Below, in pieces: positions 1 through 64,000 of a stretch of 64,000 bases of DNA. The stretch comes from Nocardioides sp. L-11A (GTDB lineage Bacteria; Actinomycetota; Actinomycetes; Propionibacteriales; Nocardioidaceae), in assembly GCA_029961745.1 (NCBI GenBank), contig CP124680.1, positions 4,402,001 to 4,466,000 on the forward strand, written 5' to 3'. Position 1 is the first letter of the stretch; every line of letters starts with the position of its first letter. A program made the position numbers and the translations under genes. A model generated the notes under the pieces. It did no database searches. It saw only the letters and a program-made list of their open reading frames with translations, and was not told the origin of the DNA.

Positions 1-3
1 TGG

Positions 4-453
4 TCAGTCGGCCTCGGCGAGGCGCTGCAGGATCGGGGCCGCGCGGCGCAGGACGTCGCGCTCCTCCGGGGTCAGGTCGTTGAGGCGGCGCGAGAGCCAG
101 CGGTCGCGGCGGGCGACGTCGGCGGCGACGACGGCGCGCCCGGCGTCCGTGATGCGTACGACGACCTGTCGGCCGTCGCTGGGATGCGGGCACCGCTCGA
201 CGAGCTCGACGTCGGCGAGCGCGGTGACCGTGCGGGTCATGCTCGGCGGCTGCACCTGCTCGCGCGCGGCGAGCGCGCCGACGGTCAGGTCGCCCTGCCG
301 GCCGAGGGCGTAGAGCACCGCCATCGCCGACACGCTCAGGTCGTTGTCGGGATGCCGCTCGCGCAGCAGCCTCCGGCGCAGGCGCACGACGGCGAAGCGG
401 AGCTCGGTGGCGAGCCCCGCATTGCTGCGCACGTGCTTCTCGAGAGTCGGCAT
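4..453 (-). CDS. MarR family transcriptional regulator
   Basis: Winged-helix regulator of 149 residues, the usual MarR length. The recognition region (LTVGALAAREQVQPPSMTRTVTALADVELVERC) is followed by the wing DGRQVVVRITDAGR. I place the start at the ATG at 453 (MPTLEKHV) rather than the in-frame ATG at 471. A TATGCT box (460-465, minus strand) lies exactly 6 nt upstream of the 453 start, as in leaderless actinobacterial promoters. An inverted repeat GTTAGC-N16-GCTAAC (457-484) overlaps that promoter and would suit autoregulation. The gene is divergent from the DUF2530/methyltransferase pair. The ligand is unknown. Confidence 0.85.
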   Translation of the reverse strand: MPTLEKHVRSNAGLATELRFAVVRLRRRLLRERHPDNDLSVSAMAVLYALGRQGDLTVGALAAREQVQPPSMTRTVTALADVELVERCPHPSDGRQVVVRITDAGRAVVAADVARRDRWLSRRLNDLTPEERDVLRRAAPILQRLAEAD

Positions 454-456
454 ATC

Positions 457-484
457 GTTAGCATAAGTCATTACCTCGGCTAAC
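457..484. promoter_or_regulatory. Inverted repeat over the marR promoter
   Basis: GTTAGC (457-462) and GCTAAC (479-484) form an inverted repeat around the minus-strand TATGCT -10 box at 460-465. Likely operator of the adjacent MarR protein, inferred from position and symmetry. Confidence 0.5.
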
Positions 485-498
485 TATTCCGCGAGCGG

Positions 499-504
499 TA
501 GCAT
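499..504 (+). promoter_or_regulatory. -10 box of a leaderless promoter (DUF2530 gene)
   Basis: TAGCAT lies 6 nt before the GTG at 511, so the transcript would begin at or next to the start codon. No Shine-Dalgarno sequence is seen, which fits a leaderless mRNA. Confidence 0.5.
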
Positions 505-510
505 GACCTC

Positions 511-804
511 GTGGAGCTCCGCGACGACCAGCCGACCCAGCACGAGATCGGCAGCCGGACCTACCTCATCGCGCCCGTCGAGCCGCTCGACGTCGACGGC
601 GTCCGGACCGTCCAGGTCGGCACCGCGCTCTTCCTCGTCGCCTTCGTCGGCCTGCTGCCGTTCTACGGTCGCCTCGAGGAGGACGGCCGCACCTGGCTGC
701 TGTGGATGTGCCTGACCGGCGTCGGGCTCGGCCTGCTCGGCACGGAGTACTGCAAGCGACGCCGCCAGGCCCGCGCCGAGCGCGACCACGACGCCCATGA
801 GTGA
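511..804 (+). CDS. DUF2530 family membrane protein
   Basis: 97 residues. An N-terminal cytoplasmic segment is followed by two hydrophobic helices (about residues 38-55 and 63-82), then a basic tail (CKRRRQARAERDHD). This matches the small actinobacterial DUF2530 family; no biochemical function is known to me. The GTG start is supported by a TANNNT box 6 nt upstream. The last 8 nt overlap the start of the methyltransferase gene, so the two are probably translationally coupled. Confidence 0.8.
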   Translation: MELRDDQPTQHEIGSRTYLIAPVEPLDVDGVRTVQVGTALFLVAFVGLLPFYGRLEEDGRTWLLWMCLTGVGLGLLGTEYCKRRRQARAERDHDAHE

Positions 805-1426
805 GCCCACCGCGCTGCCGCCGACCCGCTGGGCCCTCGGCGGGCCCCGCAACGGCGGCTACGGCGACCGGTTCGCCCAGCTCATCGCCGAGGGGGCCGA
901 CGTGGTCGGTGAGGCACGGCTGGCCGACACCCTGGTCCCCCGCGGCGCGGCGATCCTCGACGCCGGCTCCGGCATGGGCCGGATCGGCGCCCACCTCCGC
1001 GCCCTCGGGCACCGGGTCACCGCCGCCGAGCCCGACCCCACCCTCGTCGAGCAGTCCCGGCGCACCTACCCGGACCTGCCGGTGCTCCCCCTGGAGATCC
1101 TCGCGCTGACACCCGACGCGCTGGCCACGGCCGCCGCACCCCCGTCGTACGACCTCGTGGTCTGCGTGGGCAACGTGCTCACCTTCGTCGCCGAGGGCAC
1201 CGAGGTCGCCGTCCTGGAACGCCTCGGCTCGCTGCTCGCCCCCGGCGGTCGGATCCTGGTCGGCTTCCACCTGCAGCAGGGGCCGAGCACGGCGCGGGTG
1301 TACGCGCCCGACGAGTTCCTCGCCGACGTCGACGCAGCCGGGCTCGTCGTCCAGCACCGCTTCGGCGGCTACGACCTGCGCCCGGTCGACGATCTCTACT
1401 CGGTCGCCATCCTCAGCCGGGCCTGA
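797..1426 (+). CDS. Class I SAM-dependent methyltransferase
   Basis: 209 residues. The Rossmann-type SAM-binding motif is visible as ILDAGSGMGRIGAHL (motif I), with the acidic residue ending strand 2 in VTAAEPDP and a motif IV-like YDLVVCVGNVLTF. No substrate-recognition domain is recognisable, so the target (small molecule, RNA or protein) is open. It overlaps the upstream DUF2530 gene by 8 nt and is followed by the palindromic repeat element, which separates it from the convergent DUF3027 gene. Confidence 0.85.
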   Translation: MSEPTALPPTRWALGGPRNGGYGDRFAQLIAEGADVVGEARLADTLVPRGAAILDAGSGMGRIGAHLRALGHRVTAAEPDPTLVEQSRRTYPDLPVLPLEILALTPDALATAAAPPSYDLVVCVGNVLTFVAEGTEVAVLERLGSLLAPGGRILVGFHLQQGPSTARVYAPDEFLADVDAAGLVVQHRFGGYDLRPVDDLYSVAILSRA

Positions 1427-1440
1427 ACGGGCGACCACGC

Positions 1441-1635
1441 TTGTAACTAAGGGTTACAGCACGAAAACCGGTGCAACAACGCCCGGGCAGTGGTCGTAGC
1501 GCCCGGGTAGATGACCCCACGGTGTCGGTCGGCCCATGGGAGCGTCGGCGGACGACCGAGCGCGTCTACCCGGGTGCTGTTGTTACTACCCGGGCGTTGT
1601 TGCACCGAAAAACGTGCTGTAACCCTTAGTTACAA
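1441..1635. repeat. Palindromic repeat element, copy 1
   Basis: A 195-bp non-coding element bounded by perfect 23-bp inverted termini at 1441-1463 and 1613-1635. Each terminus contains its own small palindrome, TGTAAC-N5-GTTACA. Inside, the arms pair again (1469-1487 with the complement near 1588-1606) through GGTGCAACAACGCCCGGG, followed by a further CCCGGGTAGA block. Arms are built from roughly 20-bp units centred on CCCGGG. It lies between convergent genes, so it could act as a bidirectional terminator. A second copy with the same ends but different internal units is at 29565-29769. I see no coding capacity or transposase. Confidence 0.85.
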
Positions 1636-1649
1636 GGACCGGCGGCGGC

Positions 1650-2444
1650 TCAGAAGGTCTCGAGGTCGTCGAGGGAGATCGTGTCGATGACCGGCGGGGC
1701 GGGCGGCTGGGGCTGCTGGCGCTTGCTGAGCCGCACCTCGGAGTGTCCGCCGCAGCCGTGCTGGTGCGCGACCACCCGGCCGTCGTCGTTGGCGTCGCCG
1801 TTGGCACACACGCCGAACAGCTCCGACAGCGGGCCGGCGAGCCGGACCAGGAAGCCGCAGGAGTGGCAGTGGTGCGGCGCGGACTTGGCGATGGGGGCGT
1901 CGGGACCGGCGGCGCCGTCGTACCAGCGCTCGGCGGCGGCGTCGCGGCCCTCGGGCGAGAGCACCCGGACCCGGCCGAGCCCGAGGTCCTTGGCGACCTG
2001 GCGGATCTGCGCCTTGTCGTCGGTGTCGAGCGGGTCGTCGCCGAAGGAGTACGTCGGCACGAGGCGCGGGTCGTCGTCGGAGACGGGGAGCAGGTCGCCG
2101 GGCGACATGTCGCCGGGCTGGAGGCGCTCGCGGTAGGGCACCCAGGCGGGCGCGACGATGGCATCGGAGCCGGGGAGGAGCACGACCTCGACCACGGTGA
2201 CCTTGCGCTGACGCGAGGCCCGGGTGAGCGTGACCGCCCACTGCCAGCCGCGATAGCCCTTGCGGGTGCAGTCGAACAGGTGGGTGACGACCCGCAGCCC
2301 GTCGACCTGGTGGCCGAGGTGGTCGCCGACGTCGGAGGTGTCGACCTCCTCGAGCAGCGCCGCGCGCGCCGCGTCGATCGCGTCGGCGGTGGCGGCGTCG
2401 GTCAGCTTGCGCTCGAGGGTGGACACGGGCACAGCATCCCCCAT
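1650..2444 (-). CDS. DUF3027 family protein
   Basis: About 264 residues from the ATG at 2444; GTG codons at 2432 and 2426 are alternative starts. The body matches actinobacterial DUF3027 proteins: an N-terminal helix (LERKLTDAATADAIDAARAALLEEV), a central region with GWQWAVTL, and a C-terminal part with CHSCGFLV and GVCANGDANDDGRVV that may bind metal. Function is unknown. It is divergent from the MFS transporter gene with 45 nt between the starts. Confidence 0.75.
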   Translation of the reverse strand: MGDAVPVSTLERKLTDAATADAIDAARAALLEEVDTSDVGDHLGHQVDGLRVVTHLFDCTRKGYRGWQWAVTLTRASRQRKVTVVEVVLLPGSDAIVAPAWVPYRERLQPGDMSPGDLLPVSDDDPRLVPTYSFGDDPLDTDDKAQIRQVAKDLGLGRVRVLSPEGRDAAAERWYDGAAGPDAPIAKSAPHHCHSCGFLVRLAGPLSELFGVCANGDANDDGRVVAHQHGCGGHSEVRLSKRQQPQPPAPPVIDTISLDDLETF

Positions 2445-2489
2445 CGTGGCGACGCTCGTCACGTCGGGGGCAACAGGCAAGATAGGAGG

Positions 2490-3917
2490 GTGAGCACCGA
2501 CGGCCCGGACCTGAGCCCCCCTCCGGAGCGCGGCCCCATCGGGGAGGCGCCGACCGAGACCGGCTCGGTGCGCGCGGCCAAGGCGACCGCGCGCGGCGTG
2601 AAGGGCTTCGCCCGGGTCACCGGGCGCGCGAGCAAGGCAACCGTGCGCACGGCCCGCAAGGCCGCCGGCGCCCAGGGGGCCGAGCGCTCCGGCCTCAACC
2701 GGCTCATCGAGCTGCACGCCGCCAACGCAGCCGGCGACTCGGCGTTCGCGATCGCCCTGGCCGGCACCGTCTTCTTCGCCGGCGCCACCAGCGGGCAGCG
2801 CGGCCCGGTGCTGCTCTTCCTCGGCCTCACCATGGTCCCGTTCGCGATCGTGGCGCCGCTGATCGGGCCCTTCCTCGACCGGTTCAGCCACGGCCGGCGC
2901 TGGGCCATCGGAGCCACCTTCGCGCTGCGCGCCTTCCTGTGCTGGGTGCTGGCCGGGACCCTCAGCGACGGCTCCCCCTGGTTCTACGTCGCCGCGCTCG
3001 GCGTGCTCGTCTCGTCCAAGGCGTACGGCGTCGCGAAGGCCGCGGCGGTCCCCCGCCTGGTCCCCCAGGAGATCACCCTGGTGAAGGCCAACGGTCGGGT
3101 GGCGCTCGCCGGCGTGGTCGGCGCCTGCGCCTCGGCCCCGCTCGCGGGCGCGGCGTACTGGATCGGCCCGGAGTGGGCCTGCCGCTACGCCTTCGTGGTG
3201 TTCACGGTGGGCACGATCGCGGCGATCCTGCTGCCGGGCAAGATCGACTCCTCCGCGGGCGAGGAGTCGATCGACGGGCCGCGCGGCGCCGGGCGCCGCG
3301 GCGGACTGCCGCCGCGGGTGGCCTTCGCACTGCGCGCCAACTGCGGGCCCCGCCTGCTGTCCGGCTTCCTCACCATGTTCATGACGTTCGTGCTGATGAC
3401 CGAGCCGCTCGACGGGTGGGAGAGCAAGACCAAGGCGACGCTGTCGGTCGGCCTGGTCGTCGGCGCCGCCGGTCTCGGCAACACCGTCGGCATCCTCGTC
3501 GCCTCGCTCGCCCGCAGGATCAACCCGGCGGCGATGGTGGTCATCGCCCTGCTCGCCGACATCGTCGCGCTCGTCGTGGCGACCCTCTTCTTCAGCCTGA
3601 TCCCGCTGGTGCTGCTGGGCCTGACCGTCGGCCTCATGCAGTATCTCGCCAAGGTCTCGCTCGACTCGACCATCCAGTCCGGCGTGCCCGTGCGCGCGCA
3701 CGCGAGCGCCTTCGCCAAGGGCGACACCACCCTGCAGCTGGCGTGGGTGGTCGGCGGCTTCCTCGGCGTGGTCCTGTCCTACCCCGCGGTCAACGGGATC
3801 GGACTGGGCTTCGCCGCCGTCCTGCTGACCGCCTGGGCGGTCTTCGTGCTGCGGACCAGCCCGTCGCGCCGCGAGCGGAACCGGCCCGGTGACCCGGTCG
3901 GCGCCGCCCGCGGCTGA
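2490..3917 (+). CDS. Major facilitator superfamily transporter
   Basis: 475 residues. A basic, non-membrane N-terminus of about 75 residues precedes roughly 12 hydrophobic segments (for example VLLFLGLTMVPFAIVAPLIG and ATLSVGLVVGAAGLGNTVG). The motif FLDRFSHGRRW after helix 2 resembles the MFS loop motif. The GTG start at 2490 directly abuts an AGGAGG (2484-2489), too close for normal use, so initiation may be leaderless or slightly downstream. The substrate cannot be told from sequence. Confidence 0.8.
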   Translation: MSTDGPDLSPPPERGPIGEAPTETGSVRAAKATARGVKGFARVTGRASKATVRTARKAAGAQGAERSGLNRLIELHAANAAGDSAFAIALAGTVFFAGATSGQRGPVLLFLGLTMVPFAIVAPLIGPFLDRFSHGRRWAIGATFALRAFLCWVLAGTLSDGSPWFYVAALGVLVSSKAYGVAKAAAVPRLVPQEITLVKANGRVALAGVVGACASAPLAGAAYWIGPEWACRYAFVVFTVGTIAAILLPGKIDSSAGEESIDGPRGAGRRGGLPPRVAFALRANCGPRLLSGFLTMFMTFVLMTEPLDGWESKTKATLSVGLVVGAAGLGNTVGILVASLARRINPAAMVVIALLADIVALVVATLFFSLIPLVLLGLTVGLMQYLAKVSLDSTIQSGVPVRAHASAFAKGDTTLQLAWVVGGFLGVVLSYPAVNGIGLGFAAVLLTAWAVFVLRTSPSRRERNRPGDPVGAARG

Positions 3918-3920
3918 GCG

Positions 3921-4316
3921 CTACGACTCCAGCTCGTCGGCCAGCGCGCGCAGCAGCTTGGCCACCGGCTGCGCCGTACGGCGGTCGGGGTGGCGGCCGT
4001 GCCGGTAGGCCTCGCCGACGCCGTCGAGCACGCGGATCAGGTCCTCGACGATCGGGACCATCTCCTCGGGCTTCTTGCGCTTGGCCTGCTGCTGGTTGCG
4101 CGCGACCGAGGTGGGCGCGTCCAGGATGCGCACCTGGAGGGCCTGCTCGCCGCGCCGGCCCTGGGCGATGCCGAACTCGACCCGGGTGCCCGCCTTGAGG
4201 GTGGTCACGCCGTCGGGCAGCGCATCGGCGCGGACGTAGACGTCCTCCCCGCCCTGCTGGGAGAGGAAGCCGAAGCCCTTCTCCGCGTCGTACCACTTCA
4301 CCTTGCCAGTCGGCAC
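3921..4316 (-). CDS. Cold-shock-domain protein with C-terminal extension
   Basis: 131 residues. Residues 1-65 form a cold-shock domain ([19 protein letters not shown], then [10 protein letters not shown]), with the RNP1-like aromatic cluster KGFGF and RNP2-like VYVRA present. It binds single-stranded nucleic acid by family. The following basic linker ([10 protein letters not shown]) and helical tail make it about twice the size of classical Csp proteins. GTG at 4316 gives the standard family N-terminus; GTG at 4328 is an alternative. A palindrome in the probable 5' leader may be relevant to control. Confidence 0.85.
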
Positions 4317-4345
4317 GGCTCGGCCCACCCTCTCCTCATCCCGGC

Positions 4346-4380
4346 GTGCGCCCGGTCGGGCGCACGAACCGCACATCGTA
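4346..4380 (-). promoter_or_regulatory. Probable csp promoter and 5'-leader hairpin
   Basis: On the minus strand TACGAT (complement of 4375-4380) is a plausible -10 box giving a leader of about 50 nt. The leader contains a perfect 9-bp-arm hairpin, GTGCGCCCG-GT-CGGGCGCAC (4346-4365). Structured leaders are known for cold-shock genes; a role here is inference. Confidence 0.45.
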
Positions 4381-4400
4381 GGACATACGGTGTCGGCCTC

Positions 4401-4406
4401 TATTCT
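4401..4406 (+). promoter_or_regulatory. -10 box of a leaderless promoter (GNAT gene)
   Basis: TATTCT ends 7 nt before the GTG at 4414, with no Shine-Dalgarno sequence between. This decides the start of the acetyltransferase over an upstream in-frame ATG. Confidence 0.6.
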
Positions 4407-4413
4407 CACGATC

Positions 4414-5013
4414 GTGGCAACCGAATTGATCCCGCCCGCGCTGCCGGCGCCACTCCTCCCGGTCCGGACCGAGCGCCTGATGCTGCGTGCCGTGCTGCCC
4501 TCGGACGGCGCGGCGATCGGCGCGTACTGCGCGAGCCCCGAGGTCACCCGATACCTGCCGTTCGGGCCGCTCGACGCCGAGGGCCTGCGGGAGCGGATGG
4601 AGCGGATGGTCGCGGGCACCGCCCCGTCGGTGCCCGGCGAGATGCTGTCGCTGGCCGTCGAGCACGAGGGCGTGCTCGTCGGCGACCTGATGCTGCGCCT
4701 GGCCGCCCGACACGGTCCGCAGGACCCACCGGCCATCGGGGAGCTGGGCTGGGTCTTCGCGCCGGAGTACGCCGGTCGCGGGTTCGCGACCGAGTCGGCC
4801 AGGGCACTGGTCGACCTGGCGTTCACGCACTATCCGCTGCACCGACTGATGGCGCAGCTCGACCCCCGCAACCTCCCCTCCGCCCGGGTGTGCGAGCGGC
4901 TGGGGATGCGGCACGAGGCGCACACCCGCGAGGACTTCGCCGAGCAGGACGGCACCTGGGGCGACACCGCGGTCTACGGGCTGCTGCGCCGCGAGTGGGA
5001 GGCACGGAGGTGA
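4414..5013 (+). CDS. GNAT family N-acetyltransferase (RimJ/RimL type)
   Basis: 199 residues. Features of the RimJ/RimL-like GNAT group: [18 protein letters not shown] at the N-terminus, the beta4 and acetyl-CoA loop [18 protein letters not shown] (Q/R-x-x-G-x-G/A type), and C-terminal [14 protein letters not shown]. It would acetylate a primary amine; the acceptor is unknown. The start is set by the leaderless promoter at 4401-4406. Divergent from the cold-shock gene. Confidence 0.85.
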
Positions 5014-5162
5014 CGCCCGAGCTGTCCGACCGTCCGCGCTGCCTCGGCCGACAGCGTGGCGGACGGCGGCGAAGCCGCACCGAGAGGAAGCCCGCGGGGC
5101 GAGCGAAGCGAGGCCCCGGGCGGCGAACTCGGTATCCGACACGCTCGGCCCAACAACACAGC
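5014..5162. terminator. Convergent intergenic region with imperfect palindromes
   Basis: 149 bp between the plus-strand GNAT gene and the minus-strand FHA fragment. CCGTCCG...CGGACGG forms one imperfect stem. ACCGAG...CTCGGT encloses GC-rich complementary blocks around GCGAGCGAAGCGAG. Probably a bidirectional terminator; there is no clear U-tract. Confidence 0.4.
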
Positions 5163-5663
5163 TCAACCCTCGCGCTCGACCCGCATGGTGCGGTCGCCGA
5201 AGCGGACCTCGTCACCCGCGAGCAGCGTGCTGGGGCGCCCGGGTGACAGCGAGCGGGACATCCCCTTGCGGATGACGTAGGAGCCGTTGGTCGACCCCCG
5301 GTCCATCACCACCAGCGCGCCGTCGGCGGCGACCTGGAACTGGGCGTGGGTCTTCGACAGGGACATGTCCGAGGAGCGCAGCGGGACGACGTGCCGCACC
5401 GGCTCCCCCGGACGGGGCTCCGGCCGGCGGCCGACGAGCGCGAGCCCCTCGACCACGAAGCGCTCCCCCGTGTCGAACTCGACCCGCCACCGGACCGTCT
5501 CCGGGCTGGGCGCGACCGCCGGCTCGTCGCCGGGGGCCGGACGGACCCGGGTCTGCTCGACCGGTGGGCGTACGGCTGCCGGGGCTGCCGGGGCTGGGGT
5601 CGGGGCCGCCGGTGCGGCGGGGGTCACCGGCGCCGGTGCGGCGGGGGTCACCGGCGCCGGTGC
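5163..5663 (-). pseudogene. FHA-domain half of a frameshifted RDD-FHA gene
   Basis: 166 codons in the frame that carries an FHA domain: EGLALVGRRPEPRPGE, SSDMSLSKTHAQFQV, VVMDRGSTNGSYV. The FHA phosphothreonine-binding residues are present (GR, S-x-x-H, S-T-N-G). There is no start codon with ribosome-binding signal for this half. It reads on from the RDD protein after a one-base shift near 5664, in Pro/Ala-rich linker DNA containing a 24-bp tandem repeat (5609-5656). Either the gene is broken in this strain, the shift is programmed, or it is a sequence error. Confidence 0.7.
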
Positions 5664-5664
5664 G
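5609..5664. repeat. 24-bp tandem repeat in the RDD-FHA linker
   Basis: CCGGTGCGGCGGGGGTCACC-GGCG occurs twice (5609-5632 and 5633-5656), followed by the first 8 bases of a third unit. The unit is in frame and encodes a Pro/Ala/Val/Thr octapeptide in the FHA frame. The reading frame breaks where the third unit ends. Confidence 0.8.
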
Positions 5665-6349
5665 CGGCGGCCGGGACGACCGGCGGCGTCGGGGCAGGCC
5701 TCGAGGCAGGCGTCGGGACGGGCGTCGACGTGGGTGTGGGGACGGACGTCGACGTGGGATCCGGCCTCGCCGTGACCGGACGCTCCTCGACCGGCGACGG
5801 CAGCAGCCGCATGGCGGTGAGGTTGACGATCTGCTGGGGTCGCTCGACCTCCGGGGCCTCCTCGACCTGCTGCGGCCGGACGTCGACGACGAGGGCGTCG
5901 CCGATCCGGTCGTGGAGTCCGCGGCGCTGGCGCGTGGGATCCATGGCCGCCGTCCAGGCGAGGGTGGCCAGGCCGAGGCAGGCGGTCGGCAGCCCGGCGA
6001 CGCCGAGCACCAGGGTGCGCAGCAGTCCGGCGCCGACCCCGATCGGCTCGCCCGTCGTACGGCGCACCACCCGCAGACCGGTGGCCGCCTTGCCGGGAGT
6101 CCGGCCGGTCGCGCCGACGAGCACGGCGAGCACCAACCCGACGAGGACCGCCCCACCGACGAAGGTGAGAACGAGGAGCCAGGCGCTGTCGGGGTCGACC
6201 AGCCGCCACACCGCGAACGCCGCCGCGGCGGCCACCGCCCAGCCCAGCACCCGGTCGATGACGGCGGCGGTGAACCGTCGCTCCATCTCCGCCGGGGGCG
6301 AGGAGGCACCGGCGCCGACGGGCGGCGGTGGGCTGGGGACATGCGTCAT
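5648..6349 (-). CDS. RDD family membrane protein (N-terminal half of frameshifted RDD-FHA gene)
   Basis: 233 codons as read. Residues about 20-150 form an RDD domain: MERRFTAAVIDRVLGWAV starts helix 1, and RTPGKAATGLRVV and RRGLHDRIGDALVV are the conserved RDD blocks. A Pro/Thr/Ser-rich linker (TSTSVPTPTSTPVPTP) follows and ends prematurely in AAAHRRR-stop. An FHA domain continues in another frame, so the intact product was probably RDD-linker-FHA. It lies 27 nt downstream of the FHA protein gene, in an operon with the PP2C phosphatase. Confidence 0.75.
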   Translation of the reverse strand: MTHVPSPPPPVGAGASSPPAEMERRFTAAVIDRVLGWAVAAAAAFAVWRLVDPDSAWLLVLTFVGGAVLVGLVLAVLVGATGRTPGKAATGLRVVRRTTGEPIGVGAGLLRTLVLGVAGLPTACLGLATLAWTAAMDPTRQRRGLHDRIGDALVVDVRPQQVEEAPEVERPQQIVNLTAMRLLPSPVEERPVTARPDPTSTSVPTPTSTPVPTPASRPAPTPPVVPAAAHRRR

Positions 6350-6376
6350 GCGGGGCGCTCCGAGTAGCGGGCGGGG

Positions 6377-7912
6377 TCAGGGACGGGTGACCTGGATGGT
6401 GACGCCGTCACCCAGGTTGATGGTCGCACCGGGGATCAGCTGGACGGCGATGCCGGGCTTGAGGTCCTCCGGGCCCAGGCCGGGTTGGACCAGGACCGTG
6501 CCGTTGGTCGAGCCCATGTCGGTGACCACGGCGGTCCCGAGGTCCGCGCCGACGCCCGGCCGGACCTCGATGTGGGTCGAGGAGATCTCGTGGAGCCGGC
6601 TGGGCACGGTGACGAGCGTCGGCTGCTCGGTCGAGGCGAACCGCCGGGCCTCCGGCGCGCGGCCGATGAGGACGGCGCGGTCGACGATGATCGACTGCCC
6701 GTCGGACACCAGCAGCTTCGCGACCGGCTGGGTGACCGGCGGGGCGGCCGGCGTCCCGGGCACGGGCGGCACCAGCGGGGCCGGCGGCTCACCGGCGCCG
6801 GCGACGGTGAAGCCGTCGTGCTCGATCCCCGGTCCCGGCGGCGGCGCGACGCCGCCGACCGGCTCCCAGGAGCCGATCGGGAGCGGCGGGGCGTCGGGGA
6901 CCTCAGGCGCGGGCACGCCCGGCGCGGGCGCAGGGACGCCCGGGACCGGCGCACCCGGCGGCGGGGGCGGCACCCAGGTCGGCGGCGGCGTGGTCGGGGC
7001 CTCGGCGGCGGGGGCGTCCCAGGGCGTCACCCAGCCGTCCGGGGCCGGCTCAGCGGGAGCAGCCGGCTCGGCAGGAGCGGCGCCGAGCGGCTCGTCGACG
7101 CTGTCCATCACCTCGGTCACCGGGCCGTCGTCGAGGTACGCCGCCTCGGTGACCGCGGCCGCGCCCTCGTCGAGGGGGCTCGGCTCGTCGAGCGCGGCGG
7201 CCGGGGCGTCCGCGAACGGTGCCTCCTCGCCCGGAGCTTCCTCGAACGGGGCCGGCTCGGCCAGGGATGGCTCGGCCGAGGACACCGGCTCATCGGCAGC
7301 GAGATGGGCACCGCCCGCGACCGGGAGCACGACCTCGGCAGGCGCCTCGACGGGCGCCCCGGCCGGGACCGCCGGAGCGGCGGGGGCAACCGGGGCCGCG
7401 GGGGCGAGAGCGGGACGGTCGATCCGCCCGACCCGGACCAGGCCGGTGACGATCGGGAGGTCGGCGGCGGGGCCCTGCCCGGCGGCACCGGCGGCACCGT
7501 CGGCGTCGGCGGCGGTGTCGTCGGGCGGAAGGCTGATGCTCAGGGCGGTGACGTCGTCCAGGCTCCGCTCGACCCAGGTGTGGCTCTCGCCGCCGTCGAC
7601 GGTCACGGTCTCGCCGGCGGCGGTGACGGTCGCGACGACGCCGGTGCCGCGCAGCAGGAAGCGGGTCGACCCCTCGCCGGCGTCCACCAGCGCGAAGCCG
7701 GGGATCCGGCTCAGCCCGGAAGCGAGCAGTCCGTCGAGGACGTCGTCGAACCCGGCACCGCCGTCGACCAGGGCCCACAGGCCGACCACCTGGTCCTTCT
7801 GCGACGCCGGCAGCACGATCGCGGCGCCGGTGCCGAAGACCGCGAACCACCCGCCGTCGCGATAGGACCAGGCACCGGTCGTGCGCTCGGCCCCTTGAAT
7901 GCCGTCGGTCAT
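6377..7912 (-). CDS. Large FHA-domain protein
   Basis: 511 residues. The N-terminal part (about 1-150) contains GLWALVDGGAGFDDVLDGLL and RFLLRGTGVVATV but no domain I recognise. The middle, about 150-390, is low-complexity Ala/Pro/Glu-rich. The C-terminal 110 residues form an FHA domain (AVLIGRAPEARRF, LHEISSTHIEVR, VTDMGSTNGTV) that would bind phosphothreonine. The ATG at 7912 overlaps the phosphatase stop by 4 nt (ATGA), so the two are translationally coupled. It probably reads out Ser/Thr kinase/phosphatase signalling; the kinase is not in this window. Confidence 0.8.
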   Translation of the reverse strand: MTDGIQGAERTTGAWSYRDGGWFAVFGTGAAIVLPASQKDQVVGLWALVDGGAGFDDVLDGLLASGLSRIPGFALVDAGEGSTRFLLRGTGVVATVTAAGETVTVDGGESHTWVERSLDDVTALSISLPPDDTAADADGAAGAAGQGPAADLPIVTGLVRVGRIDRPALAPAAPVAPAAPAVPAGAPVEAPAEVVLPVAGGAHLAADEPVSSAEPSLAEPAPFEEAPGEEAPFADAPAAALDEPSPLDEGAAAVTEAAYLDDGPVTEVMDSVDEPLGAAPAEPAAPAEPAPDGWVTPWDAPAAEAPTTPPPTWVPPPPPGAPVPGVPAPAPGVPAPEVPDAPPLPIGSWEPVGGVAPPPGPGIEHDGFTVAGAGEPPAPLVPPVPGTPAAPPVTQPVAKLLVSDGQSIIVDRAVLIGRAPEARRFASTEQPTLVTVPSRLHEISSTHIEVRPGVGADLGTAVVTDMGSTNGTVLVQPGLGPEDLKPGIAVQLIPGATINLGDGVTIQVTRP

Positions 7913-8748
7913 GGGAGAGCCCCCAGCTTCTGCTCCAGACTCAGCCGCTGTGCGTGCGAGTCGTACGGGTCGTCGTTCGCCAATCCCACCACATCGACCA
8001 CGAGCGCGGTCGCGTTGTCGTGGCCCCCCGCACCCACCGCGGCGGCGACCAGGGCGTCCGCGGCGTCGCGCGGGTCGTCGTACCCGGCGAGGATCGAGGC
8101 GATGGTCACGTCGTCCACCATGCCACTCACCCCGTCGGAGCACAGCAGGAGGCGCTCGGCCGCGGCGAGCGGCAGGAGGTAGTAGTCGGCGGCGCCACTC
8201 ACGGCCCCCGGCATCGCCGCTCCGCCGAGCGCACGAGTGATGACATTGCGGCTGGGGTGGACGGCCGCGGCGTCGGGGGTCAGCCGGCCGGCGTCGACCA
8301 GCTCCTGGACCAGGCTGTGGTCGACGCTCACCTGCTCCAGCTCGCCCTCGTTGTAACGGTAGATCCGCGAGTCGCCGACATTGGCGAGCAGCCAGTGCGG
8401 ACCGTCGGCGGACTGGACGAGCAGCGCGAGGACGACGGTGGTGCCGGCCGCGAAGGTGTCGTCGGCTCCGGCGGCACGCTGCTCCTCGTCGTACGCGAGC
8501 AGCCGGTCCTGGGCGGCCTGGAGCGCGGCGTCGACAGCGGCGGCGCCCTCCTCGAGGACGTAGTCGCCGCGGGCGAGCCGGGCCAGCTCCTCGACGGCGT
8601 ACCTGCTCGCGACGTCGCCGCGGTCGTGCCCACCCATCCCGTCGGCGACCACGAAGACCGGCGGATCGGCCAGGAAGGCGTCCTCGTTGACCTCGCGGAC
8701 CAGGCCGACGTCGGTGGCGGCGCCGTGGTGCAGCTCGACCCGGTTCAT
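7909..8748 (-). CDS. PP2C-family Ser/Thr protein phosphatase
   Basis: 279 residues from the ATG at 8748 (MNRVELHHGAATDVG); an in-frame upstream ATG exists but the family normally begins here. Metal-binding motifs are all visible: NEDAFLA, VADGMGGHDRGDVAS, NVGDSRIYRY, CSDGVSGMVDD and GGHDNATALVVDV. It dephosphorylates Ser/Thr-phosphoproteins with two Mn2+/Mg2+. First gene of an operon with two FHA proteins, the usual setting for a kinase-opposing phosphatase. It has no membrane segment, unlike PstP-type phosphatases. Confidence 0.9.
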   Translation of the reverse strand: MNRVELHHGAATDVGLVREVNEDAFLADPPVFVVADGMGGHDRGDVASRYAVEELARLARGDYVLEEGAAAVDAALQAAQDRLLAYDEEQRAAGADDTFAAGTTVVLALLVQSADGPHWLLANVGDSRIYRYNEGELEQVSVDHSLVQELVDAGRLTPDAAAVHPSRNVITRALGGAAMPGAVSGAADYYLLPLAAAERLLLCSDGVSGMVDDVTIASILAGYDDPRDAADALVAAAVGAGGHDNATALVVDVVGLANDDPYDSHAQRLSLEQKLGALP

Positions 8749-8760
8749 CGATGTCCTAAG

Positions 8761-8920
8761 CCTGGATCCGTGGATGGCCACCTACTACGCGACACTCCAG
8801 CGGCGCGTTCGCGGCGTTGCGGACGCTCAACAGTGCAACCAGACTGCCCTCGCGCCCGCGCCTTGCGACCACACCCCTGGAGTGCCGCTCGCGACGGCGC
8901 CCATCCACGGATCCAGGCTA
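8761..8920. promoter_or_regulatory. Divergent promoter region with 19-bp inverted repeat
   Basis: The sequence CCATCCACGGATCCAGGCT is present on the plus strand at 8902-8920 and as its inverted copy at 8760-8777, the same distance upstream of each divergent gene. The remaining 120 bp holds further partial symmetry (CACTCCAG and CTGGAGTG) and no open reading frame. The repeats sit where -35 elements would be, so a shared regulator or a duplicated promoter is likely. Confidence 0.6.
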
Positions 8921-8924
8921 GGTT
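8919..8924 (+). promoter_or_regulatory. -10 box of a leaderless promoter (helicase-associated gene)
   Basis: TAGGTT ends 7 nt before the GTG at 8932, directly next to the inverted-repeat arm. No ribosome-binding site lies between. Confidence 0.55.
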
Positions 8925-8931
8925 GGGCACC

Positions 8932-11220
8932 GTGGGAGCGGGACCGAGCGGACACCGGTCGTTGGCCGACCAGCTGCGGTCGTGGCCTGACGAGCGGCTC
9001 CAACGCCTGCTCGCCGAACGTCTGGACCTGGCCACTCCTGCCCCTCACGACTTCGGACAACTCGCCTCCCGCGCCGCGGTGAGGAACTCGATCGCACGCG
9101 CTCTCGACGGCCTCACCCGAGGCGAGCTCTCGGTGCTTGATGCCCTCGTCGTCGCGGGCCAAACCACGGATTCCGAACTCGCGGCGACGGTCCACGCCGG
9201 CGAGGGGTACGCCGCCGCGACGCTCGTCCGGCTCCGGGACCTCGCCGTCGCCTGGGACTCCCCGGAGGGGCTCCGCGCGCTGAGCGGGGTGGGCGACGCG
9301 ATGGCCGGCGGACCGGACGCCGGCGTGAGCGGCCTGCGCCCCCGGTCGGCGGCCCCGCGACCCGCGGCGGAGATCGCCGAGGCGCTCGCCACGCTGCCGC
9401 CGGACGCCCGGCGGCTGCTCGACCACGTCATCGCCGAAGGCGGCACGGCGCGGTCCGGCACGGTGCGCGTCGGGGTCCGCCCGGAGGACGCCGAGTCGCC
9501 CGCCGAGCTCCTCGTCGCCCTCCGGCTGCTCGTACCCGGCGGGTCCCTCCTCCCGGGCCTGCTGGTCGTGCCCGGCGAGGTGGGCCTGGTCGTGCGCGGC
9601 GGCCGGACGACGACGGATCCGGTCGACGTACCTCCGGCGGTGGCATCGGAGGAGCGCTCACCCCGGCTGGCGGCGAGTGCCGCGCTCGGCGCCGCGACGG
9701 ACGTGGTCCGACGGGTCGGGCTGCTGCTCGAGGGGTGGGGCGTCCGGCCGGCGGCCGCGCTGCGCACCACCGGACTGGGCGTGCGCGAGCTGCGGGCGAC
9801 CGCGGCGCAGTTGCAGGTGCCGGAACCGGAGGCGGCCCTGCTGGTCGAGCTCGCGCACGAGGCGGGCCTGGCCGCGTCGCGGGCCGACGCCGACGGCAAC
9901 CCGGTGTGGGTGCCGACGTCGGCGTTCGACACGTGGGCCGAGCTCCCGGTCGCCGAGCGGTGGGCCGCGCTCGCCCGGGCCTGGCTGTCGAGCCCGCGGC
10001 TGCCGTCCCTCGTCGGCGAGCGCGGCCCGGACCAGAAGCCGTGGAACGCGCTGACTCCGGAGCTCTCCGCGGCCGGCATGCCGGAGGCCAAGGCGATGGC
10101 GCTCGCCGTCCTCGCCGATCTGCCCGACGGGCACGGCCTGGCCGCGGGCACCGGGCTGCCGTCCCTGGTCGCGCGGGTCGCCTGGGAGCGCCCGCGCCGG
10201 CCGCGCACCCGCCCCGACCTGGTGGCCTGGGCGGTGGCCGAGGCCGCGGTCCTCGGCCTCACGGGAGCCGACGTGCTGGCGCCGTACGCGCGGGCGCTGC
10301 TCGACGGTGCCGACCCCGCTCCGGTCCTCGCCGAGCTGCTGCCGCCACCCGTCGACCACGTGCTGGTCCAGGCCGACCTGACCGCCGTCGCGCCCGGCCC
10401 GCTCGAGCCGGACCTCGCCCGCAGGCTGCAGCAGGTCGCCGACGTCGACTCGCACGGTGCGGGCACCGTCTACCGATTCACCGCCGACTCGGTACGACGG
10501 GCACTGGATGCCGGCTGGACGGCGGCCGAGCTGCACGCGTTCGTACTGGCGGCCTCGCGCACGCCGGTGCCCCAGCCGCTCAGCTACCTGATCGACGACG
10601 TGGTCCGCTCCTTCGGCCGGCTGCGCGTCGGGCTGGCGTCGTCGTTCGTCCGCTCGGAGGACGAGGCCGCGCTGGCCGCGCTGGTCAACGACTCGAAGGC
10701 GGCCGGCCTCGGCCTCCAGCGGATCGCGCCGACCGTCGTGGTGTCGAGCCTGCCGATCGACGTCCTGCTCCCCCGGCTGCGCGAGCTCGGCCTGGCACCC
10801 GTGGTCGAGGGACCCGACGGCGTGGTGCGGGTCGGCGCCCCCGACTCCCTGCGCGCCCGCACCCCGCGCACCCGCGAGCCCGCCGACGCCGCCCGGACCG
10901 CCGCCCGGACCGCCGCCCAGGTGACCGCCGCCGTCGCCGCGCTCCGCGAGGGGGACGAGGCCGCCCGCAACCGCCCGGCCTCCGCCTCGACCCCCGGAGG
11001 CGGCGTCCTCTCCGCGCTCCGCGACGCGATCGAGCGGCGCGGCGCGGTCCTCATCGGGTTCACCGACAACCAGGGAGTCGTGTCCGAGCGGACCGTGCGC
11101 CCCCTCGTGGTCGAGGGCGGCCAGCTCACGGCCTTCGACGCCGATGCCGCGGAGGACGACCCGGACGCGGAGCGTCGCTATGCCGTCCACCGGATCAGCC
11201 GGGTCATCCCTGTCGGGTGA
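8932..11220 (+). CDS. Helicase-associated protein with XPB/Ssl2-like domain
   Basis: 762 residues. The N-terminal part looks like stacked winged helices (SLADQLRSWPDERLQRLLAERLDLATP; LTRGELSVLDALVVAG). The central and C-terminal part carries the XPB/Ssl2 N-terminal-like domain (HVLVQADLTAVAPGPLEPDLARRL, VYRFTADSVRRALDAG). The C-terminus (ERRGAVLIGFTDNQG, RTVRPLVVEGGQLTAFD) resembles WYL-like ligand-sensing folds. Adjacent to XPB helicase in many actinobacteria (Rv0862c/Rv0861c in M. tuberculosis), so it probably partners XPB in DNA repair. No Walker motifs are present, so it is not itself a helicase. Confidence 0.8.
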   Translation: MGAGPSGHRSLADQLRSWPDERLQRLLAERLDLATPAPHDFGQLASRAAVRNSIARALDGLTRGELSVLDALVVAGQTTDSELAATVHAGEGYAAATLVRLRDLAVAWDSPEGLRALSGVGDAMAGGPDAGVSGLRPRSAAPRPAAEIAEALATLPPDARRLLDHVIAEGGTARSGTVRVGVRPEDAESPAELLVALRLLVPGGSLLPGLLVVPGEVGLVVRGGRTTTDPVDVPPAVASEERSPRLAASAALGAATDVVRRVGLLLEGWGVRPAAALRTTGLGVRELRATAAQLQVPEPEAALLVELAHEAGLAASRADADGNPVWVPTSAFDTWAELPVAERWAALARAWLSSPRLPSLVGERGPDQKPWNALTPELSAAGMPEAKAMALAVLADLPDGHGLAAGTGLPSLVARVAWERPRRPRTRPDLVAWAVAEAAVLGLTGADVLAPYARALLDGADPAPVLAELLPPPVDHVLVQADLTAVAPGPLEPDLARRLQQVADVDSHGAGTVYRFTADSVRRALDAGWTAAELHAFVLAASRTPVPQPLSYLIDDVVRSFGRLRVGLASSFVRSEDEAALAALVNDSKAAGLGLQRIAPTVVVSSLPIDVLLPRLRELGLAPVVEGPDGVVRVGAPDSLRARTPRTREPADAARTAARTAAQVTAAVAALREGDEAARNRPASASTPGGGVLSALRDAIERRGAVLIGFTDNQGVVSERTVRPLVVEGGQLTAFDADAAEDDPDAERRYAVHRISRVIPVG

Positions 11221-11225
11221 CCCTC

Positions 11226-11231
11226 TAAACT
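11226..11231 (+). promoter_or_regulatory. -10 box of a leaderless promoter (XPB gene)
   Basis: TAAACT lies 6 nt before the GTG at 11238 and just after the upstream stop codon. XPB could therefore be transcribed separately as well as by readthrough. Confidence 0.5.
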
Positions 11232-11237
11232 CGTGCG

Positions 11238-12896
11238 GTGACAGACGGACCCCTCATCGTGCAGTCGGACAAGTCGCTGCTGCTGGAGGTCGACCACCCG
11301 CAGGCCGCGGAGTGCCGCAAGGCCATCGCGCCGTTCGCCGAGCTGGAGCGCTCGCCGGAGCACATCCACACCTACCGGCTGACCCCGCTGGGCCTGTGGA
11401 ACGCCCGCGCCGCCGGTCACGACGCCGAGCAGGTGGTCGACACGCTGCTGACCTGGTCGCGCTACCCGGTTCCCCATGCGCTGCTGGTCGACGTCGCCGA
11501 GACGATGGCCCGCTACGGGCGGCTCCGCCTGGAGAAGCACCCCGTGCACGGCCTGGTGCTCGCCTCGAGCGACCGGCCGGTGCTGGAGGAGGTGCTGCGC
11601 GCCAAGAAGGTCGCCGGCATGCTCGGCGCGCGCCTCGACGACGACACCGTGGCGGTGCACCCCTCCGAGCGCGGCAACCTCAAGCAGGCGCTGCTCAAGC
11701 TGGGCTGGCCGGCCGAGGACTACGCGGGGTACGTCGACGGCGAGGCCCATCCCATCGCGCTGGCCGAGGAGGGCTGGAGCCTGCGCGACTACCAGCGCGA
11801 CGCGGCGGAGTCGTTCTGGCACGGGGGCTCCGGCGTCGTCGTCCTCCCGTGCGGGGCCGGCAAGACGCTGGTCGGCGCGGCGGCGATGGCGCACGCGCAG
11901 GCGACCACGCTGATCCTGGTCACCAACACCGTGAGCGCCCGGCAGTGGAAGGACGAGCTGGTCCGACGTACCTCCCTGACCGAGGACGAGATCGGGGAGT
12001 ACTCCGGCACCGTCAAGGAGATCCGCCCGGTCACGATCGCGACCTACCAGGTCATCACGACCAAGCGGAAGGGCGTCTACCCGCACCTGGAGCTCTTCGA
12101 CGCGCGCGACTGGGGCCTGATCGTGTACGACGAGGTGCACCTCCTGCCGGCGCCGATCTTCCGGATGACCGCCGACCTGCAGGCGCGGCGGCGGGTCGGG
12201 CTGACCGCGACCCTGGTGCGCGAGGACGGCCGTGAGGGCGATGTGTTCTCGCTGATCGGCCCGAAGCGGTACGACGCCCCGTGGAAGGACATCGAGGCCC
12301 AGGGCTGGATCGCGCCCGCCGACTGCATCGAGGTCCGCGTCTCGCTGCCCGACTCCGCTCGGATGACCTACGCGACCGCCGACCCCGAGGAGCGCTACCG
12401 GCTGGCCGCGTGCACGCCGGAGAAGCTCGGTGTCGTCCGCGACCTGGTGGCCCGCCATGGCGGGCAGCCGACACTGGTGATCGGCCAGTACCTCGAGCAG
12501 CTCGCCGAGCTCGGCGAAGCGCTGGACGCGCCGATCATCACCGGTCAGACGACGGTCAAGGAGCGCCAGCGGCTGTTCGACGCCTTCCGGTCCGGCGAGA
12601 TCGGGCTGCTCGTCGTCTCGAAGGTCGCGAACTTCTCCATCGACCTGCCGACCGCCGAGGTCGCCATCCAGGTCTCCGGCTCCTTCGGCTCCCGCCAGGA
12701 GGAGGCGCAGCGCCTCGGCCGGCTGCTGCGGCCCGGTGAGCCCGGTCCGGACGGGGAGCGGAAGGTCGCGCACTTCTACACGATCGTGGCCCGCGACACC
12801 GTCGACGCCGAGTTCGCCCAGAACCGGCAGCGGTTTCTGGCCGAGCAGGGCTACGCCTACCGGATCATCGACGCGGAGGACCTCGCCGGAGCCTGA
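11238..12896 (+). CDS. DNA repair helicase XPB
   Basis: 552 residues, typical for bacterial XPB (ERCC3-like) superfamily 2 helicases, which unwind DNA 3' to 5' using ATP. Seen: N-terminal damage-recognition-like region to about 180; motif Q/Ia LRDYQRDAAESF; Walker A GAGKT at 206-210; DEVH box at 298-301; TATLVRED; C-terminal motifs SKVANFSIDLP and AQRLGRLLRPG. The 17-nt gap after the helicase-associated gene and the conserved pairing imply joint function. A 20-bp-arm palindrome lies just after the stop. Confidence 0.93.
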   Translation: MTDGPLIVQSDKSLLLEVDHPQAAECRKAIAPFAELERSPEHIHTYRLTPLGLWNARAAGHDAEQVVDTLLTWSRYPVPHALLVDVAETMARYGRLRLEKHPVHGLVLASSDRPVLEEVLRAKKVAGMLGARLDDDTVAVHPSERGNLKQALLKLGWPAEDYAGYVDGEAHPIALAEEGWSLRDYQRDAAESFWHGGSGVVVLPCGAGKTLVGAAAMAHAQATTLILVTNTVSARQWKDELVRRTSLTEDEIGEYSGTVKEIRPVTIATYQVITTKRKGVYPHLELFDARDWGLIVYDEVHLLPAPIFRMTADLQARRRVGLTATLVREDGREGDVFSLIGPKRYDAPWKDIEAQGWIAPADCIEVRVSLPDSARMTYATADPEERYRLAACTPEKLGVVRDLVARHGGQPTLVIGQYLEQLAELGEALDAPIITGQTTVKERQRLFDAFRSGEIGLLVVSKVANFSIDLPTAEVAIQVSGSFGSRQEEAQRLGRLLRPGEPGPDGERKVAHFYTIVARDTVDAEFAQNRQRFLAEQGYAYRIIDAEDLAGA

Positions 12897-12906
12897 GGTG
12901 GGACGG

Positions 12907-12963
12907 CGCAACTACCGAATTTGTCGTTGATCCGCCGTTACGGCGACAAATTCGGTAGTTGCG
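12907..12963. terminator. Perfect 20-bp palindrome between convergent genes
   Basis: CGCAACTACCGAATTTGTCG (12907-12926) is repeated as its exact complement at 12944-12963 around a 17-nt loop. The stems are AT-richer than the surroundings. It sits between XPB (ends 12896) and lon (ends 12975), so it is the best candidate for a bidirectional terminator. No U-tract follows on either strand. Confidence 0.65.
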
Positions 12964-12974
12964 ACGCAGACAGA

Positions 12975-15326
12975 TCAGGCCGCGGCGGCTCCCGCGTCCG
13001 CAGCCACCAGCGCCCGCTCCAGGATCTCGGTGACCGCACCCACCGGGGTGACGGTGAGCACCGAGAGGATCTCCTCCGGGACGTCGTCCAGGTCGGGCCG
13101 GTTGCGCTCGGGGATGAACACCTCGGCGACGCCGGCGCGCTGGGCGGCGAGCAGCTTCTGCTTCACCCCGCCGATCGGCAGCACCCGGCCGGACAGCGTG
13201 ACCTCGCCGGTCATCGCGATGTCCGAGCGGACCGGGCGACCGGTCAGCAGCGAGACCAGCGCGGTGACCATGGTGACTCCCGCGGACGGTCCGTCCTTGG
13301 GGACGGCGCCCGCGGGGAAGTGCACGTGGATGGACCGCTCGAAGGCCTCGGCCGGGATGCCGAGCTCGGTGGCGTGCGAGCGCACCCAGGAGAGGGCGAT
13401 CCGCGCCGACTCCTTCATCACGTCGCCCAGCTGCCCGGTGACGGTCAGCCCCGGCTCTCCCGCCGCGACCGACGTCTCGACGTAGAGCACATCGCCGCCC
13501 ATGCCGGTCACCGCGAGACCGGTCGCGACGCCGGGGACCGACGTGCGCTCCTCCAGATCGGGGGTGAAGCGGGGCCGACCGATCAGGTCCTTGAGCTCGC
13601 CCACGCCGATGTCGACCCGATCGACCGATCCGGACGCGAGCCGGGCCGTGGCCTTGCGGAAGGCCTTGGCGAGCAGTCGCTCGAGCTGGCGGACGCCGGC
13701 CTCGCGGGTGTAGTCAGCCGCGATCTCGCGCAGCGCCTCGTCGCTGATCGTCACCTCGTCGGCCGTCAGCGCGGCGCGCTCGAGCTGCCGCGGGACCAGG
13801 AAGTCACGGGCGATGGCGACCTTGTCCTCCTCGGTGTAGCCGTCGATGGAGACCAGCTCCATGCGGTCGAGCAGCGCGGCCGGGATCGAGCCGATGTCGT
13901 TGGCCGTCGCGATGAACAGCACGTCGGACAGGTCGAGGTCGAGCTCGAGGTAGTGGTCGCGGAAGGTGTGGTTCTGCGCAGGGTCGAGGACCTCGAGGAG
14001 CGCCGCCGCCGGGTCGCCCCGGTAGTCGCTGCCCACCTTGTCGATCTCGTCGAGCAGCACGACCGGGTTCATCGACCCGGCCTCCTTGACGGCCCGCACG
14101 ACGCGGCCGGGCAGGGCGCCGACGTACGTGCGCCGGTGGCCGCGGATCTCCGCCTCGTCGCGGACGCCGCCGAGCGCGACCCGGACGAACTTCCGGCCGA
14201 GCGCCCGCGCGACGGACTCGCCGAGCGAGGTCTTGCCGACGCCCGGAGGCCCCGCCAGCAGGACGACGGCGCCGGAGCCGCGGCCGCCGACGACCTCGAG
14301 ACCGCGCTCGGCGCGCCGGGCCCGGACGGCGAGGTACTCGGTGATCCGGTCCTTCACCTCGTCGAGCCCGTGGTGGTCGGCGTCGAGCACCGCACGCGCC
14401 GCGAGGACGTCGGTGTCGTCCTCGGTCGTGACGTTCCACGGCAGGTCGAGCACGGTGTCGAGCCAGGTCCGGATCCAGCCCGCCTCGGGGTTCTGGTCGC
14501 TGGACCGCTCCAGCTTGTCGACCTCCCGCAGCAGCGCCTCGCGCACCGGGTCGGAGACGTCGGCGGCCTCGACCCGGGCGCGGTAGTCGTCGCCGCCCTC
14601 GGGGTCGCCCTCGCCGAGCTCCTTGCGGATCGCGGCGAGCTGCTGGCGCAGCAGGAATTCGCGCTGGTTCTTCTCCAGCGACTCGCGCACGTCGGCGTCG
14701 ATCTTGTCGCTGACCTCGGACTCCGCGACGAAGTCGCGGGTCCACTCGACGAGCAGCCGCAGCCGCTCGGCGACCTCGGGGGTCTCGAGCAGCCGGCGCT
14801 TGCGGTCGTCGGAGAGGTACGGCGCGTAGCCGGCCGTGTCCGCCAGCGTCGCCGGGTCGTCGATCCGGGTCACCTGGTCGGCGACCTGCCAGGCCTCGCG
14901 GCGCTGCAGCAGACCCACCACCAGCTTGCGGTAGTCCTCGGCGAGCGCGCGGACGTCGTCGTCGACGACCCCGCCGTCGACCGGCTCGACCTCGACCCAC
15001 AGGGCCGCGCCGGGACCGGTCACGCCGCTGCCGATGCGGGCCCGGCCACCGGCCTTGAGCACGGCCGCGGGCTCGCCGCCGGAGAACCGGCCGACCTTCT
15101 CGACACTCGCCACGACGCCGTACGAGGCGTAGCGGTCCTCGAAGCGCGGAGCGACCAGCACCTGGGCCTGCTGGCCGGATTCGTGGGCAGCGAGCTGGGC
15201 GGCGTCGATGGCGGCTCGGGCGGGCTCGTCGAGCTCGACCCGGACCACCATCCCGGGAAGCACCACCACATCGGAGAGGAACAGCACCGGAAGCTGGATC
15301 GGGTTCGTGATTGCCCCTTCGTTCAT
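12975..15326 (-). CDS. lon: ATP-dependent protease Lon
   Basis: 783 residues. Order: N-terminal substrate-binding domain (LPVLFLSDVVVLPGMVVRVELDE), helical region, AAA+ module with Walker A GPPGVGKTSL and Walker B VLLDEIDKV, sensor region, then the serine/lysine protease domain with the catalytic Ser in DGPSAGVTM and Lys in IGGVKQKLLAAQRAG. Degrades misfolded and regulatory proteins in the cytoplasm. I chose ATG 15326 because MNEGAITNPIQLPVLFLSD matches the family N-terminus; a weak GGAAGG precedes it. Actinobacteria differ in whether they carry Lon; here it is complete. Confidence 0.95.
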   Translation of the reverse strand: MNEGAITNPIQLPVLFLSDVVVLPGMVVRVELDEPARAAIDAAQLAAHESGQQAQVLVAPRFEDRYASYGVVASVEKVGRFSGGEPAAVLKAGGRARIGSGVTGPGAALWVEVEPVDGGVVDDDVRALAEDYRKLVVGLLQRREAWQVADQVTRIDDPATLADTAGYAPYLSDDRKRRLLETPEVAERLRLLVEWTRDFVAESEVSDKIDADVRESLEKNQREFLLRQQLAAIRKELGEGDPEGGDDYRARVEAADVSDPVREALLREVDKLERSSDQNPEAGWIRTWLDTVLDLPWNVTTEDDTDVLAARAVLDADHHGLDEVKDRITEYLAVRARRAERGLEVVGGRGSGAVVLLAGPPGVGKTSLGESVARALGRKFVRVALGGVRDEAEIRGHRRTYVGALPGRVVRAVKEAGSMNPVVLLDEIDKVGSDYRGDPAAALLEVLDPAQNHTFRDHYLELDLDLSDVLFIATANDIGSIPAALLDRMELVSIDGYTEEDKVAIARDFLVPRQLERAALTADEVTISDEALREIAADYTREAGVRQLERLLAKAFRKATARLASGSVDRVDIGVGELKDLIGRPRFTPDLEERTSVPGVATGLAVTGMGGDVLYVETSVAAGEPGLTVTGQLGDVMKESARIALSWVRSHATELGIPAEAFERSIHVHFPAGAVPKDGPSAGVTMVTALVSLLTGRPVRSDIAMTGEVTLSGRVLPIGGVKQKLLAAQRAGVAEVFIPERNRPDLDDVPEEILSVLTVTPVGAVTEILERALVAADAGAAAA

Positions 15327-15403
15327 GCACCTTCCAATGCGTTCCTGGTTCGCGGTGTTCCGGCGTTCGCCAACGGCGAACCCGGGAACTCGCGGGCGGC
15401 GGA

Positions 15404-15952
15404 TCAGTCGAGCAGCCGCGCGGGGACGAGGGTGACCTCGTAGGGTGCGGCGGCGACCCACTCCTCGTCGCCAGCGACCAGCGCGGCCACCTCGAAGCGG
15501 CCCGCCCGCAACTCCCACGCCGTGAGGCTGGGGACCTCCGGGTCGAGGATCCAGTACGACGGGACGCCGGCGCGCTCGTAGATCCGCTTCTTGCGCACCT
15601 GGTCCTGCCCACGCGTGCTCGGCGAGAGGATCTCGACGACGAGCAGCGGCGCGCCCGTGAGGCCGCGCTGCTCGGGCCGGTCCCGTTCGACCACGATCAG
15701 GTCGGGAACCACCACCGACAGCTCCTCGACCTGGACGTCGAAGGGGGCCGACAGGACGATGAGTCCCGGAGGGCACACCGTCCGGAGCTGGTAGAACAGC
15801 CCGCCTGACATCCGCTGGTGATCGAACGACGGTGACGCGTTCACGATGATCTCACCCTCGAGCAGCTCGTAGCGGCGCCCGTCGTCGGGCATCCGGTCGA
15901 GGTCCGCCCGGGTGTGCCCCGGCCCCGGAGTCGGAGTCATCATGCCTCTCAT
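15404..15952 (-). CDS. Uma2 family (DUF820) restriction-endonuclease-fold protein
   Basis: 182 residues. The Uma2/PD-(D/E)XK-like core is visible: DDGRRYELLEGEIIV near the N-terminus, VVVPDLIVVERDR (PD motif), LLVVEILSPSTRGQD (E-x-L/V-S-P-S-T signature), KKRIYERAGVPSYWILDPE. The family has an endonuclease fold, but its cellular role is largely unknown; it is often multi-copy. GGAGG is positioned for ATG 15952, and the gene begins 9 nt after the DUF2786 gene, so they form a unit. Confidence 0.85.
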   Translation of the reverse strand: MRGMMTPTPGPGHTRADLDRMPDDGRRYELLEGEIIVNASPSFDHQRMSGGLFYQLRTVCPPGLIVLSAPFDVQVEELSVVVPDLIVVERDRPEQRGLTGAPLLVVEILSPSTRGQDQVRKKRIYERAGVPSYWILDPEVPSLTAWELRAGRFEVAALVAGDEEWVAAAPYEVTLVPARLLD

Positions 15953-15961
15953 CGTGCCTCC

Positions 15962-17176
15962 TCATGCCGAGAGCTCGCCAGCGTGCAGCCGGGCCCGGTC
16001 GGCGGCCGACCGTCCCTGCGCCGCACCCCGGGCGTCGTACCGGCCGCCGACATTGCGCTCGCGCAGGCGGCCCCCGAACAGCCGGTCGAACTCGTGCTCG
16101 ACCGCGGCGGCCCGGGACCGGAGGACCGGGAGCGAGCCGCTGGAGCCGGGGTCGGCCAGGACGACGGCATCGGCCTCGGCGAGACGCTCGCGGATCCGGG
16201 CCGCGAAGCCGAGGTGGAAGGACCGGCGGAACGGGACCGACCGGGCGTGAGCACCGGCGCCGGCGCCGTGGGCGGCGCAGGCGAGGGCGCGGCCGGCCTG
16301 CACGAGCAGGGAGGTGAAGAGCATCTCGACCCCGGCGAGGTCCTCGGCATGCCCGACGACGGCGGCGAGGTCCAGTCCACCGAGCTCGACGGCGCGACAG
16401 CGGTTGGCCTCGGCGACCGCGGCGAGGAGGACGCCCTTCGCCGCGGCGTACGGCGGCTCGAGGAGGATCCGGATCATCCGTGGCCCGTCGCCCGCCCCGG
16501 GATCGTGGAGCCGGGCGCGGTCGACCGCGTGCCGGGCCATCAGCTCCTGTGCCTTCGCGGTCAACGCCTCGGCCTCGGCGGCGAAGGCCGTCGACTCCGC
16601 CTTCGCCAGCAGCTTGCGGATCCGCTCGAGGACCGGGTCGGCCGTGGTGGGCCCGCTGGGCGAGGCGACCTCCACCACGGACGGATCGGCTCCCGGCGGC
16701 GGGACGAGGACCGGGATCCGGGGGAGGCGGGCGAGCTCCCGCCACACGTCGGCCGCCAGGTCGTAGCACCGCGGCCGGTCGACGGCGTCGCGGCGCCGCC
16801 ACTGGCGCAACCAGTAGTGCCGGGTCGACGCGGAGCGGCCGGACAGCCGGTCCACCTGATCCTGCCAGCGGGCGTCGACGGCGCCGGTGCGCCGATCGTG
16901 GTCGGCGACGACCGCGATGTCGACCAGCCCGGCGCCGGTGCGGCCGAGGCGGCGGGTCACGGCATGGACCACCTCGGCGGGCTGCCAGCCCAGTCCGTAC
17001 GCCGAGGCGACGGCGTGCAACAGGACCCGCTCCACCATCGGATCGACGATCGCCACCGAGAAGGCGGTCAGCCGCTCCGCGTCTGCGCTCGGCACCTGCC
17101 GGCTCCTCGTCGACCGCCCCAGCAGCCGTTGCAGAACCTCCCGCGCGGCCCGCGCGTCGTACCGATCTCCCGCCAT
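15962..17176 (-). CDS. DUF2786 family protein
   Basis: 404 residues. The DUF2786 signature is clear at about 205-245: LERIRKLLAKAESTAFAAEAEALTAK. It is followed by a region (VEMLFTSLLVQAGRALACAA, SFHLGFAARIRERL) that usually accompanies DUF2786. The N-terminal 200 residues are helical and unrecognised. ATG 17176 has GGAGG 6 nt upstream. Function unknown. Precedes the Uma2 gene with 9 nt between them. Confidence 0.8.
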   Translation of the reverse strand: MAGDRYDARAAREVLQRLLGRSTRSRQVPSADAERLTAFSVAIVDPMVERVLLHAVASAYGLGWQPAEVVHAVTRRLGRTGAGLVDIAVVADHDRRTGAVDARWQDQVDRLSGRSASTRHYWLRQWRRRDAVDRPRCYDLAADVWRELARLPRIPVLVPPPGADPSVVEVASPSGPTTADPVLERIRKLLAKAESTAFAAEAEALTAKAQELMARHAVDRARLHDPGAGDGPRMIRILLEPPYAAAKGVLLAAVAEANRCRAVELGGLDLAAVVGHAEDLAGVEMLFTSLLVQAGRALACAAHGAGAGAHARSVPFRRSFHLGFAARIRERLAEADAVVLADPGSSGSLPVLRSRAAAVEHEFDRLFGGRLRERNVGGRYDARGAAQGRSAADRARLHAGELSA

Positions 17177-17322
17177 GGGGCGCCTCCGTTCGTCGTGGGA
17201 GCACGACGCTGGCGGCGGGGTCCGACGTGGTGTCGGGACCTTCCGGGGAGGCTGTGGAGAAGGGACCGTGTGACGCGGGTTGTGGAGAGCCGACGCACCC
17301 GTCGGTGACGGAAGGGACCGGA
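17177..17322. other. Intergenic region, nothing recognised
   Basis: 146 bp between the DUF2786 start and the end of pcaJ. It contains the DUF2786 ribosome-binding site; no hairpin, operator or small ORF stands out. Confidence 0.4.
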
Positions 17323-17985
17323 TCAGCCCTTGCGGGTCACCAACGCAAGACCCAGCCGGCGACCGAGCTCCGCCACGCCGATCCCCCACGTCTCGCGGAC
17401 GACCACCGAGGGACCGCCGACCTCGAAGACCCCGTGGTCGGTGTAGACCCGGCTGACGCAGCCGACGCCGGTCAGCGGGTAGCTGCAGGCCGGGACCAGC
17501 TTGGGCGAGCCGTCCTTGCCGAACAGCGTCATCATCACGAGCACGTCCTTGGCACCGATGGCGAGGTCCATCGCGCCGCCGACGGCCGGAATGGCGTCGG
17601 GCCGGCCGGTGTGCCAGTTGGCGAGGTCGCCGTTGGCGGCGACCTGGTAGGCGCCCAGGACGCAGACGTCGAGGTGACCGCCGCGCATCATGGCGAAGGA
17701 GTCGGCGTGGTGGAAGTACGCCGCCCCGGGCAGCTCGGTGACCGGCACCTTCCCGGCATTGGTGAGGTCCGCGTCGACCGCGTCGCCGTGGGCGGCCGGC
17801 CCCATGCCGAGCATGCCGTTCTCGGTGTGGAGGATGACGCCGAGCTCGGCGGGCAGGTGGTCGGCGATCCTGGTGGGCTGGCCGATGCCGAGGTTGACGA
17901 AGGAGCCCGCGGGGATGTCCCGGGCGATCACCTCGGCGAGCTCGTCCATGGTCAGCGGACCGCGGTCGAGGTTCTCGATGGTCAT
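17323..17985 (-). CDS. pcaJ: 3-oxoadipate CoA-transferase subunit B
   Basis: 220 residues, the usual length of the beta subunit. It transfers CoA from succinyl-CoA to 3-oxoadipate. The catalytic glutamate lies in LHTENGMLGMGP, the signature of the subunit B group. Other family blocks: SFVNLGIGQPTRIADHL, HADSFAMMRGGHLDV, GGAMDLAIGAKDVLVMM. It overlaps pcaI by 4 nt (ATGA). The neighbouring thiolase and the cat genes make the 3-oxoadipate substrate more likely than acetoacetate, which the same family also handles. Confidence 0.9.
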   Translation of the reverse strand: MTIENLDRGPLTMDELAEVIARDIPAGSFVNLGIGQPTRIADHLPAELGVILHTENGMLGMGPAAHGDAVDADLTNAGKVPVTELPGAAYFHHADSFAMMRGGHLDVCVLGAYQVAANGDLANWHTGRPDAIPAVGGAMDLAIGAKDVLVMMTLFGKDGSPKLVPACSYPLTGVGCVSRVYTDHGVFEVGGPSVVVRETWGIGVAELGRRLGLALVTRKG

Positions 17986-18677
17986 CGTGCCCCCTGGACG
18001 GTGTAGTGGCGGGCCTCGACGGCGACCACGCGGTCGACGTAGATGGACGGGGTGACCACGGCCTCGGGGTCGAGCTCCCCCGTCGCCACGACGGAGCCCA
18101 CCTGGGCGATCGTCGTCGTCGCGGCGGCGGCCATGACCGGCCCGAAGTTGCGCGCGGTCTTGCGGTAGACGAGGTTGCCGAGCCGGTCGGCGCGGTGCGC
18201 GGAGATCAGCGCGTAGTCGCCCTTGATCGGGTACTCCAGCAGATGGCTGCGCCCGTCGATCTCGCGCACCTCCTTGCCCTCCGCCAGGGGCGTGCCGACC
18301 GCGGTCGGGCTGTAGAACGCGCCGATCCCGGCGCCGGCGGCGCGCATCCGCTCGGCGAGGTTGCCCTGGGGCACGACCTCGAGCTCGATCCGGCCGGACA
18401 GGTAGAGCCCGTCGAAGACGAACGAGTCGGCCTGCCGCGGGAACGAGCAGACCACCTTGCGCACCCGGCCCGCCTTGAGCAGCGCGGCGAGGCCGACCTC
18501 GCCGTTGCCGGCATTGTTGGACACGATGGTCAGGTCCGTCGCACCCTGGCGGATGAGGGCGTCGATGAGGTCGAAGGGCATGCCGGCGAGGCCGAAGCCG
18601 CCCACCAGGACGGTCGCCCCGTCCTCGATCCCGGCGACCGCCTCGTCGGTGGTCTCGAGCAGCTGTGTGCGCGCCAT
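17982..18677 (-). CDS. pcaI: 3-oxoadipate CoA-transferase subunit A
   Basis: 231 residues. Subunit A signatures: ATVLVGGFGLAGMPFDLIDAL (glycine-rich CoA-binding region), TIVSNNAGNGEVGLAALL, RKVVCSFPRQADS, and GAFYSPTAVGTPLAEGKEVREIDGR. Works as a complex with PcaJ. It begins 1 nt after the pcaF stop codon and runs into pcaJ through an ATGA overlap, so pcaF-I-J are one operon. Confidence 0.9.
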   Translation of the reverse strand: MARTQLLETTDEAVAGIEDGATVLVGGFGLAGMPFDLIDALIRQGATDLTIVSNNAGNGEVGLAALLKAGRVRKVVCSFPRQADSFVFDGLYLSGRIELEVVPQGNLAERMRAAGAGIGAFYSPTAVGTPLAEGKEVREIDGRSHLLEYPIKGDYALISAHRADRLGNLVYRKTARNFGPVMAAAATTTIAQVGSVVATGELDPEAVVTPSIYVDRVVAVEARHYTVQGAR

Positions 18678-18678
18678 C

Positions 18679-19863
18679 TCAGGACGCCTCCTCGTTCTCG
18701 AGGACGAGGGCCAGGCCCTGGCCGACGCCGATGCAGATGCCGGCGACGCCCCAGCGCTGACCGGTCTCCCGCAGCACCTTGGCGAGCGTGCCGACGAGCC
18801 GGCCGCCGGACGCGCCGAGCGGATGGCCGAGGGCGATCGCGCCGCCGCGCCGGTTGACGATCTCGGGGTCGATCGGCCAGGCGTCGACGCAGGCGAGCGA
18901 CTGGACGGCGAAGGCCTCGTTGAGCTCCACGGCGCCGACGTCCGCCCAGGTGATCCCGGCCCGGGCGAGCGCGGCGTTGGCCGCCTCGACCGGCGCGTAC
19001 CCGAACGCCTGCGGCTCCAACGCGTACGCCGCCCGGCCGGCCACCCGCGCCAGCGGGGCCGTCCCGATCCGATCGGCGGCGGCCGCCGAGCCGAGCAGGA
19101 CGGCGGAGGAGCCGTCGCTGAGCGGCGAGGCGTTACCGGCGGTGATCGTGCCGTCCTTGCGGAAGACGGGCTTGAGCGCCGCGAGGGACTCCGGCGTGCT
19201 GCCGGGACGGATGCCCTCGTCCCGGGTCAGCTCGACGCCGGCGACCGGCGCGACGAGGTCGTCGTAGAAGCCGTCCTCCCAGGCCTGGTGGGCGAGCTGG
19301 TGCGAGCGCGCGGCGAAGGCGTCCTGGCGCTCACGGGAGATCGCGAACCGCTCCTGCAGCTGCTCGTTGGCCTCGCCCAGGCTGACGGTCCACTCCTTCG
19401 GCATCGCCGGGTTGACCAGGCGCCAGCCCAGCGCGGTCGAGACCGCGGTGGCGTCGCCGACCGGGAAGGCGCGGTCGGGCTTCGGCAGCACCCACGGCGC
19501 TCGGGTCATCGACTCGACGCCACCGGTGAGCACGATGTCGGCGTCGCCGGTCTCGATCGTGCGCGAGCCGACCATGACCGCGTCCAGGCTCGACCCGCAC
19601 AGCCGGTTGACGGTCGTGGCGGGGACGCCGACCGGCAGCCCGGCGAGCAGTGCCGCCATCCGGCCGACGTTGCGGTTGTCCTCGCCGGCACCGTTGGCGT
19701 TGCCCCAGACGACGTCGCCGATGCCGGCCGGGTCCAGACCCGGCACCCGCGCCAGGACCGCGACCACCGCGGCGGCAGCGAGGTCGTCGGTGCGGACGCC
19801 GGCCAGGGCGCCGTTGAACCGGCCGAAGGGGGTACGGACCGCTGCGTACACGTAGGAGCTCAC
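18679..19863 (-). CDS. pcaF: 3-oxoadipyl-CoA thiolase
   Basis: 394 residues. Cleaves 3-oxoadipyl-CoA with CoA to succinyl-CoA and acetyl-CoA. Catalytic cysteines are in NRLCGSSLDAV and GICIGVGQGLALVLE; the active-site histidine is in IALGHPLGASGGR; NEAFAVQSLACVD is the second thiolase motif. The GTG at 19863 is preceded at 7 nt by TAGCGT (minus strand), indicating a leaderless start. First gene of pcaFIJ and divergent from a LysR regulator. Confidence 0.92.
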   Translation of the reverse strand: MSSYVYAAVRTPFGRFNGALAGVRTDDLAAAAVVAVLARVPGLDPAGIGDVVWGNANGAGEDNRNVGRMAALLAGLPVGVPATTVNRLCGSSLDAVMVGSRTIETGDADIVLTGGVESMTRAPWVLPKPDRAFPVGDATAVSTALGWRLVNPAMPKEWTVSLGEANEQLQERFAISRERQDAFAARSHQLAHQAWEDGFYDDLVAPVAGVELTRDEGIRPGSTPESLAALKPVFRKDGTITAGNASPLSDGSSAVLLGSAAAADRIGTAPLARVAGRAAYALEPQAFGYAPVEAANAALARAGITWADVGAVELNEAFAVQSLACVDAWPIDPEIVNRRGGAIALGHPLGASGGRLVGTLAKVLRETGQRWGVAGICIGVGQGLALVLENEEAS

Positions 19864-19870
19864 GGCTCCG

Positions 19871-19876
19871 ACGCTA
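19871..19876 (-). promoter_or_regulatory. -10 box of a leaderless promoter (pcaF)
   Basis: TAGCGT on the minus strand ends 7 nt before the GTG of pcaF and lies just beyond the LysR-type operator at 19889-19910. Confidence 0.5.
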
Positions 19877-19888
19877 GGTCGCCTAGTT

Positions 19889-19910
19889 GATATTGTGAAG
19901 GATCAATATC
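19889..19910. promoter_or_regulatory. LysR-type operator between pcaF and its regulator
   Basis: GATATTG-N8-CAATATC is a perfect 7-bp inverted repeat in the 72-bp divergent gap. It has the T-N11-A-like symmetry of LysR boxes and is placed just upstream of the pcaF -10 box. The right arm reads AGGATCAATA, also found in the probable CatR site at 21713-21721. Confidence 0.7.
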
Positions 19911-19935
19911 CGACTCATTTGAGAAGAATCCAGAT

Positions 19936-20826
19936 ATGGATCTGCTGCGCCATCTCCACTACTTCGTGACCGTCGCCGAGGAGCGCCACTTCGGCCGAGC
20001 GGCCGCGCGGCTGCACATGGCCCAGCCCCCGCTCTCGCAGCAGATCCGCCGGCTCGAGGCCGAGCTCGGCGTCACGCTCTTCGAGCGGACCACCCGGCGG
20101 GTCGACCTCACCGCGGCCGGCACCGCGTACTTGGCCAGGGCGCGAGCGATCCTCGCCGAGGTCGACGGTGCCGCCGAGGAGGCGCGGCGGGTCGCCGCCG
20201 GCGTGGTCGGCCGGATCGCGATCGGGTGCGTCGGCTCGGCCACCTACAGCCTGCTGCCGGACCTCTCCCGGCGCCTGGCCGAGGAGCTGCCGGGCGTGGA
20301 CTTCGCGTTCCACGGCGAGATGCTCGTGGCCGAGCAGGTGGAGGCACTGCGCGAGGGACGGATCGACCTCGCACTGCTGCGACCGCCGGTCGGCGACGGC
20401 TCCCTGACGGTGACCCCCCTGCGCGAGGAGAGACTCGTCGTCGCCGTACCGCTGCGGCACCGGCTGGCCACCCGGCGCTGGCTACGGGTCGGCGATCTCG
20501 CCGGGTCCGACCTGATCGTGCACTCGGCGGGCCGCCGCTCCGCGATGTACGACGTCGTCCGCGCACTCTTCGCCGAGGCGGGCCTGGCGCCGCACATCCG
20601 CCACGAGGTGGGCGAGACCTCCACCCTCGTGACCCTGGTGTCCGGCGGCCTGGGCGTGGCCATCGTGCCCGAGCCGGTTCGGGCGCTCGCCCTCAGCGGC
20701 GTCGTCTTCGTGCCACTCGCCCGGCCCGCGCCGTCCGTCGAGCTGGCCGTGGCCCACCGCACCGACCGGACCGAGGCCCACCTGCTGCGCACGCTCGGCG
20801 TCCTGCGCGCGCTGATCAGCGGGTAG
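19936..20826 (+). CDS. LysR family regulator of pcaFIJ (probable)
   Basis: 296 residues. N-terminal winged helix-turn-helix (DLLRHLHYFVTVAEERHFGRAAARLHMAQPPLSQQIRRLE), then a type 2 periplasmic-binding fold effector domain (GRIAIGCVGSATYSLLPDLSRRL). Divergent from pcaF with a clear operator between, so it probably activates pcaFIJ in response to a pathway intermediate such as 3-oxoadipate or muconate. It resembles the second LysR protein of this cluster, suggesting duplication. Its last 11 nt overlap the convergent marR gene. Confidence 0.88.
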   Translation: MDLLRHLHYFVTVAEERHFGRAAARLHMAQPPLSQQIRRLEAELGVTLFERTTRRVDLTAAGTAYLARARAILAEVDGAAEEARRVAAGVVGRIAIGCVGSATYSLLPDLSRRLAEELPGVDFAFHGEMLVAEQVEALREGRIDLALLRPPVGDGSLTVTPLREERLVVAVPLRHRLATRRWLRVGDLAGSDLIVHSAGRRSAMYDVVRALFAEAGLAPHIRHEVGETSTLVTLVSGGLGVAIVPEPVRALALSGVVFVPLARPAPSVELAVAHRTDRTEAHLLRTLGVLRALISG

Positions 20827-21271
20827 CCGCGATCACCTCGGTGAGCCGGCGGTGCAGCTCGAGCAGCTCCTCGATCGGCATCCCGAGCCGCTCGACGATC
20901 GCCGGCGGGATCGCCTCAGCGTCGACGCGCAGCGCCCGGCCCTTCTCGGTCAGCACGACCGCCAGCGCCCGCTCGTCGCGCGGGTCGCGCTCGCGGCGCA
21001 GGTAGCCGGCCGCCTCCAGCCGTTTCAGCAGCGGCGAGAGGGTGCCGGGATCGAGCTCGAGCAGCCGCGACAGCTCGGAGACACGCAGCGGTTCGTCCTC
21101 CCACAGCGCCAGCATCACGAGGTACTGCGGGTGGGTCAGGCCCAGCGGCTCCAGCAGTGGCCGGTAGAGCGCGATCACGCTGCGCGAGGCGATCGCCAGC
21201 GCGAAGCAGACCTGCTGGTCGAGCGCCAGCGGATTCTCCAGCTGCGGACGGGAATCAGAGGCGGGCGGCAT
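20816..21271 (-). CDS. MarR family regulator
   Basis: 151 residues. LDQQVCFALAIASRSVIALYRPLLEPLGLTHPQYLVMLALW resembles the OhrR-type subgroup, including a cysteine near residue 22 placed like the redox-sensing Cys of OhrR. Wing region: LKRLEAAGYLRRERDPRDERAL. The ATG at 21271 is preceded at 6 nt by TACGCT (minus strand), a leaderless arrangement, and two palindromes overlap this promoter. It probably represses itself and the divergent membrane-protein gene. Peroxide or other redox sensing is possible but not shown. Confidence 0.85.
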   Translation of the reverse strand: MPPASDSRPQLENPLALDQQVCFALAIASRSVIALYRPLLEPLGLTHPQYLVMLALWEDEPLRVSELSRLLELDPGTLSPLLKRLEAAGYLRRERDPRDERALAVVLTEKGRALRVDAEAIPPAIVERLGMPIEELLELHRRLTEVIAATR

Positions 21272-21272
21272 G

Positions 21273-21304
21273 TTGTTAGCGTAACAATAATTTGTGTACA
21301 AATT
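21273..21304. promoter_or_regulatory. Two operator palindromes for the MarR regulator
   Basis: TTGTTA-GCG-TAACAA (21273-21287) and AATTTGT-GT-ACAAATT (21289-21304) are perfect, adjacent palindromes covering the -10 region of marR and the upstream part of the divergent gene. This AT-rich block contrasts with its GC-rich surroundings. Confidence 0.7.
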
Positions 21305-21338
21305 GTTGCTACGCCAACCAACCGCCAGGAGACCCGTC

Positions 21339-21689
21339 ATGACCCACACCGATGTCCGCGCCGCCCCTCGTCGCCGCAAGCACCTGATGGATCCGGCGCA
21401 CCCGGTCCGCCCCGTCAACGACCGTGCGCTGAGCGACGTGCAGCGCTGGGTGATGTCGACGCTCGCCGTGTTCACCATCGCGCATCTCGCCGCCGGACTG
21501 GTCGTCGCGGCCCTGGAGGTGCCGGACACCGCGGCGACCGCGCAGGTCGGGCTGAACGTCATCGCCGGGGCCTTCGGCGTCCTGGCGGTGGCGGCCGGAC
21601 TGGCCATCCACCGCCGCCCGCCCCTCAGCCCGTGGCTGCTGCTCGGGCTGCTGCCGACGGCCGTCGGACTCTGGCTGACCCTGGCCTGA
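21339..21689 (+). CDS. Small three-helix membrane protein
   Basis: 116 residues. The start ATG at 21339 follows AGGAG at a suitable distance; an upstream in-frame ATG would overlap the operator. Three hydrophobic segments: VMSTLAVFTIAHLAAGLVVAAL, VGLNVIAGAFGVLAVAAGLAI and PWLLLGLLPTAVGLWLTL. No family recognised. Divergent from marR, it is the likely target of that regulator and may respond to the same ligand. Confidence 0.7.
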   Translation: MTHTDVRAAPRRRKHLMDPAHPVRPVNDRALSDVQRWVMSTLAVFTIAHLAAGLVVAALEVPDTAATAQVGLNVIAGAFGVLAVAAGLAIHRRPPLSPWLLLGLLPTAVGLWLTLA

Positions 21690-21712
21690 GGGGTCGCGCG
21701 GGAACCTCGGCA

Positions 21713-21733
21713 GGATCAATAATCGGGAGTTAT
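21713..21733. promoter_or_regulatory. Probable CatR-type operator
   Basis: ATAA-N7-TTAT (21719-21733) lies about 120 nt upstream of the LysR gene and overlaps AGGATCAATA, which is also present at the pcaF operator. Likely binding site controlling the catR-catBAC-pcaD unit; promoter position not determined. Confidence 0.5.
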
Positions 21734-21852
21734 GAATGGCGCAACTATTCGTCTTTGTGTAACTCAATCCCTTCGATCTAGCGTGACGACGAACCGTGAC
21801 GGCGAACACACGCCGGCCACAGACCCCGATCGCGCCGGACGGAGGTGACCCG

Positions 21853-22776
21853 ATGGATCTCAAGCAGCTGCGCTACTTCGACGCGGTGGCCGAGACCTGC
21901 CACTTCGGCCAGGCAGCCGAGCGCCTCCACCTGGCCCAGCCGGCCCTCTCCCAGGCGGTGCGCCGCCTCGAGGCCGAGCTCGGCGTCCTGCTGCTCGCCC
22001 GGACCACCCGTCAGGTCGCGCTGACGCCGGCCGGCGCCTTCTTCCACCGCGAGGTGCGTCGGATCCTGGGCGACCTCGACGCCTGCGTGGTCGGCACCCG
22101 CAGCATCGCCGACGGCAGCCGGGGCCTGCTCCGGGTGGGCTTCACCGGGACCAGCGCATTCACCCAGCTGGCCCGGCTCTCCCGGATGATCCGCACGGCG
22201 CTGCCGGAAGTGGCGCTGGAGGTCCAGGCCGACCTGCTCACCCCCGGCCAGGTGGAGCGCCTGCTCGACGGCCGGCTCGACCTGGGGGTGCTCCGCGGCC
22301 CGGTCGCCGAGCCCGGCATCGAGACCCGCAGCCTGCTCCAGGAGCCGCTCGTGCTCGCGCTGCCCGCCGACCACCGGCTCGTCCCCGAGCCCGCCCTCGA
22401 CGTCGTCGACGTCTCCGCCGACGAGTTCGTCGCCTACGCCGACTCCCGCTCCGCGGTCAACGAGGCGATGGTGTCCAGCTGTCTGCGGGCGGGCTTCTCC
22501 CCCAACATCACCCACCGCGCACCGGGCACCGCCGCGCTGCTCGCACTCGTCGCCGCCCACCTCGGCGTCGCCCTCGTGCCCGAGTCGGTGCGCAGCATGC
22601 AGCTCAGGGGCGTGGTGTTCCGCGACGTCGCCGACCCCACGACCATCGACCTCTCCCTGGCCTGGCGCGCCGACGAGCCGTCGGCCCTGGTGACCGGCGC
22701 GCTCGACGTCCTCGATCGCCACGGCTTCTTCGCCGCCGGCACACCGGCCCTCCCCACGACGAGCACCCCGAGCTGA
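21853..22776 (+). CDS. catR: LysR family regulator of the catechol operon (CatR-like)
   Basis: 307 residues, starting at the ATG 7 nt after GGAGG (21841-21845). DNA-binding domain MDLKQLRYFDAVAETCHFGQAAERLHLAQPALSQAVRRLE; effector domain GLLRVGFTGTSAFTQLARLSRM. The catB start codon is 6 nt after its stop, so regulator and enzymes share a transcript. In most bacteria catR/catM is divergent from catB; co-direction means the regulator is also induced. The muconate effector is inferred from the neighbours. Confidence 0.85.
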   Translation: MDLKQLRYFDAVAETCHFGQAAERLHLAQPALSQAVRRLEAELGVLLLARTTRQVALTPAGAFFHREVRRILGDLDACVVGTRSIADGSRGLLRVGFTGTSAFTQLARLSRMIRTALPEVALEVQADLLTPGQVERLLDGRLDLGVLRGPVAEPGIETRSLLQEPLVLALPADHRLVPEPALDVVDVSADEFVAYADSRSAVNEAMVSSCLRAGFSPNITHRAPGTAALLALVAAHLGVALVPESVRSMQLRGVVFRDVADPTTIDLSLAWRADEPSALVTGALDVLDRHGFFAAGTPALPTTSTPS

Positions 22777-22782
22777 GGACGC

Positions 22783-23886
22783 ATGAAGATCACCGCCGTC
22801 GAGGCGATCCCGTTCCGGATCCCGTACGTCAAGCCGCTGAGGTTCGCCAGCGGCGAGGTGCACGTCGCCGACCACGTGCTGGTCCGCGTGCACACCGACG
22901 ACGGCGTGGTCGGGATCGCCGAGGCGCCGCCGCGGCCGTTCACCTACGGCGAGACCCAGCGCGGGATCATCGCGGTGATCGAGACCATCTTCGCCCCTCA
23001 GGTCGTCGGCCTCGCGCTCACCGACCGCGAGCGGATGGCCGCCCTGTTGGGGCGCACGGTCGGCAATCCGACCGCCAAGGCCGCCATCGACATGGCGGTG
23101 TGGGATGCCCTCGGCCACACCCTCGGCCTGCCGGTCTCGGAGCTGCTCGGCGGCTACACCGACCGGATGCGGGTCTCGCACATGCTCGGCTTCGACCAGC
23201 CGGCCGCCATGGTCGCCGAGGCCGAGCGGATGCGCGACGTGCACGGGATCACCACCTTCAAGGTGAAGGTCGGCCGGCGCCCGGCGTCCCTCGACGTCGA
23301 CGTCGTCCGGGCGCTGCGCGCGGGCCTGGGCCCCGACGTCGTCCTGTACGTCGACGGGAACCGCGGCTGGACGGCATCGGAGTCGGCGCGGGCGATGCGG
23401 CAGATGGCCGACCTCGACCTGGCCTTCGCCGAGGAGCTCAGCCCCGCCGACGACGTCCTCGGCCGCCGCTGGCTGGTGTCCCAGCTCGATGTCCCCTTCA
23501 TCGCCGACGAGTCGGCCACGACGCCCGCCGAGGTGACCCGCGAGGTGCTCGGCGGCTCGGCGACCGCGCTCTCCATCAAGACCGCGCGCACCGGCTTCAC
23601 CGGCTCCCAGCGGGTGCTCCATCTCGCCGAGGGCCTCGGGCTGGAGGTGGTGATGGGCAACCAGATCGACGGCCAGCTCGGCTCGATCTGCACCGTCGCC
23701 TTCGGCGCCGCCCACCAGCGCAGCAGCCTGCACGCCGGCGAGCTGTCGAACTTCCTCGACATGAGTGACGACCTGCTCACCGAGCCGCTCCGCATCGAGA
23801 ACGGCGAGCTCACCCTCCGCCCCGGCGCCGGTCTCGGCGTCGCCATCGACGACGACAAGCTTCGCCGCTACCGCACCGACAGCTGA
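22783..23886 (+). CDS. catB: Muconate cycloisomerase
   Basis: 367 residues, enolase superfamily. Converts cis,cis-muconate to muconolactone. Conserved residues: the K-x-K pair at 160/162 (FKVKVG) with K162 the expected base, metal ligands D191 (VDGNRG), E217 or E218 (AEELS) and D242 (IADES), and K266 in SIKTARTG. The substrate-lid N-terminus (KPLRFASGEVHVADHVLVRV) fits the muconate-lactonising group. Second step of the catechol ortho pathway, directly followed by catA. Confidence 0.92.
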   Translation: MKITAVEAIPFRIPYVKPLRFASGEVHVADHVLVRVHTDDGVVGIAEAPPRPFTYGETQRGIIAVIETIFAPQVVGLALTDRERMAALLGRTVGNPTAKAAIDMAVWDALGHTLGLPVSELLGGYTDRMRVSHMLGFDQPAAMVAEAERMRDVHGITTFKVKVGRRPASLDVDVVRALRAGLGPDVVLYVDGNRGWTASESARAMRQMADLDLAFAEELSPADDVLGRRWLVSQLDVPFIADESATTPAEVTREVLGGSATALSIKTARTGFTGSQRVLHLAEGLGLEVVMGNQIDGQLGSICTVAFGAAHQRSSLHAGELSNFLDMSDDLLTEPLRIENGELTLRPGAGLGVAIDDDKLRRYRTDS

Positions 23887-23927
23887 CCCAGTCGCACCGC
23901 ATCAACCCAACCCGAGAGGACACCGCC

Positions 23928-24779
23928 ATGACCACCGAGGTCGCCACCGCCGCCGCGTCCGGCGCCAGCGCCACCGAGCGCTTCCACTCCGACAAGTCGC
24001 CCTACGCCGCGGTCAAGGACACGCCGCCCGAGCGGGTCGACCGGCTGGCCCGGCGCGTGCTCGACGCCGTCTACCAGACGGTCCGCGACGAGAAGGTCAC
24101 CTACGACGAGTTCAACGCGCTCAAGGCGTGGATGATCGGCGTCGGCGAGGACGGCGAGTGGCCGCTCTTCCTCGACGTGTGGCTCGAGCACGTCGTCGAG
24201 GACGTCAACACCGCCCACCGCGAGGGCAACAAGGGCTCCATCGAGGGCCCGTACTACGTTCCCGGCGCCCCGGAGCAGGGCGCGACGGGCACCATCGGGA
24301 TGCGCGAGGGCGAGGCCGGCACGCCGCTGGTGTGGACGGGCACGGTCACCTCGACCGACGGCACACCGCTCGACGGCGCGCTCGTCGAGCTGTGGCACGC
24401 CGACAGCGACGGCTTCTACTCGCAGTTCGCCCCTGGCATCCCGGAGTGGAACCTGCGCGGCAACTTCCGGGTCGGTGCCGACGGCGCCTTCGAGATCCAC
24501 ACGATCCAGCCCGCGCCGTACCAGATCCCGACCGACGGGTCCTGCGGCAAGCTGATCGCCGCCGCCGGCTGGCACGCCTGGCGTCCGGCACACCTGCACG
24601 TCAAGGTCTCCGCGCCCGGCCACGAGCTGCTCACCGCGCAGCTCTACTTCCCCGGCGACGAGCACAACGACGACGACATCGCCTCGGCGGTGAAGCCCGA
24701 GCTGATGCTCGCACCGCAGGCCCAGGCCGACGGATCGGCGACCGTCGACTACGGCTTCGTGCTGGACCCGGTTCGCTGA
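23928..24779 (+). CDS. catA: Catechol 1,2-dioxygenase
   Basis: 283 residues. Intradiol dioxygenase that opens catechol to cis,cis-muconate with non-haem Fe(III). All four iron ligands are visible: Y164 (DGFYSQF), Y198 (APYQIP), H222 and H224 (PAHLHVKV). The N-terminal helical dimerisation domain (about 25-100) is present. GAGAGGA precedes the ATG. First enzymatic step of the pathway though second enzyme gene of the operon. Its stop overlaps the catC start (TGATG). Confidence 0.95.
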   Translation: MTTEVATAAASGASATERFHSDKSPYAAVKDTPPERVDRLARRVLDAVYQTVRDEKVTYDEFNALKAWMIGVGEDGEWPLFLDVWLEHVVEDVNTAHREGNKGSIEGPYYVPGAPEQGATGTIGMREGEAGTPLVWTGTVTSTDGTPLDGALVELWHADSDGFYSQFAPGIPEWNLRGNFRVGADGAFEIHTIQPAPYQIPTDGSCGKLIAAAGWHAWRPAHLHVKVSAPGHELLTAQLYFPGDEHNDDDIASAVKPELMLAPQAQADGSATVDYGFVLDPVR

Positions 24780-25054
24780 TGCTCTTCTGTGTCCGGATGG
24801 ACGTCGCGATCCCGCGCGACCTCGACCCCGCCGAGCGGGACGACGTGGTTGCGCGGGAGCGCGCGTACTCCCAGGAGCTGCAGCGCAACGGTGAGTGGGC
24901 GCACCTGTGGCGCATCGTCGGGCAGTACTCCAACATCAGCATCTTCGACGTGGAGTCGAACGCCCGGCTGCACGAGATCCTGTCGGGACTGCCGCTGTTC
25001 CCCTACATGCGGATCGAGGTCACCGCGTTGACCGCGCATCCGTCGGCGATCTGA
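24779..25054 (+). CDS. catC: Muconolactone delta-isomerase
   Basis: 91 residues, the normal size of this small ferredoxin-like enzyme. It converts muconolactone to 3-oxoadipate enol-lactone. Typical sequence: MLFCVRMDVAIPRDL, RERAYSQELQRNGEWAHLWRIVGQYSNISIFDV, LPLFPYMRIEVTALTAHPS. It overlaps catA by one base and pcaD by one base (both TGATG), so the three are translationally coupled. Confidence 0.95.
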   Translation: MLFCVRMDVAIPRDLDPAERDDVVARERAYSQELQRNGEWAHLWRIVGQYSNISIFDVESNARLHEILSGLPLFPYMRIEVTALTAHPSAI

Positions 25055-25893
25055 TGTCACCCTCGGTCGCGCTCCGCCACCTGTCCGGCGTCCCCGGTCG
25101 GCCGCTGCTCGTCGTCGGTCCCTCCCTGGGTACGACGGTCGACCGCCTCTGGGGGACGGTCGCCGCGGCGCTGCCGGGCTGGAACGTCCTCGGCTGGGAC
25201 CTGCCCGGCCACGGCGCCAGCCCGGCCGCCGACCGGCTCACCCCGGGCTTCTCGATGGCGGCACTCGCCGATGCGGTGCTCGCCGCGGTCGACGAGGCCG
25301 TCGGCTCCGCCGTCCCGTTCGGGTACGCCGGCGACTCGGTCGGCGGCGCGGTCGGGCTCCAGCTCGCCCTGGACCACCCCGACCGGGTCACGTCACTGGC
25401 CGTGCTGTGCAGCGCCGCGACCTTCGGTGGTCCGGCCGGCTGGCGCGACCGGGCCGCACTGGTCCGGGCGGAGGGGATGGCGCCGATGCTGGCGTCCTCG
25501 CCGGCGCGCTGGTTCGGCAGCGCGATCCCCGAGGAGCGGCGGGCCGCCGCACTCGGCGACCTCGCCACCGTCGATCCCGAGGGCTACGCCCGGGTGTGCG
25601 AGGCGCTCGGCGGCTTCGACGTGCGGGCCCGCCTGGCGTCGCTGGGGGTTCCCCTGCTCGCCGTCGCCGGCGCAGAGGACGTCGCCACGCCGCCCGCCGT
25701 ACTCGCGGAGATCGCCGACGGCGTCGCGGACGGACGACTCGAGGTGCTCGACGGCGTCGGGCACCTGGCACCACTCGAGGCGCCCGCCGAGGTGGCGACG
25801 CTGCTGGGCGACCTGCTCGGCTCCGCGGCTCACTCCGAGCGCAGCAGGGCCGTCAGCCGCGCCCGCTCGGCATCGAGGTCCGCCAGCGCCTGA
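25054..25893 (+). CDS. pcaD: 3-oxoadipate enol-lactonase
   Basis: 279 residues, alpha/beta hydrolase. Hydrolyses the enol-lactone to 3-oxoadipate, joining the cat branch to pcaIJF. Nucleophile S95 in GYAGDSVGG, acid in AGAEDVATP, histidine in GVGHLAPLE; oxyanion region VGPSLGTT near the N-terminus. The start overlaps the catC stop by one base. The last 64 nt, encoding a Ser/Arg-rich tail beyond the hydrolase fold, overlap the convergent sulfatase gene; that tail is probably dispensable. Confidence 0.9.
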   Translation: MSPSVALRHLSGVPGRPLLVVGPSLGTTVDRLWGTVAAALPGWNVLGWDLPGHGASPAADRLTPGFSMAALADAVLAAVDEAVGSAVPFGYAGDSVGGAVGLQLALDHPDRVTSLAVLCSAATFGGPAGWRDRAALVRAEGMAPMLASSPARWFGSAIPEERRAAALGDLATVDPEGYARVCEALGGFDVRARLASLGVPLLAVAGAEDVATPPAVLAEIADGVADGRLEVLDGVGHLAPLEAPAEVATLLGDLLGSAAHSERSRAVSRARSASRSASA

Positions 25894-28112
25894 CCCCCCG
25901 TGAAGGTCACCGAGCGCAGCACGCCGGTCCACGGGAACGGCGGCGAGTAGTCGTCGCTCACCGGGAAGCCCGCGTCGTGGCCCAGCCGGAGCCCGCCGCC
26001 GCCGATCTGGATGCCGCTCGCACCCATCCCCTCGGGGAACGGCGCCCGGGCGACCTCGGCCCCGTCGACCAGGAGGACGCCGTCGGCCCCGGCCAGGCGG
26101 AACCCGACCGTGTGCGGACCCGGCGTCAGCGGCACGGCCGACGTGACGTCGTACGGCGTGCTGGTGGCGTTGAGCAGGAAGCGCGGGCGGCCGTCGACCA
26201 CGACGAGCGCCCAGCCGTTGGACCAGTCGCCGATGGCGGCGAGCACCCCCTCCCCTCCCCCGTCCGGTACGACGACGTCCGCCTCGACCAGCGCCCCCAG
26301 CGCGAGCGAGGGCACGGCCTCGTCGGCCACCGGGTGGGCGCCGGGCCGGACGACGAGCCGGTCGGGCACCGGCCACAGCGGCGGCTCGATGCCGGGCAGG
26401 TGGCCGTAGAGCCCGTCGGTCAGGGGGAACACCTGGTTGGCCTCCGCCTCCGCCTCCCAGCGCGCCGTCAGATCGGCGACCACGTCGGGGTACTGATCGG
26501 CGAGGTCGTGCGCCTCGGAGAAGTCGTCGTCCAGCCGGAACAGGCACCAGCGGTCGGTGGCGAAGTCGCGACTGCCCGGGAGCATCCGCTCGTCGTCGAC
26601 GCCGGACGAGACGTGGTCGGTGGTGGCCTTCCAGCCGTCGTGGATGATCGAGCGCGAGCCGAGCATCTCGAAATACTGGGTGGTCCGGGGCGCCGGGGCC
26701 GCGGGGTCGGCCATCGTGGCGGCGAGCGAGGCGCCGGCCAGCGGCTGCTGGACGACCCCGTCGACCTGGTCCGGCACGGGCACGCCGCACAGATCGAGCA
26801 CGGTGGGCGCGATGTCGACGACATGGCACCACTGCTCGCGGGTCCCGACCGGGGCGACCACGCCGCGCGGCGGCTTGAGGACCATCGGGACGCGGACGCC
26901 ACCGAGCCAGGAGTAGCGCTTCCACAGGTGGAACGGAGTGTTCCCCGCCCACGCCCAGCCCCAGGGGTAGTGGTTGTAGCCGCGCCAGCCGCCGATGTCG
27001 TCGATGGCGGCGAGGTTGTCGGCCAGGTCGTCACCGACCCCGAACCCGAAGCGGTGCTCGTTGAGCGAGCCGATCCGGCCGCCCTCGGCACTGGCCCCGT
27101 TGTCGGAGGTCAGCACGATCATCGTCTCGTCGAGGACCCCCAGCTCCTCCAGGGCGTCGAGCAGCCGGCCCAGGTGGTGGTCGAAGTGCGCGACGAAGCC
27201 GGCGTGTGCCTCGGCGTACCGCGCGAAGAGGCGGCGCTCCTCGGGCCCCAGGGCGGCCCAGTCCTGCACCCACGCCGGGCGCGGGGTCAGTGTGGTGCCG
27301 GTCGGGACGACGCCGGTGGCGAGCTGGCGGGCGAAGGTGCGCTCGCGCAGCACTTCCCAGCCGTCGTCGAAGCGGCCGGCGTACCTGTCGATCCACTCCG
27401 CCGGCGCCTGGTGCGGCGCGTGGCCGGCGCCGGGGGCGAGGTACATCAGGAACGGCTTGTCAGGGGCGGCGTGCTGTTGGTCCTTGACCAGCCGGATCGC
27501 CTCGTCGACCAGGTCCTCGCTGAGGTGGTAGGCCTGCTCCGGGGTCGCGGGCGGCTCGACGGGCGAATTGTCGCGGTAGAGCGTCGGCGTCCACTGGTTG
27601 GCGTCGCCGTGGAGGAAGCCGTAGAAGCGCTCGAAGCCCTGGCCCAGCGGCCAGGTGCCGAACGGCCCGGCGGCGGTGCGGTCGTTGCGCGGCGTCAGGT
27701 GCCACTTGCCGACGGCCATCGTGTTCCACCCGGCGTCGCGCAGGATGCGGGGCAGGGTGGCCGCGGACGCGGGGATCCGGCCGCTGTAGCCGGGATAGCC
27801 GCCAGGCATGTCGGCCAGGAACCCGATGCCGACCGCGTGCGCGTTGCGGCCGGTGAGCAGGGACGCGCGGCTCGGCGAGCACATCGCCGTCACATGGAAG
27901 CGGTTGTAGCGCAGCCCCTGCCCCGCGATCCGGTCGATGCTCGGGGTGTCGATCTCGCCGCCGAAGGTGCCGAGCTGACCGAAGCCGATGTCGTCGAGCA
28001 GGACCACCAGGACGTTCGGGCGGCCCGCCGGTCGCGGTCGGGGCGGGTGGTGCGGCGTCGATCCGGCCGCGGTGCGGGCGATCACGGGTCCGGCGGTGGG
28101 GATCTTGCTCAC
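25830..28112 (-). CDS. Arylsulfatase-type sulfatase
   Basis: 760 residues. Sulfatase fold: metal ligands in VLLDDIGFG (D40, D41), formylglycine motif C78-S-P-S-R followed by ASLLTGR, VGKWHL, and TSDNGASAEGG with late metal ligands. C78 needs conversion to formylglycine by a separate enzyme not in this window. The C-terminal 140 residues form an extra beta-rich domain. No signal peptide, so cytoplasmic. The GTG at 28112 has AGGAGG 6 nt upstream. Hydrolyses organic sulfate esters; substrate unknown. Confidence 0.9.
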   Translation of the reverse strand: MSKIPTAGPVIARTAAGSTPHHPPRPRPAGRPNVLVVLLDDIGFGQLGTFGGEIDTPSIDRIAGQGLRYNRFHVTAMCSPSRASLLTGRNAHAVGIGFLADMPGGYPGYSGRIPASAATLPRILRDAGWNTMAVGKWHLTPRNDRTAAGPFGTWPLGQGFERFYGFLHGDANQWTPTLYRDNSPVEPPATPEQAYHLSEDLVDEAIRLVKDQQHAAPDKPFLMYLAPGAGHAPHQAPAEWIDRYAGRFDDGWEVLRERTFARQLATGVVPTGTTLTPRPAWVQDWAALGPEERRLFARYAEAHAGFVAHFDHHLGRLLDALEELGVLDETMIVLTSDNGASAEGGRIGSLNEHRFGFGVGDDLADNLAAIDDIGGWRGYNHYPWGWAWAGNTPFHLWKRYSWLGGVRVPMVLKPPRGVVAPVGTREQWCHVVDIAPTVLDLCGVPVPDQVDGVVQQPLAGASLAATMADPAAPAPRTTQYFEMLGSRSIIHDGWKATTDHVSSGVDDERMLPGSRDFATDRWCLFRLDDDFSEAHDLADQYPDVVADLTARWEAEAEANQVFPLTDGLYGHLPGIEPPLWPVPDRLVVRPGAHPVADEAVPSLALGALVEADVVVPDGGGEGVLAAIGDWSNGWALVVVDGRPRFLLNATSTPYDVTSAVPLTPGPHTVGFRLAGADGVLLVDGAEVARAPFPEGMGASGIQIGGGGLRLGHDAGFPVSDDYSPPFPWTGVLRSVTFTGGQALADLDAERARLTALLRSE

Positions 28113-28123
28113 GGACGGCCTCC

Positions 28124-28129
28124 TACGAT
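28124..28129 (+). promoter_or_regulatory. -10 box of a leaderless promoter (marR at 28136)
   Basis: TACGAT ends 6 nt before GTG 28136 and overlaps the sulfatase ribosome-binding site on the other strand. The two genes share only 23 nt of upstream DNA, so the sulfatase promoter must lie within or beyond the marR start. Confidence 0.55.
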
Positions 28130-28135
28130 GCTCGG

Positions 28136-28708
28136 GTGACGGACTTCGGCGTGCTGCTCAGCCTCGCGGGCGTGGTGTTCGTCGATGCCCTCCACGAACG
28201 GCTGGCCGGAGCGGGGTTCGACGACTTCACCGTCCGCAGCGGATGGGTGCTGCGCACGCTCGGGGAGGAGGAGCTCAGCCTGCGCGACCTGGCCGACCGG
28301 ATGGGACTGAGCAGTCCCGGGACGCTCAAGGCGATCGACCCGATGCTGCGGGCCGGCTATCTCGAGCGGGCTCGGACGAACGACCGCCGGGTGCGGGCGG
28401 TGCGGGTCACCGACCGGGGCCGGGCCGCCCTCGCCTGCGCCACGGCCTTCCACGCCGAGTTCGAGGCGGGGCTGGCCGCCGACGCCGGCGCAGCCGACGC
28501 CGCCGCGACCCGGCGCACGCTCGAGGCGCTGGTCGAGCGGGGCTCGGCGCACCTGCCGTCGTCGCTGCTGCCCGAGGACGCTCATCGGGCCGGCTCCGCG
28601 GCGGGCGGCCGGCGCCGCCACAGCGAGGAGAGTCCGAGACCGGTGCACACGTCCCACAGCGCCCAGAAGGCAACGACCAGGGCGACCCCGCCGAGCCGGT
28701 CGAAGTAG
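28136..28708 (+). CDS. MarR family regulator, probably of the sulfatase
   Basis: 190 residues. MarR core: RSGWVLRTLGEEELSLRDLADRMGLSSPGTLKAIDPMLRAGYLERARTNDRRVRAVRVTDRG. The core ends near residue 145. The remaining 45 residues are Arg/Ser-rich and arise from 127 nt that overlap the convergent symporter gene, so this tail is probably a by-product of a lost stop codon. Divergent from the sulfatase with a shared 23-nt gap. Confidence 0.8.
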   Translation: MTDFGVLLSLAGVVFVDALHERLAGAGFDDFTVRSGWVLRTLGEEELSLRDLADRMGLSSPGTLKAIDPMLRAGYLERARTNDRRVRAVRVTDRGRAALACATAFHAEFEAGLAADAGAADAAATRRTLEALVERGSAHLPSSLLPEDAHRAGSAAGGRRRHSEESPRPVHTSHSAQKATTRATPPSRSK

Positions 28709-29508
28709 GCCAACGCCAGCACCAGCCCCAGGGCCGTGTTGCGCACCCCCATCTCGAAGGTCATCGCCCGCACTCCGGCCGGCGGCAGCAGCAGGAGCCG
28801 GCCGACGGCGTACCCGACGAGCAGGACGAGGGCGTTCTGGACGATCGCGGGCAGCGCCACCTCACCGAGGTGCTCCACGATGACGCCGCCGCGGGCGGCC
28901 ACACCGGCGACGATCACCAGGACCAGGACCGCGAGGACCGCGACCTCCACCGGACGGCGCAGCAGGGCCGCGACCCGCGGCCGGCGCGTCGCCACCGCGA
29001 CCCCGAGCACGAACGGCAGACCGATGAGGAGCGCGACCTCGACCCCCATCGCGACCGGGTCGAGGCTGATGTCCCGCAGCAGCGCGTCGGCCGCGGGGTG
29101 ACGCTCCGCCCAGAACCCGAACGCGAACGGCGTCGCGAGCACGGCGACGAGATTGGAGCAGGTGGTCAGCGCGATCGACAGCGCGACATCACCGTGGGCG
29201 CGGTGCGTGAGCAGGTTGGAGAGGTTGCCGGCCGGACAGCACGCGATGAGCAGCATGCCCAACGCCACCGAGCCGCCGACGTCGAGCGCGCGGCACAGCA
29301 GCAGCGTCAGCGCGGGCAGTACCACGAACTGCGCCGCCAGTCCCGCCACCAGCACCCCCGGCCGGCGCAGCACCGCGCGCAGATCGGCCACCCGGGTGTC
29401 CAGCGCCACACCCAGCAGGAAGACGGCGATCAGGACCTTGATCCCGGTCTGCGCCCCCTCACCCAGGGAGAGCCGGAGGGTGTCCAGGTCGGACGCGGCG
29501 ATGGTCAT
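28582..29508 (-). CDS. Bile acid:sodium symporter family transporter
   Basis: 308 residues from ATG 29508 (GGAGG upstream). About nine hydrophobic helices. Hallmarks of the BASS family: IACCPAGNLSNLLTH (CPGG-x-x-S-N-like motif) and FEMGVRNTALGLVLA (E-x-G-x-x-N motif near the C-terminus), which form the crossover Na+-binding region. The substrate is probably an organic anion; it is not predictable from sequence. A small palindrome TTAAC-N4-GTTAA (29531-29544) upstream may be an operator. Confidence 0.85.
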   Translation of the reverse strand: MTIAASDLDTLRLSLGEGAQTGIKVLIAVFLLGVALDTRVADLRAVLRRPGVLVAGLAAQFVVLPALTLLLCRALDVGGSVALGMLLIACCPAGNLSNLLTHRAHGDVALSIALTTCSNLVAVLATPFAFGFWAERHPAADALLRDISLDPVAMGVEVALLIGLPFVLGVAVATRRPRVAALLRRPVEVAVLAVLVLVIVAGVAARGGVIVEHLGEVALPAIVQNALVLLVGYAVGRLLLLPPAGVRAMTFEMGVRNTALGLVLALAYFDRLGGVALVVAFWALWDVCTGLGLSSLWRRRPPAAEPAR

Positions 29509-29530
29509 CCGTCCCCCTCCGCCCATTTTG

Positions 29531-29544
29531 TTAACCTTAGTTAA
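29531..29544. promoter_or_regulatory. Palindrome upstream of the BASS transporter
   Basis: TTAACCTTAGTTAA, 22 nt upstream of the symporter start. It resembles the TGTAAC-N5-GTTACA ends of the neighbouring repeat element, which could mean shared recognition or simply a degraded copy. Confidence 0.4.
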
Positions 29545-29564
29545 GCATATGGCCGGGCGGATGC

Positions 29565-29769
29565 TTGTAACTAAGGGTTACCGCACGAAAAAGGCGCCAC
29601 AGCACCGAGGTAGTAGCCACAGCACCCGGGTAGATCACTCGGGGGGCGTCGACCCATGACCGCGCGGACCGACCGGGCGACTACCCGGGCGCTGGGACTA
29701 CCACCCGGGTGCTGTGGCTACTACCCGGGTGCTGTGGCACGCGAATTCGTGCTGTAACCCTTAGTTACA
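29565..29769. repeat. Palindromic repeat element, copy 2
   Basis: A 205-bp element whose ends (29565-29587 and 29748-29769) match those of the copy at 1441-1635 with single differences. Its arms contain 20-bp units of the form CACCCGGGTAGTAGCCACAG, about two on the left and three, inverted, on the right. Copy 1 uses CAACAA where this copy uses GCCACAG, and in each copy both arms carry the same version. It lies downstream of the chorismate mutase gene and upstream of the symporter gene, both on the minus strand. No ORF. Confidence 0.85.
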
Positions 29770-29783
29770 TGGGCCGAGCGCGC

Positions 29784-30089
29784 TCAGTCGTCCTCGTTCT
29801 CCTCGGCGAACTGCTCGTGGTTGCGGATGACCTCGGCGATGATCACGTTGAGGATCTTCTCGGCGAAGTGCGGGTCAAGACCCGAGCTCTCCGCCATCGA
29901 CCTCAACCGCGCGATCTGGACCGCCTCGCGGGCGGGGTCGGCCGGCGGCATGCCGGCGCTCGCCTTCAGGCGACCGACCGTCTCGGTGCACTTGAAGCGC
30001 TCCGCCAGCAGGTGCACGAGGGCGGCGTCGAGGTTGTCGATGCTCGACCGGAGTCGGTGGAGCTCGGCCCGGGCGTCGTCTGCACTCAC
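29784..30089 (-). CDS. Chorismate mutase, AroQ class
   Basis: 101 residues from GTG 30089. All-helical AroQ fold: LHRLRSSIDNLDAALVHLLAERFKCTETVGRLKASAGMPPADPAREAVQIARLRSMAESSGL. Active-site Arg in the first helix, Lys in GRLKAS, Arg/Glu positions in the second. Converts chorismate to prephenate for Phe/Tyr synthesis. Cytoplasmic, as no signal peptide is present. Divergent from the TrpB-like gene by 105 nt, another aromatic-metabolism enzyme. Confidence 0.9.
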   Translation of the reverse strand: MSADDARAELHRLRSSIDNLDAALVHLLAERFKCTETVGRLKASAGMPPADPAREAVQIARLRSMAESSGLDPHFAEKILNVIIAEVIRNHEQFAEENEDD

Positions 30090-30194
30090 ACACCGAATCC
30101 TGCCCTACGCCGCAGTGGCGGCGTCCAGGCGTCTCGGGCGCAGCCGAGACGCCCTAGGATCCGAGCACCCGAGAAGCCTTCCGAGAGGAACCCC

Positions 30195-31550
30195 ATGAGC
30201 GACCAGGTGATGTACACCCTCGAGCCCGACGAGCAGCCGACCCACTGGTACAACATCGTCGCCGACCTCCCGGTCCCCCCGCCGCCCCCGCTCCACCCGG
30301 GCACCCACCAGCCGGTCGGCCCGGATGACCTCGCGCCGCTGTTCCCGCCGGAGTTGATCGCACAGGAGGTCACCGGCGAGCGCTACGTCGAGATCCCCGA
30401 GCCGGTGCTCGACGTCTACCGCCAGTACCGGCCCAGCCCGCTCTACCGCGCGCGTCGCTGGGAGGAGCGACTGGGCACCAGCGCCCGGATCTACTACAAG
30501 TACGAGGGCGTCTCGCCGGCCGGCTCGCACAAGGTCAACACCGCAGTCCCGCAGGTCTACTACAACAAGATCAACGGCATCACCCGGCTCACCACGGAGA
30601 CCGGCGCGGGCCAGTGGGGCACCGCCCTGTCGTACGCCGCGTCGCTGTTCGGCGTCACCTGCGAGGTGTGGCAGGTCGGCGCCTCCTTCGACACCAAGCC
30701 GCAGCGACGCACCCTGATCGAGGTCTTCGGCGGAACGGTGCACCGATCGCCCAGCCGGCTCACCGAGTCGGGCAAGGCGTTCGCGGAGGAGCACCCGGGC
30801 TCGCTGGGCATCGCGATCTCCGAAGCGGTCGAGGTCGCGGCCCAGGACCCCGAGGCGAAGTACGCCCTCGGCTCGGTGCTCAACCACGTCCTGCTGCACC
30901 AGAGCGTCATCGGCGAGGAGGCGCTGCGCCAGCTGGCCAAGGCCGGCGAGTCCGGCGCTGACCTGGTCGTCGGCTGCGCCGGCGGCGGCTCGAACTTCGC
31001 GGGGCTGGCCTTCCCGTTCCTGCGGGAGAAGCTCGCCGGCAACCAGGCGCCGCGGATCCTCGCGGTCGAGCCGAGCTCGTGCCCGACGCTGACCCGCGGC
31101 GAGTACCGCTACGACTTCGGCGACACCGCCGGCCTCACGCCGCTGATGAAGATGCACACGCTCGGCCACGACTTCGTGCCCTCGCCCATCCACGCCGGCG
31201 GCCTGCGCTACCACGGGATGGCGCCGCTGGTCTCGCACGCTGTCAACGAGGGCTACATCGACGCCGTCGCCCTCCACCAGAGCGAGTGCTTCGAGGCCGC
31301 CGTCGAGTTCGCCCGCACCCAGGGCATCGTTCCCGCACCCGAGTCGTCGCACGCGCTCGCCCAGGCCCGGCGCGAGGCGCTCGCGGCCGCGGAGACGGGC
31401 GCCGAGCCGGTCATCGTGATCGGGCTCTCCGGGCACGGCCTGCTCGAGCTCGGCGCCTACGAGAGCTTCCTCGGCGGTCGGCTCGAGGACGATCCGCTGT
31501 CCGACGAGGCGCTCAGCGCGGCGCTGGCGAACGTGCCGGTGGTCGGCTGA
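30195..31550 (+). CDS. TrpB-like pyridoxal-phosphate enzyme (TrpB2 type)
   Basis: 451 residues, longer than classical TrpB (about 400) and with the N-terminal extension PDEQPTHWYNIVADLP-type typical of TrpB2. PLP lysine K113 in SPAGSHKVNTA; phosphate-binding GCAGGGSNFAG; ETGAGQWGTAL. Forms tryptophan from indole and serine by family. There is no trpA beside it, and TrpB2 proteins act without a tight TrpA partner, so it may salvage indole. GAGAGGA precedes the ATG. Followed by a 20-bp-arm palindrome. Confidence 0.88.
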   Translation: MSDQVMYTLEPDEQPTHWYNIVADLPVPPPPPLHPGTHQPVGPDDLAPLFPPELIAQEVTGERYVEIPEPVLDVYRQYRPSPLYRARRWEERLGTSARIYYKYEGVSPAGSHKVNTAVPQVYYNKINGITRLTTETGAGQWGTALSYAASLFGVTCEVWQVGASFDTKPQRRTLIEVFGGTVHRSPSRLTESGKAFAEEHPGSLGIAISEAVEVAAQDPEAKYALGSVLNHVLLHQSVIGEEALRQLAKAGESGADLVVGCAGGGSNFAGLAFPFLREKLAGNQAPRILAVEPSSCPTLTRGEYRYDFGDTAGLTPLMKMHTLGHDFVPSPIHAGGLRYHGMAPLVSHAVNEGYIDAVALHQSECFEAAVEFARTQGIVPAPESSHALAQARREALAAAETGAEPVIVIGLSGHGLLELGAYESFLGGRLEDDPLSDEALSAALANVPVVG

Positions 31551-31584
31551 GGGAACCCCGGCCGACCCGACCCCGTCTGCCCTT

Positions 31585-31629
31585 CTACGGCCCGGGAAAT
31601 GCGTGTGCAACGCATTTCCCGGGCCGTAG
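31585..31629. terminator. Perfect 20-bp palindrome after trpB2
   Basis: CTACGGCCCGGGAAATGCGT (31585-31604) and its exact complement (31610-31629) flank a 5-nt loop, 35 nt after the trpB2 stop. A very stable hairpin without a U-tract; likely terminates trpB2 before rtcB. Confidence 0.7.
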
Positions 31630-31705
31630 CGTTCTCCGTCGGCCGCGGACGCGGCGGACCAGAGACCCAGCAGACACGAGAAGGGCAACGACACAGGAAC
31701 CATCG

Positions 31706-32887
31706 ATGGACAAGATCACCCCGACGCTCCTCAGCTGGGCGTCGATCCTCGAGCAGGGCACCCGCGACCAGGCGATGACGACGGCGAGCATGCCGTTCAT
31801 CCACCCCCACCTCGCGCTGATGCCCGACGCCCACCTGGGCCTGGGCGCGACGGTGGGCTCGGTCATCCCGACCCTCGGCGCGATCATCCCGGCCGCGGTC
31901 GGCGTCGACATCGGCTGCGGCATGATCGCCGTGCGCACCCGGTTCACCGCCGACGAGCTGCCGGCCGATCGGCGCCCGCTGCGGGAGGCGATCGAGCGGG
32001 CGGTCCCGCTCTCGGCCGGTGCGGCCAACCAGCGCATCTCCCGCAGCCACACCGAGCGCCGGCTCGAGGAGCTGACCGCCGCGGCCGAGCGGGCCGGCTT
32101 CGACCCCGGACGGTACGCCCAGCGGTGGGAGCTGCAGCTGGGCACGCTCGGCTCGGGCAACCACTTCATCGAGGTGACGGTCGACGAGGAGCAGCGCGTG
32201 TGGCTGTTCCTGCACTCCGGCTCGCGAGGCGTCGGCAACAGGATCGCCCAGCACCACATCGAGATCGCTCGCGACCTGTGCGCGAAGTGGTGGATCGAGC
32301 TGCCCCACAAGGACCTCGCCTACCTCGCCGAGGGCACCGACGAGTTCTGGGCGTACATCCGCGAGATGCGGTGGGCACAGCGCTACGCCCTGCTCAACCG
32401 CGAGGAGATGATGGACCGGGTGCTCCGACAGTTCGCGGAGTGGGTGGGCCTCGGCTCGGCCGACGACGTCGAGCGGCTCGAGGAGATCAACTGCCACCAC
32501 AACTACACCGAGCAGGAGCGCCACTTCGGCAAGAACGTGTGGCTCTCCCGCAAGGGCGCGATCAACGCCGAGCGGGGACGGCCCGGCCTGATCCCGGGAT
32601 CGATGGGCACGGCGTCGTACGTCGTCAGCGGACTCGGCAATCCGGTCGCCCTCAACTCGGCACCGCACGGCGCGGGGCGGGAGTACTCCCGCTCGAAGGC
32701 GCGCCGGACGTTCACCCGCGAGCAGCTGCGGGAGGCGATGGCGGGCATCGAGTACCGCGACACCGACGCGTTCATCGACGAGATCCCCGCGGCGTACAAG
32801 GACATCGACCAGGTGTTGGCCGACGCGGCCGACCTGGTCGAGGTCCGGCACACGCTGCGCCAGATCGTGAACGTGAAGGGCGACTGA
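31706..32887 (+). CDS. rtcB: RNA-splicing ligase RtcB
   Basis: 393 residues. GTP- and Mn2+-dependent ligase joining 2',3'-cyclic phosphate or 3'-phosphate to 5'-OH RNA ends. Metal-binding GVDIGCGM (D68, C71), LGTLGSGNHF, LHSGSRGVGN, INCHHNY, PGSMGTASYV, and SAPHGAGR with the histidine that is guanylylated. No archease or RtcA/RtcR neighbours. The short bacterial form is complete. The ATG at 31706 matches the family start MDKITPTLLSWAS. Confidence 0.93.
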   Translation: MDKITPTLLSWASILEQGTRDQAMTTASMPFIHPHLALMPDAHLGLGATVGSVIPTLGAIIPAAVGVDIGCGMIAVRTRFTADELPADRRPLREAIERAVPLSAGAANQRISRSHTERRLEELTAAAERAGFDPGRYAQRWELQLGTLGSGNHFIEVTVDEEQRVWLFLHSGSRGVGNRIAQHHIEIARDLCAKWWIELPHKDLAYLAEGTDEFWAYIREMRWAQRYALLNREEMMDRVLRQFAEWVGLGSADDVERLEEINCHHNYTEQERHFGKNVWLSRKGAINAERGRPGLIPGSMGTASYVVSGLGNPVALNSAPHGAGREYSRSKARRTFTREQLREAMAGIEYRDTDAFIDEIPAAYKDIDQVLADAADLVEVRHTLRQIVNVKGD

Positions 32888-32943
32888 GCACGGCTCGGGA
32901 CCCGGCGATGACAGCGGTCGGGGCGGTCGGCTTGAATGGCGGG

Positions 32944-33558
32944 ATGGAGGACGACCATCCCGACCTGACCGACCTGCCCTGGCCGCTGTCCGGCGCGGAC
33001 GCCCTGCGCGCGGAGCTGGTGGCGGCGTACGCCGACCCGAGCCGTGGCCATCACGGCACCCGCCATCTCGCCGAGGTGCTGCAACGGCTCGACGAGCTCG
33101 CGGCCGCCGGGGCGTCGTACCAGCGGACGCCGGTGCTGCTCGCGGCCTGGTTCCACGACGCGGTGTACGACGGCGAGCGGGATGCCGAGGAGCGCTCGGC
33201 GACGTGGGCGGAGGAAGCCCTGCCCGAGCACACCGACGCGGACACGGTGACCGAGGTCGCACGGCTGGTCCGGCTGACCGAGCACCACCGCCCGGACCCC
33301 GCGGACGCCAACGGCTGCGCGCTGTCCGACGCGGACCTCTCGATCCTGGCGGCGCCCCGGGAGCGCTACGACGAGTACGTCGCGGCCGTGCGCTCGGAGT
33401 ATGCCCACCTCGCCGACGATGTGTTCGCCGCCGGGCGCGCCGAGGTGCTGCGCGCCCTGACCGACACGCCGACGCTGTTCCGCACGGCCCACGGCCACAG
33501 CCGCTGGGAGCAGCCGGCGCGGGACAACGTGACCCGCGAGCTGGCCGGCCTGCCGTAG
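32944..33558 (+). CDS. HD-domain predicted metal-dependent phosphohydrolase
   Basis: 204 residues. HD signatures: H in GHHGTRHLAEVL, the HD pair in LLAAWFHDAVYDG, then LVRLTEHHRPD, and the final acidic position in CALSDADLSILAAP. This matches the uncharacterised actinobacterial HD family related to predicted nucleotidases. The ATG at 32944 is preceded at 6 nt by TTGAAT, possibly a leaderless promoter; ATG 32908 is an alternative. The nucleotide or phosphoester substrate is unknown. Confidence 0.8.
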   Translation: MEDDHPDLTDLPWPLSGADALRAELVAAYADPSRGHHGTRHLAEVLQRLDELAAAGASYQRTPVLLAAWFHDAVYDGERDAEERSATWAEEALPEHTDADTVTEVARLVRLTEHHRPDPADANGCALSDADLSILAAPRERYDEYVAAVRSEYAHLADDVFAAGRAEVLRALTDTPTLFRTAHGHSRWEQPARDNVTRELAGLP

Positions 33559-33591
33559 GCCGCGTCACCCGTCGCCACGCACAATGGAGGC

Positions 33592-33969
33592 GTGGACGAC
33601 AGCGTGATCTTCCGGGCGCGGGCGCAGGTGCTGGCCGACCTGCAGGCCCGGGCCCTCGGTACGCCGGACTCCGTGACCGCCCTCGAGGACGCCTGCTCCG
33701 AGCGCCGCTGGTGGCTGGGACAGTGGCCGGAGGGCGCACCGTTCATCGCCGGGCTCGTGGCCCAGGACGTGCAGGACGCCCTCGCCGACCGGTTCGGCCG
33801 CCAGGCCCAGGAGGGCTTGTGGCCGGTGTGCACCCGCTGCGACGGCGGGCCCGTGCACGCCCTGCACATCGAACCCGACCTCGGCGGCCCCGATCCCACC
33901 TGGGTGTGCGAGGAGTCGGGCGTCGCCGTCGCCCCGCTCGGCGGACTCAGCCGCGGAGCAGCAGGCTGA
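33592..33969 (+). CDS. Conserved hypothetical protein
   Basis: 125 residues, no recognised domain. Trp-rich middle (ERRWWLGQWPEGAPF), a C-x-x-C pair in PVCTRCDGG that could bind metal, and a further Cys in WVCEESG. The GTG at 33592 directly follows GGAGGC; CACAAT 6 nt upstream would also allow leaderless initiation. The last 23 nt overlap the convergent GntR gene. Coding is supported by codon bias and by its fit between neighbours. Confidence 0.65.
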   Translation: MDDSVIFRARAQVLADLQARALGTPDSVTALEDACSERRWWLGQWPEGAPFIAGLVAQDVQDALADRFGRQAQEGLWPVCTRCDGGPVHALHIEPDLGGPDPTWVCEESGVAVAPLGGLSRGAAG

Positions 33970-34636
33970 TCGCATGGTGGTCGCCGCGGTGGACCGTGCG
34001 CGACACCTCCACCGCTGTCTCGGCGGCACAGGCCCGGCGGTCATGCCTCAGCACCGGCGCGCCGGGCGGCAGCTCGAGCAGCGCGGCCTCCTCGGCGGTG
34101 GCCGCGCAGGCGGCGAGGACGTCCTCCGACCAGGTGGGGCGCAGGCCGCGGGCACCGAGGTCGTCGTACAGGCTGCCGGGGAGGGCGTCGAGCAGACCGG
34201 GCACCCGGCGCTCGACCAGGTACGTCTCGGAGAGGCAGACCGGACGCCCGTCGGCCATCCGCAGCCGCCGCCAGCGCACCAGCGGCACCCCGGGCGCGAC
34301 GAGGAGCGCGGCGGCCAGCGCCTGACCGGCCGGCACCCGCTCGGCGATCAGGGTCCGCGCCTCGGCGACCACCCCGCGGCGCGCCATCTCCTCGGTGAAG
34401 CCGTGCACGCCCGTCGCGGTCCGTCGCGGCGCCGCGACGAAGGTGCCTCGGCCAGGCACCCGCTCGAGCACGCCCTCGGCCACCAGCGCGTCGAGCGCCT
34501 GGCGCACGGTCATCCGGGCCACGCCGAAGCGGTCGACCAGGTCCCGCTCGGACGGCGCCGCCGTACCGGGGGCGCTGCCGGCGACCAGGCCGCGGACGTA
34601 CTCACGGATCGTGACGTGCTTGAGCGAACGGCTCAT
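33947..34636 (-). CDS. GntR family regulator (HutC/UTRA type)
   Basis: 229 residues. N-terminal winged helix (IREYVRGLVAGSAPGTAAPSERDLVDRFGVARMTVRQALDALVAEGVLERVPGRGTFVA) and C-terminal UTRA ligand domain (HGFTEEMARRG, LVRWRRLRMADGRPVCLSETYL). A G-rich Shine-Dalgarno sequence precedes the ATG at 34636. The effector is unknown. It does not sit beside obvious catabolic genes, so its regulon is probably elsewhere. Confidence 0.85.
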   Translation of the reverse strand: MSRSLKHVTIREYVRGLVAGSAPGTAAPSERDLVDRFGVARMTVRQALDALVAEGVLERVPGRGTFVAAPRRTATGVHGFTEEMARRGVVAEARTLIAERVPAGQALAAALLVAPGVPLVRWRRLRMADGRPVCLSETYLVERRVPGLLDALPGSLYDDLGARGLRPTWSEDVLAACAATAEEAALLELPPGAPVLRHDRRACAAETAVEVSRTVHRGDHHAISLLLRG

Positions 34637-34753
34637 CGACCCCCCATGTGGTGCAGGCGCGTGCGGCGACCCTAGGGACGGGCGCGGCGCCCCGTCCCGG
34701 GAATCGCCGTTTCTTTGCCGTCGGGCACGGCCCGACCGCTGGGCGGGCGTCCG

Positions 34754-34759
34754 TAGGCT
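34754..34759 (+). promoter_or_regulatory. -10 box of a leaderless promoter (gene at 34765)
   Basis: TAGGCT ends 5 nt before the ATG at 34765, with no ribosome-binding site between them. Confidence 0.5.
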
Positions 34760-34764
34760 CCGGC

Positions 34765-35175
34765 ATGCGGTCCGCGGTCGAGCTGTCCTCAGCGCTGGTC
34801 AACGGCCTCGGCACCGCCGCGTGGGTGGCGGTGCCCGATATCGCCTCGACGCGCCGGGCCCGCGCCGCGCTGCGGACCGGCATCCTCGGCGCCACGGTCA
34901 CCGCCTTCGTGCTCGCCGAGCGCCACGGCCGAACCGACGTCGAGGAGCTGGACGGGGAGGAGGCGGACGGGGAGGAGCCGGACGGACGGCCGTGGCTGAC
35001 CGTCGGCGCCGCGGCGGCGCTCAGCGTGATCACCCACGTCCTGGTCACGCGCGGCGTCGATGCCGGTGCGGATCGGCTGCGCCGGCGCGGCGTCCGCCAC
35101 CCGCGGACGCTCCTCGGTGCCGCGCTCGGCACCGTGGTGGCGATCGGCGAGCTCGCCGCCCCCGACCGGCGCTAG
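34765..35175 (+). CDS. Hypothetical membrane protein
   Basis: 136 residues. Hydrophobic stretches near 15-25, around GILGATVTAFVLAE, WLTVGAAAALSVITHVLVT and TLLGAALGTVVAIGEL. An acidic loop (EELDGEEADGEEPDG) lies in the middle. No family recognised. The start is set by the TAGGCT box. It is followed by the AlkB gene and its SOS-type operator, so it is probably transcribed separately. Confidence 0.65.
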   Translation: MRSAVELSSALVNGLGTAAWVAVPDIASTRRARAALRTGILGATVTAFVLAERHGRTDVEELDGEEADGEEPDGRPWLTVGAAAALSVITHVLVTRGVDAGADRLRRRGVRHPRTLLGAALGTVVAIGELAAPDRR

Positions 35176-35214
35176 GGGACGCGGACCACGCCGCGATCCG
35201 CATCGGCATGCGTG

Positions 35215-35243
35215 CGAACATCTGTTCGAACCCGAGGTATCCT
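35215..35243 (+). promoter_or_regulatory. LexA-type SOS box and -10 box upstream of alkB
   Basis: CGAACATCTGTTCG (35215-35228) matches the gram-positive LexA palindrome CGAAC-N4-GTTCG. It occupies the -35 position relative to TATCCT (35238-35243), which is 6 nt before the ATG at 35250. LexA bound there would block the polymerase, so the downstream gene should be DNA-damage inducible. Confidence 0.75.
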
Positions 35244-35249
35244 CGATCC

Positions 35250-35873
35250 ATGACGGTCGACTTCCAGACCAGCCTGTTCGAGACCGGCAGCCCGCAGGCC
35301 GAGGCCGCCACGGAGCGCCGCCCACTCAGCGCCGGCGCCTGGGTCGATGTCGCACGCGACTGGCTGCCCGACGCCGACGACGTGTTCGCGACCCTGGTCC
35401 GCGAGGTGCCCTGGCGTGCCGAGCGGCGGGCGATGTACGACCGGGTCGTCGACGTGCCTCGCCTCGTGTTCACCTACATGATCGGCGACGACCTGCCCCA
35501 CCCGGCCCTGACCCGGGCCCGCGAGCGGCTGACGGCGCGGTACGCCGACGAGCTCGGCGAGCCGTTCCGCACGGCCGGCTGCTGCTACTACCGCGACGGC
35601 CGCGACAGCGTGGCCTGGCACGGCGACACCATCGGCCGCGGCTCGACGGACGACACGATGGTCGCCATCGTCTCCGTGGGCGACCCGCGCCGACTTCACC
35701 TGCGCCCGCGCGACCCGGATCGCCGCGACGAGGCGTTCGCGGTCGAGATGGGCCACGGCGACCTGGTCGTCATGGGCGGGTCCTGTCAACGCACCTGGGA
35801 GCACGCCGTACCCAAGGTCGCCTCCGCCGGCCCGCGGATCTCCGTGCAGTTCCGGCCCCTGAACGTCTTCTGA
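35250..35873 (+). CDS. AlkB-like Fe(II)/2-oxoglutarate dioxygenase
   Basis: 207 residues. AlkB family: iron ligands H124 and D126 (AWHGDTIG) and H185 (TWEHAVPK), 2-oxoglutarate-binding R196 (GPRISVQFR) with R202 as second conserved arginine. Substrate lid FRTAGCCYYRDGRDSVAWHGD. Repairs N-alkylated bases by oxidative dealkylation. The leaderless start and overlapping LexA-type box indicate SOS control, whereas E. coli alkB is under Ada; this supports a repair role. Confidence 0.9.
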   Translation: MTVDFQTSLFETGSPQAEAATERRPLSAGAWVDVARDWLPDADDVFATLVREVPWRAERRAMYDRVVDVPRLVFTYMIGDDLPHPALTRARERLTARYADELGEPFRTAGCCYYRDGRDSVAWHGDTIGRGSTDDTMVAIVSVGDPRRLHLRPRDPDRRDEAFAVEMGHGDLVVMGGSCQRTWEHAVPKVASAGPRISVQFRPLNVF

Positions 35874-35891
35874 GGCTGCCGGCACCGGCCA

Positions 35892-36287
35892 CTAGGACCC
35901 GTCCACCTCGGCCTGCGAGCGCAGGATGCAGAACTCGTTGCCCTCGGGGTCGGCGAGGACCACCCAGCCGCTGCCCGGGCCGTGGATGCCGCGGTGGTCG
36001 GCGACCTGGGTGGCGCCGTAGCGCAGCAGCCGGTCGACCTCCTCGTCACGGGTGCCGGTGCGCGGACGCAGGTCGAGGTGCAGCCGGTTCTTGCCCGTCT
36101 TGCGCTCGGGCACCTCGATGAACAGCAGCCGGTGACCCGAGTCCGGATCGACGATCATGCACTCCTCGTGCCCGGGTTCGTTGGGGTCGCCGGGGAGGTC
36201 GGTGTAGCCGAGGACGGGCTTCCACCACTCCGAGAGCTCGAAGGCATTGGCGCAGTCGACCGCGGTGTGGGAGACGTACGACGTCAC
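35892..36287 (-). CDS. VOC (glyoxalase/bleomycin resistance) family protein
   Basis: 131 residues from GTG 36287. Two beta-alpha-beta-beta-beta modules: HTAVDCANAFELSEWWKPVLGY, then GKNRLHLDLRPRTG (possible metal His) and WVVLADPEGNEFCILRS. Resembles the glyoxalase-like domain common in actinobacteria; substrate unknown. The GTG overlaps the stop of the upstream membrane-protein gene by 4 nt (GTGA). Confidence 0.85.
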   Translation of the reverse strand: MTSYVSHTAVDCANAFELSEWWKPVLGYTDLPGDPNEPGHEECMIVDPDSGHRLLFIEVPERKTGKNRLHLDLRPRTGTRDEEVDRLLRYGATQVADHRGIHGPGSGWVVLADPEGNEFCILRSQAEVDGS

Positions 36288-37090
36288 GGGCTCACTCCTT
36301 GCGACGGGGACGGGGTGGGGGTCGGCGTCGGGGACGGGGCGGGGGTCCCGCTCGGCGTGGGCGTCGGGGTCGGCGTGTCACTCGGTGTGACCGGGTCCGT
36401 CGGCTCGGTCGGCACGGGACCCGTCGGGGTCTCGGTCGGGGTCGGTGTCGGCACCGGGGTGGGGGTGGGGGTCGGCGTCTCCTCCGCGGGCGGCTCCGGC
36501 CGGCGCTCCCCCTTGCCCTTGCCGCCGTTGCCGAACACACCGGTCAACGAGGTGCGGTCGCTGCCGTCCGTGCCGCCGGTGATCGTGGAGACGCTCTTGC
36601 CGGCGAGGAGCTCGACGGCGCTGATCACGAGCAGCGAGAGCACGAACACCGTGGCCGCGAGCACGGCGATCCGCTTCCACTGCAGCTCGGCCCAGCGACT
36701 GCGCTCCGCCGGAACCGCCTGAGGAGCGGGCTCGTCGGCGAGCTCCTCTCCCGCGGCGTCGAGATGGCGGTGGGCGCGGTCCAGCTCCCGCTCGGCCGCC
36801 TCCGGGTCGGAGCGCCGCGCGGCGCGGCGTACGTTCTGGTCGGCGAGGGTGACCCGCTGCAGCGCCGCGGCCTGGACCTCGGCCATCCGTCGGCGGCTGG
36901 ACTCGATGCCCTGCTTGTAGAGCGCAGAGCTGACCGTCGCGATGATGCTGCCCAGCGCGGCGCCGATCAGGGTGCCGGCAGCGCCCAGCGTGGAGAGCAG
37001 CACCGCGACGGTGACGGCCGCGCCGGCACCCGCGAAGGTCGCGGGCCAGTCGATCCGCGACTTCGCTTCCTCGGTGTCGGTCTCAGCCAT
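36284..37090 (-). CDS. Membrane protein with Pro/Thr-rich C-terminal tail
   Basis: 268 residues. Hydrophobic region FAGAGAAVTVAVLLSTLGAAGTLIGAALGSIIATV near the N-terminus; helical Arg/Glu-rich cytoplasmic segment (SSRRRMAEVQAAALQRV, ERELDRAHRHLD); second membrane helix IAVLAATVFVLSLLVISAVELL near 140-160. Then about 100 residues of TPTPTP-type repeats, probably outside the cell. Function not recognised. Start 17 nt downstream of cysQ, end coupled to the VOC gene. Confidence 0.7.
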   Translation of the reverse strand: MAETDTEEAKSRIDWPATFAGAGAAVTVAVLLSTLGAAGTLIGAALGSIIATVSSALYKQGIESSRRRMAEVQAAALQRVTLADQNVRRAARRSDPEAAERELDRAHRHLDAAGEELADEPAPQAVPAERSRWAELQWKRIAVLAATVFVLSLLVISAVELLAGKSVSTITGGTDGSDRTSLTGVFGNGGKGKGERRPEPPAEETPTPTPTPVPTPTPTETPTGPVPTEPTDPVTPSDTPTPTPTPSGTPAPSPTPTPTPSPSQGVSP

Positions 37091-37106
37091 CGCGTCGCCG
37101 TAGGGC

Positions 37107-37898
37107 TCAGTCGGTGCCGTTCGCGGCGATGAAGGCGAGGATCTTCGCGGACAGCTCGGAACGGCACACGATCACGTCGGGCAGGTAGACGTCGGCCTGG
37201 TTGTAGACCAGCTCGCTCCCGTCGACCCGCGAGGTGAACAGGCCCGCGGCCCGGGCGACCGCGACCGGAGCCGCGGAGTCCCACTCGTACTGGCCGCCCG
37301 CGTGGACGTAGGCGTCGGCCACGTCGCGGACCACCGACATCATCTTCACACCGGCCGAGCCCATCGGGACCAGCTCGGCGTCCAACTCGGCGGCCAGTGC
37401 CTGCACGAAGGCCGGCGGCCGGGTGCGGGAGACGGCGATCCGCGGGCGCTGCGACGTGCGGGCGGGCACCACCGGCGGCGTACCGGTGTTGAAGGTCTCG
37501 CCCAGCGCGGGCTGCGCCACGGCACCGGCGACCAGGTCGCCGTCCTGCCACAGGGCCACGTGCACCGCCCAGTCGTCGCGCGGCGGCTCGGAGAACTCGC
37601 GGGTGCCGTCGAGGGGGTCGACGATCCAGGCCCGGGTCGCGCGCAGGCGGGCGTCCTTGTCGGCGGCGTTCTCGAGCGCCTCCTCGGAGAGCACCGCGTC
37701 GTCGGGCCGGTAGGTCGCCAACAGCTGCATCAGCAACTCGTGGGCGGCGCGGTCACCGGCGTCCTTCAGCTCCTTGCCGGCCAGGCCCTCGGCGCGCACC
37801 TCCAGCAGCCGGCGACCCGCCTCCTCGGCCAGCCAGGCGGCGAGACGGTGGTCGTCGGCGACGACATCGGGAGCGGGGGTACCGGGCTCGAAAGTCAC
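37107..37898 (-). CDS. cysQ: 3'(2'),5'-bisphosphate nucleotidase / inositol-monophosphatase family (CysQ-like)
   Basis: 263 residues. Metal-binding motifs of the Li+-sensitive phosphatase family: LSEEALENA (E-E), WIVDPLDGTREF (D-P-L-D-G-T) and GGQYEWDSAAPVAVARAAG (W-D). The cysteine/sulfur assignment (PAP hydrolysis) rests on likeness to actinobacterial CysQ; inositol phosphate is an alternative substrate. The GTG at 37898 has TAGGGT (37905-37910, minus strand) 6 nt upstream, a leaderless start. Confidence 0.85.
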   Translation of the reverse strand: MTFEPGTPAPDVVADDHRLAAWLAEEAGRRLLEVRAEGLAGKELKDAGDRAAHELLMQLLATYRPDDAVLSEEALENAADKDARLRATRAWIVDPLDGTREFSEPPRDDWAVHVALWQDGDLVAGAVAQPALGETFNTGTPPVVPARTSQRPRIAVSRTRPPAFVQALAAELDAELVPMGSAGVKMMSVVRDVADAYVHAGGQYEWDSAAPVAVARAAGLFTSRVDGSELVYNQADVYLPDVIVCRSELSAKILAFIAANGTD

Positions 37899-37916
37899 GC
37901 GGTCACCCTACCGATC

Positions 37917-38062
37917 CCCCGTTGAGTTGCCGCTTCCTGCACATTGACTTTCCCCTTCCTCACCGTCGAGTTACGAGACTCGGCACTCAACGATGGGGAG
38001 TCGGCAATTCAACGGTTGGAGACCGGCAACTCAACGGCGAGGATGCGGCAACTCAACTGTTG
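37917..38062. repeat. Inverted arrays of degenerate 22-bp units
   Basis: Four direct units starting with CGGCAACTCAACGG or variants begin at 37981, 38002, 38024 and 38046. On the left, three further units lie in the opposite orientation (about 37917-37980), the outermost containing GTTGAGTTGCCGC, the exact complement of the outermost right unit. Period is 21-22 bp. The last unit runs into the pth stop codon. Fills the gap between pth and cysQ, both on the minus strand. Architecture resembles the elements at 1441 and 29565 but the unit is different. Confidence 0.75.
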
Positions 38063-38757
38063 AAGCGAGACTGGGTCTTCTCGAGGCCGTCGGCGATCAG
38101 GCTCTCCACCGCGTCGGCGGCGGAGTCGATCTGGAACGGCAGCTCCTTGCGCTCCCTGGTCGCGTAGTTGGAGAGCACGAAGTCAGCGACCTCCTGGCGA
38201 CCCGGCGGGCGGCCGATGCCGGCCCGGACCCGGTAGAAGTCGCCGGTGCCCAGCGAGGAGCGCATCGACTTGAGACCGTTGTGGCCGTTGTCGCCGCCGC
38301 CCTTCTTGACGCGCAGCGTGCCGAAGTCGATGTCGAGCTCGTCGTGGATCGCGACGACGCGCTCGGCAGGGACCTTGTAGAAGGTGGCGAGGGCCTTGAC
38401 CGGCCCGCCCGACTCGTTCATGTACGAGCGGGACTTGGCGAGCACCACCCGAGGGGTGCCGGCGCCAGGGGCGCCCAGCCTGCCCTCGACGACATCGGCC
38501 CGCCCGGACTTGTGGGCACGGAAGCCGCTGCCCATCCGACGGGCCAGCTCGTCGACCACGAGGTAGCCGATGTTGTGGCGGTGTCCGGCGTACGACGGCC
38601 CGGGGTTGCCGAGGCCGACCACGAGCCAGACGTCGGCGCTGGTCGCGTCAGCCACGGGGGTCTCCTCGGCGTCGGGTGCGGCGGTGCTCCCCGGCGCGGT
38701 CGTCCGCGCCGGGGAGATGAGTCGACCCAGGAACCACCTGAGCCGGCTCAGGGTCAC
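38053..38757 (-). CDS. pth: Peptidyl-tRNA hydrolase
   Basis: 234 residues as called. Releases tRNA from peptidyl-tRNA. Pth core from about residue 42: [28 protein letters not shown] with the catalytic His in RHNIG, then [37 protein letters not shown]. The 38-residue N-terminal extension is low-complexity; GTG at 38655 would give the standard length. I kept GTG 38757 because it overlaps the rplY stop by 4 nt (GTGA). The 3' end lies inside the 22-bp repeat array. Confidence 0.9.
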
Positions 38758-39380
38758 TCGCTGTCGCCACCCTCGGCGGCCTCGGCCGGCGCCTCGGTCG
38801 CGGCGGTCTCGGCGGCCTCGTCGGCGGCCGGCTCCTCGGCGACCTGCTCGGTCACGTTGACGACGAGGGTCTCGGCGTCGGTCAGCAGAGTGACGCCCGA
38901 GGGCAGCTCCAGCTGGCCCGCGAGGAACTGGGTGCCGGCCTCGGCGCCCTCGATGTTGACCTCGAACTGCTCGGGGATGTGGGTGGCCTCGGCCTCGACC
39001 TGGACGGTGGTGTTCTCGGTGACGACCAGGGTGCCGCTGATCGCCTCGCCGACGATGTGGACCGGGACGTCGACGGTGACCTTCTCGCCGCGCTTGACGG
39101 CGACGAAGTCGACGTGCTCGAGGACGCGGCGGACCGGGTCGACCTGGACCTGCTTGGTCAGGGCGAGCTGCGCGGTGCCGTCGATGTCGAGCTCGAGGAG
39201 CGCGTTGGCGCCGCCGTGCTTGAGCGCCATCATCGTGGCGTGGCCCGGGAGGGTCAGGTGGATCGGCTCGTTGCCGTGGCCGTAGACGACGGCGGGGACG
39301 TTGTTGTCGCGACGGATCCGGCGGGCGGCGCCCTTACCGAACTCGGTGCGGACCTCGGCCTTGATCTTCTCGGTGCTCAT
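38754..39380 (-). CDS. rplY: 50S ribosomal protein L25/general stress protein Ctc
   Basis: 208 residues, the long Ctc form: N-terminal L25 domain binding 5S rRNA ([30 protein letters not shown]) and C-terminal TL5 domain ([24 protein letters not shown]), with an acidic Ala/Glu tail. AGGAG precedes the ATG at 39380. In M. tuberculosis the order glmU-prsA-lpqT-rplY-pth is contiguous; here prs is 12.5 kb away. Confidence 0.93.
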
Positions 39381-39586
39381 GGGGAATCTCCTGCTCGTCA
39401 CGTAGTGGTGGGGTGCTGCCGCCCCGGAGACGAGGAACGCCGCGCTTCCCTCACCCGGTGACCGGCAGGGCGCGCGGCGTCGTGAAGACGAGCCGGCCCA
39501 GTCGATCACGGAGTCACAGAAGCAGGTGCTCCCTCGCCGAGGCAACCGCAGAAGACTACCCGCGGCGCGGCGGCGGGACGAAATCG
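39381..39586 (-). other. Upstream region of rplY
   Basis: 206 bp between the rplY start and the end of the next minus-strand gene. It contains the rplY ribosome-binding site and a possible -10 box TAGTCT near 39553-39558 (minus strand). No operator or ORF recognised. Confidence 0.35.
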
Positions 39587-40018
39587 TCACCGGTAGGGAT
39601 CGGTGATCTCCCGCAGGTCCCGCAGGGCGTCCGTCAGCGCCGCCAGGCGCTCGGCGCCCAGGTGCCGGCGCCACTCGCGCTCGATGGCCCGCTCCTCGCG
39701 GCGCGCGACCTGCTGCACCTCGCGGCCACGCGGCGCGATGACGACGAGGCGGGCCCGGGCGTCGGTGGGATCCGGCACCCGCGCGACGTACGCCGCCCGC
39801 TCCAACTGGTCGACGAGGACGCTCGCGCTCTGCTTGGTGATCCGCGCCTGCTCGGCGAGGTCGGTGACCCGGATCCCGTCCTCGCTCAGCCGGGCGGCGA
39901 CGCGCGCCATCGCGGGCGTGAGGTCGGCGTACCCGGCGGCGAGCACGGCGTCGGAGACCCGCTGCTCGACGTAGCGGGCGCCGATGTACATGAGCAGTGC
40001 TGGATGCGGATCGCGCAC
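39587..40018 (-). CDS. MarR family regulator
   Basis: 143 residues from GTG 40018. ALLMYIGARYVEQRVSDAVLAAGYADLTPAMARVAARLSEDGIRVTDLAEQARITKQSASVLVDQLERAAYVARVPDPTDARARLVVIAPRG is a complete MarR winged helix. GGGAG lies 7 nt before the start. Divergent from a maleylpyruvate-isomerase family gene with two strong palindromic operators between, so it is the probable repressor of both. Ligand unknown. Confidence 0.87.
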   Translation of the reverse strand: MRDPHPALLMYIGARYVEQRVSDAVLAAGYADLTPAMARVAARLSEDGIRVTDLAEQARITKQSASVLVDQLERAAYVARVPDPTDARARLVVIAPRGREVQQVARREERAIEREWRRHLGAERLAALTDALRDLREITDPYR

Positions 40019-40044
40019 TCCGGGTCTCCCGCTCTTGACGAAGT

Positions 40045-40082
40045 AGTCAGGCAGGCTGACTATAACAGTCAGGGACACTGAC
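40045..40082. promoter_or_regulatory. Tandem GTCAG-N5-CTGAC operators
   Basis: Two identical-type palindromes, GTCAG-N5-CTGAC at 40046-40060 and 40068-40082, have centres 22 bp apart, two helical turns. The AT-rich TATAAC between them supplies -10 boxes for both directions (TATAGT on the minus strand). Two MarR dimers on one DNA face would shut off both genes. Confidence 0.75.
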
Positions 40083-40096
40083 CACCGGAGGTCGTC

Positions 40097-40732
40097 ATGG
40101 ACAAGGCCACGATCTGGGCGCACATCCACGCCGAGCGAGCCGCATTGGCCGAGCTCCTGGCGGACCTCGACGACGAGGCGTGGCGGCACGACACCCTCTG
40201 CCCCGGGTGGAGCGTCCACGACGTCGCGGCGCACGTGATCTCCACCCCGCAGATCGGGTGGCGCTCGATGCCGGGGATGGTGGCCCGCAACCTCGGCCGC
40301 GGCTACAACACGATGATCTTCCGCGAGGTGAAGCGCCTCGGCGCCCGGGAGACGCGGGAGAGCATCCTCGGCGACTTCGAGAGGTACGCCGCCAGCACCC
40401 ATCACGTCCCCACCACGACCTCGGTCGAGCCGCTGATCGACGCGCTCCTCCACCACCAGGACATCGCGCGCCCCCTCGGCCGGGAGCGCACGATGCCGGT
40501 CGAGGCGGCCGCGGTCGCCGCCGACCGGGTCCGCCGGCTGGCGCCGCTGATGGGAACCGGTCGACTCGTGCGGAGTGTGCGGATGGTGGCCACCGACGTC
40601 GCCTGGGAGCGCGGGTCCGGCCCGACCGTCACCGGCCCGATCCAGGAGCTGCTGATGCTCGCCTCCGGGCGGGCACCGGACCCGGCGCTGGTCGGCGGGG
40701 ACGGGCTCGCGGCGGTGATGCCGCGCCCCTGA
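40097..40732 (+). CDS. Maleylpyruvate isomerase family mycothiol-dependent enzyme
   Basis: 211 residues. DinB-like four-helix bundle with the N-terminal motif AHIHAERAALAELLADLDDEAWRHDTLCPGWSVHDVAAHVI; the His in DVAAHV plus later HHQD residues are the expected metal ligands. Family members use mycothiol as cofactor for isomerisation or thiol transfer. GGAGG lies 6 nt before the ATG. Controlled by the divergent MarR, so probably a detoxification enzyme; true substrate unknown. Confidence 0.82.
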   Translation: MDKATIWAHIHAERAALAELLADLDDEAWRHDTLCPGWSVHDVAAHVISTPQIGWRSMPGMVARNLGRGYNTMIFREVKRLGARETRESILGDFERYAASTHHVPTTTSVEPLIDALLHHQDIARPLGRERTMPVEAAAVAADRVRRLAPLMGTGRLVRSVRMVATDVAWERGSGPTVTGPIQELLMLASGRAPDPALVGGDGLAAVMPRP

Positions 40733-40746
40733 GGGCGACATCACTA

Positions 40747-40956
40747 TCAGCGGGCCCGCCATCGCTCGATCGCGTCGGCGATCGCAGCGATCACTTGGAC
40801 AAGCGCCCCGGGCCCGTGCGCAACGAGAGTGGTCGCCAGGATCGCCAAGCCGAAGACGAGCCAGAGAGGAGCGCCGGGTGGGCTCAGCCAGCCCGTGAGC
40901 GTGATCAGGGCGCTGATGGCGGCGAGGATGGCGAGACTCGACCACTGCGTGGGCAT
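40747..40956 (-). CDS. Small two-helix membrane protein
   Basis: 69 residues. ATG 40956 is preceded by AGGAG at 5 nt, a clean ribosome-binding site that supports a real gene. Two hydrophobic segments: SLAILAAISALITLTGWL and LWLVFGLAILATTLVAHG, then an amphipathic end IAAIADAIERWRAR. No homology recognised. It lies between convergent maleylpyruvate-isomerase and divergent HNH genes. Confidence 0.6.
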   Translation of the reverse strand: MPTQWSSLAILAAISALITLTGWLSPPGAPLWLVFGLAILATTLVAHGPGALVQVIAAIADAIERWRAR

Positions 40957-41017
40957 GCTGACTCCTGTCTGAGCGCCGAGCGCTTCAGCGGATTGCTTCG
41001 ACTGCGCGGCATCTGGG

Positions 41018-41049
41018 CGTACACATGCGGAGGCAGCCGTATGTGTACG
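41018..41049. repeat. Palindrome upstream of the HNH gene
   Basis: CGTACACAT (41018-41026) pairs with ATGTGTACG (41041-41049); a G-U pair and three more pairs extend the stem inward. It lies about 90 nt before the HNH start. Operator or transcript hairpin. Confidence 0.5.
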
Positions 41050-41139
41050 GCCGCGAGTCCCGGCGCGTCCACACCGCCGACCGGTCCAGTGATCAAGGAC
41101 AGCCCGGTTTGTGTCGGACCCCCGGTGTTTGATCGGGAC

Positions 41140-42453
41140 ATGGTCAGTGATGGGGCGGTGGCGGGTCTGGAGGACCTGTCGGCGGTGGGGGTGCTCGAGT
41201 TCGTCGAGCGCCAGCACGCCGCGCGTCTGGAGGCTGAGCGTGAGGTGTTGCGGGCGGCGTATCAGTGGGCGGTGCTGCACCATCCCGACCGGCTGCCGCC
41301 CGATGATCGGCGGGGCCGGTCGCGGGCTCGTCGTGTGGGTGGGGCCGGCACGCCGCTGGTCACCGAGCATGCTGCGGCGGCGTTCGGTGCCCGGGTCCAG
41401 ACCAGCCCGTATGGTGCACGCCGGTTGATCGCGGATGCGGTCGATCTGCATCTCCGCCTCCCGAGGCTGTGGGCCGGTGTTCGGGCCGGCACGGTGCGGG
41501 TGCCGCATGCCCGCCATGTCGCGGCCGCGACCCGGGACCTCACTCCTGAGGAGGCGGCCTGGGTCGACGGTGAGGTCCATGAGGTCGCGGACGGCCGGTT
41601 GGCGTGGGCGAGGTTCGAGTCCGTGGTGGAGGGCAAGGTCGCCGCTGCTGCGCCGGAGTTGGCTCGGGTCCGGGAGGAGGCTGCGGCGAAGGAGCGGTGT
41701 GCTCGCATGTCGCGGGTCGACCGGCACGGGATGGCGACGTTCACCATCAAGGCGGACGCGGTCACGATCGCGGGGATCGATGCTGCGGTGAGCGTGGTCG
41801 CGGAGGAACTGAAAGAACGGCAGCCGGACGCGGCCGTGAATGACCGTCGGGTCGCTGCCGCTGCGTTGTTGCTCAACCCGGCCGGTCACGAGGGTCTCGA
41901 CCTCTCGGTCGGGCCGGTGAAGGTGCGAGCGAAGGTCTATCTCCATCTGTACGCCGATTCCCCGATCGCCCGGTTGGAGGGTCATGGTCCGGTCACGATC
42001 GGCCGCCTCACCCAGCTGCTGGGCGACAGCGGGTGCCAGGTGCGGGTCGCGCCGGTGGTGGATCTGCCCGGCCAAGCCCCGGTGGATGCCTATGAGATCC
42101 CCGCCCGGCTGCGTGAGGCGGTGCACCTGATCCACCCCGCCGACGTGTTCCCGTTCGCTGCGAACACCACCCGCAACGTCGATCTGGACCATGCGGTCCC
42201 CTACAGCGAGGGCGGGCCGACCAGCATCGGCAACCTGGGGCCGTTGACGCGTACCCATCACCGGGTCAAGACCCACGCCGGTTGGGAGGCGCGACATCCG
42301 TTCCCCGGGATCGTGATCTGGCGCGATCCCTACGGGGCCCACTACCTCATCGACCCGACCGGCACCCGCCGGGTCACCCCCACCACCGGTGACGAGACAC
42401 CGACCCGCACCGACATCATCCTCACCCAACTGCTGCTGAACTACGCGGCGTGA
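41140..42453 (+). CDS. HNH endonuclease with DUF222 (13E12 repeat family)
   Basis: 437 residues. N-terminal DUF222 region (HAARLEAEREVLRAAYQWAVLH, RRLIADAVDLHLRLPRLWAGVRAG) and C-terminal HNH nuclease motif (NVDLDHAVPYSEGGPTSIGNLGPLTRTHHRVKTHAGW). Such proteins are multi-copy in actinobacteria and linked with mobile DNA; activity is rarely shown. Codon use is less GC-biased than its neighbours (many T-ending codons), which suggests transfer. It overlaps the convergent lipoprotein gene by 13 nt. Confidence 0.88.
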   Translation: MVSDGAVAGLEDLSAVGVLEFVERQHAARLEAEREVLRAAYQWAVLHHPDRLPPDDRRGRSRARRVGGAGTPLVTEHAAAAFGARVQTSPYGARRLIADAVDLHLRLPRLWAGVRAGTVRVPHARHVAAATRDLTPEEAAWVDGEVHEVADGRLAWARFESVVEGKVAAAAPELARVREEAAAKERCARMSRVDRHGMATFTIKADAVTIAGIDAAVSVVAEELKERQPDAAVNDRRVAAAALLLNPAGHEGLDLSVGPVKVRAKVYLHLYADSPIARLEGHGPVTIGRLTQLLGDSGCQVRVAPVVDLPGQAPVDAYEIPARLREAVHLIHPADVFPFAANTTRNVDLDHAVPYSEGGPTSIGNLGPLTRTHHRVKTHAGWEARHPFPGIVIWRDPYGAHYLIDPTGTRRVTPTTGDETPTRTDIILTQLLLNYAA

Positions 42454-43556
42454 CCCGGCCCGTCGATCGTGACGGTGCCGGGGATGGCCTGCCACGGGCC
42501 GTCCGCGGTCCGGTACCGGCCGGTGTAGGTCGTCGACAGGCTGGGCAGGTACTCGCCCCTGCGCAGGTAGTTGTGGGTGATCCGGAGCTCGGGGTACGCC
42601 GCCCCCGGCTCGGACGTGGTCCGCGACCGTCCGTCGCCGAAGTGCCACACGAAGGTCGCCGGCGTCGCCTCCAGGGTGACCTGCTGCCCGAGGAGCGTGA
42701 CGGTCGTGCTGATCGGATCGGTGCTGGTCGTATAGAAGTTGGTCCTGAAGTTGACGAGGGTCAAGCCGTCGGGCGGCTGGATCGTGAGGGTCCCGGCGGG
42801 AAGCTCGAGCTCGGCGAACGCGCGTCGCACATCTTCAGCGGTGAGAGCTGGCTGGTCGGTTCCTGAACAGAAGCCGACTGCTAAGAACTCGCCCGCTACC
42901 AAGTCGGCAGCATCGCAGACGTTATTGCCCAGGAGAACTGGCTGTGCAGCGGCGCCCGTAGGTCCGCCCGTCCCGGTGTTGTCGTCTGCAACAGCCGTGC
43001 TTAGCGGAGACGCGGCTGTGATCGTCGCCGCAGGGTTGTGCGTCTTGCTGCCGTCACCTTCCACCACAACTTGTTCTGGAGCCGATGCAGCGAGCTTGGC
43101 TTCAAAGGCGATGTCGGAGGGGTTGCTGCCGTTGAGTTGATTGATCTTCTTCAGGCGAACTTTGTAGTCGCCGCCTTCGAGGTGGCCGCCAGACTTGTAG
43201 AGCCGTCGGATGCCGTCCATACCTGCGCCACACCCGCCGCAGTTCGGCCCCGACGCAGCCTTGAGCGCCTTCACATCGCCGGTCACCTGCGCGTAGTTGA
43301 TCAACTCCCAGTAGTACGTGATGAACGCCCGGGCGCCCTCCTCGTCCGCCCGCGTCGCCGCCCCCGGCAGCTCCGGCTCGGTCGGCGGCGCGGTGGGAGA
43401 GGGCGTGTCGATGGTGCCGGTCGGGCTCCAGGTCGAGGTCGGGTCGCGCGGTTCGGGGGAGTCATCACTGCAGGCGGCCGCGGAGAGGAGCAGGACGAGC
43501 GCGGCGGCGAGCAGACCGAGCACCGGCGGACCGCCGACGCTGCGGTGTGTGCGCAT
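42441..43556 (-). CDS. Composite lipoprotein: DUF6318-like N-terminus joined to a PKD-like C-terminus
   Basis: 371 residues. Signal peptide with lipobox LLSAAAC (C29), Pro/Thr-rich linker, then a block like DUF6318 lipoproteins (EEGARAFITYYWELINYAQVTGDVKALKAASGPNCGGCGAGMDGIRRLY). After about residue 210 it resembles the second half of actinobacterial PKD-domain proteins (TPATFVWHFGDGRS, RITHNYLRRGEYLPSLSTTYTGRY), which normally have their own signal peptide. The middle (about 42850-43290) has visibly lower GC. Best read as a fusion by deletion between two adjacent surface-protein genes. GGAGG precedes the ATG. Confidence 0.7.
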   Translation of the reverse strand: MRTHRSVGGPPVLGLLAAALVLLLSAAACSDDSPEPRDPTSTWSPTGTIDTPSPTAPPTEPELPGAATRADEEGARAFITYYWELINYAQVTGDVKALKAASGPNCGGCGAGMDGIRRLYKSGGHLEGGDYKVRLKKINQLNGSNPSDIAFEAKLAASAPEQVVVEGDGSKTHNPAATITAASPLSTAVADDNTGTGGPTGAAAQPVLLGNNVCDAADLVAGEFLAVGFCSGTDQPALTAEDVRRAFAELELPAGTLTIQPPDGLTLVNFRTNFYTTSTDPISTTVTLLGQQVTLEATPATFVWHFGDGRSRTTSEPGAAYPELRITHNYLRRGEYLPSLSTTYTGRYRTADGPWQAIPGTVTIDGPGHAA

Positions 43557-43713
43557 GGGTCCTCCCGAGAGGTGCAGCGCCCGGACCGGGACGCCTCGCG
43601 CCGCTATCCCGATCCGGGCGCTGGACGCCACCAAGACGGCGGCGGCCTGTGGAGGAACAGCCCGATATCCCCGGAAACCGTCATCGGCCGACCAGAGAGA
43701 GATTGATACTGAC

Positions 43714-43734
43714 TTATACTTGCGTGAAGTATAA
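43714..43734. promoter_or_regulatory. Operator palindrome upstream of the AAA ATPase gene
   Basis: TTATACTT-N5-AAGTATAA is a perfect 8-bp inverted repeat 25 nt before the ATG of the ATPase gene, in otherwise GC-rich DNA. It overlaps the likely promoter and suggests tight repression. No regulator gene is adjacent. Confidence 0.65.
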
Positions 43735-43759
43735 AGGCGTATCACAGCGTGGAGGCCGT

Positions 43760-44932
43760 ATGCCGAGCAATCCCTACACCCCCGGACAGGTGCCGCGGAT
43801 CCTCGCCGGCCGCGCCGTGGAGATGCGGCGGATCGAGGATCTGCTCGCGCGCGTCGCGACGTACGGCGAGCTCGGGGGCCCGCTCCTCGTGTTCCATGCG
43901 CCCCGCGGGATCGGCAAGACCTCGCTGCTGCGGGCCGGTCAGCGGCGCTCGGTGGAGTCCGGGTTCGTGACCGCCTGGGTGGCCTGCTCGCGCCAACAGC
44001 CCGTCCTCGCCGAGATCGCCTACAGCATCGCGCGCGCGCTCGAACGCGCCGACGCCGTCCCCGCGGGAGCCGCCGGCCATCGCTGGCGGGGCCAGCTCGA
44101 GCGGCTGACCGTCGAGGTCGGGATCCCGGGCGCGAAGGTCCAGGCCGAGGTGTCCCGGAAGGAGGCGACCGCTCCCCCGCACGCGGCCATCGGCGTCCTG
44201 GAGTCACTGCTGCACGAGGCGGCCGCGTCGGTCCGGCAGCACGGCGGCGCCGGCCTGTTCCTGCTCCTCGACGAGCTCCACACCGCGTCGGCCGACGAGA
44301 TGGCGGTCCTGCTCAACACGCTGCAGAACCTCGACGGCGAGCGCGCGGACAATCCGCTCGCGACGGTCGCCGCCGGGCTGCCGGTCACCCCCGAGGCCCT
44401 CACCCGCGCGGCGACCTTCGGCGAGCGGAGCAACTTCGTCTCCCTCGAGGTGCTCTCCGACGACGATGCCCGCGCGGCGCTCGTCGCCCCGGCCGAGGCC
44501 GAGGGCGTGGGCTGGTCCGAGGCGGCGCTCGCCGCGATCGTCGCCGAGTCGCGCGGCTATCCCTATCTGATCCAGCTGCTGGGCAGCACCACCTGGGACG
44601 CGGCCGCACCGGACACCGGCGACCGGCTCACCCTCACCGCCGTGAAGCGGGGCCTGCCGGTGGCCCGGGACCAGCTCGCCGCGATGCACCGGGCCCGCTG
44701 GGGTGCGGCGTCCCGGCTGGAGCGGCGCTTCCTCTCCGCCATGGCCGCCGCGGGCGACGGCAATGTCACCCGGGCGGCCATCGCGGCCGGCATGGGGGTC
44801 GACTCCCGTGCCATCAGCGTCCCCCGTGAGCGGCTGATCGAGAAGGGCGTGATCGAGCCGGTCGGGCACGGACTGGTGCGGTTCACCCTGCCCGGCTTCG
44901 GCGCCTTCGTGCGGGGCCTGGACGACGCCTGA
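43760..44932 (+). CDS. AAA ATPase (Orc1/Cdc6-like STAND-type ATP-binding protein)
   Basis: 390 residues. Walker A HAPRGIGKT (46-54), Walker B LFLLLDELHTAS, sensor-like AAGLPVTPE, and a C-terminal winged-helix-like part (FLSAMAAAGDGNVTRAAIAAGMGVDSRAISVPRERLIEKGVIEPVGHGLVRFTLPGF). It resembles Orc1/Cdc6-like ATPases in mobile or accessory regions. A DNA-binding role is inferred from the winged helix. GGAGG is 4 nt before the ATG. Convergent with the giant secreted protein; the operator at 43714 suggests it is normally off. Confidence 0.78.
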   Translation: MPSNPYTPGQVPRILAGRAVEMRRIEDLLARVATYGELGGPLLVFHAPRGIGKTSLLRAGQRRSVESGFVTAWVACSRQQPVLAEIAYSIARALERADAVPAGAAGHRWRGQLERLTVEVGIPGAKVQAEVSRKEATAPPHAAIGVLESLLHEAAASVRQHGGAGLFLLLDELHTASADEMAVLLNTLQNLDGERADNPLATVAAGLPVTPEALTRAATFGERSNFVSLEVLSDDDARAALVAPAEAEGVGWSEAALAAIVAESRGYPYLIQLLGSTTWDAAAPDTGDRLTLTAVKRGLPVARDQLAAMHRARWGAASRLERRFLSAMAAAGDGNVTRAAIAAGMGVDSRAISVPRERLIEKGVIEPVGHGLVRFTLPGFGAFVRGLDDA

Positions 44933-44953
44933 GCGGGCCGGGAGCCCGGGCGC

Positions 44954-47900
44954 TCAGCGGCGGACCTTGATCCGCACCACCGCCCGCGCTCTCTCGACCT
45001 CGGCGTTGCCGGCGAAGACGACCTTCAACCGCCGGGTGCCCACCCGCTGGAAGGCCGGCAGCCGCAGCTTCACGACCCCGTCGCGGACGACGGCCCGGAC
45101 GTTCTTGGCACCGGGGATCTTGACCGTCACGGTGCCGTCGGCGCCGACGCCGGGCGGTACGTCGACGCGGACGCGCACCACCGCCCGGGTCCGGCGGACT
45201 TGGATCCGCTTCGGCTTCACCTTCAGCACCCGGACCTCCGCCTGGGCCTTGATGACGTGCACCCGGACCGGCGTCGAGGCCGCAGCATAGGTCCCGTCGC
45301 CGTCGTAGGCCACCCGCAGCTGATGGGTGCCCACCGGCAGTGACCGGGCCGGGAGCACGACGTACGCCGTGCCGCCCGCGAGCTGTCCGGTGCCGACGAC
45401 CGTGGTGCCGGCGAGGACGCGCACCGCCCCGCTCGGAGCTCCCTCGGCGCCTGCCGCCCGGACCGTCAGCGTCGCGGCGCTGCCGAAGCCGACCTCCAGG
45501 TCGCCGGCGCTGACCGTCAGCCGCGCCGGGTCGGTCGGGTCGACCGGTGCGTCGGGGTCCAGCGGCGCGACGTAGTGGACGTCGCCGACGGAGGATCCGG
45601 CGACCAGGCGGTAGGCGCCCGGCTCGTCCGGCAGCACCAGGTCGAGGGTGGCGCGGCCGTCCCCGTCGAGGGTGCGCTGGCCCAGGTAGGCGATGTCGGG
45701 GGCGGCTGGCGCGGCCGGGTCCGCCGGCGCGCGCAGCACCAGCACACCCGACTCGGCGCCGGCGGCGGCCGGTCCCAGGTCGAGGGTCAGGGTGATGGCG
45801 CCGTCCGGGCCGGCGGCCAGCGTGTGGCCGGGCGTGCTCGCCGCGGACGCCGCCGGCGTCGCCCGGGCGCCGAAGCCCGGTGCGGGTCGGCCGAGGCCGG
45901 CGCTCCGCTCACCCGCGCCGGCCGGGGTGCGGAGCACCGGCCGGGCGAGATCGGTGTCCCATCGCCACACCTGCGCCAGGTCGAACCCGATCCCGGACCA
46001 GGTGCCGGGCTGCGCCAGCTCGGCGGCGGTGAGCGAGCCGCCGTTGCGCGTGGCCGGGCCCACCTCGGTGCTGACCTGCACGGCGGGGACCAGGGAGTCG
46101 AGTGCCCACAGGTCCTCCAGGGTGGCCGACTCGGTGCCGGCGAACCGGGCGATCACGCGGTGGGCGTTCGTGGTCGCCGTGACCGCGGGGCTGAGCACGA
46201 CGCCGTGCCGGACGACGGTCCCGGCGTTGCGGGCGTAGCCGGTCAGCCCGCCCGCCGAGGCGGCCGCGGACCGGACCTCGCCGGTCGCGTAGACGCGCTC
46301 CGTCGTGCTCGGCGCGTCCGCGACGCCGATGATCCCGCCGGCGTAGGCAGCGGTCGTGGTCGTCACGTCCGCGGTCGACCACGCGTCGCGCAGGGTGCCG
46401 AAGGAGTCGCCCGCGATGCCGCCGGCGTACGACGGCGCGCTGACGGACCCGGACACGCCGACCCGCTCGACGGTCCCCCTCAGGGTGTCGACCAGGCCTC
46501 CGGCCTTGTTGCCGGTCTTGCTGATCTCCACGTCCGTCAGGACCAGGTCGGTCACGACGCCGGTCGTGTCGATCACCCCGAAGAGCCCGCCCTCGGTGGA
46601 CCGCAGGCCGCGGATCTCGTGGCCGGCCCCGTCGAGGGTGCCGCGGAAGGTCGGGACCCGGACCGCGGCCCCGGCCAGGTCGAGGTCGGCGGCGAGCCGG
46701 AACCGCTCGTCGGGGTACATCGCGAGCGCCGTCAACTCGGCGGCGGTGGTGACCAGCCAGGCGCCGTCCTCGTCCTGCCCGGCGGTCGGCCCCGGCCGCT
46801 CGGGCACGTCCTCCGTGGCGGTCCGCAGCACCGGCCGGTCGCCGTTGGCGTCCCAGGCCCAGGTCTGCTCGAGGTCGAAGCCGAGAACGTCGGCCCAGGT
46901 GGCCTGCCGCACGGCATCCGCCGCCGACACGGTCGCGCCGTTGAGCGTGGCCGGACCGGTCGCGGTGGCCGATTGGACGCCGGCCACCACGTACTCGGCG
47001 GCGTAGAGGTCCGCGAGGGTCGCGGTCTGGCCGTTGGCCGATCGGGCCACGACCCGCTGCGTGGTCGTCGTCCCGGTGACCGAGGGATTGAGCGCGAACG
47101 CCTGGCGCACCACGGTCGCGCTGTTGCGCGCGTAGCCGCTGATGCCACCGCCCGACGTACCGGTCGCGGTGACCGCGCCCGTCGCGTAGACCCGCTCGGT
47201 CAGGCTCGGTGCGTCCGCGACGCCGACGATGCCGCCGGCGTAGTTGCCGCTCGACGTACGCACCGTGGCGGTCGAGTAGACGTCGCGGATCGTGCCGAAG
47301 GAGTCACCGGCCACGCCCGCGGCGTACTCCTTGGCGGTGACCGAGCCCGAGGTCCAGACCCGCTCGACGGTGCCGCGCAGCGTGTCGGTCAGCGCACCGG
47401 CACGAGCGGCCGGCTTGTCGATGCTCACCTCGACGAGCCCGAGGTCACGCACCGCCCCGTCGGCGCCGATCAGGGCGAACAGGCCCCCGGCCGCGGACGT
47501 CCAGCCGCGGATCTCGTGGCCGGCACCGTCGAAGACACCGTTGAACGGGCGCCGGGTCGCGAGCTGTGGCACCTCCGTCCCGCTGAGGTCGAGGTCGGCG
47601 GCGAGCCGGTAGCTCTCCTCCGGGAACGCGGTGACCTGGGCCAGCTGCGCCGGCTCGGTGATCAGGTACGAGCCGTCCTGGTCCTGCGGGAGGCTCGGCG
47701 CGACCGACGTGTCGTCGATCTCCTCGGGGGTGCCGCGCAGCAGCGGACGCTTGGCCTTCGCGTGCCACTCCCAGACCCCGTCGAGGTCCCAGCCGAGCCC
47801 GGCGAACCAGGACGCGGTGCGCAGGTCGGCCGCCCGGACGACCTCGCCCTTCCAGTTGTCGGCCGCGGGCGGGTCGGTCAGGCTCTCCCCCGTCACGGTG

Positions 47901-50900
47901 ACGCCCGAGCTGCGGTAGTTGCGCGAGAGCTCCGCGATCTGGCCGTCGGCCACGCGCCCCACGATGGCGTGCGCGAAGGACGGCGCCTGGACGACGTCGT
48001 TGAGGGACACCGACTGGGACACCACGGTGTTCTCGTAGCCGTAGCTGACGACGCCGCCCGCGTTGCGCCCCTGGGCCCGCACCGCACCCGTCGACAGCAG
48101 TCGCTCGCTGGTCGATCCGCCGATCGCGATCGCGACCACGCCGCCGGCGTACAGGCCGGTGGTGGTGACGTCGGCGGTCGAGTAGGAGTCACGGATCGTG
48201 CCGTAGTGGTCGCCGACGATGCCGCCGGCGCGGGTGGCTCCGGTGATCGAGCCCGCGGTCCGGACCCGCTCGATCAGGCCGTGGTTGACATCGGCGACCA
48301 GGCCGACCGTGCCGCGCTCGGTCGTGACGTCGCCGACGACCGCGAGGTCGCGGACGGTGCCGTAGTTGTCGGCGAACAGGCCGACGCCCTCGGTGCCGGG
48401 CGGGGTGAAGCCGGTGATCGTGTGTCCGGCGCCGTCGAGGACGCCGGTGAAGGAGACCAGCCGGTCGATCTGCCCGTGCGTCTCGCCGGTGAGGTCGAGG
48501 TCGGTGGTCAGGCGGTAGTACCCGGCGGGGTCGTTGGCGATCTTGGCCAGGTCGGCGCCAGAGGCGATCAGGTACGGGTCGTCCTCGGTGCCCTCGCCGC
48601 CGATGCCCTCGCGGGCCACGATCGGCGCGGTCATGGGGCGCGCGCTCCCGAGGCCGTCCCAGGCGTACACCTCGAGGGTGTCGCTCGGGTTCACCGGCAG
48701 CGGCGTGGCGAAGGTGGCGAACTGCTCGGAGCCCTGGTGGTCCAGCGTGACGTCCACGGTGCGCAGGTCGCGCAGCTCGCGGCCCGTGCTGTCGTAGGTC
48801 GCGGCGACCACGGTGGTCGACGCCGGTGCTCCCTCGGTGCTGAGCACGCCGACACCTTCGAGCCGGCGGTCGGCCACGTCGGTGGAGGTGATCCGCCAGT
48901 GACCGGTGGGCTTCGTGACGGTGTAGCTGTCGACCTCTCGGCCGTCGACCGTGTACGTCGTCAGCGTCAGCCCTGCGTCGGTGGCCTCGAGCACCGTGCC
49001 CATCTGGGCGTCCTCGTCGAAGACGACGTCGTCCCACCAGTGCACGACGTTGTCGTAGAACTTCGGCCCGGCCGAGCCGAGGGTCACGAAGGTCGTGCCG
49101 AGGGCCTCCTCCTCGGGCGTCGCGGCCAGGCGTCCGTCGTAGATGGTGGAGCGCTTGTAGATGTGGTCGTGACCGCCGACGTAGAGGTCGACGCCGAGCT
49201 TCTCGAACGCGGCGGTCAGCTTGGGCCGGTCGGCAGCCAGGGGGCCGTCGTTGCCGTGCGAGCCGCCGTAGTAGGAGTAGTGGCCGGTGACGACGTTCCA
49301 CGTCCGGTCCGAGGCCCGGATGTCGCGGGTGAGCCACTCGATCTGCTTGTCCATGTCGTCCACGGAGTTGAGCACCGCGATGTGCACGTCGCCCCGGTCG
49401 AAGGAGTAGTTGCTCTCGCCGATGGCGCCGTTCTTGGGGGTGTCGAACATGTTGCCGAAGATCGTCGTGCGCTCCTCGGAGAGCGCGTTGTAGTCGAGGT
49501 CCCCGTAGGTCTCGTGGTTGCCGGCCACCGGCGCGTACTGCACGTCGAGCCCGTCGAAGACGTGCTCGAAGACCTCCTCCCAGTACTGCCCGCGGCCACC
49601 GTTGTCGACCAGGTCGCCGGTCTGCAGCAGGGTGCGGCCGCCCGGGGACTTCTCCTGCAGGGTCGCCAGGACGTCGCGCAGCAGGCCGAGGTCCCCCGCG
49701 TCGTGGCTGGTCGCCTGGAGGTCGCCGATCGCGTAGATCGGCTCGTTGCCGGCGCCGCCGGCCACGAACGCGCCCTGCACCTCGGTCCAGGCATCGGTCG
49801 CGGCGGGCGAGGGAGCGGCGCCGTCGACGGCCACGCCGAACCGGTACTCGTAGCGGTCGCCGTCGGTGAGGCCGGTGAGGTCGAACTCGTGGCTGCGCAG
49901 TGTCTGACCGGTGATCGAGTGCTGGTAGACCGGCTCGTCGTTGCCGATCGTGTTGACCTCGTAGGCCCGGTCGTTGGTCGAGGTGAGCACCTCGGCGCTC
50001 GCCCAGTCGTCACCGCCGGCCGGCCGGACCTGCGCGTAGACCTTGTCGATGGCGCGGTCGGTGGAGACGGCGATGCCGGCGCCGCCCGCCTGCTCGGTCA
50101 CCGTCGCGGTGCTGCCGAAGTACTGGAAGACCCCGTCGGGGTCGAGGGTGTCCTGGTCCACGACGATGCGCAGCAGCTCGGTGCCGATATTGCCCTGTGC
50201 GTCCGCGGCCTTCACCACGACGAAGTGGTCGTCGTAGCCGCGCACCCGGAAGGCGCCGTCGGCGACGCCGACGACGCCGGCCGCGTCGTACACCTCGTAG
50301 GTGAGGGTGGGCTCGAGACCGGAGTCGTCGGTCGCGGTGACCCGCGGCAGCTCGATCATCGCGCCGTACGCCGCCGTGGCCGGGAACCCGTCGTCGACGG
50401 TGATCTCGGGCGCGTAGTTGGCTCCGCGGGTCGTCTCGCCGATCCAGATCGGCGCGGAGACGGCGACATGACCGTCGGTCTGGGTGGCGCGCACGAAGTA
50501 CCAGTCGCCCTCGGCGACCGCCTGCTCGTGCTCCAGGCTCAGGGTGCGGCCCGTGACGCCGGCGAACGCGTGGGCGACGGCCCCGCCGTTGGTGACCAGA
50601 TCGACCCGGGTGAACGCGTCGCGCTCGTCGGGGTCCTCGAGCCGGACGTCGAAGCGCACCGTCGTCGTGTCGGCCGGGAGGATCGAGCCCATCAGCCGGT
50701 CGTTGCCGGCGAAGGCGAGCTCCAGATTGCCGTCCTGGCTGCTGTAGGTGCTGCGGTCCTTCATCGCGGCGTACAGGCCGTCGAGGGAGTGCTCGGTGGC
50801 CCACACCCCGCTGATCGCCTGGTTGCCGCTGACCCAGGTCGCGGAGTGCTCGTCGCCGTTCCAGACCGGGCCGAGGTGCCAGCCGGTGTCCAGCGCGGCG

Positions 50901-51616
50901 ACGTACTGCTCCTGCTGCCCCGCGCTCTTGACCTCGATCAGCTCCATCGACTCGTCGACGTCGCGGTCAAGACCGTTGAAGCCGAAGAAGCGGCCCTTGC
51001 CCGTGGCACTGGGGTGGTTGAACTGGCCGATCGCGTCCGGGTCCTGCTTGATCCGGGCGAAGAAGGTGTACATGTCGTACTTCAGGTCGCCGGTCCCGAA
51101 CCCGTTGCCGAAGCCGTCGACGCTGCCCTTCTCGGTGGCCCGGGCCGTCGCCTTCCAGTCGGCGTTGAAGACGTTGATGTGGCCGGTGCCGTCGTACCAG
51201 GTGTTCTCGATCGAGGGCACCGCGACGAGATCGTCCTGGGCCTCGTTGAAGGCGAACGCGTCCTCGTGCACCTGGCGCCACTCCTCGGAGTCGGCGTCGC
51301 GCCAGTCGTCGACGAAGTCGTCGCCGTTGCGCAGGTCCCACATGACGTCGTGCTCGGAGACGGTGAAGAAGTCGGCCTGGGTCTCGGACCGCACGTGGTC
51401 GAAGGCGTCGTTCGGCAGCTTCACGCCGTCGCTGACCGAGGTGTGGGAGTGGAACTCGCCGGTGTAGAGGCTCTTCCCGAGGTACGTCGGCCGGTCGTCG
51501 TCGCGCGGGGCCGCGGTGGCGCTCGCCACCACCACCCCGAGCGTGCCGAGGAGCAGTGCTCCGGCCGTCGTACCCACCAGTCCGCGACGGGCCGCGCGGC
51601 CCCACCTGACGCTCAT
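44954..51616 (-). CDS. Giant secreted PHP/metallophosphoesterase protein with GLUG repeats
   Basis: 2220 residues. Signal peptide to about residue 36 (GALLLGTLGVVVASATA). PHP-type domain about 45-270 with EFHSHTSVSDG (H56, H58), VSEHD (H89) and GQFNHPSA (H201). Ig/cadherin-like linker to about 500. Fibronectin-like segment, then calcineurin-like metallophosphoesterase about 625-865: GDLQ, GDLVDNG (667-673), GNHE (699-702), GHY (778-780), GGHDH (814-818). About 1010-1900: three blocks of GLUG-type repeats (GGIVGDHYGTIRDSYSTADV). C-terminal Ig-like repeats; no LPxTG or C-terminal membrane anchor. Likely extracellular phosphate-ester hydrolase with adhesive repeats. GGAGG precedes ATG 51616. Confidence 0.88.
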   Translation of the reverse strand: MSVRWGRAARRGLVGTTAGALLLGTLGVVVASATAAPRDDDRPTYLGKSLYTGEFHSHTSVSDGVKLPNDAFDHVRSETQADFFTVSEHDVMWDLRNGDDFVDDWRDADSEEWRQVHEDAFAFNEAQDDLVAVPSIENTWYDGTGHINVFNADWKATARATEKGSVDGFGNGFGTGDLKYDMYTFFARIKQDPDAIGQFNHPSATGKGRFFGFNGLDRDVDESMELIEVKSAGQQEQYVAALDTGWHLGPVWNGDEHSATWVSGNQAISGVWATEHSLDGLYAAMKDRSTYSSQDGNLELAFAGNDRLMGSILPADTTTVRFDVRLEDPDERDAFTRVDLVTNGGAVAHAFAGVTGRTLSLEHEQAVAEGDWYFVRATQTDGHVAVSAPIWIGETTRGANYAPEITVDDGFPATAAYGAMIELPRVTATDDSGLEPTLTYEVYDAAGVVGVADGAFRVRGYDDHFVVVKAADAQGNIGTELLRIVVDQDTLDPDGVFQYFGSTATVTEQAGGAGIAVSTDRAIDKVYAQVRPAGGDDWASAEVLTSTNDRAYEVNTIGNDEPVYQHSITGQTLRSHEFDLTGLTDGDRYEYRFGVAVDGAAPSPAATDAWTEVQGAFVAGGAGNEPIYAIGDLQATSHDAGDLGLLRDVLATLQEKSPGGRTLLQTGDLVDNGGRGQYWEEVFEHVFDGLDVQYAPVAGNHETYGDLDYNALSEERTTIFGNMFDTPKNGAIGESNYSFDRGDVHIAVLNSVDDMDKQIEWLTRDIRASDRTWNVVTGHYSYYGGSHGNDGPLAADRPKLTAAFEKLGVDLYVGGHDHIYKRSTIYDGRLAATPEEEALGTTFVTLGSAGPKFYDNVVHWWDDVVFDEDAQMGTVLEATDAGLTLTTYTVDGREVDSYTVTKPTGHWRITSTDVADRRLEGVGVLSTEGAPASTTVVAATYDSTGRELRDLRTVDVTLDHQGSEQFATFATPLPVNPSDTLEVYAWDGLGSARPMTAPIVAREGIGGEGTEDDPYLIASGADLAKIANDPAGYYRLTTDLDLTGETHGQIDRLVSFTGVLDGAGHTITGFTPPGTEGVGLFADNYGTVRDLAVVGDVTTERGTVGLVADVNHGLIERVRTAGSITGATRAGGIVGDHYGTIRDSYSTADVTTTGLYAGGVVAIAIGGSTSERLLSTGAVRAQGRNAGGVVSYGYENTVVSQSVSLNDVVQAPSFAHAIVGRVADGQIAELSRNYRSSGVTVTGESLTDPPAADNWKGEVVRAADLRTASWFAGLGWDLDGVWEWHAKAKRPLLRGTPEEIDDTSVAPSLPQDQDGSYLITEPAQLAQVTAFPEESYRLAADLDLSGTEVPQLATRRPFNGVFDGAGHEIRGWTSAAGGLFALIGADGAVRDLGLVEVSIDKPAARAGALTDTLRGTVERVWTSGSVTAKEYAAGVAGDSFGTIRDVYSTATVRTSSGNYAGGIVGVADAPSLTERVYATGAVTATGTSGGGISGYARNSATVVRQAFALNPSVTGTTTTQRVVARSANGQTATLADLYAAEYVVAGVQSATATGPATLNGATVSAADAVRQATWADVLGFDLEQTWAWDANGDRPVLRTATEDVPERPGPTAGQDEDGAWLVTTAAELTALAMYPDERFRLAADLDLAGAAVRVPTFRGTLDGAGHEIRGLRSTEGGLFGVIDTTGVVTDLVLTDVEISKTGNKAGGLVDTLRGTVERVGVSGSVSAPSYAGGIAGDSFGTLRDAWSTADVTTTTAAYAGGIIGVADAPSTTERVYATGEVRSAAASAGGLTGYARNAGTVVRHGVVLSPAVTATTNAHRVIARFAGTESATLEDLWALDSLVPAVQVSTEVGPATRNGGSLTAAELAQPGTWSGIGFDLAQVWRWDTDLARPVLRTPAGAGERSAGLGRPAPGFGARATPAASAASTPGHTLAAGPDGAITLTLDLGPAAAGAESGVLVLRAPADPAAPAAPDIAYLGQRTLDGDGRATLDLVLPDEPGAYRLVAGSSVGDVHYVAPLDPDAPVDPTDPARLTVSAGDLEVGFGSAATLTVRAAGAEGAPSGAVRVLAGTTVVGTGQLAGGTAYVVLPARSLPVGTHQLRVAYDGDGTYAAASTPVRVHVIKAQAEVRVLKVKPKRIQVRRTRAVVRVRVDVPPGVGADGTVTVKIPGAKNVRAVVRDGVVKLRLPAFQRVGTRRLKVVFAGNAEVERARAVVRIKVRR

Positions 51617-51792
51617 CGATCCTCCGTGGTTGCGTGAACCACCGCAGACCACCGGAGTCAGATGAACGAAGGGTCTCCACAAGCCGTCCGCGGGGTGTCC
51701 CGCGGCGGTCGATCAGAGGGCGTCCCGGGTCGCCCGGGGTCGCCACCATCACCCGTCGTTTGGGCACGAACCGCATGCTCGAACGGCTTTTT

Positions 51793-51818
51793 GCTGCGGT
51801 TTGGTCCCAAACCGCAGC
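51793..51818 (-). terminator. Hairpin downstream of prs
   Basis: GCTGCGGTTTGG and its exact complement flank a 2-nt loop, 20 nt after the prs stop codon. On the minus strand it is followed by five A residues rather than a U-tract, so it is a hairpin-only terminator at best. Confidence 0.5.
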
Positions 51819-51837
51819 GATTAGCTAACGCCGTTAA

Positions 51838-52818
51838 CTACGCGTGCCCGTCGAACATCGAGGTCACCGAGCCGTCCTCGAAGACCTCGCGGATGGCGCG
51901 GGCGACGAGCGGCGCGATCGACAGTGTGGTCAGCTTGTCGAACTGCTTCTCCGAGGGCACCGGCAGTGTGTTGGTGATGACGACCTCGGTGGCGCAGCAG
52001 TTCTTCAGCCGGTCGACGGCGGGGTCGGAGAGGATCGCGTGGGTCGCGGCGATGATGACGCCGGCCGCGCCGTCGGCCATCAGCGCCTCGGCGGCCTTCA
52101 CGATCGTGCCACCGGTGTCGATCATGTCGTCGGTGAGCACGCACATGCGGCCCTTGACGTCGCCGACGACGCGGTTGGCGACGACCTCGTTGGCGACATC
52201 GGTGCGGCGGGTCTTGTGGATGAACGCCAGGGGTACGCCGCCGAGGCGGGCCGCCCAGCGCTCGGCGACCTTGATCCGGCCGGCGTCGGGCGAGACGACG
52301 GCGAGCTCCTGATCGCCGTACTTCTGCTTGATGTAGTCGGTGAGGATCGGCAGCGCCATGAGGTGGTCGACCGGGCCGTCGAAGAAGCCCTGGAGCTGGT
52401 CGGCGTGCAGGTCGACGGTGATGATCCGGTCGGCGCCCGCGGTCTTGAACAGGTCGGCCATCAGCCGCGCGGAGATCGGCTCCCGGCCGCGGTGCTTCTT
52501 GTCCTGGCGGCTGTAGCCCCAGAACGGCATGACCACGGTGATCCGCTTGGCCGAGGCGCGCTTGAGCGCGTCGACCATGATCAGGTGCTCCATGATCCAC
52601 TCGTTGATGGGCGTCGTGTGGCTCTGGATCACGAAGGCGTCGCAACCGCGGACCGACTCCTGGTAGCGGACGTAGATCTCGCCGTTGGCGAACTCGTACG
52701 CCGACGTCGGCACCAGCGCCTGGTCGAGGATCCGGGCGACCTCGTCGGCCAGCTCGGGGTGTGCCCTCCCCGAGAAGACCATCAGGTTCTTCTCGGTCGT
52801 CCGCTTCAGACCGCTCAC
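51838..52818 (-). CDS. prs: Ribose-phosphate pyrophosphokinase
   Basis: 326 residues. Makes PRPP from ribose 5-phosphate and ATP. Family motifs: FSGRAHPELADEVARIL, RYQESVRGCDAFVIQSH, PFWGYSRQDKKHRGREPISARLMADL, the metal-binding DLHADQLQGFFDGPVDHL, and the PRPP-binding loop VLTDDMIDTGGTI. GTG 52818 has GGGAG 8 nt upstream. Directly downstream of glmU, as is usual in actinobacteria. Confidence 0.95.
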   Translation of the reverse strand: MSGLKRTTEKNLMVFSGRAHPELADEVARILDQALVPTSAYEFANGEIYVRYQESVRGCDAFVIQSHTTPINEWIMEHLIMVDALKRASAKRITVVMPFWGYSRQDKKHRGREPISARLMADLFKTAGADRIITVDLHADQLQGFFDGPVDHLMALPILTDYIKQKYGDQELAVVSPDAGRIKVAERWAARLGGVPLAFIHKTRRTDVANEVVANRVVGDVKGRMCVLTDDMIDTGGTIVKAAEALMADGAAGVIIAATHAILSDPAVDRLKNCCATEVVITNTLPVPSEKQFDKLTTLSIAPLVARAIREVFEDGSVTSMFDGHA

Positions 52819-52852
52819 GTCTGTGACTCCCCCTGGTCGTCGCTGGTGGTAC

Positions 52853-54331
52853 CTAGGATTCTGCCCGCTCGCCCGCGTCGTCCCCAAGTCCGGGTCCGTT
52901 TTCGGACTGTTCACCCGCGGCGGCGGCCGCCGCCTCCGCCTGGGCGGTCCCGGCGCGTCGCGAGACGACCCAGCCCTCGAGGTTGCGCTGGGGCGAGGTG
53001 CTCACGGCGAGGGCGCCCGGCGGGACGTTGCGCCGGACCACGGTCCCGCCGCCGGTCGAGGCGCCGTCGCCGATCGCGACCGGCGCGACGAAGGTGTTGT
53101 TGGACCCCGTCTTCGCGTGCTTGCCGACGGTGGTGCGGTGCTTGGCGACGCCGTCGTAGTTGGCGAAGATCGTGCCGGCGCCGATATTGGCGCCGTCGCC
53201 GATCTCGGCGTCGCCGACGTACGACAGGTGCGGGACCTTGGCCCCGTCGCCGATCTGCGCGTTCTTGGTCTCGACGAAGGTGCCGATCTTGCCGTCGGCA
53301 CCGAGCAGCGTGCCGGGCCGGAGATAGGCGAACGGTCCCACCCTCGCCCCCGGCCCGATCACGGCGAGCTGGCCGTGCGCGCGCACGACCCGGGCGCCCG
53401 CGCCGATCTCGCAGTCCTCGAGTGTGGTGTCGGGGCCGACGACGGCGTCCTCGGCGACCACCGTGGCGCCGAGCAGCTGGGTGCCGGGCAGGATCGTGAC
53501 GTCGGGGGCGAGCTCGACCGCCGCGTCGATCCAGGTCGTCGCGGGGTCCATGACGGTGACGCCCTCGCGCATCCAGCGGGTGACGATGCGGCGGTTCAGC
53601 TCCCGGCCGAGGTCGGCCAGCTGGACCCGGTCGTTGGCGCCCTCGGTCTGCAGCGCGTCCTCGACGGGATGGGCGGTGACGACGCGACCGGCGGCGCGGG
53701 CCAGCCCGACCGCGTCGGTGAGGTAGTACTCCCCCTTGGCGTTGTCGTTGCCGATCCGGCCGATGGTCTCGGCGAGGAAGGCGGCGTCGAAGGCGAGGAT
53801 GCCGGAGTTGATCTCGGTGATCGCGCGCTCGGCGTCGGAGGCGTCCTTCTCCTCGACGATCGCCTGGACCACGCCGGTCTCGTCGCGGACGACGCGGCCG
53901 TAGCCGAACGGGTCGGCGACGATCCCGCTCAGGATGCTGACCGCGGCGCCGGCGCGCTGGTGGGACGCCGTGAACGCGCGGAGCGTGGCGCCCTCGAGGA
54001 GCGGAGTGTCGCCGTACGCGACGAGGACCGTGCCCTCGCGGGGCGCGTCGGCGAGCGCCTCCAGGGCGACCCGCACGGCGTGGCCGGTGCCGAGCTGCTC
54101 GTCCTGGACGGCGAGCACCGCCTCCGGGTGCAGCTCGCTGACGTGGGGGCCGACCAGCTCGCGCTGGTGCCCGACGACGGTCACCACCCGGGCCGGCTCG
54201 AGCGCGCCCACGGCGGCCAGGACGTGGCCGATCATGCTGCGACCGCCGATCCGGTGGAGGACCTTCGGCGTCTTCGACTTCATGCGGGTGCCGCCGCCGG
54301 CGGCGAGGACGATCACGGTCAGGTCGGTCAC
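52853..54331 (-). CDS. glmU: Bifunctional UDP-GlcNAc pyrophosphorylase/GlcN-1-P acetyltransferase
   Basis: 492 residues. N-terminal uridylyltransferase domain (LAAGGGTRMKSKTPKVLH, GYGRVVRDE, EINSGILAF, GEYYLTDAV) and C-terminal left-handed beta-helix acetyltransferase with hexapeptide repeats (GPFAYLRPGTLLG, FVETKNAQIGDG, NIGAGTIFANYDG, NTFVAPVAIGDG). Supplies UDP-GlcNAc for peptidoglycan and mycothiol. An acidic Ala/Glu tail of about 35 residues ends it. The GTG start has TAGAGT (minus strand, 54338-54343) 6 nt upstream, a leaderless arrangement. Confidence 0.95.
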   Translation of the reverse strand: MTDLTVIVLAAGGGTRMKSKTPKVLHRIGGRSMIGHVLAAVGALEPARVVTVVGHQRELVGPHVSELHPEAVLAVQDEQLGTGHAVRVALEALADAPREGTVLVAYGDTPLLEGATLRAFTASHQRAGAAVSILSGIVADPFGYGRVVRDETGVVQAIVEEKDASDAERAITEINSGILAFDAAFLAETIGRIGNDNAKGEYYLTDAVGLARAAGRVVTAHPVEDALQTEGANDRVQLADLGRELNRRIVTRWMREGVTVMDPATTWIDAAVELAPDVTILPGTQLLGATVVAEDAVVGPDTTLEDCEIGAGARVVRAHGQLAVIGPGARVGPFAYLRPGTLLGADGKIGTFVETKNAQIGDGAKVPHLSYVGDAEIGDGANIGAGTIFANYDGVAKHRTTVGKHAKTGSNNTFVAPVAIGDGASTGGGTVVRRNVPPGALAVSTSPQRNLEGWVVSRRAGTAQAEAAAAAAGEQSENGPGLGDDAGERAES

Positions 54332-54337
54332 GGAGCC

Positions 54338-54343
54338 ACTCTA
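54338..54343 (-). promoter_or_regulatory. -10 box of a leaderless promoter (glmU)
   Basis: TAGAGT on the minus strand ends 6 nt before the glmU GTG, with no ribosome-binding site between them. Confidence 0.5.
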
Positions 54344-54366
54344 GAAGGAGCCGCGTCCGGCGGTGC

Positions 54367-55017
54367 TCAGCGCCCGTCGAGCCAGGCCAGCACGGCCAGC
54401 ACCCGGCGGTTGTCGTCGGGCGCCTGCGGCAGGTCGAGCTTGGTGAAGATGCTGTTGATGTGCTTGCCCACGGCCTTCTCGGTGACGACCATGCGGGCCG
54501 CGATCGCGGCGTTGGAGCGGCCCTCGGCCATCAGGGTCAGCGCCTCCTGCTCACGCTCGGTGAGCCGGTCCAGGGGGCGCGACCGCGCGGAGACGAGCGC
54601 GGCGACGACCTCCGGGTCGAGCACGGTGCCGCCGGCGGCGACCTGGCGCACCGCGGCGAGGAAGCCGTCGACATCGGCGACCCGGTCCTTGAGGAGGTAT
54701 CCGATCGCGCCCTCGCCGCCCGCCAGGAGGTCGCGGGCGTAGAGCGGCTCCACCCACTGGCTGAGCACCAGCACGGGGAGGGCCCGCCGCACGGCCCGGG
54801 CCGCGGTCGCGGCCTCCAGCCCCTCGGTGGTGTGGGTCGGCGGGAGGCGGACGTCAACCACGGCGATGTCGATGTCGTCGCGGGTCAGCGCCCGGGCCAG
54901 CGAGGAGGCGTCGTCGACCGCCTCGACCACCTCGACGCCGCCGGACTCCAGGATCCGGGTGAGACCGACCCGGAGCAGGGCCTGGTCCTCGGCGAGCACG
55001 GCTCTCAGCGTCGTCAC
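54367..55017 (-). CDS. LuxR-type response regulator
   Basis: 216 residues. Receiver domain with phospho-acceptor D55 (IDIAVVDVRLPP) and early acidic pair (LAEDQALLRVGL); C-terminal LuxR helix-turn-helix (LTEREQEALTLMAEGRSNAAIAARMVVTEKAVGKHINSIFTKLDL). The GTG at 55017 overlaps the kinase stop by 4 nt (GTGA). It is the partner of the upstream kinase and probably controls the FtsX/ABC transporter made from the same operon. Confidence 0.92.
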   Translation of the reverse strand: MTTLRAVLAEDQALLRVGLTRILESGGVEVVEAVDDASSLARALTRDDIDIAVVDVRLPPTHTTEGLEAATAARAVRRALPVLVLSQWVEPLYARDLLAGGEGAIGYLLKDRVADVDGFLAAVRQVAAGGTVLDPEVVAALVSARSRPLDRLTEREQEALTLMAEGRSNAAIAARMVVTEKAVGKHINSIFTKLDLPQAPDDNRRVLAVLAWLDGR

Positions 55018-56255
55018 TGCGGCAGGCACGGCACCTCCATCCGGACCGTGGTCGGCCCGCCGGCGGGACTGTCGACCGTCACGGTGCCGTCGAACGCGGC
55101 GAGCCGGCGCGCGACGCCGGCGAGGCCGGACCCCACGGGGTCGGCCCCGCCCCGGCCGTCGTCGCCCGCGACGAGACGGAGCCGCTGCCCGGCGTACGAG
55201 CCGCTGACCCACGCCCGGCTCGCACCGGCGTGCTTGACCGTGTTGGCGAGGCACTCGGCGACCGCGAAGTAGGCGGCCGACTCGACCGGAGCAGGGAGGC
55301 GGGGTACGTCGACCGCGACCGCCACGGGGACCGGTAGTGCCAGCGCCAGCGCCTCGACCGCGCCGGCGAGGCCGCGGTCGGCGAGCACCGGCGGGTGGAT
55401 GCCGCGGACCACGGAGCGCAGGTCGTCGAGGGCGTCCATGGTGGTCTCCCGGGCCTCGCGCAGCAGGGCGGCGGCGCCCTCGGGGTCGGTCCGGAGCAGC
55501 TTCTCGGCGAGCCCGACGCTCATGCCGACCGACGCGATCCGGGCCTGGGCGCCGTCGTGGAGGTCGCGCTCGATGCGGCGCACCTCGGCGGCGGAATGGT
55601 CGAGCGTCTCCGCACGGGACTCCTCGACCCGTTCGACCCGCTCGGCGAGCACGGCGACCCGGTCGTGACCGAGGATCGCCCGCTCGACCCGGGCGCGGGA
55701 ACGCACCAGCGGCTCGGTCGTCACCCACCAGGTCAGCAGCAGCGGACCACTGAGCACGAGGAGCAGCACCCAGGCCCAGTCGCCCGCGGTGAAGGCCAGC
55801 ACCAGCCACGTGATCGGCGTGGTGAGCAGGGCGAGCGGCAGCATCGAGATCACGAATCCGCCGGTCGCGGCGAAACAGAGGAAGCCGAAGTCGCGCCAGC
55901 GCGCGGGATCGCGCAGCCAGTGCGCGGGCCGGATCAGTGTGGCGCCCCGCGTCGGGGCGTACGACGCGGGGATCGCCTCCCCCAGCAGCCGACCGCTGAG
56001 GCGCCGGTGGACGGCGGTCAGCGCCGCCGTCGCCGGGACGACGCCGAGCGCCAGCACGAAGCCGACGCCGACGAGGCCGAGCGGGATGCAGAGCAGGGTG
56101 AGGATCGCCAGCACCAGGCCGGGGACGAACGAGACGGCGTACCCGGCGGACACCAGGCTCAGCCGCAACCGCTCCCGGAGACCGGTCTCGTCTACCGGCG
56201 TCACGGGCAGCGGTCGGATCGGGGCCAGCACGTCCATCGTGCCCGAGTCTGTCAT
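55014..56255 (-). CDS. Sensor histidine kinase with sensor-type membrane domain
   Basis: 413 residues. The N-terminal half has four or more membrane helices in two hairpins (YAVSFVPGLVLAILTLLCIPLGLVGVGFVLALG; FGFLCFAATGGFVISMLPLALL), the "Sensor" domain of actinobacterial kinases. The HisKA_3 dimerisation part holds the catalytic His in IERDLHDGAQ, then an HATPase (AECLANTVKHAGASRAWV, AGDDGRGGADPVGSGLAGVARRL). Start at ATG 56255 or GTG 56258; both overlap the permease stop. It probably senses membrane or transporter state. Confidence 0.9.
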   Translation of the reverse strand: MTDSGTMDVLAPIRPLPVTPVDETGLRERLRLSLVSAGYAVSFVPGLVLAILTLLCIPLGLVGVGFVLALGVVPATAALTAVHRRLSGRLLGEAIPASYAPTRGATLIRPAHWLRDPARWRDFGFLCFAATGGFVISMLPLALLTTPITWLVLAFTAGDWAWVLLLVLSGPLLLTWWVTTEPLVRSRARVERAILGHDRVAVLAERVERVEESRAETLDHSAAEVRRIERDLHDGAQARIASVGMSVGLAEKLLRTDPEGAAALLREARETTMDALDDLRSVVRGIHPPVLADRGLAGAVEALALALPVPVAVAVDVPRLPAPVESAAYFAVAECLANTVKHAGASRAWVSGSYAGQRLRLVAGDDGRGGADPVGSGLAGVARRLAAFDGTVTVDSPAGGPTTVRMEVPCLPQ

Positions 56256-57586
56256 CACGCGGTCCCCCGCGCAGCGCTCCGCACCGCGCCGCGGGCCGCG
56301 CCCAGGGTCAGCGCGACGATCGCGGCGGCCACCGCGGGCACCAGCCACAGGCCACCGTCGGGGACCACGCCCTCGTCGCGCGCGACGGCGAACGGGACGA
56401 CGGTCGTGGCCGCCGCCACCAGTCCGAGTGCCACGCCGATGGCGGCGACGATGCCGGCCTCCGCCACCACGGAGCCGCGCACCTGCCGCGGCGTGGCACC
56501 GAGGAGCCGGAGGCGGTGCAGCTCCTCGCGCCGGTGCGCGACGGTCGCGACGAAGGCATTGACGACCATGATGGCCGCGAACAGCGAGACCATGCCGACG
56601 ACGACATTGTTCAACAGGGTGATGGTGTCGCTGTCCGGGGTGCCCGCAGGCAGCGAGCGGCGGTCGATGTCGACGAGCAGCAGGGTCCCGGCGGCGGCCG
56701 AGGTCAGCACGACGACGGGGGCCAGGACGCCGGCGAGCAGGTGCGCCCGGCGCCCGGTGTTGTACGACGCCAGGTGGGCCGTCGCCGAGGAGCCGGCGAG
56801 CAGCCGCACCGGCCCGGCGCCCCACCTCAGCAGGACGGGTGCGAGCACGGCCAGGCCCACGCCGACCAGGATCGAGCTGGAGCCGCTCGTGGACATCGCG
56901 GCGTAGGGGTCGTCGGCGTCGGCGGTCACCGCGACCGTGATCACCGCCATCGCGAGGCCGTATCCGATCAGCACGAGCGCGATCGTGACCCGCCACCAGC
57001 GCATCCGGCCCTGGTCTCCCGCGCTCTCCCGGACCAGGACGCCCGCGGGCCCCCGGGTGGCGCGCCGCGCCGCGACCGTGGCCGCCACGGCGGACACCGC
57101 CAGGACCAGGAGCGCCGCGCCGGCGACCGAGACCGGGCCGGCGTCGTACTCCGTGCGATCGGCGACGAGCCCACCGGAGCGGATGAGCTCGAAGAGCAGC
57201 CGTCCGGCGACCGACGCGGCGAGCGCGCCGACCACGGCGGCACTCAGCGCGATCGCGCCGGTCTCCCGGGCGATCAGTCGGCGGGCCTGGCGGGGGGTGG
57301 CGCCGATCGTGCGCAGCAGGCCGATCTCCGTCGCCCGCTGGGTGGTGGTGATCCCGACCGTCGAGGCGACCGAGAAGAGCACGATGAGCGCGCCCCAGCC
57401 GCCGACGACGGCGCCGAGGATGATCAGGGTTCCGTCGTCCGGCGCGGGCGCGCCGCCCGCCGACTCGGCCAGCGTGGCGAACGAGCCGATCAGCAGCGTG
57501 CCGAGCAGGACGGCGAGGAAGGTGGCGACCGCCGCGCGCGGCCGGTGCCGCAGGCTGCGCAGGGCGAGGGCGTTCATGGCGCTCAT
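56255..57586 (-). CDS. FtsX-type ABC transporter permease
   Basis: 443 residues. Two FtsX-like cores: ILGAVVGGWGALIVLFSVASTVGITTTQRATEIGLLRTIGATPRQARRLI near the N-terminus, and NNVVVGMVSLFAAIMVVNAFVATVAHRREELHRLRLLGATPRQVRGSVV near the C-terminus. About eight membrane helices. MacB/LolE-like systems export lipids, peptides or antibiotics or act as mechanotransmitters; cargo unknown. The start overlaps the ATPase stop by 4 nt. Confidence 0.9.
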   Translation of the reverse strand: MSAMNALALRSLRHRPRAAVATFLAVLLGTLLIGSFATLAESAGGAPAPDDGTLIILGAVVGGWGALIVLFSVASTVGITTTQRATEIGLLRTIGATPRQARRLIARETGAIALSAAVVGALAASVAGRLLFELIRSGGLVADRTEYDAGPVSVAGAALLVLAVSAVAATVAARRATRGPAGVLVRESAGDQGRMRWWRVTIALVLIGYGLAMAVITVAVTADADDPYAAMSTSGSSSILVGVGLAVLAPVLLRWGAGPVRLLAGSSATAHLASYNTGRRAHLLAGVLAPVVVLTSAAAGTLLLVDIDRRSLPAGTPDSDTITLLNNVVVGMVSLFAAIMVVNAFVATVAHRREELHRLRLLGATPRQVRGSVVAEAGIVAAIGVALGLVAAATTVVPFAVARDEGVVPDGGLWLVPAVAAAIVALTLGAARGAVRSAARGTA

Positions 57587-58323
57587 GCCGACACCAGCTC
57601 GTCGAGGTGGGCCAGCTGGCCGGCAACGGCGTCGGCGGTGGGGTGGGCCATCCGACCCGCGACCCGGCCGTCGACCAGGAAGACCACCTCACCGGCGTAC
57701 GACGCGGCGACGGGGTCGTGGGTGACCATCACGACGGTCTGGCCGAGGTCGGTGACGCTGCCGCGCAGCAGGCCGAGCACCTGGCGGGCGGTCGTGGAGT
57801 CGAGCGCGCCGGTCGGCTCGTCGGCGAGCAGCACGTCCGGCGAGGTCAGCAGTGCGCGGGCGATCGCGACCCGCTGCTGCTGGCCGCCCGACAGACTGCC
57901 CGGCAGGTGGTGAGCGCGCTCGGCGAGTCCCACCCGGTCGAGGAGGTAGCGGACCCGCTCGCGGTCGACCCGCTGGCCGGCGAGCCGGCTCGGCAGCGCG
58001 ACGTTCTGGGCGGCGGAGAGGTACGGCAGCAGGTGGAAGCCCTGGAAGACGAACCCGATCCGCTCCCGACGCAGCCGGGTACGCCGCTCCTCGTCCCAGT
58101 CGGTGACGTCGGTGCCGCCGACCAGGACCCGACCACCGCTCGGCCGATCCAGGCCGGCGGCGCAGGACAGGAAGGTGGACTTGCCGGAGCCGGACGGTCC
58201 CATCACGGCGGTGAAGGTGCCCCGCCGGAAGGCGAGGTCGATGCCCGCGAGCGCGGTGACGGCGTTGTCGCCGGCGCCGTAGGTGCGGGTGAGGTCCTGG
58301 ACCTCGAGCGCGGTCTGTGACAT
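57583..58323 (-). CDS. ABC transporter ATP-binding protein (MacB/LolD type)
   Basis: 246 residues. Walker A GPSGSGKST, Q-loop GFVFQGFHLLPYLSA, signature LSGGQQQRVAIARALL, Walker B LLADEPTGALDS, H-loop MVTHD. Promoter-proximal gene of the unit ATPase-permease-kinase-regulator. AGGAG lies 6 nt before ATG 58323. Partner of the FtsX permease. Confidence 0.93.
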   Translation of the reverse strand: MSQTALEVQDLTRTYGAGDNAVTALAGIDLAFRRGTFTAVMGPSGSGKSTFLSCAAGLDRPSGGRVLVGGTDVTDWDEERRTRLRRERIGFVFQGFHLLPYLSAAQNVALPSRLAGQRVDRERVRYLLDRVGLAERAHHLPGSLSGGQQQRVAIARALLTSPDVLLADEPTGALDSTTARQVLGLLRGSVTDLGQTVVMVTHDPVAASYAGEVVFLVDGRVAGRMAHPTADAVAGQLAHLDELVSA

Positions 58324-58580
58324 GGCTGCTCCTGGGTGTTCCCGGGGGTGTTCCGGGGAGGGGATCTGATGTCATCGACGCTAGGGACGGCGGCGGCCGG
58401 GCTCGATGGTCCTGGGCCGCCGGTGCGGGGTGGGGTTTTCCCTACCTCTCGTTCTCGCGCGACTCGTTCTCGCGACGTTCGCAGAAAGAGTTCCTAACGG
58501 TTCGGCGAAAGAGCGTGCATCTGCGGCCGATGAGGCGTATCACGAGACATAGTGATGTGAGACGACCGAAAGGGAGCACG
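58324..58580. promoter_or_regulatory. Divergent intergenic region with direct repeat
   Basis: 257 bp between the ABC operon and DUF5999. CTCGTTCTCGCG occurs twice in direct orientation, 15 bp apart (58448-58459 and 58463-58474), and ATCAC-N8-GTGAT lies near 58540. Either could be a regulator site; candidate promoters were not resolved. Confidence 0.4.
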
Positions 58581-58763
58581 ATGATGTGTGACCACTCACC
58601 CGAGTGCCCGACCGCCGGGGACCCCGACTGCTGCACCGCCCACGTGACCGCCGACCACAGCGAGCAGGGCTGGTGCCGGCTCTGCAACGGCGTCATCCTG
58701 TTCGACGACGGTGCCTACCTGACGCCCGAGGGGCAGGCGATGTCACTGCCGCGCTCGGCCTGA
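58581..58763 (+). CDS. DUF5999 family Cys-rich small protein
   Basis: 60 residues. Matches the small actinobacterial DUF5999 pattern: MCDHSPECPTAGDPDCC, then AHVTADHSEQGWCRLCNGVILFDDGAYLTPEG. Six cysteines (3, 9, 17, 18, 32, 35) and histidines could bind metal. GGGAG is 5 nt before ATG 58581 (58584 is an alternative start). Function unknown. Divergent from the ABC/two-component operon. Confidence 0.8.
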   Translation: MMCDHSPECPTAGDPDCCTAHVTADHSEQGWCRLCNGVILFDDGAYLTPEGQAMSLPRSA

Positions 58764-58826
58764 CGCAACGGTCGAGGTGGGGTGGCGTAGCGTCGGTTCC
58801 GTCCCCGCTCGGAGAGGAACCGACAC

Positions 58827-59225
58827 ATGCGCACCCCCTCGCGAAGGATCGCCCGGCTGCTGACCGGCGCCACCTACGCCCTGCTCGGTCTCGACGCCCT
58901 CCGCTCGCCCGGTGGCCGCGTCGACACGGCCGGACCGCTGCTCGACACCCTGCGCGGCGTCGTACCGCTGCCGGAGGACGACGAGCTCCTGGTCCGCGCC
59001 AACGGGGGCGTCCAGGCCGCGGCCGGCGCCGCCCTCGCGCTGGGCGTGCTGCCCCGTCCCGCCGCGCTCGCGCTCGTGGGCTCGATGATCCCCACGACCC
59101 TCGCCGGGCACGCGTTCTGGGCCGTCGAGGACCCCGCGGCCCGGCGGATGCAGCAGGTGCAGTTCCTCAAGAACCTGGCGATGATCGGCGGGCTGATCCA
59201 GGTCGCCCTCGACCGCGGCGACTGA
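58827..59225 (+). CDS. DoxX-like small membrane protein
   Basis: 132 residues. Helices around RIARLLTGATYALLGLDAL, VRANGGVQAAAGAALALGVLP, RPAALALVGSMIPTTLAGHAF and QQVQFLKNLAMIGGLIQVAL match the DoxX/SURF4-like fold. GAGAGGA precedes the ATG. DoxX proteins associate with redox or membrane stress functions, but the family is poorly defined. No operon partner is obvious. Confidence 0.75.
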   Translation: MRTPSRRIARLLTGATYALLGLDALRSPGGRVDTAGPLLDTLRGVVPLPEDDELLVRANGGVQAAAGAALALGVLPRPAALALVGSMIPTTLAGHAFWAVEDPAARRMQQVQFLKNLAMIGGLIQVALDRGD

Positions 59226-59255
59226 GCGACCACCTGAGCGAGGATCGGAGGGCAG

Positions 59256-60860
59256 TCAGCCGCGCTGCTCGCCGATCCGCTCCTTGCGGATCCGGATCCC
59301 CAGACCCTCGCGGTCGATCGTGTCCGGCGTGATCCCGTCGGCACGCAGGCTGTGCTTCTGGATCTTGCTGGTCGGGGTCTTCGGCAGCTCGTCGAGGATG
59401 CGGAAGTAGCGCGGCACCATGAAGTGCGCCATCCGGGGCCGGATGAACTCGATCAGCTCAGCGACGTCGATCGACCGCCCGGGGGCCGGTGCCAGCACCG
59501 CCAGCACCTCGTCCTCGCCGTCGGGACTCGGCGTCGCCACGATGGCCACCTCCGAGACGCTGGGGTGCGCGACGATCTCGTTCTCCACCTCGAACGAGGA
59601 GATGTTCTCGCCCCGGCGCCGGATGGTGTCGCCCATCCGGTCGACGAAGAAGTACTCGCCGTCGACGCACCGGAACGCGTCACCCGTGTGGAACCAGCCG
59701 TTGCGCCAGGCCGCGGCCGTCGCCTCCGGACGACCGAGGTACTCCGTCGCGATGGTCCACGGCTCGGCGCCGCGCACCACCAGCTCGCCGACCGTGCCGT
59801 CGGGCACCTCCAGGTCGTGCTCGTCGACGATCCGGACCTCCATCCCCGGGCGGACCCGGCCGGATGTGCCGTCCTGGGCCGGGTTGGGTCCGGAGACGAT
59901 CGGGATCGAGACCTCGGTCATGTTGTACATCGCCACGACCTCGACACCGAACCGCTCCGCGAAGGTCGCGGCATCCGACAGCGGGATCATGAACACCCGC
60001 CGCAGCGAGTGCTCGCGGTCGGCGGCGGACGGCTCCTGCTTGCTCAGGTACGTCGCCATGACGCCCAGCAGCGTGACGTGCGTCGGCTCGGTCGCGCGGA
60101 CGAAGTCCCAGAAGTCCCCGGTCCGGAAACCGGAGGTGAGCACGATGCCGCCGCCGAGTACGACGGCCGCGTTGACGCCGATCGTCCCGCCGGCGTGGAA
60201 CAGGGGCAGGGTCACCAGGTAGCGGTCGTCGGCGCCGAAGTCGCCGGCGAAGGCCGCCTCCGCACAGGCCGACAGCTGGGCATAGGAGCACACGACGCCC
60301 TTGGAGGGTCCCGTCGTCCCCGAGGTCAGTACGACGGCGTACGGGTCCCACGGCATGACCTCCGGCCACGCGGCGGGCTCCGGCGGCGGGGCGCCGTCCA
60401 GGACGGCCGCATCGTGCACCCGCAGCCCGTCGACCGCCCCGGGCCCGCCCACGACGACGACGTCGCGCAGGCCCGCACGGTCGACGCTCGCCAGGCGGTC
60501 GGCCAGATCGGCGTGCACGACCGCGACCGACGCGCCCGACAGCGCGAGGGAGTGCTCCAGCAGGCCGCCCCGGTAGGCGGTGTTGAGCGGCACGAGGACG
60601 GCACCGAGGAGGTTGACGCCGAACCAGACCCGCAGCGCGTCGGGACCCGTGGGCAGCCACGAGACCACCCGGTCACCCTGCGCGACGCCGAGGCCGCGCA
60701 GCGCGTGGGCGACCCGCTCGGCCTCGCGCAGCGTCTCGGCGTAGGTCCAGCGCCGGCCGTCCTCGAACACGACGAGGGGGCGGTCCGGGTGCTCGCCCGC
60801 GCGGTTCCGCAGGGCCTGCGGCAGCACGGCCGCGCTGCTGGTCAGCCAACTCGAGTTCAT
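59256..60860 (-). CDS. Acyl-CoA synthetase (crotonobetaine/carnitine-CoA ligase-like)
   Basis: 534 residues, ANL superfamily. AMP-binding motif VVLTSGTTGPSKGVV, A5 MYNMTEV, A7 YFFVDRMGDTIRRRGENISSFEVE, C-terminal catalytic Lys in KTPTSKIQKHSLR. Activates a carboxylate as acyl-AMP, then acyl-CoA. The sequence style is CaiC-like, but the substrate is uncertain. GGGAG precedes ATG 60860. It is the last gene after the peptide-type ABC transporter (59 nt gap), so it may act on the imported compound. Confidence 0.87.
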   Translation of the reverse strand: MNSSWLTSSAAVLPQALRNRAGEHPDRPLVVFEDGRRWTYAETLREAERVAHALRGLGVAQGDRVVSWLPTGPDALRVWFGVNLLGAVLVPLNTAYRGGLLEHSLALSGASVAVVHADLADRLASVDRAGLRDVVVVGGPGAVDGLRVHDAAVLDGAPPPEPAAWPEVMPWDPYAVVLTSGTTGPSKGVVCSYAQLSACAEAAFAGDFGADDRYLVTLPLFHAGGTIGVNAAVVLGGGIVLTSGFRTGDFWDFVRATEPTHVTLLGVMATYLSKQEPSAADREHSLRRVFMIPLSDAATFAERFGVEVVAMYNMTEVSIPIVSGPNPAQDGTSGRVRPGMEVRIVDEHDLEVPDGTVGELVVRGAEPWTIATEYLGRPEATAAAWRNGWFHTGDAFRCVDGEYFFVDRMGDTIRRRGENISSFEVENEIVAHPSVSEVAIVATPSPDGEDEVLAVLAPAPGRSIDVAELIEFIRPRMAHFMVPRYFRILDELPKTPTSKIQKHSLRADGITPDTIDREGLGIRIRKERIGEQRG

Positions 60861-60919
60861 GGGTCTCCCGTCGTTCGTTGTCGATGATGCAGGTCGGGTG
60901 GGCGACGCGCACGTCGCGG

Positions 60920-61765
60920 TCACCGGCGGCGCGGGTCGAGGAGCCGCTGGACCTCCTCGCCCACGATGTTGAGGGCGAAGACGGTCAGCGCGATCGCGGC
61001 GCCCGGGACGAAGATGCTCATCGGCGCGCGCTCGAGGAAGGTGTAGGAGCGCGCCAGGATGGTGCCCCACGACGCCGTGGGCGGCTGGACGCCGAGCTGC
61101 AGGAAGCTCAGGCTGGCCTCCGCGATCAGGGCGAAGCCCATGAGCACGGCCAGCTGGGCGACGATCGGCTGGACGACGTTCGGTACGACGTGCGGCAGGA
61201 TCATCCGGCGCACGCCGCGGGCGCCGAACGACGACGCCGCCTCGATATAGGTCTGGCCGGCCACGGCCATCGTCTGGGCCCGGGTCAGCCGCACCACCAC
61301 CGGGGTGAGCACGACACCGACGGCGATCATGGCCGTGGTGATGTCGGGCCCCAGCATCGCGGTGATGCCGATGGCGAGGACGAGGGCGGGGAAGGCCATC
61401 ACCGTGTCGAGCAGCCGCATCAGGATCGCGTCGGGCCACCCCCCGACGTACCCGGCGAGGATGCCGAGCGGGAAGCCGACGACGAGCGCGATCCCGACGG
61501 CCAGCAGGGCCGCGAGGATCGAGACCCGGGTGCCGTGCAGCAGCCGGCTGAGGACGTCGCGGCCGAGGTCGTCGGTGCCGAGGGGGTGCTCCGCGCTGGG
61601 GCCGAGGAGCACCGAGGTGAGGTCCTGGTGGTTCGGCGCGTGGGGTGCCAGGACGTCGGCCAGGACCACGACGACCGCGACCACGGCGAGGATGCCGTAG
61701 CTGAACCAGATCACCGCCGAGGTGCGCGGTGCGGTGCGGGCGGGCTTGCTGAGCGTCGTCGACAT
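60920..61765 (-). CDS. Oligopeptide/nickel-type ABC permease, DppC family
   Basis: 281 residues. Six membrane helices after a short N-terminus; extracellular HPLGTDDLGRDVLSRLLHGTRVS is typical of DppC/OppC; cytoplasmic EAA loop EAASSFGARGVRRMILPHVVPNVV contacts the ATPase. The start ATG overlaps the stop of the upstream permease by one base (TGATG). Works with the DppB-type permease below. Confidence 0.92.
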   Translation of the reverse strand: MSTTLSKPARTAPRTSAVIWFSYGILAVVAVVVVLADVLAPHAPNHQDLTSVLLGPSAEHPLGTDDLGRDVLSRLLHGTRVSILAALLAVGIALVVGFPLGILAGYVGGWPDAILMRLLDTVMAFPALVLAIGITAMLGPDITTAMIAVGVVLTPVVVRLTRAQTMAVAGQTYIEAASSFGARGVRRMILPHVVPNVVQPIVAQLAVLMGFALIAEASLSFLQLGVQPPTASWGTILARSYTFLERAPMSIFVPGAAIALTVFALNIVGEEVQRLLDPRRR

Positions 61766-62709
61766 CAGGAGATCCTCGGGTCCAGGAGACGGTAGGAGAT
61801 GTCGACGACCAGGTTGGTGACCAGCACGATCACCGCGGCCAGCAGCACCACCGCCTGGATGACGACGTAGTCGCGCTGGTTGGTCGCCTCCACGACGAGC
61901 GACCCGATGCCCGACAGGCCGAAGACGGCCTCGACCACCACGGCGCCGCCGACGAGGTGGGACACCTGGATCCCCAGGATCGTCGCCAGCGGCAGGCTCG
62001 AGTTCTTCAGGGCGTGCCGCCACACGATGGACCAGCGGGACAGACCCGTGGCCCGCAGGGTCCGCACGTAGTCGGAGCCGAGGCTCTCGATCATCGCGGA
62101 GCGGACCTGCCGGCAGATCTCGGCCGAGCCGACCATGCCCAGGGCGATCGCCGGGAGGACGAGGGCGCGCAGCGCGTTCGCGGGGTCGTCGGCGAAGTCC
62201 ACGCCGCCCGGTCCGGGCAGCCAGCCGAGCTGCAGGGCGAAGACGGCGATCAGCATCATGCCGAGCCAGAAGTTCGGGATCGCGATGCCCGCGGTCGCCG
62301 CGGTGGTGAACAGGCGGTCGACCCAGCTGCCGGGCCGCTGCGCCGCGGCGACGCCGCTGGGGATGCCGATGACGATCGCGACGAGCAGCGCGAAGAGGGT
62401 CAGCAACAGGGTCACCGGGAGCCGGTCGAGCACGATCTCGGTGACCGGCTGTCCGGTGCGGTACGACGTCCCGAGGTCGCCGGTGACGACGCCGCCGATC
62501 CAGTCGAGGTAGCGGGTCAGCACCGGCTGGTCGAGGCCCAGGTCGGCGCGGATGGCGGCGAGCTTCTCGTCCGTGGCGTACTCCCCGGCCAACGCGACCG
62601 CCTGGTCGCCGGGGATCAGCTGTTGCAGCAGGAAGGCGACCAGCGTCGCCAACAGCAGGGTGGGCACGGTCCAGACGAGCCGGGTCGCGACCGCGGAGGC
62701 GATCCTCAT
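61765..62709 (-). CDS. Oligopeptide/nickel-type ABC permease, DppB family
   Basis: 314 residues. Helix 1 VWTVPTLLLATLVAFLLQQLIPGD is characteristic of DppB/OppB; the EAA loop is SDYVRTLRATGLSRWSIVWRHALKNSSLPL. Forms the membrane channel with the DppC protein. ATG 62709 overlaps the ATPase stop by 4 nt (ATGA). Confidence 0.92.
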   Translation of the reverse strand: MRIASAVATRLVWTVPTLLLATLVAFLLQQLIPGDQAVALAGEYATDEKLAAIRADLGLDQPVLTRYLDWIGGVVTGDLGTSYRTGQPVTEIVLDRLPVTLLLTLFALLVAIVIGIPSGVAAAQRPGSWVDRLFTTAATAGIAIPNFWLGMMLIAVFALQLGWLPGPGGVDFADDPANALRALVLPAIALGMVGSAEICRQVRSAMIESLGSDYVRTLRATGLSRWSIVWRHALKNSSLPLATILGIQVSHLVGGAVVVEAVFGLSGIGSLVVEATNQRDYVVIQAVVLLAAVIVLVTNLVVDISYRLLDPRIS

Positions 62710-63698
62710 CGGGCGCCTCCTGTCGTCGCGGCGGCCGGGCGCGGGCCGTAGAGCTCCCCGACCCGTAGGCAGGCCGAGGTGCCGCCGTCGACGGGGACGA
62801 GCACCGGCAGGTCCGTCGCGCAGCCGGCCGCGGCATGCAGGCACCGGGGATGGAAGCGGCACCCGGAGGGCGGGGCGAGCGGACTGGGCACGTCCCCGCG
62901 CAGGATGATGCGCTCGCCGGCGCCCGGTGCGTGCACGTCGGGGCGTGCGGAGAGCAGGGCCTCGGTATAGGGGTGGCGCGGCGCGTCCAGCAGGACGTCG
63001 GCCGCGGCCGTCTCCACCAGCCGGCCGAGGTACATCACGGCCACCCGGTCGGCGATGTGGCCGACCACGCCGAGGTCGTGGCTGATGAAGACGACGGTGA
63101 GGTCGTACTCGTCCTTCAGGTCTCCGAGCAGGTTGAGGATCTCCGCCTGCAGCGCCACGTCCAGCGCGGCGACGGACTCGTCGCACACGAGCATCCGCGG
63201 CCGGGTCACCAGGGCCCGGGCGATGTTGACCCGCTGCTTCTGGCCGCCACTGAGCTGGTGGGGATAGCGGTCGTGCAGGTGGGCGGGCAGGCCGACGTCG
63301 GCCAGTGCCGCCCGGACCAGGTCGTCGCGATCGGTCCGGGCGCCGCGGCCGAGGACGTCGAGCGGCTCGCGGACACTCTGGTGCACCCGCCGGCGCGGGT
63401 CGAGCGCGCTGTGCGGGTCCTGGAACACCATCTGCACCTCGGCGGTGAAGTCGCGACGGCGCTGCCGCGACATCCGGGCCACCTCCTCGCCCTGCCACGA
63501 GACCGAACCCGCGGCGGCGGGGACCAGGCCCAGCATGGCGCGTGCCAAGGTCGACTTGCCCGAGCCGCTCTCGCCGATCAGGCCGAGCGTCTGGCCCGCG
63601 ACGATGTCCAGGCTCACCCCGTCGACGGCCGAGACGCTGCGTCGCCGCCCGACCGGGAAGCGCACCGAGACGTCGTCGAGTCGCATCAGCACGTTCAT
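62706..63698 (-). CDS. Oligopeptide/nickel-type ABC ATPase, DppF family
   Basis: 330 residues. Walker A GLIGESGSGKSTLA, Q-loop VQMVFQDPHSALDPRRRV, signature QLSGGQKQRVNIARAL, Walker B LVCDESVAALDV, and the C-terminal oligopeptide extension PSGCRFHPRCLHAAAGC, which may hold an Fe-S cluster. ATG 63698 overlaps the upstream gene by 4 nt. Powers import of peptides, opines or metal chelates. Confidence 0.93.
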   Translation of the reverse strand: MNVLMRLDDVSVRFPVGRRRSVSAVDGVSLDIVAGQTLGLIGESGSGKSTLARAMLGLVPAAAGSVSWQGEEVARMSRQRRRDFTAEVQMVFQDPHSALDPRRRVHQSVREPLDVLGRGARTDRDDLVRAALADVGLPAHLHDRYPHQLSGGQKQRVNIARALVTRPRMLVCDESVAALDVALQAEILNLLGDLKDEYDLTVVFISHDLGVVGHIADRVAVMYLGRLVETAAADVLLDAPRHPYTEALLSARPDVHAPGAGERIILRGDVPSPLAPPSGCRFHPRCLHAAAGCATDLPVLVPVDGGTSACLRVGELYGPRPAAATTGGAR

Positions 63699-64000
63699 GA
63701 CCCGCTCCCTGCCAGCTGCAGCTCCTCGGCACGGGCGCACCGGACCTCCCGACCGCCGGTCACCGGGCGCAGTGCGGGGGTCGCACCGCACGCGGGCCGC
63801 GTGTGCGCGCAGCGCTCGGCGAAGACACAGCCCTCGGCGGTCCGCCCCGGGGCCGGTACGGCGCCCGGGATGGTCGGCAGCCGACCGCCGCGGTGCCGGG
63901 GATCGGGCAGGGCGGCGAGCAGACCCGAGGTGTAGGGGTGGAGCGGCCGGGCGAGGACCTCCCCCACCGCGCCGGACTCGATCACGCGGCCGGCGTACAT
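63695..64000 (-). CDS. Oligopeptide/nickel-type ABC ATPase, DppD family (partial)
   Basis: Only the C-terminal 101 residues are in the window. RPLHPYTSGLLAALPDPRHRGGRLPTIPGAVPAPG and GCVFAERCAHTRPACGATPAL are the OppD/DppD C-terminal extension with conserved cysteines. The ATPase core and probably the substrate-binding protein lie beyond the right edge. Confidence 0.9.
   Translation of the reverse strand: MYAGRVIESGAVGEVLARPLHPYTSGLLAALPDPRHRGGRLPTIPGAVPAPGRTAEGCVFAERCAHTRPACGATPALRPVTGGREVRCARAEELQLAGSGS

Follow-up and report, generated by a model that had tools for sequence, protein, structure and literature searches.

The 197-bp palindromic block at positions 1440–1636 of the window (that is, of the whole 64,000-nucleotide stretch analysed) is one copy of a dispersed repeat family. 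It is probably a solo of a dispersed system in which the protein P0001 binds the ends and inner boxes, synapses and cuts, and in which the repeat is copied into, or kept at, the ends of genes. The gene enclosed by identical ends is the key to the family. At one locus (L009), the element's own ends tightly bracket a single gene, P0001, and only P0001 and overlapping frames lie between those ends, in agreement with the original prediction that the element lacks a transposase gene.

Copy 1 separates two convergent genes, lying between their stop codons, and some relatives have an element-free site. The block had been placed at 1441–1635 with 23-bp inverted ends; the block and the perfection of its ends are real, but the coordinates are 1440–1636 (193 bp from TGTAACT to AGTTACA) and the ends measure 24 bp. 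Among perfect inverted repeats spanning <300, no other in the window is as long. As predicted, each end contains a small palindrome, TGTAAC-TAAGG-GTTACA (left, TGTAACTAAGGGTTACA, 1442–1458, plus strand; right, 1618–1634, minus strand), and the 17-mer end motif occurs four times in the window at up to three mismatches, with 0 expected. The predicted pairing of the inner arms through CCCGGG units is also borne out. Each arm carries two CCCGGG-containing 18-bp boxes spaced 20 bp, namely left box 1 (GCAACAACGCCCGGGCAG, 1473–1490) and left box 2 (1493–1510) on the plus strand, and right box 2 (1566–1583) and right box 1 (1586–1603) on the minus strand. The 89-nt arms are 76% complementary, and the single-strand DNA fold of copy 1 exceeds shuffles in stability by 13 SD. 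The centre, or loop (1511–1565), has no conserved boxes; in the gene-bearing copy L009, the gene occupies this place. Mechanical open reading frames run over the edges of copy 1. The upstream gene that converges on it (797–1426, plus strand) is presumably methyltransferase-like.

Copy 2 (29564–29771; 204 bp from TGTAACT to AGTTACA) has the same plan and lies between two tandem genes according to a composition caller. Its left end palindrome (29566–29582, plus strand) has one mismatch and is followed by box 1 (29596–29613) and box 2 (29616–29633) on the same strand. The right side, on the minus strand, carries an extra box 3 (29681–29698) in addition to box 2 (29701–29718), box 1 (29721–29738) and the end palindrome (29753–29769). 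CTTAACTAAGGTTAACA (29529–29545), immediately beyond copy 2 and close to where a minus-strand gene starts, differs from the end motif at four positions; it may be a site for a regulator or the relic of an old end. Three more perfect inverted repeats with arms of 19–20 bp are present in the window. Those at 12907–12963 and 8759–8919 could be solos of other families, and that at 31585–31629 looks like a plain hairpin.

The family extends well beyond these two copies. The window's genome (5.68 Mb, one contig) contains 20 paired copies of the element, with none for the reversed-pattern control; the end motif with the following NGCACG occurs 20 and 18 times on the two strands at up to two mismatches (control, 0). 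Exact paired ends number 17 pairs in this genome and 16, 8 and 15 in three relatives, and are absent from the other 143 of the 147 genus genomes searched. With a looser motif, pairs are found in 13 of the 147, at 1 to 24 each, and all reversed controls give 0. The arm consensus of long copies (60 arms) is TGTAACTAAGgGTTAC...GC.ACAgCgCCCgGGTAG, with the box present twice. The suggestion that two copies define a repeat family, and not an ordinary terminator, is thus upheld by paired copies in the genome itself and in three relatives. The searches returned nothing that points to a remnant of a known insertion sequence or integron: the element has no match in Rfam, and PF01797 (Y1 transposase) at E 0.001 is found in none of the 13 solo-bearing genomes, while the control is positive in 5 of 14.

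Several individual copies deserve description. In the 79-bp class (for example L023, 501–579), the centre contains a recurring asymmetric GGTTATCCACCAC..TTTGGG stretch on either strand; TTATCCAC resembles a DnaA box. At L010 (540–1860; G000:C1:5127142-5128456), a complete 194-bp solo is followed by two genes, presumably MarR-like and dioxygenase-like, and then, immediately downstream of the stop codon, by an isolated right half-end; a composite unit or a half deletion is possible. At L011 (527–4377; G000:C1:454526-458376), two genes, which we assume to be MMPL-like and TetR-like and which may be cargo, are enclosed over 3.85 kb by a 95-bp element and a left half-end. A lone right end at L020 (676–692) lies near an apparent tRNA 3′ end, as judged by eye, and a tandem repeat.

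The AlphaFold model of P0001 (pLDDT 93) predicts an AbiEi-like DNA-binding domain joined to a Vsr/I-Bth0305I-like nuclease fold, in which D244 and E253 are the putative active-site acids. The same two folds, AbiEi-like and I-Bth0305I/Vsr-like, are predicted in two proteins that share 28% identity. P0001 has no match in Pfam, and sequence profiles miss its nuclease fold, which rests on predicted structure. PADLOC AbiEi models match P0001, the best over residues 5–176 (E 4e-9), covering the AbiEi part only. The AbiEi of Streptococcus agalactiae is described in PMC3985639 as a repressor that binds paired 23-bp inverted repeats; it is therefore reasonable to suppose that the N-terminal domain of P0001 reads the ends. 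At least 616 homologues of P0001 and at least 638 of its paralogue P0122 are on record, and the named ones are labelled hypothetical, AbiEi family or DUF559 domain-containing.

Homologues of P0001 are bracketed by palindromes of their own. As a bracketing score, we take the best inverted match between the two flanks of each homologue. In named genomes, 14 of 17 homologues are bracketed with scores of 44–130, against a maximum of 43 for 304 same-size windows elsewhere in those loci; the misses are L045, at a contig start, L047, and L044, which has runs of N. Among genus loci, 27 of 31 are bracketed by family-specific inverted palindromes with scores >43. These 31 comprise L030 and the 30 with loci from the 95 matches listed, with at most 14 candidates scored per genome, and the set shares several genomes with the 17, so that the two are not independent. 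Of the four genus misses, L078 contains runs of N, L086 is palindromic on just one side, L092 shows a weak but visible pair (38) and L096 has no two-sided palindrome. A further 18 loci are mostly distant (about 25–36% identity bar three loci; L030, at 41%, is repeated from the 31). Thirteen of them score at least 60 and two reach 44–49 with repeat units, against a maximum of 30 for 90 mismatched pairs of equal flank size from the phylum sample; L160 has a one-sided palindrome only, and L151 and L159 cannot be placed. In the phylum sample itself, counting the window's genome, 8 of 149 genomes have a P0122 homologue at E 1e-15. Of ten loci in the other genomes, five are two-sided (38, 41, 50, 86 and 139; mismatched pairs, maximum 30), two are one-sided (L206 and L208) and three are neither. 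Bracketing is weaker outside the genus than within it.

The distant paralogue at L033 is flanked by a different palindrome, which has 43 copies in the window's genome at up to three mismatches (control, 0), and the L031-type palindrome has at least one further copy there. Therefore, the window's genome holds several nuclease–repeat pairs. At L127, L137 and L139, sites in G140 and G014 that are orthologous to L018, L032-like repeats (CGACCCGGC..) lie where the window's genome has a 79-bp solo, and different repeat families may share sites.

The gene stays in place while its ends change with it. Eight P0001-clade loci share both flanks, 19 other loci are mutually linked by shared flanks (single linkage) and three are unlinked, indicating that the bracketed gene is not itself a frequently moving transposon. 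Within the flank-linked group (n = 16), the two ends of one genome match with a median of 86, whereas ends compared across genomes have a median of 17, and none of 240 comparisons reaches 86. Both ends have therefore changed in concert. In addition, end similarity tracks protein identity (r = 0.54, reached in 0 of 2000 permutations) over 26 of 30 loci, with L078, L086, L092 and L096 dropped. Co-evolution of protein and repeats is well supported.

The solos follow the gene as well. A homologue of at least 59% identity is present in 14 of the 147 genus genomes, and solos occur in 12 of these 14 as against 1 of the 133 others (Fisher 9e-15, a value that overstates independence among related genomes). 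The two exceptions, G120 and G116, have homologues of 59–60% and no matching solo pair; in G116 the gene's own ends start AGTAACT, which the search pattern misses. G014 has a 92% homologue and only one matching solo pair. In G042, where all homologues are distant, there are ten solos (L190–L195, six fetched) of 82 or 101 bp without a close cognate gene; they are either orphan repeats left after gene loss, or their gene is undetected. Of 113 pairs counted in seven genomes, 49 solos were fetched, and in 43 of them, ties counted, the ends go with the clade of gene ends present in the same genome, a result reached by 23 of 5000 label permutations. Fifteen solos of G081, where the gene ends read as N, and of G042, which has no cognate gene, were left out; they match G035-type ends, 14 alone and one tied. 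In G086 there are two genes, each with its own kind of ends; of the eight solos fetched from this genome, six go with one kind and two with the clade of the other.

Between the same convergent genes as at copy 1, only 6 bp are found in G014 and 4 bp in G135, and the element is present in G140 (192 bp) and G034 (193 bp). Ten further alignable relatives lack the end motif at this site and show either a gene end that is shortened or 16–659 bp of different sequence; L112 is uninterpretable in this comparison. Ten other solos were compared with six relatives. At five (L012, L015, L016, L024 and L025), a relative has the flanks joined or nearly so, relatives have other sequence at L018 and L023, and L013, L014 and L026 give no usable flank pair. 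At L015, the element measures 226 bp in the window's genome, 203 in G140 and 70 in G083, and is absent in G014 and G086. The boundary reads C-W-TGTAACT, with the C in 97–99% of 70 elements. Over the same 70 no target duplication is seen: beyond CW..WG, direct flank identity is 0.28–0.41, and no length from 2 to 12 is prominent.

The absence of target duplication bears on the reading of the elements as MITEs moved by an unrelated transposase, for example of the DDE type, with the AbiEi–nuclease gene a passenger or captured regulator. The terminal inverted repeats and subterminal boxes do resemble transposon ends, and ends or half-ends also bracket other genes at L010 and L011, so that cargo is possible. 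Nevertheless, there are several families of P0001-type protein, each between different palindromes, and the ends co-diverge with the protein; we regard the MITE reading as unlikely. The tests made also go against a DDE insertion sequence, since a target duplication and, between the L009 ends, a transposase gene are both absent. IS1272, as described in PMC5678879, inserts without target duplication, as do the elements here, and uses inverted-repeat sites as targets; unlike these elements, it is an insertion sequence that carries its own transposase gene.

The lengths of the solos are helically phased. The main lengths are 70, 78–82, 90, 100–101, 120, 183, 192–195, 203–205, 213–214, 225–226 and 234–237 bp, and lengths of 93, 95 and 106 bp, one each, are off phase. 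Over 113 elements in 11 genomes (from 154 looser-motif pairs counted, G035 and G135 excluded), the best period is 10.35 bp (R = 0.82), which 2 of 4000 nulls equal, with the qualification that copies at orthologous sites are not independent. The 27 distinct lengths give R = 0.64 (1 of 4000 nulls), and the 34 long solos alone give a period of 10.65 bp with R = 0.91 (0 of 5000 nulls). Centre-to-centre distances are mostly near whole helical turns. In the L033 family, which differs in sequence, five palindrome pairs lie exactly 62 bp apart, the centre distance of the 79-bp class. The lengths look as though the two ends were required to face the same side of the double helix. Such phasing would be expected if protein attached at either end had to make contact across duplex DNA; a hairpin of single-stranded DNA would have no need of it.

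Arms pair nearly equally well within one copy and between copies. Pairing is higher within than between copies in four of seven length classes (70, 0.61 versus 0.50; 80, 0.89 versus 0.86; 82, 0.80 versus 0.76; 205, 0.73 versus 0.68) and lower in the other three (79, 0.39 versus 0.61; 194, 0.66 versus 0.69; 204, 0.59 versus 0.64). This speaks for half-sites more than for a stem under strict selection, without being decisive.

A second alternative holds that the elements are structural terminators or regulator sites selected at gene ends, P0001 being a mere repressor of the AbiEi kind. The orientation of the flanking genes, which the original prediction had proposed to record, agrees with it: according to a crude codon-composition caller, convergent genes flank 39 of 69 elements, tandem genes 27 and divergent genes 3, compared with 14 convergent and 12 divergent for 300-nt bins of the window. 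The strong hairpins, the slightly better pairing within copies in four of the length classes and the described repression and inverted-repeat binding by AbiEi (PMC3985639) point the same way. However, the other three classes show the opposite, near-identical copies occupy many sites in single genomes, presence and absence differ between relatives, and a repressor needs no conserved nuclease-type domain, which makes this a decidedly unlikely account. Still more doubtful is a role in defence or genome surveillance, in which the nuclease would use the palindromes as self marks or decoys, restriction-like without a methylase: the PADLOC match (E 4e-9), the predicted Vsr-type fold and the retention of the gene at conserved places agree with it, but that match is confined to the AbiEi part, a second gene is absent within the element, and the gene's own bracketing repeats and the helical phasing are left unexplained.

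We return to the synapsing and cutting system, for which we infer binding, synapsis, cleavage and mobilisation by P0001. The 197-bp block would be a non-autonomous solo, the P0001 gene lying at another place in the genome. In all likelihood P0001 recognises the CCCGGGTAG boxes as well as the end palindromes (TGTAAC..GTTACA), and it would join both ends on double-stranded DNA, so that lengths fall in whole helical turns. The Vsr-like domain would then cut DNA, and repair-driven copying would place the repeat at gene ends or maintain it there, the targets perhaps being hairpin sites. The AbiEi–nuclease would be vertically inherited, and would recognise, pair and spread or maintain its palindromic repeats.

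The closest known arrangement is that of the REP/RAYT systems, in which paired inverted REPs are named REPINs. As described in PMC2817692 and PMC8266576, the RAYT gene is flanked by two inverted palindromic repeats and mostly present in single copy, intergenic repeats are scattered, gene and repeats co-evolve, and repeat abundance tracks the presence of the cognate gene. Likewise, P0001-type genes lie between two inverted palindromes in the 27 of 31 and 14 of 17 loci drawn from partly shared genomes, and the repeats follow the cognate gene (12 of 14 versus 1 of 133) and co-evolve with the protein. The gene is also long fixed in place, as PMC8266576 says of domesticated RAYTs. In contrast to RAYTs, P0001 is a predicted AbiEi–Vsr-like nuclease and not a Y1/HUH transposase, and the phased lengths suggest a duplex rather than a single-strand substrate. 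PMC2817692 confines RAYT systems to gammaproteobacterial and later lineages, and the hosts here are Nocardioides-type Actinobacteria. REP palindromes have a GTAG or CGTC tag at their foot. The ends here start CWTGTAACT without one; the inner boxes end in GGGTAG, a resemblance that may be chance. With PF01797 found in none of the 13 solo-bearing genomes and other folds predicted for P0001, we reject membership of the REP/RAYT systems.

Two further comparisons concern the protein. Its catalytic domain is predicted, from models, to have the fold of the EDxHD homing endonuclease I-Bth0305I and of Vsr; unlike these, P0001 also has an AbiEi-like domain and lies between palindromes with many solos, and no intron or interrupted conserved gene is seen. 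PADLOC models and the predicted fold liken P0001 to the AbiEi antitoxin of type IV AbiE systems, from which it differs by its extra nuclease-type domain. An AbiEii-like toxin frame is absent within the L009 element, where reading frames were judged by eye, and a toxin–antitoxin pair is rejected for that copy.

On balance, we lean slightly towards an independent REPIN/RAYT-like world, in which several paralogous families of AbiEi–homing endonuclease per genome each build and keep their own repeats at gene ends by phased duplex synapsis. Our literature search found no description of such a system, and this is apparently an undescribed route by which bacteria spread short repeats without a normal transposase. 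By its enzyme class and its duplex, phased signature, the system could be categorically new; by architecture alone, it could be a variant of the REP systems. If the reading is true, each bacterium would carry several nuclease–repeat pairs that evolve as locks and keys, and the spread of short repeats in bacteria would be the work not of HUH enzymes only but also of a restriction- or homing-type nuclease fold, apparently acting on duplex DNA. The hundreds of P0001 and P0122 homologues on record gain a testable role, and the many natural protein–site pairs, co-diverged at shared genome places, offer material for working out how domains of the AbiEi type recognise DNA.
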